A stretch of 33,587 nucleotides of DNA from Actinomycetota bacterium. GTDB lineage: Bacteria > Actinomycetota > CADDZG01 > WHSQ01. Position 1 is the first letter of the stretch, and the number at the start of each line of letters is the position of its first letter. Positions 1 through 33,587 of the stretch are shown here, one piece after another. The notes under the pieces are model-generated. The model saw nothing but the letters and a program-made list of their open reading frames with translations, made no database searches and was not told where the DNA came from. A program made the translations under genes and the position numbers. The DNA lies in contig JACCXF010000325.1 of NCBI GenBank assembly GCA_013697295.1, positions 1 to 33,587 on the forward strand, read 5' to 3'.

Positions 1-1539
<1,539 letters not shown>

Positions 1540-1543
<4 letters not shown>

Positions 1544-2667
1544 GACACCGCCTCACGAGCCGAGCCGAATCGCCGCGGTGAGAAGGCTTGGATCTCGAGA
1601 GGTGTCTCTCCCGTAGAGAGGAGGTGGGCGATCGTCCGGGCGGTGACGGGGGCCAGCAGGATGCCGTTCCTATAGTGGCCGGTGGCCACGATCAGATCGC
1701 GGATACGAGTCTCGCCCAACAGTGGAGCATTGTCCGGCGTACCCGGACGAAGGCCCACGGCGACCTCGCTCAACTCGAGTTCTGCGGCCCCCGGGTACAG
1801 CTCGTACGCGTCGCGCAACAGATCGTGCACCGCTCCAGCCGCGACCGAGGTATCGAAGCCCTTCTCCTCAACCGAGGCGCCGACAACCAGACGACCGTCG
1901 CCGCGCGGCACCATATAGACGTCTGCTCCTCTGATGGTGTGCTGCGGAACCGTTTCCGGGACGCCGTTCAGATGGAGAAGCTGTCCCTTCACCGGGCGCA
2001 CCGCGGGCCTCGCGTCATCGGGAAGGCCGGCCACCAACGCGGACCATGCCCCGGCAGCCAGGACGCATCGGCCACACCGCAGATGCTCGCCGCCATCCAC
2101 TTCAACACCCGTTGCCCGATCCCCCTCGACGGTTATGCGTCTCACCGCGATGCGCCGAGCGACCACCCCCGAGCGCTCGCTGGCCGTGCGCAGCGCTACA
2201 AGCAGGGCCCGGTTGTCGACCTGATGATCGTCTCGGACGAATACGCCTCCGCGGATGGAGGAGGCGAGCCCCGGTTCCAGAACCCGGCACTCCCGAGACC
2301 TCAGCCGTTCGACCTGCAGGCCTGCGGACGTTTGAAAGCGCGCCAGGCGGTCGAGCGCCGCTCGATCGTCGAGGTCGCGGGCCACAGCGAGGGTCCCGGT
2401 GGCCCGATAGCCGGATGGCTCCCCGGAGGCTTTCTCGAGCTCCGCCGCGAACTGCGGATAAGCGCGGGCCGACTCGAGGTTCAGCGCCAAGAGCGGTTCC
2501 TCGCCGAAATGGGCTTCCGTGACGGGGGCGAGCATCCCCGCGGCCGCGGACGACGCCGCGCCTTCGACATCTGGGTCCAAGACCGTGACGGACATGCCGG
2601 CTTCGGCTGCCTTCCACGCGATCGACAACCCGATAACGCCGCCGCCGATGATCGCGACGTCACACAT
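1540..2667 (-). CDS. thiO: Glycine oxidase ThiO
   Basis: FAD-dependent oxidase that converts glycine to dehydroglycine (iminoacetate) for thiazole synthesis by the oxygen-dependent route. The 375-residue protein begins with a Rossmann FAD motif (GGGVIG at residues 8-13) and has the DAO-family signatures ASSAAAGMLAP, RPVKGQLLHL and the C-terminal ATGHYRNGILLAPVTA, which is typical of ThiO. The gene order thiO-thiS-thiG and the TPP riboswitch 38 bases upstream confirm the assignment against a general D-amino-acid oxidase. The ribosome binding site before the ATG is weak. Confidence 0.95.
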
Positions 2668-2704
2668 GCCCGAGCCCGAAGTGGATCCTGCTGAGACGAT
2701 CTGG

Positions 2705-2795
2705 TCCTCCCTACGCGGGCATTACCCCGATCAGGTTCTCCTGGGTCGCGGGCAGTGGCGGCCCGCCTCTCAGCCCGGTCTTCCGAGCTCCCCTT
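2705..2795 (-). promoter_or_regulatory. TPP riboswitch (THI element) upstream of thiO
   Basis: Read on the minus strand, the stretch contains the conserved blocks of the TPP aptamer in the right order: GGGGAGC start (around 2792), CTGAGA (2773-2768), ACCTGATC (2736-2729), GGGTAAT (2727-2721) and the closing GCGTAGGGA (2716-2708). It lies immediately upstream of thiO in the same orientation. TPP binding should lower expression of thiO-thiS-thiG. I do not see an obvious U-tract terminator between aptamer and start codon, so control of translation initiation is the likelier mode (inference). Confidence 0.95.
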
Positions 2796-2834
2796 GCATG
2801 AACGATTATATGGACACCGGACGAGCGCCCGGTC

Positions 2835-3323
2835 CTACTCCTGGGCCAAGACGGAAGCGGGGGGCCCGTATCCTCCCGGCTTCGACAACCCCAGATTCAG
2901 GAGCATCGAATCCTCCTGGAGCGCCAGCGTCTTCACCAGGTGCACCATCGTGCCCTGCTCGGGTGCCGATGTGAAATTCACCTTGTCCACCAGCGCCCGC
3001 ATCAGCTGGATGCCGCGGCCGCCCTCGGCGCTCATGGCTGCTTCCTCGCCCTTCGCCAGGGCGGAGTGATCGAAGCCGCGACCTTCGTCGATGATCGCTA
3101 TCGAGCACTTGGTATTGTCGAGCTTGATCTCGACCCTGTACTCCTCCCGTGAATCGAACGCGTGCTTCAGAACATTCGTGCACGCCTCGGTCAAGGCAAG
3201 CTCGATGTCGCTCACGCACTCGGGCTCCACGCCTATGTTCTGCAAAGAGGTGCGGCAGAGTTGGCGTACCACCGGTACGCTGGCTTCGTCTCGAGGTAGC
3301 GCAAGCGAGAACAGAACCTCCAT
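2835..3323 (-). CDS. RsbW-like anti-sigma factor / ATP-binding regulator 1
   Basis: Single-domain GHKL ATPase of the RsbW / SpoIIAB type. The N box is visible in ELALTEACTNVLKHA, the G1 box in DEGRGFD and the G2 box in GGRGIQLMRALVDKV. Proteins of this family bind sigma factors or phosphorylate anti-anti-sigma partners. The open frame extends to 3383, but the ATG at 3323 has a perfect GGGGAGGT seven bases upstream, so I chose it (162 residues). No sigma factor or STAS-domain antagonist is adjacent, so the target is unknown. The gene follows pfk and ltaE on the minus strand and precedes the TPP riboswitch. The C-terminal tail of about 30 residues (SMLLNLGLSKPGGYG) is outside the domain. Confidence 0.85.
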   Translation of the reverse strand: MEVLFSLALPRDEASVPVVRQLCRTSLQNIGVEPECVSDIELALTEACTNVLKHAFDSREEYRVEIKLDNTKCSIAIIDEGRGFDHSALAKGEEAAMSAEGGRGIQLMRALVDKVNFTSAPEQGTMVHLVKTLALQEDSMLLNLGLSKPGGYGPPASVLAQE

Positions 3324-3330
3324 GCTTTTT

Positions 3331-3338
3331 ACCTCCCC
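3331..3338 (-). promoter_or_regulatory. Ribosome binding site fixing the start of the first RsbW-like gene
   Basis: GGGGAGGT on the minus strand, followed by a 7-base A-rich spacer and ATG at 3323. It is much stronger than anything before the upstream in-frame ATG at 3383. Confidence 0.8.
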
Positions 3339-3379
3339 GCCCGGGCACTCGACCAAACCCCCGGGCCAGACCCCCGCCA

Positions 3380-4417
3380 TCACGGCGACAGCACACGGCG
3401 TAGCGCGCCGATGGCGGCGTCGAGGTCATCCGAGCCCACATCGCGGTGTGTGACGAAACGCATCATGAAACCGGGAGCTCCCAAGGCGAGAACGCCTTCG
3501 GCCAGCAATGATTCGGCAACTTGGGGACCATCCAGATCGAACGGCCTCAGATCGATGTAGACCATGTTGGTCTGGACCGCTCGAGGGTCGACGGCGCGCT
3601 CGTCGAGATCGGCGATCGCTTCGGCGAGCCGGCGGGCGTGCTCGTGGTCCTCGACCAGCCGCTCAACTCCCGTTTCGATAGCGACCCTGGCGGCGGCTGC
3701 GATGACCCCTACCTGACGCATCCCGCCCCCGAGGCGTTTCCTGATCCTGTGCGCCTCTGTGATGACCTCACGGTCCGAGCACACCATCGAGCCGATCGGC
3801 GCGCCGAGGCCCTTCGAAAAGCAGAAGGTCACGGTATCCGCGCAGTCCGCCCATTCCCGGACGGGGTTACCGGTAGCTGCCTGAGCGTTGAAGATGCGGG
3901 CACCGTCCAGGTGTACTGCGACATCGCGTTCGCGACAGATCTTCGAGATAGAGCGCGCTTCATCCAGAGGAAACACGGCGCCGCCCGCCCCGTTGTGGGT
4001 GTTCTCTATCGCAACGACGGCGGTGCGAGGAGCGTGGTCGTTGCCCGGCCTTATCGCATCGGCAACGATGTCCGCAGAGAGCACGCCCGCGACCCCCGGG
4101 AAGGACCTCGCCATGAGTCCCAGGTGGGCGCCCACCGAACCGCCCTCGTAGTGGAGGATGTGCGCGCCCGCCTCACAGATCACCTCGTCGCCGGGCCGGG
4201 TCAATGCGCCGAGCGAGACCTGATTGCCCATCGAGCCGGAAGGAACGAATAGACCCGCTTCCTTGCCAAGCAGATCGGCGCAGAACTCCTGCAGCCCTAC
4301 AACGGTCGGATCGTCGCCCAATACATCGTCGCCCACCTCGGCGTCCGCCATCGCACGACGCATCAACGGAGTGGGACGCGTGACTGTGTCCGAACGAAGA
4401 TCGATCAACGAACTCAT
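3380..4417 (-). CDS. ltaE: Low-specificity L-threonine aldolase
   Basis: PLP enzyme that cleaves L-threonine or L-allo-threonine to glycine and acetaldehyde. It is 345 residues, the normal length. The N-terminal [10 protein letters not shown], the [11 protein letters not shown] segment, the HYEGG motif near residue 89 and the PLP-binding Lys K202 in [12 protein letters not shown] are all canonical. It lies 16 bases downstream of pfk on the same strand and is probably cotranscribed. Glycine made here could feed ThiO, whose operon lies downstream on the same strand, but that link is only suggestive. Confidence 0.93.
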
Positions 4418-4433
4418 CTGGTCAGGATACGAC

Positions 4434-5468
4434 TCAACCGAAGAAGACTGCGGCCGCGTCGAACAAAGATTGGTCGACTGTTTTCAACTCTCCTACCGCA
4501 GCGCCCAGAGGCACGCGCACGATGTTCGTGCCTTGAAGCGCGACCATCTTCCCGAAGTCACCGTCCTCAACGGCGTCGATCGCCGCGATACCGAAGCGAG
4601 TTGCAAGTACGCGATCGTAGGCGGTTGGGGTCCCACCGCGCTGCATGTGCCCCAGGATCGTCACGCGTGTCTCGTAACCGGTCCGGCTCTCGATCTCGTT
4701 CTCGAGCCATACACCGATGCCCCCGAGCCGGACGTGACCGAACGCGTCCTTCTCGTTGCTCTGCAGTGTCTCGGCCCCCTCCTTGGGAGTGGCGCCCTCC
4801 GCGACCACCACGATCGAGAAGGTGCGTCCCCGGTGGTGGCGGTGGCGGATATGTTCGCAGACCTCTTCGACGTCAAATGGCTTCTCGGGCACCAGGATCG
4901 CGTCCGCTCCCCCGGCGAGGCCTGAATGGATCGCGATCCATCCGGCGTGACGCCCCATCACCTCGACGACCATCACGCGATTGTGCGACTCCGCAGTGGT
5001 GTGAAGCCGATCGATCGCATCGGTGCAGATCTGGACCGCGGTCTGGAATCCGAATGTGTAGTCGGTGGCGTTCAGATCGTTGTCGATCGTCTTCGGTACG
5101 CCGACGACTAGGACATCGCGCGTGTCCGTGAGCTTGTCGGCGACGCCGAGAGTGTCCTCGCCACCGATGGCGATGAGGGAATCGATGTGTTCGGCCTTCA
5201 GATTCTCCTTGACCAGCTCGACGCCACGGTCCTCCTTGAACGGATTCGTTCGCGAGGAGCCAAGGATCGTGCCGCCGCGGTGCAGGATCCCGGAGGTGTT
5301 CTCGGGAGTCAGATGCATCGTCCGGTTCTCGAGGACCCCTCGCCAGCCATCCCGGTAGCCGACGATGGCGTGGCCGTAGACGTTGACCCCCTTTCGGGTC
5401 ACCGCTCTGATCACAGCATTGAGTCCTGGGCAATCTCCACCCCCGGTAAGGATCCCGATCCGCGCCAC
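4434..5468 (-). CDS. 6-phosphofructokinase with PPi-type active site
   Basis: Phosphofructokinase of the actinobacterial group, about 344 residues from the GTG at 5468. N-terminal [16 protein letters not shown] is the donor-binding loop. In ATP-dependent PFKs the donor-site motif is GGDGS and the substrate loop is PGTIDND. Here they are GGEDT and PKTIDND, so Asp replaces the Gly equivalent to E. coli G104 and Lys replaces G124. Both changes are known determinants of pyrophosphate use, so the enzyme is probably a reversible PPi-PFK (inference from motifs). MGRHAGWIA and the GHMQRGG motif are intact. The frame is open to 5555, but GTG 5468 has a strong ribosome binding site and gives the normal family start. 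Confidence 0.92.
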
Positions 5469-5470
5469 CG

Positions 5471-5483
5471 CACCTCCTCCTCC
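5471..5483 (-). promoter_or_regulatory. Ribosome binding site for the PFK GTG start
   Basis: Repeated AGGAGG on the minus strand ending a few bases before GTG 5468. It supports a start 29 codons inside the longest open frame. Confidence 0.75.
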
Positions 5484-5518
5484 TAGACCCTCGTTCCCGC
5501 TCGTTCCACCGTGAGACA

Positions 5519-5536
5519 GGGCTGTCATTTCAGCCC
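5519..5536. promoter_or_regulatory. Inverted repeat between divergent pfk and rlpA-like genes
   Basis: GGGCTG-TCATTT-CAGCCC, a perfect 6-bp inverted repeat with a 6-base loop, in the short divergent intergenic region. It could be a regulator site or a 5' UTR hairpin. No flanking promoter is clear enough to decide. Confidence 0.3.
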
Positions 5537-5578
5537 ACAGGCTCAATACCACCACGCGTGACGCCGACTCTAAGGGAG

Positions 5579-6604
5579 ATGAAACCCACTAGAAGGTTGC
5601 GCGCCCCCATCTCGGGCGTTCTGGTACTGGCCGCCGCTCTCGGGGGCGTGACCCAAGCGTCCGCGTCCGATCTCGAGACGCTCCGGGAGCGCGCCCAAGA
5701 AGTCGCCGACCAGGTCAGCTCCTACGAGCATCGCTTGAGCGACCTCGAGTCAGAGCAGGCGCGCCTCGAGACCGAGATAGCTTCTGCCGATCGCGAGCTC
5801 GCAACGTTGGAGCTGGAACGACATCGCAGAGAAGAGAGCTTCCTCGCCGCGCAGGCGCGCTACGTCGAGCGGGCGATCGAGGCTTACAAGGCGGGCGCCA
5901 TGGGTGGGCAGCTCGAGATGCTGCTGTCGGCTCGCACGCTTCCGGAAATGTTGACTCTTGCCGAGGCGTCCGAACAGGCAGCGTCCCTCGACTCCGACGA
6001 GCTCGATGATCTGATCGTTGCCCGCCGCGAATCGGAACGCGCCGAGGAACGGATCGACGCTCGCAAGCAACGCCTCATGGCGGCACAGAACCAGGTCGCT
6101 GTCGTCACCACGGAGATAAGCGGAACCCTCGAGGAGCGACGGCTCGCTCTCGAAGAAATGAGCAGCAGGCTCGAGGAGCTCGAGCGCCAAGCGCGCCGAG
6201 CGGCTGAGCGCGCGCCAGAGCCCGACGCGCTGGAGCAACTGTTGGCCGGCGCTCCCACGGGCCCAAGTGGATCGGGAGGGCCGTCTACAGGGATCCCCCA
6301 GGGATTCGTCGGCACGGGCGTTACCTTCGAGGGGATAGCGTCGTGGTACGGACCCGGGTTCGAGGGCAACAGCACGGCCAACGGGGACATCTTCGACCCA
6401 AGCAAGTTCACGGCGGCCAGCAAGACACTGCCTCTGGGCTCGTGGCTGTACGTCGAACATGAGGGACGTGGCGTGGTGGTGTATGTGAACGATCGCGGTC
6501 CGTACGTCGGGGACAGGGTCCTAGACCTTAGTGAGGCTTCAGCTCAGGCGATCGGCATCTCGGGGCTCGGCTGGATCGAGGCTGAGGTAGTCCTTAAGAA
6601 GTGA
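5579..6604 (+). CDS. Secreted coiled-coil protein with C-terminal RlpA-like (DPBB) domain
   Basis: From the ATG at 5579 the protein starts with a signal peptide (basic MKPTRRLR, then a hydrophobic stretch ending near ASAS). A long Glu/Arg-rich coiled coil of about 200 residues follows, resembling the N-terminal regulatory half of PcsB/NlpC-type hydrolases, then a Gly/Ser/Pro linker. The C-terminal 90 residues are a double-psi beta-barrel of the RlpA type: GIASWYGPGFEG, ANGDIFDP, ASKTLPLGSW, VNDRGPY and DLSEASAQAIG. RlpA domains bind or cleave denuded peptidoglycan glycans. A GTG at 5558 would add seven residues; neither start has a well-spaced ribosome binding site. The stop overlaps the stop of the convergent anti-sigma gene by 11 bases. 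Likely role is in the cell wall or division (inference). Confidence 0.88.
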   Translation: MKPTRRLRAPISGVLVLAAALGGVTQASASDLETLRERAQEVADQVSSYEHRLSDLESEQARLETEIASADRELATLELERHRREESFLAAQARYVERAIEAYKAGAMGGQLEMLLSARTLPEMLTLAEASEQAASLDSDELDDLIVARRESERAEERIDARKQRLMAAQNQVAVVTTEISGTLEERRLALEEMSSRLEELERQARRAAERAPEPDALEQLLAGAPTGPSGSGGPSTGIPQGFVGTGVTFEGIASWYGPGFEGNSTANGDIFDPSKFTAASKTLPLGSWLYVEHEGRGVVVYVNDRGPYVGDRVLDLSEASAQAIGISGLGWIEAEVVLKK

Positions 6605-7073
6605 CGGGCCGACCCACGGGCAGGTCTTTCACCATCGTGACCCTGGTTCCACCCGACCGGTAACCGATCTCGACCTGATCCATCAGGCCTCTCATCAGGC
6701 TCAAGCCGTATCCTCCGATGCGATCCTCGGCGGCACTCGACTCCTTTGGCTGGGCACGAGAGGGGTGCGCGGTCTTGGACCACTCCCGACCGCCGAAGTC
6801 CTGGATGCAGAACGACAGACACGTCGGATCGACCTGCCAGCTAACGACCGAGTCCGGTTCCTCGTTGGCGCCGCATCCGTGAATAAGAGCGTTCGAACAA
6901 GCTTCGGTGACTGCGACGAGGCAGTCGAACGTCACCGACCCATCGATGCCCGCCCGGCTGAATTCTGCGCGCATCGATCGCCGGATCGCGGACAAGCTAG
7001 CTTTGTCCGTGAGCGGATACCGGACCCCACTGGGTCCGGTGTGATGGCGGGAGGTTTCGTTGGCTGATTTCAT
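6594..7073 (-). CDS. RsbW-like anti-sigma factor / ATP-binding regulator 2
   Basis: Second GHKL-type ATPase of the RsbW family. N box: LVAVTEACSNALIHG; G1-like segment: CIQDFGGREW, where the usual D-x-G-x-G is degenerate (DFGGREW); G2 box: GGYGLSLMRGLMDQVEI. The degenerate G1 box leaves ATP binding less certain than in the other copy. The frame is open to 7154, but the domain begins near residue 17 of the version starting at 7073, so I chose 7073 or the ATG three bases earlier. That start overlaps the first codons of glpK head-to-head, and no ribosome binding site is seen, so the true start may be internal. The target is unknown. Confidence 0.8.
   Translation of the reverse strand: MKSANETSRHHTGPSGVRYPLTDKASLSAIRRSMRAEFSRAGIDGSVTFDCLVAVTEACSNALIHGCGANEEPDSVVSWQVDPTCLSFCIQDFGGREWSKTAHPSRAQPKESSAAEDRIGGYGLSLMRGLMDQVEIGYRSGGTRVTMVKDLPVGRPVTS
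7019..7040. promoter_or_regulatory. Perfect 9-bp inverted repeat upstream of glpK
   Basis: ACCGGACCC (7019-7027), four bases, then GGGTCCGGT (7032-7040). It sits 19 bases before the glpK start and within the N-terminal codons of the divergent anti-sigma gene. It could be a dimeric repressor operator or a strong mRNA hairpin just before the glpK ribosome binding site. The regulator is unknown. Confidence 0.5.
7049..7055 (+). promoter_or_regulatory. Ribosome binding site for the glpK TTG start
   Basis: GGGAGGT four bases before TTG 7060. It decides for the TTG over the ATG at 7075. Confidence 0.7.
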
Positions 7074-8553
7074 CATGTCTATAGATGCGGGCACGACCGG
7101 AGTGAAAGTGTTGCTTCTGGATCCTGAGGCTACCGTCCTCGCCCGGACGTACACGGAGTTCCCTCAGTCATACCCACAAGCGGGCTGGGTCGAACATGAT
7201 GCTGAAGAGATATGGAACGCAACGCACACCGTGATGCGCCGATCGCTAGATGAAGCCGAAAAGGATCCCTCCGATATCCGCGCCATCGGGATAACGAATC
7301 AACGAGAAACCACACTGGTATGGGATAGAGCATCCGGGGAGCCGGTGCATCCGGCGATCGTGTGGCAGGACCGTCGTACCGCTGCGATCTGCGAAAGACT
7401 CAAGAGCGAGGGCCTCGAGGACGAATTGCGCAGGCGCACCGGCCTCGTGGTCGACCCCTACTTCTCCGCCACCAAGCTGATATGGCTGCTCGAGAACATC
7501 GACGGCTTGCGCGATCGAGCGCGCGCCGGCGAGCTGGCTTTCGGCACCATCGATTCCTGGCTGATCTGGAAGATGACCGGGGGTCGGGTCCACGTCACGG
7601 AACCATCCAACGCCTCCCGAACGCTGCTCTACTCGCTCCGAGAACGCGCGTGGGACGAGTGGATCCTCGAACAGCTCGATATCCCGCGCCAGCTCTTGCC
7701 GGAAGTTGCTGCCTCCAGCGGACGGTTTGGCCAGACCGACTCAGGCGTATTCGACTTGCCCATTCCTATCTCCGGGGTCGCAGGCGACCAACAGGCCGCG
7801 CTGTGCGGTCAGGCCTGCTTCGAGCCGGGCATGGTGAAGAACACATACGGCACCGGCTCTTTCGTCTTGATGAATACGGGCGAGGAGCTGCATCAATCGG
7901 ATCACGGCCTCCTCACCACGGCCGCATGGGATGTAGGCCAGGGAGCCCGTTTCGCGCTCGAGGGAAGCATCTTCGTGACGGGTGCCGCCGTGCAGTGGTT
8001 GCGGGACGAACTCAACATCATCTCGGAATCGGACGAGGTCGGCCCGCTGGCCGAGACGGTCCCGGACGCGGACGGCACCTATCTCGTCCCCGCCTTCGTC
8101 GGTCTGGGCGCCCCCCATTGGGATCCCTACGCGCGCGGCGCCTATATGGGCATCACACGCGGAACGACACGAGCCCACCTCGCTCGAGCGGTAGTCGAGT
8201 CGATGGCTTTTCAGACGCGCGACGTGATCGACGCGATGAACGCGGATGCAGAGGTTGCGCCCACCGAATTGCGCGTCGATGGAGGCGCGAGCGTCATGGA
8301 CCTCCTGTGCCAGTTCCAGGCCGACCAATTGGGGATCGCCGTCAAGCGCCCCAAGAATCTCGAGACAACCGCCCTCGGGGCGGGCTTCCTGGCCGGACTG
8401 GCGGAGGGCGTTTGGGATTCTTTGGAGGACATCGGGAACAAGTGGACCGCAGCTGCAGTATTCGAGCCCGCTTCATCTCGGGACGAGGTCGACTCCGCGT
8501 ACGACGGATGGAAGCGAGCAGTTGAACGAACCCGCGGTTGGATCGAGCATTGA
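7060..8553 (+). CDS. glpK: Glycerol kinase
   Basis: Phosphorylates glycerol to sn-glycerol 3-phosphate. The 497-residue FGGY-family protein has the N-terminal phosphate loop SIDAGTTGVKVLLLD, the substrate loop GITNQRETTLVWDR, WQDRRT, the middle motif GVAGDQQAALCGQ, TYGTGSF and the C-terminal DGGASVMDLLCQFQAD. All are typical of GlpK rather than xylulokinase. It starts with TTG behind a good ribosome binding site, with a perfect inverted repeat just upstream that may regulate it. It converges on plsC with 8 bases between stops, and an esterase follows, so the neighbourhood fits glycerol and acylglycerol use. No glpF or glpD is present. Confidence 0.96.
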   Translation: MADFIMSIDAGTTGVKVLLLDPEATVLARTYTEFPQSYPQAGWVEHDAEEIWNATHTVMRRSLDEAEKDPSDIRAIGITNQRETTLVWDRASGEPVHPAIVWQDRRTAAICERLKSEGLEDELRRRTGLVVDPYFSATKLIWLLENIDGLRDRARAGELAFGTIDSWLIWKMTGGRVHVTEPSNASRTLLYSLRERAWDEWILEQLDIPRQLLPEVAASSGRFGQTDSGVFDLPIPISGVAGDQQAALCGQACFEPGMVKNTYGTGSFVLMNTGEELHQSDHGLLTTAAWDVGQGARFALEGSIFVTGAAVQWLRDELNIISESDEVGPLAETVPDADGTYLVPAFVGLGAPHWDPYARGAYMGITRGTTRAHLARAVVESMAFQTRDVIDAMNADAEVAPTELRVDGGASVMDLLCQFQADQLGIAVKRPKNLETTALGAGFLAGLAEGVWDSLEDIGNKWTAAAVFEPASSRDEVDSAYDGWKRAVERTRGWIEH

Positions 8554-8561
8554 CCGATCAG

Positions 8562-9284
8562 CTACCCGGCCAGGATCTCCTCTGACAGGTCGATGTCGTC
8601 GACCGGCTCCTCGGGGGATGGAACCTTCCGTGCGCGAGCCGCGTACTCGTCTTTGTACTCCTGATCCGACAGCTGCATGATCTCGTACATGATCTCGTCG
8701 GTCACGCTGCGAAGCACGAAACGGTCCCGTTCGCGACCCTTGTAGCGAGAGAAATCCAGGGGCATCCCGTAGCGGACCTCGACCTTGAGCTGCCCTCGTA
8801 TCCGGGGGAACTTAGCGGCCTTGGGCATGACCGCCTCGGTACCGACGAGTCCGCAAGGGATCACCGGCACGCCGGCGGTCAAGGCGAGGCGGGCGACGCC
8901 CGTCCTACCTCGGTGTAAGGAACCATCCGGTGAACGGGTCCCCTCCGGGTAGATACCCAGGAGCTTTCCCTCTTGCAGAACCTCTAGGGCGACGTCCAGC
9001 GACTGCTGGCTCTTCTTCCCACCGCTGCGCTCGGTTGGGATCTGCCCACACATCTTGAAGAACCACGCGGTCTTCCAGTTCGTGAAATAGTCGGCCTTCG
9101 CCAGATAGGTGACCTTCCGCCTCTTAACGACGAGAGGGATGAAGAACGAGTCCAGGAACGAGAGATGGTTCGCGGCGATGATCGCCGGCCCCTTCTTCGG
9201 CACGTTCTCGAGCCCCCGCGTCCGGATCCTGTAGATCGCGAGCAGCGGCGGCTTCAATATGGCTTTGGCTAACCAATAAAACAC
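8562..9284 (-). CDS. plsC: 1-acyl-sn-glycerol-3-phosphate acyltransferase (PlsC family)
   Basis: Membrane-associated acyltransferase that probably makes phosphatidic acid from lysophosphatidic acid. The catalytic HX4D motif is NHLSFLD near residue 39, the acceptor-binding EGTRS follows near residue 115, and VPVIPCGLVGTE is the third family block. The 240 residues have a hydrophobic N-terminus and an acidic C-terminal tail (EEPVDDIDLSEE). The GTG at 9284 is 11 bases after a GGGAGGG, a long spacing, so the start is not certain. It is divergent from the esterase gene. Confidence 0.9.
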   Translation of the reverse strand: MFYWLAKAILKPPLLAIYRIRTRGLENVPKKGPAIIAANHLSFLDSFFIPLVVKRRKVTYLAKADYFTNWKTAWFFKMCGQIPTERSGGKKSQQSLDVALEVLQEGKLLGIYPEGTRSPDGSLHRGRTGVARLALTAGVPVIPCGLVGTEAVMPKAAKFPRIRGQLKVEVRYGMPLDFSRYKGRERDRFVLRSVTDEIMYEIMQLSDQEYKDEYAARARKVPSPEEPVDDIDLSEEILAG

Positions 9285-9387
9285 AGCGGAAACGACCCTC
9301 CCTCATGATCCCCTCGCCAGATAGTAGAGAATCGGTGAGGATTTGGACACCCAGGGCGCAGCATCCGTTACCGCACCCACCCCGATA

Positions 9388-9394
9388 GGGAGGA
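9388..9394 (+). promoter_or_regulatory. Ribosome binding site for the esterase GTG start
   Basis: GGGAGGA five bases before GTG 9400. It argues against the TTG at 9343 that opens the longest frame. Confidence 0.75.
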
Positions 9395-9399
9395 AAAGC

Positions 9400-10164
9400 G
9401 TGGAAGAGGTAAAGGTCCTGACCGGCGCAGAGGAGTTCACCCTGGGCGACGGACCGGTTGGAGCGCTCCTGGTTCACGGGTTCACGGGCAGCCCTCAGGG
9501 CCTGCGTGGCCTGGGTGAGTACCTGGCGGCCCGGGGCATCACCGTGAGCGGGCCGCGCCTGCCGGGCCACGGCACCAGCTGGGAGGACCTGTCAGTTCGG
9601 ACATCGGCCGAGTGGGTGCAGACGGTCGAGGACTCGTTCCACAAGTTGCAAGCCGAGAAGGACGAAGTCTTTCTGGTCGGACTGTCCTTCGGCGCCGCCC
9701 TTGCCCTCGACCTCGCGGCTCGCTATCCCGATCACATCTCCGGGATCGTGACCATCTCGGGCTTCATTATCACCAAGGACCCCCGCCGTTTCTTGTCACC
9801 GATCGTCCGTCGTGTCCTCAAGACGCTTCCCCCGATCTCAGGAGATATCGCAGATCCCGAGAGCAAGGAGATCAGCTACGAACGGCTGCCCGTACTTCAG
9901 GCGGACGAAGTCATCCGGTTCGGCAAGCGGGCACGCACGGCATTGCCCGCGGTCACGGCACCGCTGTTGATAATGCATTCCAAGAACGACCACACTGTCC
10001 ACCCCAGCAATGCGAACCTCATTCACGACTCCGCCGGCTCCGAGATCAAAGACATCGTGTGGTTCGATCGCTCGTATCACGTCCTGCCCCTCGACTTCGA
10101 CCGGGAAGAAGTTTTCGACCGCACCCACAAGTTCATCAAGGAGCATTCGATACATGGCATCTGA
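9400..10164 (+). CDS. Alpha/beta hydrolase, carboxylesterase / monoacylglycerol lipase type
   Basis: Cytosolic serine esterase of about 254 residues, close in length and motif layout to Est30-type carboxylesterases and bacterial monoacylglycerol lipases. The oxyanion segment is LLVHGFTGSP, the nucleophile S96 is in GLSFG, the acid is in HSKNDHTV and the catalytic His is in SYHVLPLDFDRE, matching the family pattern S-x-H-V-x-x-x-D. There is no signal peptide. The stop overlaps the next gene (ornithine cyclodeaminase-like, ATG at 10154) by 11 bases, so the two are probably cotranscribed. The exact ester substrate is not known; glycerolipid is suggested by nearby glpK and plsC. Confidence 0.88.
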   Translation: MEEVKVLTGAEEFTLGDGPVGALLVHGFTGSPQGLRGLGEYLAARGITVSGPRLPGHGTSWEDLSVRTSAEWVQTVEDSFHKLQAEKDEVFLVGLSFGAALALDLAARYPDHISGIVTISGFIITKDPRRFLSPIVRRVLKTLPPISGDIADPESKEISYERLPVLQADEVIRFGKRARTALPAVTAPLLIMHSKNDHTVHPSNANLIHDSAGSEIKDIVWFDRSYHVLPLDFDREEVFDRTHKFIKEHSIHGI

Positions 10165-11446
10165 GACCGTCACCTTGAAGGGACACATCCTCGACTCGCT
10201 TTCACTCCCGCGTTTGCTCGACGAGATCGTTGAGTTCGGAGCGCGGTACGAGATCCTGGACCTCCAGGTTGGCATCAAGCACGAGGACGTCTCGTTCGTG
10301 AAGCTTCGGGTTCAGATCGAGGGCGAGGACGACATGGCCCGTCTTCTCGATCGGCTCCAGCAACAAGGAGCGAACGCCGATACCGTCGAGGACGCGGAGT
10401 TAACGCGGGCCGACGTGGACGGGGCGTTCCCGGCGGGCTTTTACTCGTCGACCAATCTCGAGACTGAAGTGCGCGTGGCGGGTAAATGGATCCGGGTAGA
10501 CCGCACCGAGATGGACTGCGGCATCATCGTGAAGGACGACACCGCCCGCACGATCCCCATGAACGAGGTCCAGACAGGGATGTCGGTGGTGATGGCCGGA
10601 TTGGGGATCCGCGTCACTCCCCTAGATACGCACGCGGGCGACAAGCAGGCATTCGAGTTCATGACTTCGGACGTCTCCAGTGAGAAGCCCAAGGCTCTCC
10701 AGGTCGAGCAGGTTGCCAACCTCATGAGGGAGGTGAAGAAGAGCGGCAAGCGGATCCTCTGGGTCGCGGGGCCGGCGGTGGTCCACACCGGCTCGGGACC
10801 GGACCTTTGCGCATTGATCAGGGGCGGCTTCGTTGACGCCCTTTTCGCCGGGAACGGCGTGGCCGCGCACGACATCGAATCGAACATGTTCGGGACTTCG
10901 TTAGGCGTTCACCTTGACAAGGGCGTGGCAGCCGAGCATGGACACGAACACCACATCCGCGCCATCAACGAGGTACGACGACACGGTTCGTTCGAGGCCG
11001 CGATCGACGCCGGCATCTTCAACGGCGGCATCGTCTACCACCTCGTCAAGCGCGGCGCCGACTACATCTTCGGAGGCAGCGTGCGGGACGACGGTCCCCT
11101 GCCCGACGTCGTCACCGACATGCGTGAGGTACAAAGCAGGTTGCGCGACATCATCTGGGGAGATGGCGATGGCGATCTAATCGGATTCTGCATCGTCGTC
11201 GGCACGATGCTGCATGGTATCGCTACCGGAAACTGCCTACCCGCCTCGGTCCCACTCGTGTGCGTTGACATAAATCAGGCGACCGTCACGAAGCTGATGG
11301 ACCGGGGGTCGTTCCAGTCCATCGGCATCATCACGGACGTCGGTTTGTTCATCCGGGGGCTGGCGGAGCGCCTGGCCCCCGAGGAGATGAGCGACCCCTC
11401 GGAAGACGCCGATGTGCGCACTGCGGGAGCGCGCACGATCACCTAG
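10154..11446 (+). CDS. Archaeal-type ornithine cyclodeaminase / LOR-SDH domain protein (TIGR00300 family)
   Basis: A 430-residue protein of the TIGR00300 family. The N-terminal 100 residues are the LOR/SDH bifunctional-enzyme domain (SLSLPRLLDEIVEFGARYEI). The C-terminal part has GKRILWVAGPAVVHTGSGPD, the GNGVAAHDIESNMFGTSLG block, EHGHEHHIRAINEVRR and a nucleotide-binding-like segment near CVDINQATVTKL. Family members in methanogens and the C-terminal domain of cyanobacterial AgrE/ArgZ act as NAD-dependent ornithine cyclodeaminases giving proline and ammonia; assigning that activity here is inference. The open frame extends to 10010, but ATG 10154 matches the family N-terminus and overlaps the esterase stop. 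It ends 14 bases before the convergent cDPG-synthetase-like gene. Confidence 0.85.
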   Translation: MASETVTLKGHILDSLSLPRLLDEIVEFGARYEILDLQVGIKHEDVSFVKLRVQIEGEDDMARLLDRLQQQGANADTVEDAELTRADVDGAFPAGFYSSTNLETEVRVAGKWIRVDRTEMDCGIIVKDDTARTIPMNEVQTGMSVVMAGLGIRVTPLDTHAGDKQAFEFMTSDVSSEKPKALQVEQVANLMREVKKSGKRILWVAGPAVVHTGSGPDLCALIRGGFVDALFAGNGVAAHDIESNMFGTSLGVHLDKGVAAEHGHEHHIRAINEVRRHGSFEAAIDAGIFNGGIVYHLVKRGADYIFGGSVRDDGPLPDVVTDMREVQSRLRDIIWGDGDGDLIGFCIVVGTMLHGIATGNCLPASVPLVCVDINQATVTKLMDRGSFQSIGIITDVGLFIRGLAERLAPEEMSDPSEDADVRTAGARTIT

Positions 11447-11460
11447 CCCCGCTACAGGTG

Positions 11461-12789
11461 CTACAGATCCAGGCGTTTGCGCAGGGTTTGCGCCAGAGCC
11501 TCGGTCGCCGGATCGTCCAGCTCGTAGGTCACGCGCGCGGCCGGCTTCTCGATATCGATGATCTTGCGAAGGTCGATGGGGGTGGCGATGAGCACCGCGT
11601 CGACGTCAGCGGCGTTGATCGTCTGCGCCAATTCGTCTCGCTGTCGGTCCGAGTAACCCATGGCCGGAAGCAGCGGCCCCATGTGCCCGTAACGTTCGAA
11701 GACCTCCTTGATGCTGCCGACCGCCCACGGCCGCGGATCGATCGGTTCGGCGCCCGCCTGCCTGGCAGCCACCACACCGGCCCCGTAGGCCATCTCGCCA
11801 TGCGTCAGCGTGGGTCCATCCTCGACCACGATCACGCGCGCACCCGCTAGGTCGATGCCTTCCTCGATCGAGATAGGAGATGTCGCCTCGATCGTCTCCG
11901 CATCTGCATTCAACGACGAGATCGTTCCCCGGAGCGCGTCGAGATCCTCGGCCGCGGCCGAATCGACCTTGTTGATGACGATGACGTCCGCCATCCGGAG
12001 GTTGGCTTCCCCGGGGTGGTAGCGGGTCTCGTGCCCGGCGCGGAGTGGATCGGCCACCGTGATGTGCACGTCGGGCGAGTAGAACGGCAGATCGTTGTTG
12101 CCGCCGTCCCAGACGACCACGTCAGCTTCCTTCTCGGCTGCTCGCAGGATCTGCTCGTAATCGATACCGGCGTAAACGATCGAACCCGCCGCGACGTGCG
12201 GCTCGTACTCCTCACGTTCCTCGATCGTGCAATCCGCTGCGTCCATATCCTCATACGTTTCGAAGCGCTGAACCCTCTGTTTGACGAGATCGCCGTACGG
12301 CATCGGGTGACGAACGACCGCGATCCGTTTGCCGGCCGCCTTCAGTGACCTCGTCACAGCCCTGGTCGTCTGTGACTTGCCCGATCCCGTGCGCACTGCG
12401 CACACCGCGACGATCGGGGAGCTCGACGTCAGCATGGTCGACCGGGGGCCGAGCAACGTGTAGTCGGAACCGGCCGCCAGGGCCCTCGAGCCCACGTGCA
12501 TGACGGTTTCATGCGACACGTCCGAGTAGGAGAACACGACGTCGTCAACCGCGAGATCCCTCACGAGCCTCTCGAGCTCGTCCTCTGGGTGGATGGGGAT
12601 CCCATCCGGATAGAGGCGTCCCGCCAGCTCGGACGGGTAGGTCCGCTCGTCTATCCCCGGGATCTGAGTGGCCGTGAAAGCCACGACGTCGAAGCGATCG
12701 TCGTCCCGGTACACAACGTTGAAGTTGTGGAAGTCCCTGCCGGCCGCTCCAACGATCAGAACGCGTCGTCTACGCTGTTCTTTGGTCAT
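11461..12789 (-). CDS. Cyclic 2,3-diphosphoglycerate synthetase-like P-loop protein
   Basis: A 442-residue NTPase related to the archaeal cyclic 2,3-diphosphoglycerate synthetase. It has an N-terminal Rossmann-like domain (RRVLIVGAAGRDFHNFNVV), a P-loop (AVRTGSGKS, residues 131-139), then VVVWDGGNNDLPFYSPDVHI, VADPLRAGHETRYHPGE and a G4-like NKVD. All of these are recognisable from this family, which is widely annotated in bacteria as a GTPase or cDPG synthase. The bacterial role is unestablished. cDPG is best known as a solute in thermophilic methanogens. The gene is convergent with the TIGR00300 gene and divergent from the TetR gene 47 bases away. Confidence 0.82.
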   Translation of the reverse strand: MTKEQRRRRVLIVGAAGRDFHNFNVVYRDDDRFDVVAFTATQIPGIDERTYPSELAGRLYPDGIPIHPEDELERLVRDLAVDDVVFSYSDVSHETVMHVGSRALAAGSDYTLLGPRSTMLTSSSPIVAVCAVRTGSGKSQTTRAVTRSLKAAGKRIAVVRHPMPYGDLVKQRVQRFETYEDMDAADCTIEEREEYEPHVAAGSIVYAGIDYEQILRAAEKEADVVVWDGGNNDLPFYSPDVHITVADPLRAGHETRYHPGEANLRMADVIVINKVDSAAAEDLDALRGTISSLNADAETIEATSPISIEEGIDLAGARVIVVEDGPTLTHGEMAYGAGVVAARQAGAEPIDPRPWAVGSIKEVFERYGHMGPLLPAMGYSDRQRDELAQTINAADVDAVLIATPIDLRKIIDIEKPAARVTYELDDPATEALAQTLRKRLDL

Positions 12790-12836
12790 CGAGCCGGGAC
12801 ACTACACCGCCTACAAGCAGAAGGTACGAAGCGCCA

Positions 12837-13445
12837 ATGGCAGAGAGAAGACTGACGAAGAGAGGGACCCGACGCCGCGAGCAGGTGATGGAAGCGGCAC
12901 AAAGGCTCTTCGCAGACCAGGGTTACCACCGGACCACGGTGGGTGATGTCTGCGACACCCTGGGGGTCGGCAAGGGCGTCTTCTACTGGTACTTCCCGTC
13001 GAAAGAGGAACTCTTCTCGGAGCTCCTACAGGATTCACTCCTGCAACTGCGACGGGCACAGCACGCCGCCATCGAAAAGGTAGACGATCCGGTTGCCCGC
13101 CTCGAGGAGGGCATCCGGGCGTCGATCGCATTCTTTCGGGAGACACCAGGCTTGCTCACTCTGATCCGGACAGCGGCCCGCTACGAGGAGTTTGCGAGTT
13201 TCGTGGACAAAGGACACCAGATCATCGCGGACGACACCGCTACCCACCTCAAGGAAGGCATGGCCGCCGGTTCGATCCGTCACGGCGACCCCGAGCTGAT
13301 GGCGCACGGCATCCTCGGTGCGATATTTCACTTCGTAGAGATCTATTTCGGCACCGACGTAGAAGCCACCAGCGATCGGCCACAACTCGCCGACGAAGCC
13401 GTCGCTTTCTGCCTCAGGGGCATCCTGCAAGGCGACAAGCACTAG
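12837..13445 (+). CDS. TetR-family transcriptional regulator
   Basis: A 202-residue TetR regulator. The N-terminal helix-turn-helix (RREQVMEAAQRLFADQGYHR then TTVGDVCDTLGVGKGVFYWY) is canonical, and the C-terminal ligand domain has an Arg/Glu-rich helix pattern without a recognisable ligand class. It is divergent from the cDPG-synthetase-like gene over 47 bases, so it may regulate that gene and itself. The stop lies 6 bases from that of the convergent alaC. Regulated ligand and targets are unknown. Confidence 0.92.
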   Translation: MAERRLTKRGTRRREQVMEAAQRLFADQGYHRTTVGDVCDTLGVGKGVFYWYFPSKEELFSELLQDSLLQLRRAQHAAIEKVDDPVARLEEGIRASIAFFRETPGLLTLIRTAARYEEFASFVDKGHQIIADDTATHLKEGMAAGSIRHGDPELMAHGILGAIFHFVEIYFGTDVEATSDRPQLADEAVAFCLRGILQGDKH

Positions 13446-13451
13446 AACGGA

Positions 13452-14633
13452 TCAGGCGGGAGGGCCCTCCGCCAGGACCTTGCGGAGCCCGCGGATCGCC
13501 TGGCGGATGCGATGTTCGTTCTCGACCAGTGCGAAACGCACGAACCCGTCCCCATTCGGGCCGAAACCGATGCCCGGCGATACGGCCACCTTGCCCTGCG
13601 TAAGCACATGCTTGGCGAATTCGAGCGAGCCCATGTGTGCGAACGCGTCGGGTATCGGCGCCCACGCGAACATCGTTGCGGGCGGCCGCTGCATCTCCCA
13701 GCCAACACGATCGAGCCCATCACACAACACATCCCGGCGGCCCAGATAGATCTCGCGTATCTGCTTCGGAACCTCGGTGCACTCGTTCAGGGCGATGATC
13801 CCGGCTATCTGGATCGGCTGGAAGACCCCGTAGTCGAGGTAAGACTTCAGTTTCGTCAGCGCCCCGATCATCTCGCTGTTGCCGACAGCGAATGCAAGCC
13901 TCCACCCGGGCATCGAATACGACTTGGACATCGAGAAGAACTCGATCCCCACATCGCGAGCGCCTGGGACCTGCAATAAGGATGGAGCTCTCTCTTCACC
14001 GAACACCAGGTCGGCGTATGCGAGGTCGTGCACGATCATCATGTCGCGAGCCTTGGCGAAATCAACGAGTTGTTCGAAGAAATCGAGACCAACGACCGCT
14101 GTGGTGGGGTTGTGGGGGAACGAGCAGAGAACGGCCCGAGGCCGCGGCTCGGAACGCTCGTACGCGTCCACCAGATCGGAGAAGAAGTCGGATCCGAAGA
14201 GCAGAGGGACCGAGGTGACGGTCGCTCCGGACAGGATCATCGCGTAGGTGTGGATCGGATAGGTCGGCTCGGGAACAAGCACCGAGTCGCCTGGTTCGCA
14301 CAGAACCCACGCGAGATGTGACAGTCCCTCCTTAGCTCCAATCACGGCCACGGCCTCGGTGTCGGGATCGAGGTCGATGTTCCAGGACCGTTGGTAGTGG
14401 TCACAGATCGCCTGACGAAGCTTCGGGATCCCCCGCGACGCCGAGTAGCGGTGGTTGCGCCCGTTCTCGACCGCTTCCTTCAGCTTCTGGACGACCGGTT
14501 CGGGCGTGGGGATATCCGGATTGCCCATCCCGAGGTCGATGATGTCCTCCCCCGCCCTTCGGGCCTGCATCTTCAAGTCATTCACGATCGAGAAGACGTA
14601 TGGAGGGAAACGTTCGATGCGCCGAAACTCCAT
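13452..14633 (-). CDS. alaC: AlaC-type aminotransferase (glutamate-pyruvate)
   Basis: Class I/II PLP aminotransferase of 393 residues with close similarity to E. coli AlaC (alanine synthesis from pyruvate and glutamate). Shared blocks include [76 protein letters not shown], the PLP Lys in [29 protein letters not shown] and [18 protein letters not shown]. The nearest alternatives are LL-diaminopimelate aminotransferases, which these motifs fit less well. It lies 35 bases downstream of the histidine phosphatase gene on the minus strand. Confidence 0.92.
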
Positions 14634-14668
14634 GCGGATGAACCTAGCAGGCCCAGAGTCGGGGCCCG

Positions 14669-15301
14669 TTATTGATTGGGATCGTCCTCCATCGCCGTGG
14701 TTGCCCCGTCGTGGCGCTTGATGTCGCCCCAGGTGAGGAGTCCATCGCGCGCTCCGACCTCGAGCTCGACGACACCTCCGTTGCTAACACCACGCAGCCG
14801 GGCCGACTCGCGATCGTCGTATCCCATCGCCTCCGCAACCAACCACCTCATCGTTCCACCATGACTCACGACCGCCACGGTCCCATCTGGATGCGCCTCC
14901 ACTATCCGCCCAAGGGCTCGCAGAGCCCGAGCCCTGACCTCCTGCGGGGTCTCCCCGCCAGGCCTCGCGTGATAGTGCCGGGCCCGGCCCCAGAGCTCGG
15001 GCCAGCGACGCTCGATCTCGTCGGCGGGCATCCCCTCCCACACGCCCTGGTCGATCTCGCGCAGATCCGGATCGGCGGTGACATCCACGCCGCGCGCTGC
15101 GGCGAGCGGGCGCGCGGTCTCGACCGCACGACTGAGATCGCTCGCGTACACCGCATCGATGTCCCTACCCGAGAGTGAGGCCGCGGTCTTCGTCGCCTCT
15201 CGGCGACCCCTGTCGTTGAGAGGGATGTCGGCATGACCCTGCGCGAGTCGCTTGTCGTTCCATTCCGTCGAGCCGTGTCGGATCAGCAGGATCGTCGTCA
15301 T
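14669..15301 (-). CDS. Histidine phosphatase family protein (phosphoglycerate-mutase-like)
   Basis: A 210-residue member of the histidine phosphatase superfamily. The catalytic [10 protein letters not shown] motif is at residues 6-15 with His9 as the nucleophile. The conserved Arg is in [12 protein letters not shown], the acid in [10 protein letters not shown] and the second His in [11 protein letters not shown]. The size and motifs fit the CobC / GpmB-like phosphatases rather than glycolytic mutase. The substrate cannot be inferred. It lies between the exonuclease and alaC on the minus strand, probably as part of one transcript. Confidence 0.9.
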
Positions 15302-15323
15302 CTTCTTGCCCGTCCCGTCCTCA

Positions 15324-16208
15324 CTATCTTGCTCCCCCTTGGGACCCGCCGGCTACGGCTCGGGCGAGGCGCGCGGAGGAGCTCTTCAGACCGTGGATCT
15401 CCCCCAACTCATGCAAGGCATCGTCGTTCGGTTGGTGTGCCTCGGTCATCTCGACCTCGGCATCGGGCACCAGGCCCACGACCGTCTTCATAGCTTCGAG
15501 ATAGTCCCGCGCCTGGTCGAAGGCCAGGGCCTGCTTGGGGGGAAGGGTCGCGAGGTTCTCGAGGATCGCGTCGACCGATCCGAATTCGCGCAGCAGCTTC
15601 ACCCCCCGCACGGGCCCGATCCCGGCTACCCCGGGCAATCCGTCCGAGCTGTCCCCTCGCAGGATGGCGAACTGCGGGTAGAGCGACGGAGGCACGCCGT
15701 ACTTCTCCTCCACGGCCGACTCGTCGAACACGGTCAGCTCGCTGACTCCTTTGACCGGAAAGAGAAGGACGATGTCGGGATCGCGAACGAGGGCGAGCAG
15801 ATCTCGGTCGCCGGAAACTATCGCCGCCTGCTCCTCCGGAGGCTTCCGTGCGACCAGTGTCGCGAGCACGTCGTCGGCCTCGAGCCCAGCCGCTTCGGCG
15901 CGAACGATCCCCGCCGTGTCGAGAACCTCTGCCAGCACATCGAACTGGCGCGGGAGCTCCGGAGGATCTTCCTGCCGCTCCGACTTGTAACCGGCGTAGG
16001 CCTCAACGCGGAACGCGGGTCGCCAGTCCGCGTCGAAGACGGCTACGACCTCGCGCGGTCGCCGGTCGGTCAGCAACCGCGTTGTCATCTCCATGAAACC
16101 CCTCACGGCGTTGACCGACCTGCCCTGAGGGTCCCGGATGGTTTTCGGAAGGGCGAAGAACGCCCGGTATACGAGGCTAGGAGCGTCGAGGTACATGCGA
16201 TCGATCAT
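15324..16208 (-). CDS. Stand-alone 5'-3' exonuclease (Pol I-type FEN domain)
   Basis: A 294-residue protein equivalent to the N-terminal 5'-3' exonuclease domain of DNA polymerase I, without the polymerase. Metal-binding acidic residues are visible in MYLDAPSLVYRAFF, VAVFDADWRPAF, EADDVLATL, SGDRDLLAL and GDSSDGLPGVAGIGPVRG, the last also being the helix-hairpin-helix/H3TH DNA-binding segment. It likely removes RNA primers or flaps. The ATG overlaps the MFS stop (ATGA), so translation is probably coupled to the upstream transporter gene, an odd functional pairing. Whether a full polA exists elsewhere cannot be told from this window. Confidence 0.92.
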   Translation of the reverse strand: MIDRMYLDAPSLVYRAFFALPKTIRDPQGRSVNAVRGFMEMTTRLLTDRRPREVVAVFDADWRPAFRVEAYAGYKSERQEDPPELPRQFDVLAEVLDTAGIVRAEAAGLEADDVLATLVARKPPEEQAAIVSGDRDLLALVRDPDIVLLFPVKGVSELTVFDESAVEEKYGVPPSLYPQFAILRGDSSDGLPGVAGIGPVRGVKLLREFGSVDAILENLATLPPKQALAFDQARDYLEAMKTVVGLVPDAEVEMTEAHQPNDDALHELGEIHGLKSSSARLARAVAGGSQGGAR

Positions 16209-17557
16209 CAGCCCGACATCTTCGCCGAATGTTCGATGTCGCGTTCCTCCTCACTGTCGCGATCCCACGAGGCCTCGGGCTTACGAGAAGCCCCGCGGAT
16301 CCTCATCCGCTCGTCCTTCTCGGTGTCGTACAGGCGCGGCAATACCATGAACGAAAGCATGGCGACCGCACCCAGCACGCCTGCCCCGATGAGTGTCGCC
16401 CTCAACCCGATCAGCTTCCAGAGGGGACCCGTCAACGCGAATGACAACGGCGTGAGGCCTGTCGAGACCATCCAATCGAGGCTCTGCACACGCCCCAAGA
16501 GGTCGCGCGGAACGAGCCGGTGCATGAGCGTGCTCCACACGATCATCCCGGCGGATACGGCGGCGCCGTCGATGAAGCCAAAGATCATCGCCTGCCAGAC
16601 GGTCGTGACGAAGGCGAAACCGGCAACCGCTCCCGCCGCCACCGCGAAGCTGAGGTACATGAACACCATGTGTCGTCGGGGCAACCCGCGCTGCGCCATC
16701 ACCACGGCCACGAGGATCGAGCCAACGCCTCCCGCAGCGAAGACCAGTCCGAGAGCATCCGCGCCCGAGGCCAGGTTGTTCTTGATGACGAACGGCAGCA
16801 GGACCTCGAACGGGCCCACCCAGAAGAGAAGCATCAACGAGGCCGCCGCCAGCGTCGCCCACAGCCAGGTGTGGGCCTTGACGAATCGCAGGCCCTCCGC
16901 AACCTCCGAGAACATCGAACCCTGTCGTTCCCTCGAAGGCGCGCCCTTGCGTGCCGTTATCGCGTAGATGCAGGCCCCCGAGACGACGAACGTGAGCGCG
17001 TCGAACAGGAAGGCGTAGCCTTCGTTGCCCTCTCCGGCGGCGGCGATGACTATCCCTCCGACCGCCGGGCCCAGGAGACGTTCCGCCAGAGGCCGGACGA
17101 ACTGTCCGAGAGAGTTCGCCTCTACCAGGAGGTGCTGGGGCACGAGGTCCGGGATGATCGCTCCGAACGAGGGCCCGAAGAAGGCATCCCCGATGCCATA
17201 GATCGCGACGAACACGAACATGTGCCAGAGCTCGAGGTCCCCGGTGATGGACAGCACCCCGATGACCACAACCGCGACGAAACGGATGACGTCGGAGAGG
17301 ATCAACAGAGCGCGTCGATCGAACCGATCACTCAGGACCCCGCTCAGCAGCATGAACACGACCATCGGAACGGTCCAGGCAACGCCCACAGCGGAAAGCG
17401 CCGTAGGAGCGTTCGAAAGGGCGTAGACCTGCCACGCGAGGGCGACGTAGTAGATGCCGTCACCCAGCAGCGAAACGCTTTCTCCGATCCACAGGAGCCT
17501 GAAGTCCTTGATCCGGAGGGGCATCAGTATTCGAATCTTGTTATCTATGCGAAGCAT
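16208..17557 (-). CDS. MFS exporter (EntS-like family)
   Basis: A 449-residue major facilitator with about 12 hydrophobic segments. LLWIGESVSLLGDGIYYVAL is the typical TM1 of the MFS_3/EntS-like group, and LSGVLSDRFDRRALLILSD is the TM2-3 loop signature. The C-terminus is a hydrophilic tail rich in Arg, Glu and Asp. An AAAGGA seven bases before ATG 17557 supports that start, although MPLRIKDFRLLW at 17524 would resemble the family start better. It is probably an efflux system of unknown substrate. The stop overlaps the start of the exonuclease gene. The 319 bases upstream hold no confident gene. Confidence 0.9.
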   Translation of the reverse strand: MLRIDNKIRILMPLRIKDFRLLWIGESVSLLGDGIYYVALAWQVYALSNAPTALSAVGVAWTVPMVVFMLLSGVLSDRFDRRALLILSDVIRFVAVVVIGVLSITGDLELWHMFVFVAIYGIGDAFFGPSFGAIIPDLVPQHLLVEANSLGQFVRPLAERLLGPAVGGIVIAAAGEGNEGYAFLFDALTFVVSGACIYAITARKGAPSRERQGSMFSEVAEGLRFVKAHTWLWATLAAASLMLLFWVGPFEVLLPFVIKNNLASGADALGLVFAAGGVGSILVAVVMAQRGLPRRHMVFMYLSFAVAAGAVAGFAFVTTVWQAMIFGFIDGAAVSAGMIVWSTLMHRLVPRDLLGRVQSLDWMVSTGLTPLSFALTGPLWKLIGLRATLIGAGVLGAVAMLSFMVLPRLYDTEKDERMRIRGASRKPEASWDRDSEEERDIEHSAKMSG

Positions 17558-17876
17558 GTCGTGTTCCTTTGGTAAGAGCCGTCACGGTGCGACAGGGCGC
17601 ACGAGTGGCGGAGAGGCGGCGCGAGGACGAGTTCTTGCGGGGCCCTCAGGCGGCGGAGAAGCAGATGCGCGGGGTGCTCTCCGTGGCCGGAGGTCTCGAC
17701 GGTCGCATGGACGCGCGCAGAGGCACAACCATCGCCGCTTCGAGAAACCCTTTGTGGGCAAGTCCTTTGTGCGAACACCACACGTTGGAACCCACGTCGC
17801 ATACCGCTTTCATCATTCTTCTGTTATAGCACGGGGTTACGGCTCGACTCCACAAGCTTGCCTCGATCGACTCCGG
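17558..17876. other. Intergenic stretch without a confident gene
   Basis: This 319-base stretch lies between the MFS gene and the broken copper ATPase. Short frames exist on both strands (86 codons plus at 17569-17829, 69 codons minus at 17646-17855), but none has a known domain, and their composition fits out-of-frame coding or spacer DNA. I see no tRNA, terminator or repeat beyond a short direct CCTTTGTG near 17755 and 17765. It may be debris left by the deletion in the ATPase. Confidence 0.5.
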
Positions 17877-18740
17877 TCAGATCATTCCGGAGTGAAACGA
17901 CGCAATCGCAACGCGTTCATCACGACACTTACCGAGGAGAACGCCATCGCGATGCCCGCGATCGCCCGGCCGCACTTTCATCAGGTCGCCGGGCACGACA
18001 TCGTCGACCGGGATGGTGTCCTCGATCCCCGATCGGATCACACGTGCATGCTTCGCGCCCATCTCCATGAGCGAGGAGATGGCGCGCGAAGCGCGATTTC
18101 GCGAGCGGTATTCGAGGTACTTGCCGAGCAACAGGAACGTTACGAGCACCCCGATGATCTCGAAGTAGAGGTGCTCGCCCGCCAGCAGTGCGTAGAGCGA
18201 GTAGAGGTAGGCAGACAAGGTGCCCAGAGCGACAAGCGTGTCCATGTTCGCGGCCCGATGACGCGCGTTGGCCCACGCGCCTTTCAGGAACGGCGCTGCC
18301 GTCCAGAACTGGACCGGTGTGATCAACAGGAATTGCGCCCATCGCACCCGATCAGGCATCGGGAGCAACATCGCCAGGATCACCGCAGGAAGCGACAACG
18401 CTAGGGACGCCAGGAAGCGGTTGCGAGCGGACCGGGTTCGGTCTTCGACCTCGTCCGCGCCGGGAGCATCCGGTCGATCGTGATCGCGCAGCTCGAGGTC
18501 GTACCCGGCCCCCCTGACGGCGACGATCAGCTCGCCGCCGCGGGCAGCATCATCGACCTCGACCGAGGCTCGTTCCAGCGCAAAGTTCACCCCTGCCTTG
18601 GTCACCCCAGGATGCTCCGCCAGGGTGTTCTCGACGCGCCGCGCGCAAGCGGCGCACGTCATGCCCGTGACATCGAAATCGAGCCGGAGCTCGCTCTCGT
18701 TCCCCTCCCGGGCGGTGCTGGGCGTCGTGGCCATGCTCAC
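17877..18740 (-). pseudogene. copA: Copper P-type ATPase (CopA), catalytic core deleted
   Basis: The first part is a normal CopA: an HMA metal-binding domain (GMTCAACARRVE, Cys 29 and 32), four membrane segments (about residues 109-213) and the beginning of the actuator domain (VVPGDLMKVRPGD). After GDR the sequence jumps to the extreme C-terminus of a CopA, but in another reading frame. The 287-codon frame therefore ends in an unrelated tail. The TGE loop, the CPC ion motif, the DKTG phosphorylation site, the nucleotide domain and the last two membrane helices are all absent (normal length about 740-800 residues). This is a deletion pseudogene or an assembly collapse. A CsoR-like operator lies directly upstream. 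Start is GTG 18740 or ATG 18734. Confidence 0.9.
17882..17962 (-). pseudogene. copA: Out-of-frame C-terminal remnant of CopA
   Basis: Shifted one frame from the N-terminal part, the minus strand reads IAGIAMAFSSVSVVMNALRL and then RRFTPE before a TGA at 17884-17882. That is the conserved last helix and tail of CopA-type ATPases (AMAFSSVSVV-N-LRLRR). It proves that a full-length copA once stood here or that two ends were joined during assembly. The junction lies at GGCGATCGC, plus-strand 17958-17966. Confidence 0.88.
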
Positions 18741-18743
18741 AGG

Positions 18744-18760
18744 ATACCCCCGAGGGGTAT
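18744..18760. promoter_or_regulatory. CsoR-type copper operator upstream of copA
   Basis: Perfect inverted repeat ATACCCC-CGA-GGGGTAT, 7-bp arms and a 3-base centre, three bases before the copA GTG. Bacterial CsoR operators are GC-rich pseudopalindromes of the form TACCC...GGGTA, so this fits copper-responsive repression. A TATAT just upstream on the minus strand could be a -10 element overlapping the operator. No csoR gene is seen in the window. Confidence 0.75.
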
Positions 18761-18765
18761 ATAGC

Positions 18766-19650
18766 TCAACCGCGAACCAGGGGCGCCACTCGGTTCCCCA
18801 CCAGATCGAGGGTGCGTCCGTCCCCCCATTCGAGCGGCGTGAGCACGGCGTGCGTCACCCCCGCCTCCTCGAGTTCGCCGAGCCTGTCGGCAACCGTCTG
18901 GGGTCCACCCACGAGGTAGCCGGCCGGATCGCGTTCGCCGAGCTGTGCGCCCGCATCCGCGTCATCGGCCCCGATGATCAGCGTGCCCGCCCACGTGATC
19001 TCGACGGGGCGAGCGGAGCCGGCCAGCTTCGCGATGCCGGAGGCAAGCTCGTCGAGGTCCACGCCCCAGGCGTTCCACCCATCCCCGTACTCGCGAGCGA
19101 GCTCGATCAGTGGATCCGAACGCCCCCCCATCCAGATCCGCGGTGGGATCTCGGGCCTGGGCGACACCGGGAGCTCGCGCACGCTATGGAACTCATCACC
19201 GACATCGACGGTTGTTCCGTCGAACCAGGCGCGCAGGAGGCGAACGCTAGAGCGGAGCTGGGCGATCCGATCCGGGCCCGCGAAATAAGCGAACCCGAAA
19301 GCCCGGTTCTCATCGGCGCTCATCGCGTCGCCGCTTCCCAACCCGACGATCGTTCGTTGCGGCGCGATCGAACCAACGGTCGAGGCCATCTTCGCGAGCA
19401 GCGCAGGGTGCCTCAGGGTCGACCGCGTCACCAGCGTTCCGATGGTGATCGAACGGGTGGCCTCCGCCACATACGCGAGCGAGGTCCAGCACTCCAACAT
19501 CGGCCGCACCTTCTTCCCGCTCAACGGCCACATGTGGTCGAACACCCAGATCGAATCCAAGCCCAGGTCCTCCGCCTTGCGGGCGCCAGCGACGAGGTCA
19601 TGGGCATCCGGCGAGAACTGCGGAAGAGTGATCCCGAGAGACAGGCTCAC
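18766..19650 (-). CDS. LLM-class F420-dependent oxidoreductase
   Basis: A 294-residue luciferase-like monooxygenase fold enzyme of the F420-dependent type. The N-terminal SLGITLPQFSPDAHDLVAGA, the DSIWVFDHMWPL block, TRSITIGTLVTRSTLRHPALLAKMAST (in parts) and GLGSGDAMSADENRAFGF are typical. RIWMGGRSDPLIELAREYGD is the C-terminal family signature. A frame is open upstream to 20385, but that extension is antisense-like noise. The true start is GTG 19650, which overlaps the TGA of the upstream membrane-protein gene (GTGA). Presence implies coenzyme F420 use. The substrate is unknown. Confidence 0.9.
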   Translation of the reverse strand: MSLSLGITLPQFSPDAHDLVAGARKAEDLGLDSIWVFDHMWPLSGKKVRPMLECWTSLAYVAEATRSITIGTLVTRSTLRHPALLAKMASTVGSIAPQRTIVGLGSGDAMSADENRAFGFAYFAGPDRIAQLRSSVRLLRAWFDGTTVDVGDEFHSVRELPVSPRPEIPPRIWMGGRSDPLIELAREYGDGWNAWGVDLDELASGIAKLAGSARPVEITWAGTLIIGADDADAGAQLGERDPAGYLVGGPQTVADRLGELEEAGVTHAVLTPLEWGDGRTLDLVGNRVAPLVRG

Positions 19651-20426
19651 GATGCGTTCACCATGAGATAGCGCACGAGGAACTCCGATACCCCGGCCGT
19701 GAGCAAGGCGACGTAGTAGAGGCCGGTGGCCGACTGGATCGAGCGGATCTTGATACACCGTCGGGCGGCCCACACCACCGCTCCGGTGAACAGCACAAGC
19801 GCAGCCCATATCCCGAAGAAAACGAGAGCGAACGAGTCGCCGAAACCGGGGAGACCGAGGACCGCCCCCTCGGTCGAGGCCGTCGCGAGCAAGGGAGCTG
19901 CGAGCGCGCCGGCCACGAGAGATGCCGCGGTCGTCACCAGCGCGGCATCCGTGAGCCGCCCCAGGGCCCACGGTTTCAAGCCCGGCTGATTGAGATACCA
20001 GTGCCCCAGCAACATCCCATTCGTAACCGCCCCCACGAGGCCCGCTCCGACGATCAAGGCCAGGCCCGCTGCGATGTGTGCCCACCCCGAGACCAGTCCC
20101 CCGGCCACCGCCAGCGACGCGGCCCCCACTGCGCCCACGGCGTACCCCGCGACGACGCCGGGTACCTCCGAGCGGGAGTACTGGAGCGCTACATTCAGTG
20201 CCGCCACGACCACGACACCGGTGACGAGGATCCCCCCGACTCCCCCCGCATCGGCGGCCCGACCCGCGATCGCCGCAAGAACGGCGAGAACGAGCACCGT
20301 CCAGGCGACGATCTTGAAATGGCCTCGCCTGACAACGGCCCACGACTGGGTCCACGCCGCTCCGGCCGCTAGCCCGGAGGTCCACTCGAGGAGCACGAGC
20401 ACAACCACGGCCGCCGGGCCGCTCAA
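19647..20426 (-). CDS. Multi-pass membrane protein of unknown function
   Basis: A 259-residue hydrophobic protein with about seven or eight membrane segments, rich in Ala, Val and Gly. The only notable internal motif is GHWYLNQPGLKPWALGRL near residue 141, a polar His/Trp/Asn segment between helices, and the C-terminal RSIQSATGLYYVALLTAGVS. I do not recognise a characterised family. It sits between the DUF1232 gene (19 bases upstream) and the LLM gene (4-base overlap downstream), so it is part of the long minus-strand transcript. The coupling to the LLM enzyme suggests a shared job (inference). Confidence 0.8.
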   Translation of the reverse strand: MSGPAAVVVLVLLEWTSGLAAGAAWTQSWAVVRRGHFKIVAWTVLVLAVLAAIAGRAADAGGVGGILVTGVVVVAALNVALQYSRSEVPGVVAGYAVGAVGAASLAVAGGLVSGWAHIAAGLALIVGAGLVGAVTNGMLLGHWYLNQPGLKPWALGRLTDAALVTTAASLVAGALAAPLLATASTEGAVLGLPGFGDSFALVFFGIWAALVLFTGAVVWAARRCIKIRSIQSATGLYYVALLTAGVSEFLVRYLMVNAS

Positions 20427-20445
20427 GTCGACCTCATGCGCCGGA

Positions 20446-20841
20446 TCAGTCGGGGATCAGTTTGCGGATCCAGCGGGGGACGAGACCGGCGCCGATCTCG
20501 ATGATGTTCCGGATGACGTCGAGTACATCTCCGTCTCCATCCCAGTGCTCGTGCAGTACGTGATCGGGAACGCGCTTCAGGATGTGATCGAGCGCGAAAG
20601 CCGTGAGAACGATGTCGTCGACCCGTCCCATCCTTGGAATGGCGTCCGGGATGATGTCGATGGGCGACAGCACGTACCCGACCGTGCATAGAAGGATGGC
20701 CTTGCTTCGGGCCGGCACTCTCGGATCCCGCATCAGACGACCCAGTAGCTTCAGGAGCCGCGGCGCGATCAACGCGTACTCTTTCAACTGCGTTTGACGT
20801 TCCTCTTTGCTCGCAGCGCTCATGTCCCGCGGCTCCATCAT
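20446..20841 (-). CDS. DUF1232 (YkvA-like) protein
   Basis: A 131-residue protein with the DUF1232 signature RSKAILLCTVGYVLSPIDII followed by PDAIPRMGRVDDIVL. The rest of the sequence is helical and amphipathic, with one clear membrane-type segment around the signature. The function of the family is not established. The ATG overlaps the TGA of the upstream ROK kinase (ATGA at 20838-20841), which indicates translational coupling. ATG 20823 is a possible shorter start. Confidence 0.88.
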   Translation of the reverse strand: MMEPRDMSAASKEERQTQLKEYALIAPRLLKLLGRLMRDPRVPARSKAILLCTVGYVLSPIDIIPDAIPRMGRVDDIVLTAFALDHILKRVPDHVLHEHWDGDGDVLDVIRNIIEIGAGLVPRWIRKLIPD

Positions 20842-21854
20842 CTTTCCCTCAGCCCCCTCTTCTGTGTTCGCTCCGTCTGAACCACCTCATCGAGGGCCAG
20901 CGTCGCGGCCCCGATGATCCCGGCGTCTTGCGCCAGACTCGTCACGTCCAGCCGCATCGGCCGCCGTCGCTGAGCCTCGGTCATCCTCGCGAGCTGGTCG
21001 CGCGCCGCTCCGAGAAAGGCCTCACCGGCTCGCACTGCACCTCCCCCGAGGACGATGACCTCGGGATCGAAGATATTCGCCACATTCGACAGACCGACGC
21101 CGAGCATCCGACCCGCCTTCGCCAGAACGTCGCGCGCCACTTCGTCGTACTCGCGCGCCGCTTTCGCGACATCGAGCGCCGTGACGTTCTCGATCGATCC
21201 GGCGAACGACAATATGGAGCTCCGATGGTCGCCCTCCTTGAGGGCCGCGCGCGCGATCCTGGCGATGGCCGTCCCCGAGGCGAATTGCTCGAGGCACCCA
21301 CGCAGTCCGCACGGGCAGGGGGGCCCGTCGGGGTCGACGACCATGTGCCCGAGTTCCGCCCCCGCGCCGGTGTATCCCCTGATGAGACGGCCGTCCACGA
21401 CGAACCCACTTCCGATACCGGTTCCCAGCGTGATGTAGGCGAGGTAGTCCGTGCCCTGTGCGGTTCCGAAACGACGCTCGCCCCACGCGGCCGCGTTGGC
21501 ATCGTTATCGACGACGACGGGAAGTCCGGACCTGGACCTCACCGCCTCGGCCACCTCCGGATCGCCGTACTCGAGATTCGGCGAGAACGTCACCGACCCG
21601 GTAGCGGCATCGATAAAGCCAGCGGCCCCCACTCCAACGGCAACAGGTTGTGCGTCAACGTCGCCGGCGTTCTCGATCAGCTCCTCGATGACGGCGATGA
21701 TGCTCTTCGTGCCCGCGTGTCGATCCGTCGGCACCTCGACCCGAAGGAGCACCTCCCCGGCGCGCGTGACTATGGCCCCCTTGGTCGTGGTGGCTCCCAC
21801 ATCCAGCCCGACTGCTGCATCGCGTGTCATGGTCACACTCGTCATGGTCTCCAT
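20838..21854 (-). CDS. ROK-family glucokinase
   Basis: ROK sugar kinase, about 338 residues from ATG 21854. The ATP-binding loop GLDVGATTTKGAIV lies near the N-terminus, then GVGAAGFIDAATGSV, DNDANAAAWGE (catalytic Asp), TLGTGIGSGFV, ELGHMVVDP and the zinc motif CPCGLRGCLE. This set is typical of actinobacterial glucokinases (GlkA type). The frame is open to 21962, but that N-terminal extension lacks family similarity; ATGs at 21854, 21845 and 21830 compete. It is coupled to the DUF1232 gene downstream and follows the CxxCxxC mini-protein by 19 bases. Confidence 0.92.
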   Translation of the reverse strand: METMTSVTMTRDAAVGLDVGATTTKGAIVTRAGEVLLRVEVPTDRHAGTKSIIAVIEELIENAGDVDAQPVAVGVGAAGFIDAATGSVTFSPNLEYGDPEVAEAVRSRSGLPVVVDNDANAAAWGERRFGTAQGTDYLAYITLGTGIGSGFVVDGRLIRGYTGAGAELGHMVVDPDGPPCPCGLRGCLEQFASGTAIARIARAALKEGDHRSSILSFAGSIENVTALDVAKAAREYDEVARDVLAKAGRMLGVGLSNVANIFDPEVIVLGGGAVRAGEAFLGAARDQLARMTEAQRRRPMRLDVTSLAQDAGIIGAATLALDEVVQTERTQKRGLRER

Positions 21855-21873
21855 GTTCTCAGGATAGTGAGGC

Positions 21874-22176
21874 TCAGACCACGTCGATACGTCGGACCGT
21901 CGAGCTATCGGGCCCGGGTGCCGAAGGTTCCCCAGCCGCACCCACCACGCTTTCGGCCTCAACGATCAGGATCGCAGCCGCGGCCAGCAACTCACGTGCC
22001 GCCGTGGCGAGGTGCTCAACGACCTCAGGCTTGGTCTGTCGTAGCACCGAGATCGTGGCGCAGATGGGGCATAACGAGCAGTCCGAGGTGTGGTCGTGAC
22101 TCGTTGCGAAGAGGTCGCTGTAGCGGGCCGCCCTGGCGTCCTCGTCCTCGTGTTGTTGAGCGCCCGTATCGGTCAT
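21874..22176 (-). CDS. CxxCxxC mini-protein linked to ArsA and ROK genes
   Basis: A 100-residue protein with a compact CSLCPIC motif (Cys-x-x-Cys-x-x-Cys) in the middle, followed by an amphipathic helix (LRQTKPEVVEHLATAARELL) and a disordered acidic/Pro tail. The ATG overlaps the stop of the ArsA gene (ATGA at 22173-22176). I recall similar small Cys-motif proteins between ArsA-like and ROK genes in other actinobacteria, but no function is known to me. Metal or Fe-S binding by the three Cys is inference. Confidence 0.75.
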   Translation of the reverse strand: MTDTGAQQHEDEDARAARYSDLFATSHDHTSDCSLCPICATISVLRQTKPEVVEHLATAARELLAAAAILIVEAESVVGAAGEPSAPGPDSSTVRRIDVV

Positions 22177-23348
22177 GCGTGATGGCCTCTCTCGAAGGAG
22201 ATCTGTAAACGATCGTCATCCATTGTCGCCGATACGACTTTGCGACTGCGCAGCACGCCTGGGAGGACGATCGTTCGCCGGTAAGGGCCTACCCGGACGA
22301 ACAACTCCTCGCCCTTCGTCGAGAGGTCTACCTCTTCCTTGCGGGCGAACGGCAGACGCAGGCTGAGGACGTAACCTTCGCCCTCCGGCTCGATCCTCAT
22401 GGGGTCGTCGGTGAATAGAACCCCGGCCGGATCCGTCTCGCCGTACAACTCCTCGCCGATCGAGGCCAGGGCTTCCGATCCGATCAGCTCACGATCCCGG
22501 AGATGCGATCTCAACAACGGGACCGGGGTGAAGGCGGATTCGATGGTCGCTAGGTGTTCGGCCTGGAGTTGCTTCCAGCGATCGAAGTAGGGGTCGGAGA
22601 CCTCGGGCGGCAACAACCGGTTGACGACGACCGAGTCGACGCGATACCCGAAAAGGTTCAGATACGTGAACGTCCTCATCGCCTCTGCGATCACCATGCG
22701 CTCGGGATTGACGACGAGCCTGACAGACGTGGTTGATGGATCGGTCAGGACCTGGCGAACGCCTTCGAGCTTCTCGTAGAAGCGCGCCACGGCGTCGTAT
22801 ACCGGTGCTCCCGGCAGCGGAAAGCTCGTGATGCGCTGAGCGACGGGCCTCAACGCGCCCATCACTCGACGCTCGAGCGGAAATATGCGGTCCATGTACC
22901 ACTGGATGATGTCCGGCAGGGACAACAGCCGCAGGGTCTCGCCGGTAGGGGCGCAGTCAACGATCAAGACGTCGTAAGGACTTTCGTCGTGATGACTCTT
23001 GACGTCGGCCAGCGAGAACAGTTCGTCCAGACCCGGGATGATCGACAGCTCCTCGGCCTGGATGGAGTCGAGGCCCGCCCAGTTAAGTACGGCGATCGCG
23101 TGCTGCTGGATGTCGCGCCAGTTCTCTTCGAGCCGCCGCTGGGGGTCGATCTCTTCGGCCCACAGATTCGGCGCGACCTCGCTCGGCTCGGGGCCCAGCT
23201 CGGCAGCGAAGGCGTCGGCGAGCGAATGCGCCGGATCGGTCGACATGATGAGGGTCTTCCGTCCACTCGCAGCAATGCGGAGGGCGGTTGCGGCCGCGAC
23301 CGTCGTCTTACCGACGCCCCCTTTACCGGTGAACAGAACGATCCGCAT
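22173..23348 (-). CDS. ArsA-family ATPase with C-terminal HSP20-like domain
   Basis: A 391-residue ATPase from ATG 23348 (the frame opens at 23399). It starts RIVLFTGKGGVGKTTVAAA, the deviant Walker A of ArsA/Get3 ATPases. MSTDPAHSLADAF is the switch region, and LIVDCAPTGETLRLLSLPD is the Walker B signature. The last 70 residues (about LSLRLPFARKEEVDLSTKGE to DRLQISFE) look like the ArsA_HSP20 beta-sandwich. No ArsB or arsenic genes are nearby, and I see no arsenite-binding Cys pattern, so a Get3-like chaperone or protein-targeting role is more likely than arsenic resistance (inference). It lies between the SRPBCC gene and the mini-protein. Confidence 0.9.
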   Translation of the reverse strand: MRIVLFTGKGGVGKTTVAAATALRIAASGRKTLIMSTDPAHSLADAFAAELGPEPSEVAPNLWAEEIDPQRRLEENWRDIQQHAIAVLNWAGLDSIQAEELSIIPGLDELFSLADVKSHHDESPYDVLIVDCAPTGETLRLLSLPDIIQWYMDRIFPLERRVMGALRPVAQRITSFPLPGAPVYDAVARFYEKLEGVRQVLTDPSTTSVRLVVNPERMVIAEAMRTFTYLNLFGYRVDSVVVNRLLPPEVSDPYFDRWKQLQAEHLATIESAFTPVPLLRSHLRDRELIGSEALASIGEELYGETDPAGVLFTDDPMRIEPEGEGYVLSLRLPFARKEEVDLSTKGEELFVRVGPYRRTIVLPGVLRSRKVVSATMDDDRLQISFERGHHA

Positions 23349-23358
23349 GGACGCGAGT

Positions 23359-23793
23359 TCAGCCCTTCTCGACGCGCTTCTTGAGATCCTCCAGGGCACC
23401 CTTCACGATCTGCTTCTCGCCCTGCCGTTTGAGGAATCCGGGAACGCTGAAACCGGGATCGATCGACAATTGGTAGGTGACATCCGTCACGTCTTCGAAC
23501 TCGTCGAACTTGTACGAGCCGCTGAGCTTCTTGACATCGCCCTCGACAAGCTTCCACGAATAGCCCTTGGGCCATTTCGAGTAGTCGTACTCGAGCGTGT
23601 ACTTGACCTTCCTCACCTTTGCATCGACCTCGAACCAGACCTCGGTGGCGTAACCGTCCTCGTCCGTCTCGAGGATCTTGACCTTCTTGATCTGCGGGTT
23701 CCACTCCGGGTACTTCTCGAAATCGGTTGCAACGTCGAAGATCTCTTCGGCGGTTGCGGAGATGTCGATCGAATCCTTGACGCTTTCAGCCAT
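23359..23793 (-). CDS. SRPBCC-fold (START / polyketide cyclase-like) protein
   Basis: A 144-residue single-domain protein with the SRPBCC opening VKDSIDISATAEEIFDVATD followed by FEKYPEWNPQIKKVKILETD, an alternating beta pattern and a C-terminal amphipathic helix (IVKGALEDLKKRVEKG). The family binds hydrophobic ligands in a deep cavity. It is one step upstream of the ArsA-like ATPase (10 bases) and 15 bases downstream of the metallophosphoesterase. The constant pairing with ArsA suggests a shared lipid or membrane-protein role (inference). Confidence 0.9.
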   Translation of the reverse strand: MAESVKDSIDISATAEEIFDVATDFEKYPEWNPQIKKVKILETDEDGYATEVWFEVDAKVRKVKYTLEYDYSKWPKGYSWKLVEGDVKKLSGSYKFDEFEDVTDVTYQLSIDPGFSVPGFLKRQGEKQIVKGALEDLKKRVEKG

Positions 23794-23808
23794 GTCGCCT
23801 CCGTGAGG

Positions 23809-24591
23809 TCAAACGCGCTCTTCTTTGCGGTGAGGAAAAGCTCTCTTGGTAGAGCGAAAGTAGCCGACATTGATGCACAACGTTCCCCCGATGTGCATCG
23901 ATGACAGAAGCGGCTGATGCACGTGGCCGAAGTAGGCCCGACGAGGCTGGTACTCCTCGATGTATTCCAGAAGGTCGACGCTCCCCCGCTCGGCCTTCCC
24001 GGCCAACGTGTCGAAACAGAGATCGGGAACGGCCGGCGGTATGTGGGAGCAGAGGACGTCGACGGGGCCCAGAGACTCGACTTTCTCCCTCATGTGCTCT
24101 TCGGTGATCTCTCCGGCGACGTTCAGTGGGGTTGGGAGGGCGCCGCCGACGAACCCGAATCGCTCGCCATCCAGAATGATGACCCTAGCGTCCGCGTCGC
24201 GAACGGCGGGGCTCGACGACAAACAATGGGATACGAGGGCCGGGTTGTCGACGTTCCCAAGGATGAGATATGTCGGATCCGGAAAGACCGAGAAAACCGC
24301 GTCGTACTGTTCTCGCACCCGCCGGCCGATCTCGGCTCGCACCTCGTCCTCACGACCCGCCGTTCGCTCGACCATCGCCTGCCGCACCAGCTCGAACTGG
24401 CCCTCGGCCCGCAGGCGGATGACCTTCTCGACCGCCTCCACGGAGAACACCTCAGTGAGGATCCCGGTCATAGACGTGTAATCGATGAAGTTGATGAGGT
24501 CGCCGAGCAATAGCAGCGTCGCCCCCTCGGGAACCGCCTTCACGAGATCATCTGGAGCTCCGTGCAGATCCGAGACGACGTAGATGGACAT
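23809..24591 (-). CDS. Calcineurin-like metallophosphoesterase
   Basis: A 260-residue phosphoesterase with the full metal-ligand set: DLH (residues 8-10), LLGDLINF, GNVDNPA, CSHIPP and GHVHQP. Length and layout fit small calcineurin-like esterases of the YfcE/UDP-hydrolase type, but the large helical insertion after GDLINFIDY (about residues 36-100) is unusual for YfcE. The substrate is unknown. It is first in the minus-strand run that continues through SRPBCC, ArsA and ROK. No clear ribosome binding site precedes the ATG. Confidence 0.88.
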   Translation of the reverse strand: MSIYVVSDLHGAPDDLVKAVPEGATLLLLGDLINFIDYTSMTGILTEVFSVEAVEKVIRLRAEGQFELVRQAMVERTAGREDEVRAEIGRRVREQYDAVFSVFPDPTYLILGNVDNPALVSHCLSSSPAVRDADARVIILDGERFGFVGGALPTPLNVAGEITEEHMREKVESLGPVDVLCSHIPPAVPDLCFDTLAGKAERGSVDLLEYIEEYQPRRAYFGHVHQPLLSSMHIGGTLCINVGYFRSTKRAFPHRKEERV

Positions 24592-24683
24592 CTAGCCATG
24601 CTATCGAGCGGATGGCGTTTTGACGCCGGCCCCCACGCGGAGTAGGAGTACGGCATGTCGAGCGGCCCCGGTTCCCTCACGCG

Positions 24684-25550
24684 ATGACCCTCGTCCTGGT
24701 TCACGGGGGGGTCTCCGGCGTGGACAAAGCGATGCCGGGCCTGCAGGATGCGATCAGGGCGGGCGCCACACAGTCCAATGCCCTCGACGCCGCCGAGGAG
24801 GCGGTGCGCTCGCTCGAGGACCACCCCGAGCTGAACGCCGGTTACGGCGCGGTCTTGAACCGAGCCGGCGAGGTCGAACTCGACGCTGCGATCGTCGACG
24901 GCGCACGAGGGCGATGGGGCGGTGTCGCGAACGTGCGGTTCCGCAACCCCGTCTCGCTCGCCCGGATGGTGATGGAGCGCACCCCCCACGTTCTGCTCGC
25001 CGGAACCGGCGCGCAAGAAGCCGGCGTGGCGTTCGGACTCGAGGAGATGAACGAGTCGTCCCCCGAGCAGCACGAGAGATGGGCGCGGGAACGCGACGCG
25101 GGTCGCCTGGGACTCGAGTCCTACGGCCGCTCGGAGCATGTGGACACCGTCGGAGTGGTGGTTCTCGATGAGGCCTCTCGGCTCTGCGCTGCGTCCTCAA
25201 CCGGAGGGGTGCTCGGGAAGCTGCCCGGCCGCGTCGGTGACTCGCCGATCCTGGGGGCGGGGACCTACGCGTCCTCCGGCGCCGCCGTCGTCGGAACGGG
25301 GGTCGGCGAATTGTTCCTCGAGACCCTCGCCTGTTTGCGCGCCGCCCGATTGATCGAAGAAGGGCTCGATCCGCAGGCGGCTTGCGAACGCACGGTCTCG
25401 CTGTTGGGCGAGCGGCAGCAGGTGGCCGCCGGGTTGCTGGCCCTGGATACCGGCGGTCGCGTCGGAGCAGCTTTCAGGGGCGGATCGTGGTCGGTGTGGG
25501 GGCCCGAGGGGCCGATCGGAGCGGTGTGTCTGGGTCCGGCACGAGACTGA
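24684..25550 (+). CDS. Isoaspartyl peptidase / L-asparaginase (Ntn hydrolase)
   Basis: A 288-residue threonine-type Ntn hydrolase that removes isoaspartyl damage or hydrolyses asparagine. The alpha-subunit begins LVLVHGGVSGVDKAMPGLQD and contains ELNAGYGAVLNRAGEVELDA. The autocatalytic cleavage site is at HVDTVGVVVLD, Thr155 being the new N-terminal nucleophile. GRVGDSPILGAGTYAS is the beta-subunit signature, and a TG-like GTGVGELFLE follows. It is divergent from the metallophosphoesterase with about 90 bases between, and it converges with the RanBP2-type protein (6 bases between stops). The start lacks a good ribosome binding site. Confidence 0.92.
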   Translation: MTLVLVHGGVSGVDKAMPGLQDAIRAGATQSNALDAAEEAVRSLEDHPELNAGYGAVLNRAGEVELDAAIVDGARGRWGGVANVRFRNPVSLARMVMERTPHVLLAGTGAQEAGVAFGLEEMNESSPEQHERWARERDAGRLGLESYGRSEHVDTVGVVVLDEASRLCAASSTGGVLGKLPGRVGDSPILGAGTYASSGAAVVGTGVGELFLETLACLRAARLIEEGLDPQAACERTVSLLGERQQVAAGLLALDTGGRVGAAFRGGSWSVWGPEGPIGAVCLGPARD

Positions 25551-25556
25551 TCGGGG

Positions 25557-26387
25557 TCAGCGCGCTCCGGCGAGGGTGACCACGACCATCGCGGTCAAGA
25601 GCAGCAGGATGCCGAGCACCACGAAGAGGAAGCTACGGTCCTTGAGGATCACCGCGTAATGCCGGTGGGTCGCTTCGCGATATGCGTCGTGAGCCGTCAC
25701 CGCCCACCAGCCGAAGGACACCATGAAGAAAACCCCTGCAAGCGCCTTCGATTGGGATCCGGGAGCGACAGCGGCGAGCACTGTCACCGCTACCACCAAG
25801 AACGAGATCACCCCGCGCGCGATCGCCTGGGGCCAGAGACCGAGGTAGGCGTGCCCGGCGCCGGGCAGGAACATCGAGATGAGCGTGACGGTGCCGGGGT
25901 CGCGTTGTATGACCTTCTCCTCGGGTTCCTTCAGCGTTTGGGCGAAGGTCGAGCCGCAGACGGAGCAGGTACTGACGGCCAGGGGGTTCTCCGTCTCGCA
26001 CATCCGACAAGCCCACGAGATCCCCGAGTCGGTGACCTTGAAACTCTTTGGCAACGTGTCGGTGGCGGTCCCCCGCCCGTGTCCGTTACTCGAGACCGGC
26101 GAGGTGCCGACGACCCGGTCGTGGCCGGAGTGATCCGCTCCCGGAACGCGAGGCGCACCGTTCTCCGGTGCGGAGAGAGGGGCGATGCCGTTAGTGGCAC
26201 CTGGGAGGGAGACGGGAGGCGCGGGGTTGCCGGCCCCCGGTACGTAAGCGGGCCGCGGGAGGGCCGAGGCGGGGGCAGCACGCCCGGCCGTCACCGGCGG
26301 GGCGACGAAACTCGTCAGGCACTGACCGCACCATTCGGCGTCGCGGGGATTCAAGCCCCCGCAGTGAGGACATCTCATCTCTCTCAC
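25557..26387 (-). CDS. Membrane protein with zinc ribbon and RanBP2-type zinc finger
   Basis: A 276-residue protein. The N-terminus is a zinc ribbon (CPHCGG...WCGQC, residues 6-23). A long Pro/Ala/Gly-rich low-complexity linker follows. Near residue 125 is WACRMCETENPLAVSTCSVC, which fits the RanBP2-type finger W-x-C-x2-C-x3-N-x6-C-x2-C exactly. After it come three or four membrane segments (LISMFLPGAGHAYLGLWPQA and later), resembling the TM2-like fold. I do not recognise a characterised homologue. The role of a RanBP2-like finger on a bacterial membrane protein is unknown. It follows panB by about 60 bases. Confidence 0.85.
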   Translation of the reverse strand: MREMRCPHCGGLNPRDAEWCGQCLTSFVAPPVTAGRAAPASALPRPAYVPGAGNPAPPVSLPGATNGIAPLSAPENGAPRVPGADHSGHDRVVGTSPVSSNGHGRGTATDTLPKSFKVTDSGISWACRMCETENPLAVSTCSVCGSTFAQTLKEPEEKVIQRDPGTVTLISMFLPGAGHAYLGLWPQAIARGVISFLVVAVTVLAAVAPGSQSKALAGVFFMVSFGWWAVTAHDAYREATHRHYAVILKDRSFLFVVLGILLLLTAMVVVTLAGAR

Positions 26388-26447
26388 ATCGGTCGCGGAG
26401 GGGGGGGCCTGTAGTCCGGAGTGGCGGTTTTGGCCTTTTCTTCGTGA

Positions 26448-27245
26448 CTATCCGTAAGAGTGGTCTGCGTTTGGATAGGTCCCGTCGGCCACCTCGTCTG
26501 CGAACGTCCGGGCGGCGGTCTCGATGGCGTCTCCGAGATCCGCATACCGCTTGACGAACTTGGGGGGTCGCCCGTCTGTGAGGCCCAGGAAGTCATGGAA
26601 CACGAGGACCTGGCCATCACACTCCGGCCCGGCGCCGATCCCGATCGTCGGAACGGCGAGGCCAGTGGTCACCTCACGCGCCAGGTCACTGGGGACGGCC
26701 TCGAGGACGAGCGAGAAAACACCGGCGGCCTCCAGGGCCTTGGCGTCCTCGATGATCCCGTGTGCGGCCTCTTCATCACGACCCTGAACCTTGTAGCCGC
26801 CAAGCTGGTTCACCGATTGGGGGGTGAGTCCTAGGTGTCCCATGACGGGGATGCCGGCCTGGACCATGCGGCCGACGAGATCGGTCACACGCGCCCCACC
26901 CTCCAGCTTCACCGCGTGAGCGCCCCCCTCTTTCAACATCCGTCCCGCATTGTGGATGGCCTCATCGCCGGATGCCTGGTAGCTCATGAACGGCATGTCC
27001 GCGACCACCAGGGCTTCGGTCGCTCCCCGAGCTACCGCGGCCGAGTGATGCACGATGTCGTCCACAGTCACCGGGAGGGTGGAGTCGTGCCCAAGCACGA
27101 CCATGCCCAGGGTGTCCCCCACCAACAAGACCGGTATCCCCGCGCGGTCCAGTAGACGGGCGGAGTGGAAGTCGTAGGCGGTGAGCATCGCGAATCGCTC
27201 GCCCCGCTCTTTGAACGCGCGCACGTCACGCACGGTGATGGACAC
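26448..27245 (-). CDS. panB: 3-methyl-2-oxobutanoate hydroxymethyltransferase
   Basis: First committed enzyme of pantothenate synthesis, transferring a hydroxymethyl group to ketoisovalerate. From GTG 27245 the protein is 265 residues, the usual length (E. coli 264). Motifs: AMLTAYDFHSARLLD, VLLVGDTLGMVVLGHDSTLP (metal-binding Asp), ADMPFMSY, GGAHAVKLEGG, GHLGLTPQSVNQLGGYKVQG, IGIGAGPECDGQVLV and FVKRYADL. An ATG at 27278 is also in frame, but only the GTG has a GAGGAGG at correct spacing. The genes for panC and panD are not in the window. Confidence 0.96.
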   Translation of the reverse strand: MSITVRDVRAFKERGERFAMLTAYDFHSARLLDRAGIPVLLVGDTLGMVVLGHDSTLPVTVDDIVHHSAAVARGATEALVVADMPFMSYQASGDEAIHNAGRMLKEGGAHAVKLEGGARVTDLVGRMVQAGIPVMGHLGLTPQSVNQLGGYKVQGRDEEAAHGIIEDAKALEAAGVFSLVLEAVPSDLAREVTTGLAVPTIGIGAGPECDGQVLVFHDFLGLTDGRPPKFVKRYADLGDAIETAARTFADEVADGTYPNADHSYG

Positions 27246-27250
27246 TGTCG

Positions 27251-27257
27251 CCTCCTC
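27251..27257 (-). promoter_or_regulatory. Ribosome binding site for the panB GTG start
   Basis: GAGGAGG on the minus strand, five bases before GTG 27245. It decides the start against ATG 27278. Confidence 0.75.
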
Positions 27258-27379
27258 GAAGGTAGCCGCAGTCTTCATACGATGATACGCCCCTCGTCGC
27301 CGAGCGACCCGCGGGCCGGAGCCAAACGGACTCGTCGACGATGGGACGAACAACGGAGCGCTCGCCTATGCGGGGATGG

Positions 27380-29251
27380 CTACTTCCGTTGAGGAGCCTT
27401 CATCGGGGCCGAGGACGGAGAGTCCTTCCTGTACATCTCCTCGATGTGCTCGTTGTAGTTCTCGCCGATCTGCTTCCGCTTGACCTTGAGGGTAGGCGTG
27501 ATCTCGTTCTCTTCCTCGAGGAAGTCCCGGTCCAGGACCCGAAACTTCTTCACGCCTTCCACCCGCGCCAGCGAGTTGTTTACCTCGTTGATGGCGGCTT
27601 CGATCTCCTTCAAGGTTCTCTCGTCGCCCGCGATACCGGCCACGTCGGATGCGTCCACCCCATGCTCTTTGGCCCACCCGGGTGCCTTCTCCTCGTCCAA
27701 CGTGATGATCGCCGTGAGGAACGGGCGCCGGTCTCCGATCACGACCGCCTGAGAGATCAGATCGTGGAACTTGATCTTGTTCTCGATCTCCTGTGGTGCG
27801 ATGTTCTTGCCGCCCGCGGTGATGATCAGGTCCTTCTTGCGGTCCGTGATCGTGAGGTAGCCGTTGCCGTCGAGTTTCCCCACGTCTCCGGAACGCATCC
27901 ACCCTTCGTTGTCGAGGAGCTCCTTCGTCGCCTCTTCGTTCTTGTAGTAGCCCTTCGTCACGTTGCCACCGCGCGCGAGGATCTCGCCGTCCTCCGCGAT
28001 CTTCACTTCCATGCCCGGAAGGGCGGGCCCGACCGTGCCGATGAGGATGGCGTCCGGCGGGTTCCAGGTGGTGGGCCCGGTATCCTCCGACTGCCCATAG
28101 CCTTCGGCGATCTTGAGGCCGATCGAGTGGAAGAACCACAGGAGCTCGGAGTTGATGGGAGCGGCAGCCGACAGCGAGAGCTCACACTGTCCGAGCCCGA
28201 TCGCCGAGCGCACCTTGTGAAGCACCAGCTTGTCGAGGAGTGCGTGTTGTAGACGGGCGCCGAGTCCGAGCTTCGCGTCGGTCATCTTCCCGCCTTGTCG
28301 CACGGCCTCTTGCTCCGCCTCCGTCACTGTCCGTCCGAGCGCGATGGCCTTCTTGGCGAGCTTCGTCTTGCGGTCGTCCGGATCGGCCTGGGCCATCTTC
28401 GCCTGGATGCCCGCGTAGAACTTCTCCCACACGCGCGGCACGCCGAAGAAGTACGTCGGCTCGCACTCCTTGAGGTCCTCGAGCAGCGTCTCGATCGATC
28501 CGGCGAACCAGGTTTGGGTGCCGTAATAGATCTGGAGCATGTGCGAGATCATCCGCTCCGCTATGTGAGAGAGCGGTAGGTAGGAGAGCGCGCGACCCTT
28601 CTCCGCGTCGGCGATGGGGATCTGTTGCTGGGAGTGAGAGGCCGTCCACCAGATGTTCGAGTGCGACAGCATGACGGCTTTGGGGGGGCCGGTCGTTCCC
28701 GAGGTGTAAACGAACGTAGCCAGGTCGTCGGGCGTCACCGACCCGAGCGCCGCATCGAACTTCGAATCGTCCACGTCCTTGCCGCTCGCGAGCAACTCGT
28801 CCCAGGTCATGACGAAGTCCCCGTCGGCGTCCCCGTCGTAGCCATCGAAGACGATCACCTTCTCGAGAGCGGGAAGCTCCGAACGCATCTTGAGCACCTT
28901 CTCGAGTTGCTCGGAGTCCTCGACGATCGCCACCTTGGACTCCGAATGCTCGATGACGTAAGCGACCTGGTCCGCGGAGTTGGTCACGTAGATCGGTGCC
29001 GTGGTGCCGCCGAGCGACATGCACGCCACGTCGGCGTAGAACCATTCTGGCCGGTTGTGGGACAGGAGACTCATCTTGTCCGCATGCGAGAAACCAAGCG
29101 CCAGCAAGCCCTTAGCGGCGCGCTTGGTGATATCGCCGTACCCCTGCCACGTGACGTCTCGCCACCCGCCGTCGCTCTTGTGGCGTAGAGCGACCCGTTC
29201 GGGGTGTTCCCCCACGCGCTCCCAGAACCGCCCGACGATCGTCTCAGCCAT
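27380..29251 (-). CDS. Long-chain acyl-CoA synthetase (AMP-binding)
   Basis: AMP-forming fatty acyl-CoA ligase, about 623 residues. The P-loop-like motif is YTSGTTGPPKAVMLSHSN (residues 183-200), then FFGVPRVWEKFYAGIQ, GYGQSEDTGPTTWN (A5), GEILARGGNVTKGYYKNEE, the hinge ITDRKKDLIITAGGKNIAPQ (A8) and the C-terminal LKVKRKQI with its catalytic Lys. The domain order and the ADK-type N-terminus match the FAA1/FadD15 long-chain group. ATG 29251 has GGGGG at five bases; GTG 29254 is the alternative. A candidate promoter and an inverted repeat lie in the 78 bases upstream. Confidence 0.94.
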   Translation of the reverse strand: MAETIVGRFWERVGEHPERVALRHKSDGGWRDVTWQGYGDITKRAAKGLLALGFSHADKMSLLSHNRPEWFYADVACMSLGGTTAPIYVTNSADQVAYVIEHSESKVAIVEDSEQLEKVLKMRSELPALEKVIVFDGYDGDADGDFVMTWDELLASGKDVDDSKFDAALGSVTPDDLATFVYTSGTTGPPKAVMLSHSNIWWTASHSQQQIPIADAEKGRALSYLPLSHIAERMISHMLQIYYGTQTWFAGSIETLLEDLKECEPTYFFGVPRVWEKFYAGIQAKMAQADPDDRKTKLAKKAIALGRTVTEAEQEAVRQGGKMTDAKLGLGARLQHALLDKLVLHKVRSAIGLGQCELSLSAAAPINSELLWFFHSIGLKIAEGYGQSEDTGPTTWNPPDAILIGTVGPALPGMEVKIAEDGEILARGGNVTKGYYKNEEATKELLDNEGWMRSGDVGKLDGNGYLTITDRKKDLIITAGGKNIAPQEIENKIKFHDLISQAVVIGDRRPFLTAIITLDEEKAPGWAKEHGVDASDVAGIAGDERTLKEIEAAINEVNNSLARVEGVKKFRVLDRDFLEEENEITPTLKVKRKQIGENYNEHIEEMYRKDSPSSAPMKAPQRK

Positions 29252-29277
29252 CACGTCCCCCTTGCCAGCACGGATTC

Positions 29278-29299
29278 GATTCGTTCGTATATCCGAATC
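29278..29299. promoter_or_regulatory. Inverted repeat upstream of acyl-CoA synthetase gene
   Basis: GATTCG (29278-29283), ten bases, CGAATC (29294-29299). A second GATTCG starts at 29273. The repeat overlaps the candidate -10 element, and the size fits a TetR-type operator. The link to a fatty-acid regulator is inference. Confidence 0.4.
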
Positions 29300-29325
29300 T
29301 TGTCCGACCCGACCCCTATTGACAA
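29297..29325 (-). promoter_or_regulatory. Candidate promoter of acyl-CoA synthetase gene
   Basis: On the minus strand, TTGTCA (29325-29320), 17 bases, CAAGAT (29302-29297). It resembles a primary-sigma promoter with a non-consensus first base in the -10 box. It lies about 45 bases before the start codon. Confidence 0.4.
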
Positions 29326-29332
29326 ATCAAGT

Positions 29333-30607
29333 TCACCCGCGGGGCGCTGCGGGGGAGAACTCGATGGCGTTCCGGATCCGTTCATCGATCGGGGGGTGCG
29401 TGTAGAGAAGCCACGTCGCCACCGCTGGGGGCCTGAGGTCCGCCAGGTTCGAGAACGCCAGGCGGCGGAACACTCGCACGGCGGTTTCGGGGTCGTCCGT
29501 CAAACGCAGGGCGATCCGATCCGCCGTCGCCTCCTGATTGCGAGACAGCGCGTTCTCGACGGGCAACGCCACAGCGCCTGCGATAAGGGCGAACAGGAGC
29601 AGCAGAGGCAGGGCGCGGAGGTCGCGCACGCCCGAGGCCCCACCCCAACTCCAGAGCCCGGGAAGGGTCCGAGCGATAAGGGTCAGAGCACCGAATCCAA
29701 GCAAGAGACCGATCGAGGACACCAGGACGCCTTTGAGCACATGTCCCTCGGCCTCGTGACCCAGTTCGTGAGCCGCAACGAAGAGCGTCTCGTCCTCGCC
29801 ACCGCGTTCGACGAGGGTGTCGTACAGAACCATCCGCTTGGTGCCGCCGAGCCCGGCCACGTAGGCGTTCTCGGCAGTCGTTCGCCGGCTTGCATCGGAC
29901 ACCAGGACGGCATCAACCTCGACGCCCGCACGGCGCGCCATCGTCTTGATCCGCGCTGCGAGAGCTGCATCCTCGAGCGGGGTGAACCGATTGAAGAGCG
30001 GAGCGATGGCGACGGGCCACAGGAAGACGAGCGCCGCGGTCAGCACCGTGAATCCCGCCCACCCCCAGACCCACCAGGAGCCGGGCCTCCAGCGCACGAT
30101 GCCGAAGAACGCCGCCGCGACGATACCGGCCGTGGCGGAACCGACGAGGGTTCCACGAAAGGTGTCCCCGACCCACCCGCCGAGTTCCTGGGTCGACAAG
30201 CCCCAATCGCGCGCCACGATAAAGCCCCGGACGAACCCCACAGGCAGTAAGGCCATCGTCACGATCACCGCGATGGCGATACCGACCGCGGCCGCGTGCA
30301 CCAGGATCCCGCCCGGAAGCCGCTCGACCGCTCCCACGAGCCGCCCGAAGGGTCCGCGCGCCAGCACGAGCAGCACGACGATCTGGGTTACGAGGGTCAC
30401 GGCCAGGGCTAGGTAGCCCGGCCCCCGAAAGGCCGCATGTCGCGCGACCTGCGCATCCGTGAAGGTTGGGCCGAGCGAAGGATCGGTCGCGGAGCGACCC
30501 GGGCCGGCATCCCGGACGTTCGCCGGCGTGCGAGAGACCAACGCGACGGCGACCGCCCCGGCGACGGCGACCAGGGTCACGATCGCGATCGCTCGCCAGC
30601 TGCTCAC
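29333..30607 (-). CDS. M48-family (Ste24-like) membrane metalloprotease
   Basis: A 424-residue protein resembling CAAX prenyl protease 1 (Ste24). The zinc motif is HELGH (280-284), preceded by ENAYVAGLGGTKRMVLYDTL, a Ste24 signature. The third zinc ligand is the Glu in SRNQEATADRIAL. About six or seven membrane segments surround the catalytic domain, including an N-terminal one. Substrates in bacteria are unknown, and membrane protein quality control is a likely role (inference). Starts with GTG 30607, 26 bases downstream of the Cys-rich mini-protein. It ends 78 bases before the acyl-CoA synthetase start. Confidence 0.92.
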   Translation of the reverse strand: MSSWRAIAIVTLVAVAGAVAVALVSRTPANVRDAGPGRSATDPSLGPTFTDAQVARHAAFRGPGYLALAVTLVTQIVVLLVLARGPFGRLVGAVERLPGGILVHAAAVGIAIAVIVTMALLPVGFVRGFIVARDWGLSTQELGGWVGDTFRGTLVGSATAGIVAAAFFGIVRWRPGSWWVWGWAGFTVLTAALVFLWPVAIAPLFNRFTPLEDAALAARIKTMARRAGVEVDAVLVSDASRRTTAENAYVAGLGGTKRMVLYDTLVERGGEDETLFVAAHELGHEAEGHVLKGVLVSSIGLLLGFGALTLIARTLPGLWSWGGASGVRDLRALPLLLLFALIAGAVALPVENALSRNQEATADRIALRLTDDPETAVRVFRRLAFSNLADLRPPAVATWLLYTHPPIDERIRNAIEFSPAAPRG

Positions 30608-30633
30608 GGTCTCACCCTAGCCAAGAGCTTCGT

Positions 30634-30873
30634 TTAGCCGGCGCGCGCCTCGCCCCGTCCACGCTCCCCCTCTGTGGGGTTCGAAGCCCCTTCGGAGCGC
30701 GGCCGGAACTTGAGCACCGGTATCAGCCCGGCGCCGGAGAGGGTGCGGAGGGAGGAATCGAGGTTCTCGTCGATCTCGACCGGTCCCGTGGGGGGATGAA
30801 GCATGGCGGTGACGAGGCAATCGTCGCAGTGCTCGGAGCGGTACATCTCGCATTCGGCGCAGTCGATCCTCAT
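30634..30873 (-). CDS. Cys-rich mini-protein (CxxC-x8-CxxC type)
   Basis: A 79-residue protein starting MRIDCAECEMYRSEHCDDC, that is four Cys in a CxxC-x7-CxxC-like layout, then VTAMLHPPTGPVEI, a predicted helix (SLRTLSGAGLIPVLKFRPRS) and a polar tail. ATG 30873 has GGGAGGG at seven bases, so I chose it over the longer frame open to 31365. I recall small proteins of this type in many actinobacteria, next to NYN and protease genes, but no function. Zinc or redox-metal binding is inference. Confidence 0.82.
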   Translation of the reverse strand: MRIDCAECEMYRSEHCDDCLVTAMLHPPTGPVEIDENLDSSLRTLSGAGLIPVLKFRPRSEGASNPTEGERGRGEARAG

Positions 30874-30880
30874 TTCGGTG

Positions 30881-30887
30881 CCCTCCC
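30881..30887 (-). promoter_or_regulatory. Ribosome binding site for the Cys-rich mini-protein
   Basis: GGGAGGG on the minus strand, seven bases before ATG 30873. It fixes the start of a short gene hidden in a longer frame. Confidence 0.75.
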
Positions 30888-30974
30888 TCTCTCGGCGGGG
30901 CCCCGGGATGCCCCCTGCCTCGCCCTTTCGGTTCACGGCCACAACGTAGCGAAGCCCTGCGACAAATAACCCGC

Positions 30975-32189
30975 TTAGCGGATCAGAACCATGAATTGAG
31001 ATGAAGTGGCGATGGTGGCCCCCTGCGCCGCAGCCCGCTCCTGAAGCTCCCTGTCGCTGGTCACCACGATGACCGGTACCGTGGGCCACTTCTCGAGCAG
31101 AGCTACTAGATGATCGTCCGCCGTCTCGGCCGCCGATGAGTATTCGACCGTGACCGGCCCGCTCTTCTTTCTCGAGGTTCGAGGAGGCACTTCGGAACCA
31201 TCGAACACCACCGTCGCCTGGACGTTCTTCTTGCGAGCGAGCCGGGCGACCCCGTCGACGACGCGCTCCCGCTGGCTCTCGAGATCCAGCTCGCCGTAGG
31301 CGCCCTCGGCCTTGGACACGTTGTATCCATCGACGAGCAACCGGACTCCCTCCGTCTGCAACCATGCCGCCAGAGATTCCGGCGCGTCGTCGAAGAGTCC
31401 CTTCGGCGCGCGCAGTCGCGAACGCTTGCCGGGGGGTGCCGGAGTCGTCTTCGTTCTGGATGAACGTCGCGCCCGCGCGACTTGGGCTTCGGTCTCGACC
31501 TCACGGATACGAGTCTTGAGCGTGCGTACGGTCCTACGAACCTCTTTGAGCTCCGCTCGCGCGTCGTCCCTGTCGGATGCAGCCTTCTCGCCGGCACGCC
31601 GGTTCTTGCGCCGATCGCGTTCGAGCGCCAGCTCCGCCTTCTCGGCCGCGGCCTGCGCCTCAGTTCGCGCTCTCTCAGCGGCCGTGACGCGCTTCTTCAT
31701 GTCTTGCAGATCCGTCATCAGCTCCGCATGGACGAGACGCTCGCTGGCTGCCGCGGCGCGCGCCGACTCCTTGACCCCCTTGAGCTCCTCGCGGACCTTG
31801 CGAACCTTCGCTCGTTCTCGTTCGAGTTGTGCCTCGAGTTCCACGACCTTCTCTTCCGCGCCCTTCGGCGGCGCCTTCTTGTGGCGCGAGTGACGCTCGA
31901 GCTCGGATCTCCACCCTTTGGGTCTTTCGCACGCGAGCCGCAGGATCTCCTTGTCTCTCTTCGAGATCGAGGGCTTACCGTCATCGAGCCAGTCAACTAG
32001 CCTTCTCCGAAGGGCATCGTGCTCGAGCCGCGCCAGCAAGTCCGCGCGATGTCGCGTGGCGAGAGTCTGTTGCCTGAAACCCTTGAACCGACGCAGCGGT
32101 CCGGGCAGCTCGTGGGCGGGCGTCGCACCGATGTAAGCGCCGAGCGAACGGGCGAGGGAGATCGCGATGTCGTCGGGTACGGAGCGCAT
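30975..32189 (-). CDS. NYN-domain (YacP-like) RNase with long coiled coil
   Basis: A 404-residue protein. The first 100 residues are a helical domain I do not recognise. A charged coiled coil (about residues 105-240, many Glu/Arg/Ala heptads) and a basic linker follow. The last 120 residues are a NYN domain of the YacP type: RLLVDGYNVSKAEGAYGELD, QATVVFDGSEVPP, AAETADDHLVALLEKWP and VIVVTSDRELQERAAAQGA. The four conserved acidic residues of the PIN-like active site are present, so an RNase activity is likely (inference). The ATG directly follows the stop of the AMACR-type gene. Confidence 0.88.
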   Translation of the reverse strand: MRSVPDDIAISLARSLGAYIGATPAHELPGPLRRFKGFRQQTLATRHRADLLARLEHDALRRRLVDWLDDGKPSISKRDKEILRLACERPKGWRSELERHSRHKKAPPKGAEEKVVELEAQLERERAKVRKVREELKGVKESARAAAASERLVHAELMTDLQDMKKRVTAAERARTEAQAAAEKAELALERDRRKNRRAGEKAASDRDDARAELKEVRRTVRTLKTRIREVETEAQVARARRSSRTKTTPAPPGKRSRLRAPKGLFDDAPESLAAWLQTEGVRLLVDGYNVSKAEGAYGELDLESQRERVVDGVARLARKKNVQATVVFDGSEVPPRTSRKKSGPVTVEYSSAAETADDHLVALLEKWPTVPVIVVTSDRELQERAAAQGATIATSSQFMVLIR

Positions 32190-33371
32190 CTAGATCGCGC
32201 CCGCGTCCTTGAGCCTCTCGTGGCCGGCCCGGTCGATGCCGAACTCCGCCAGCACCTCCTGAGTGTGCTCGCCAAGATCTGGAGGCGAGCGCCTGACGAC
32301 GCTGCCGCCCGTGGAAGAGCCCATCTTTATGGGATTCCCGATATGGCGGATCACCCCCACCGAAGGCACCTCTTCCTCCACGACCATCGAGTGCCCTCGT
32401 ATCTGCTCTTCTTCGAGAGCCTCATTTAGGTCGTTCACTGGCGCCACGCATACATCCCGGCCCTCGAACAACTGCATCCATGCCTTCCTCGTTCGACTCC
32501 GAAAGATGGCCTCGAGTTCCGCGACCACGGCGTTCTTTCGCTCCCCCATAGCGAACGCGTCGTGGTGCAGATCCAACCTGTCGAGAACGAGGCAGAGCTC
32601 GTGCCAGAACTGCGGCTCGAGGGCAGCCACCGTGAGATAACCGTCGGCGGCCGGATACACGCGATAGCAAGGGTAGGCGCCGGAGAGTGGCATCCGGCCC
32701 CGTTTGGGAACGTCGCCGGTAGCGAAGAATCCCGCCGCGTGCAGCCCCAGCCACGACACGACCCCGTCCAACATCGAGATATCGCAGAAGTCCCCGCGTC
32801 CCGTGACGTCGCGCTGGCGCACAGCCGCCAGGATCGCGATCACGGCCGCCATCCCGCCTCCACCCAGGTCCCCGATCTGGACCCCGGGGAGCGTCGGCGG
32901 ACCGCCCTCGGGACCCGTGATCGAGAGAGCTCCCGACAAACCGATGTAGTTGGCGTCGTGCCCTGCCTCTTGCGCGCGCGGGCCATCCTGCCCGTACCCG
33001 GTGATAGCGCAATAGACCAGCCGGTCGTTCCGTTCCCGCAGGGCCTCCCAACCCACACCGAGGCGGGCCATGACCCCCGGACGGAAGGACTCGACGACGA
33101 CATCCGAGGTCGCCGCCATCATCAGGAACACGTCCCTACCGGCAGCGCTCTTGAGGTTCAGCGTCAGCGACCTCTTGTTGCGGTTCAAAGCCACGTGTCC
33201 TGCCGATAGCTGCCCCATCATCGGCGGCGTCCAGCGGATGTAATCGCCCTTCCCCGGTTCCTCTATCTTGACGACGTCCGCCCCCAGGTCCGCGAGCAAC
33301 AAGGTCGCGTACCCGCCCGGGAGGAGCCGGGTCAGATCGAGAACCCTGATGCCCGCTAGAGGGAGGGTCAC
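32190..33371 (-). CDS. Alpha-methylacyl-CoA racemase-like protein (CoA transferase family III)
   Basis: A 393-residue CaiB/BaiF-fold enzyme. N-terminal RVLDLTRLLPGGYATLLLAD, DVVKIEEPGKGDYIR, ALNRNKRSLTLNLK and LVYCAITGYGQDGP are family blocks. The racemase catalytic His is H138 in AGHDANYIGL, and the Asp is D168 in IGDLGGGGM. Both match 2-methylacyl-CoA racemases, so racemase is a better call than CoA transferase. The frame is open to 33572, but GTG 33371 overlaps the TGA of the upstream zinc-ribbon gene (GTGA) and gives the family N-terminus. Its role in fatty acid or branched-chain degradation fits the neighbouring acyl-CoA synthetase. Confidence 0.9.
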   Translation of the reverse strand: MTLPLAGIRVLDLTRLLPGGYATLLLADLGADVVKIEEPGKGDYIRWTPPMMGQLSAGHVALNRNKRSLTLNLKSAAGRDVFLMMAATSDVVVESFRPGVMARLGVGWEALRERNDRLVYCAITGYGQDGPRAQEAGHDANYIGLSGALSITGPEGGPPTLPGVQIGDLGGGGMAAVIAILAAVRQRDVTGRGDFCDISMLDGVVSWLGLHAAGFFATGDVPKRGRMPLSGAYPCYRVYPAADGYLTVAALEPQFWHELCLVLDRLDLHHDAFAMGERKNAVVAELEAIFRSRTRKAWMQLFEGRDVCVAPVNDLNEALEEEQIRGHSMVVEEEVPSVGVIRHIGNPIKMGSSTGGSVVRRSPPDLGEHTQEVLAEFGIDRAGHERLKDAGAI

Positions 33372-33586
33372 GGCCTCGGGTTGTCGGGGACCGTACTGGC
33401 CTCGACCTCGATGATGGCATCGCTCCCGCCGCACCACCGGCACACGACGCGCTCGACGGTACGGGACAGGATCTCCTCCTCCTCCACCGACATGCCCCCG
33501 GCCAGCGTGAAGTGCTGGAAGGCTCTTACCCTCTTCGTCTCGAAAACGTCGAAGCGCGTCTTGTTCCCGCACGCATCGCAGCGGTA
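33368..33586 (-). CDS. Zinc-ribbon protein, 5' end outside the window
   Basis: Partial gene read from the window edge. It reads YRCDACGNKTRFDVFETKRV, then RAFQHFTLAGGMSVEEEEIL, and RTVERVVCRWCGGSDAIIEV, before TGA at 33370-33368. Two CxxC pairs (CDAC and CRWC) about 45 residues apart form a zinc ribbon. I recall similar small zinc-ribbon proteins in actinobacteria, without a function. Only a few N-terminal residues are probably missing. It is coupled to the racemase-like gene by a GTGA overlap. Confidence 0.85.
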   Translation of the reverse strand, partial: YRCDACGNKTRFDVFETKRVRAFQHFTLAGGMSVEEEEILSRTVERVVCRWCGGSDAIIEVEASTVPDNPRP

Positions 33587-33587
33587 G

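Follow-up and report, generated by a model that had tools for sequence, protein, structure and literature searches.

The window analysed here, a stretch of 33,587 nucleotides, makes up contig C339 of G000, a 2.67-Mb draft genome in 358 contigs with a completeness of 95%. Its minus strand carries an open reading frame of 287 amino acids (17877-18740) in which the N-terminal part of a CopA-type copper ATPase runs straight into an out-of-frame tail; this reading frame and its surroundings are laid out in Table 1. The start codon is probably the ATG at 18734, with a GTG at 18740. Residues 22-81 were recognised by profile search as an HMA domain (PF00403, E value 8.5e-13) and contain the CxxC motif expected in the N-terminal HMA domain of a functional CopA, and the helices MA, MB, M1 and M2 were predicted from homology to solved CopA structures. 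The actuator domain, which is complete in a functional CopA, is incomplete here, residues 227-270 matching no more of the E1-E2 ATPase profile than positions 2-45 out of 181.

Frame reading across 17870-18060 gave ...DVVPGDLMKVRPGDR in one frame and AIAGIAMAFSSVSVVMNALRLRRFTPE, followed by a stop codon, in another; the latter is the C-terminus of CopA and has up to 87% identity with the C-termini of many full-length CopA proteins. A previous sequence-only reading of this DNA had described an N-terminal CopA part joined out of frame to C-terminal residues, and both parts were recovered by our frame reading, the C-terminal one comprising the last 26-27 residues. In its HMA domain with GMTCAAC, its N-terminal helices, its C-terminal MAFSS...NALRLRRF and the CsoR-type operator adjoining its start, the gene resembles the CsoR-controlled Cu+-exporting P1B-1-type CopA proteins, for example those of the Streptomyces lividans copZA operons, but it is without the actuator domain (except for its start), M3-M5 and the phosphorylation and nucleotide domains.

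Table 1 Features at and around the copA locus in the window.
Feature	Position	Strand	Remarks
CsoR-type operator ATACCCCCGAGGGGTAT	18744-18760		Exact palindromic half-sites; adjoins the copA start
copA 5' remnant, own frame	17958-18740	-	HMA domain, four predicted N-terminal helices, start of actuator domain; ends ...MKVRPGDR
copA 3' remnant, second frame	17882-17965	-	AIAGIAMAFSSVSVVMNALRLRRFTPE, closed by a stop codon in the same frame; end of M6, C-tail
Out-of-frame tail of the present reading frame	17877-17957	-	GHRDGVLLGKCRDERVAIASFHSGMI and stop codon; 26 nonsense residues
Putative deletion join GGCGATCGC	17958-17966	-	From frame reading; GATCGC could be shared by both ancestral sites if the C-side residue was Met
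LLM (luciferase-like) monooxygenase, upstream neighbour	18766-19671	-	Syntenic with G003
MFS transporter (16208-17557) and stand-alone 5'-3' exonuclease (15324-16208)	15324-17557	-	Between copA and the phosphatase
Histidine phosphatase, downstream syntenic neighbour	14669-15301	-	Directly after copA in G003

Size and content of the missing stretch

In full-length CopA orthologues of the near family, the two join points are 439-447 codons apart, and the frame change requires that the number of bases lost be two more than a multiple of three. Together, these values give a loss of 1,325-1,349 bp (about 1.33 kb), which replaces the deletion of about 1.5 kb proposed earlier. Mapped on the CopA of contig C127, an intact paralogue, the lost part corresponds to residues 341 to 788 and contains all six motifs located there (TGES at 361, CPC at 463, DKTGT at 507, SEHP at 541, TGDN at 661 and GDGVNDAP at 707). 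The loss of the catalytic core, as previously claimed, is supported in the form of a single internal deletion with every catalytic motif in the missing stretch. The present reading frame stops before the CPC of M4, DKTGT, TGE, HP and GDGxNDAP of a functional CopA and, because these catalytic motifs are absent, its 287-residue product would be inert and incapable of pumping.

The same place in a related genome

The entire 33.6-kb window is colinear with positions 877-913 kb of contig 4 of G003, a genome from another genus of the same family. There, copA is flanked by the LLM monooxygenase on one side and the histidine phosphatase on the other, and the MFS transporter and the 5'-3' exonuclease of the window are absent from the corresponding place. 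The sequence-only reading had suggested looking here in close relatives for a full-length copA; G003 has, in the syntenic place, an orthologue that possesses the core. Its frame is open through the motifs lost in the window until it reaches a scaffold gap of 100 N, and the C-terminal part beyond the gap is in another frame. In the window, the N and C parts of copA lie in order on one strand and in two frames, and the gene order shared with G003 indicates that both remnants belong to one gene, which underwent an internal deletion either in the G000 lineage or during assembly. The locus has the make-up of a pseudogene: both ends are present and collinear, the core is missing, and the core is found at the same locus of the relative. 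A C part derived from another locus by a chimeric join was ruled out by synteny and orientation. Scans with the N part retrieved only distant relatives (33-40%) and no congener among the genome contigs, and no useful match among the viral contigs.

The scaffold gap of G003 (contig 4, near 895.7 kb; locus L040) has duplicated flanks and adjoins the MGDGINDAP region of copA; the net excess of 155 bp seen both here and in a further gene (L139) would be consistent with 100 N together with an overlap of 55 bp. Another truncated P-type ATPase was seen in a relative, G040 (contig C13, 2550-3299). In G015 (contig C255, about 920-1370; locus L182), a truncated P-type ATPase homologue ends just before a tRNA-like sequence, and its truncation point is possibly an island border; its join is unrelated to the one in the window.

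Assembly as a source of the join

The sequence-only reading had remarked that an assembly collapse would give the same picture. This objection is weakened by three contig pairs (C329/C356, C127/C145 and C207/C211) that overlap at their ends by exactly 127 bp, which points to a de Bruijn assembly with k=127. A repeat must reach the k of the assembler to be collapsed, and the repeat considered here has at most 10 bp; repeats of 6-10 bp are not collapsible in such a graph, so a simple assembly collapse is unlikely and was rejected.

Other kinds of artefact were weighed separately. The cells may carry a full-length copA, the join having come from a minority variant with the deletion, from a chimeric molecule or from a gap that was closed wrongly, an explanation that we regard as unlikely while giving it some weight. 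Although G000 is a draft in 358 contigs, a k=127 graph normally needs many overlapping reads across the join, and 1.3 kb is more than paired reads with ordinary insert lengths would span. Of the genome's five P-type ATPases, members of a conserved multi-copy family, two lack their core (C339 and, apparently, C328), a notable share that might point to an artefact linked to conserved genes, and the 100-N gap of G003 with its duplicated ends in a conserved ATPase motif indicates that such genes do trouble assemblers; against this, Pfam and protein searches found the missing copA core on no other contig of the bin, only three intact ATPases being found. That both remnants are undamaged would be expected as much from an artefact as from a very recent event. 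A two-way comparison of about 440 kb of readable G000 sequence (several contigs under 3 kb read as N) with 1.24 Mb of G003 revealed no further clean, large internal deletion, and frameshift-like breaks were equally rare in both genomes; an assembly riddled with internal deletions was rejected on the basis of this comparison. An apparent split gene at 24148-25547 of the window was dismissed as shadow reading frames over two ordinary genes.

The second, apparently core-deleted P-type ATPase of G000 lies on contig C328 (53-750, minus strand; locus L046) and is in frame, forming a reading frame of 233 amino acids whose putative join reads ...VAESRGL|LVPPFTRFF.... Its N part has 52-71% identity with relatives up to the actuator domain, and its in-frame tail bears a weak resemblance to the C-terminal part of the G029 and G037 relatives, which are full-length and in comparison to which about 1.8 kb is missing. 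We consider it highly improbable that core-less P-type ATPases with a conserved N-terminal metal-binding and membrane part recur in G000 (C339 and C328) and have been retained to bind metal at the membrane or to act as regulators.

Homology at the join and possible route of the deletion

On the N side, GGCGATCGC can be read as PGDR codons; the C-side residues of near orthologues are N/D-P-M-I-A. The 9-bp repeat proposed by the sequence-only reading needs GCG (Ala) at the position where these orthologues have ATG (Met), so that only 6-7 bp of it find support. The homology shared at the join would be GATCGC, extended by a G (GATCGCG) if the next residue was Val; Ala at the C-side site would bring the repeat to 9-10 bp, and it would never exceed 10 bp because of the preceding proline and the I/V-P after PGDR. 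This ancestral homology was reconstructed from relatives that are about 55% identical. When break points were placed at random 1.3 kb apart in G000, a shared stretch of at least 6 bp arose in 0.25% of draws and one of at least 9 bp in 0.01%, so the short homology at the join, as reconstructed, exceeds chance. A deletion guided by short homology, as suggested earlier, is plausible, but its proposed length of 9 bp would give way to the 6-7 bp (10 at most) indicated by the orthologues.

Alternatively, the deletion may be real and have arisen through end-joining repair with no guidance by a repeat, the shared bases being there by chance. Only 6-7 bp would be shared if the C-side residue was Met, and GATCGC is a common word, with 1150 occurrences in the G000 sequence examined vs 304 expected from base composition; the rarity of six or more shared bases at random break points nevertheless makes this explanation improbable. 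Among spontaneous rearrangements of Salmonella, deletions of less than 5 kb with short junction homology are a main class (PMC3411829). The deletion favoured for copA resembles these in its length of less than 5 kb, the few base pairs at its join and the loss of frame, and differs in nothing but the locus, its homology length being deduced from relatives.

CsoR-type operator and the second copper pump

The operator ATACCCCCGAGGGGTAT matches the Streptomyces CsoR consensus ATATACCCCTNAGGGGTATAT (PMC3902906) at all but three positions, and its exact half-sites bear out the earlier statement that the operator upstream of copA is intact. The motif ATACCCC-N3-GGGGTAT occurs in exact form twice in G000, before the window copA and before the copA on contig C127, which is intact; a version with one mismatch lies about 100 bp ahead of csoR on contig C327. 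Given the putative type-2 operator next to it and the csoR on C327, the window copA would belong to the CsoR regulon. The presence of the operator before both copA genes and csoR indicates that two copper pumps had a CsoR-type operator, the lost copy being one of them. A one-mismatch CsoR-like operator was also seen near the start of contig C254 (122-138); no copper gene was recognised in the first 1.2 kb of this contig, and the target of the operator may lie off the contig.

The intact HMA domain, N-terminal part and operator, together with the in-frame core deletion of the C328 ATPase, would be compatible with a functional product, a membrane-anchored copper-binding protein that consists of an HMA domain and four helices and remains controlled by CsoR, but 26 nonsense residues close the frame, the actuator domain breaks off soon after it begins, the M6 remnant lies in another frame and the closest orthologues have full length, which makes such a function very doubtful. 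In Escherichia coli, CopA(Z) is a short copA product that arises by programmed frameshift. The product of the window copA is likewise short and retains the HMA domain, but it differs in that it stems from a DNA deletion, includes membrane helices and leaves no full-length product possible.

Discussion

Overall, we consider it likely that a single internal deletion between sites sharing about 6-10 bp removed about 1.33 kb from the window copA, which is now a recent pseudogene whose loss would be tolerated by virtue of the CopA on C127. The ancestor would have been a full-length CsoR-regulated copper-exporting P1B-type ATPase, CopA, of about 730 codons. The deletion would have taken place by slipped replication or microhomology end joining, and would since have become fixed in the cells. 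Losing this copy would be bearable because the C127 CopA, a second pump with a CsoR-type operator, can still export copper.

The analysis is of some use in illustrating how, when reads are missing, an artefact can be weighed with the help of synteny and of contig end overlaps, which disclose the assembly's k. The case itself is plain and has little reach beyond G000: the window copA is an ordinary dead gene copy, ordinary in kind, one of two copper pumps that would have been lost by a single small deletion.
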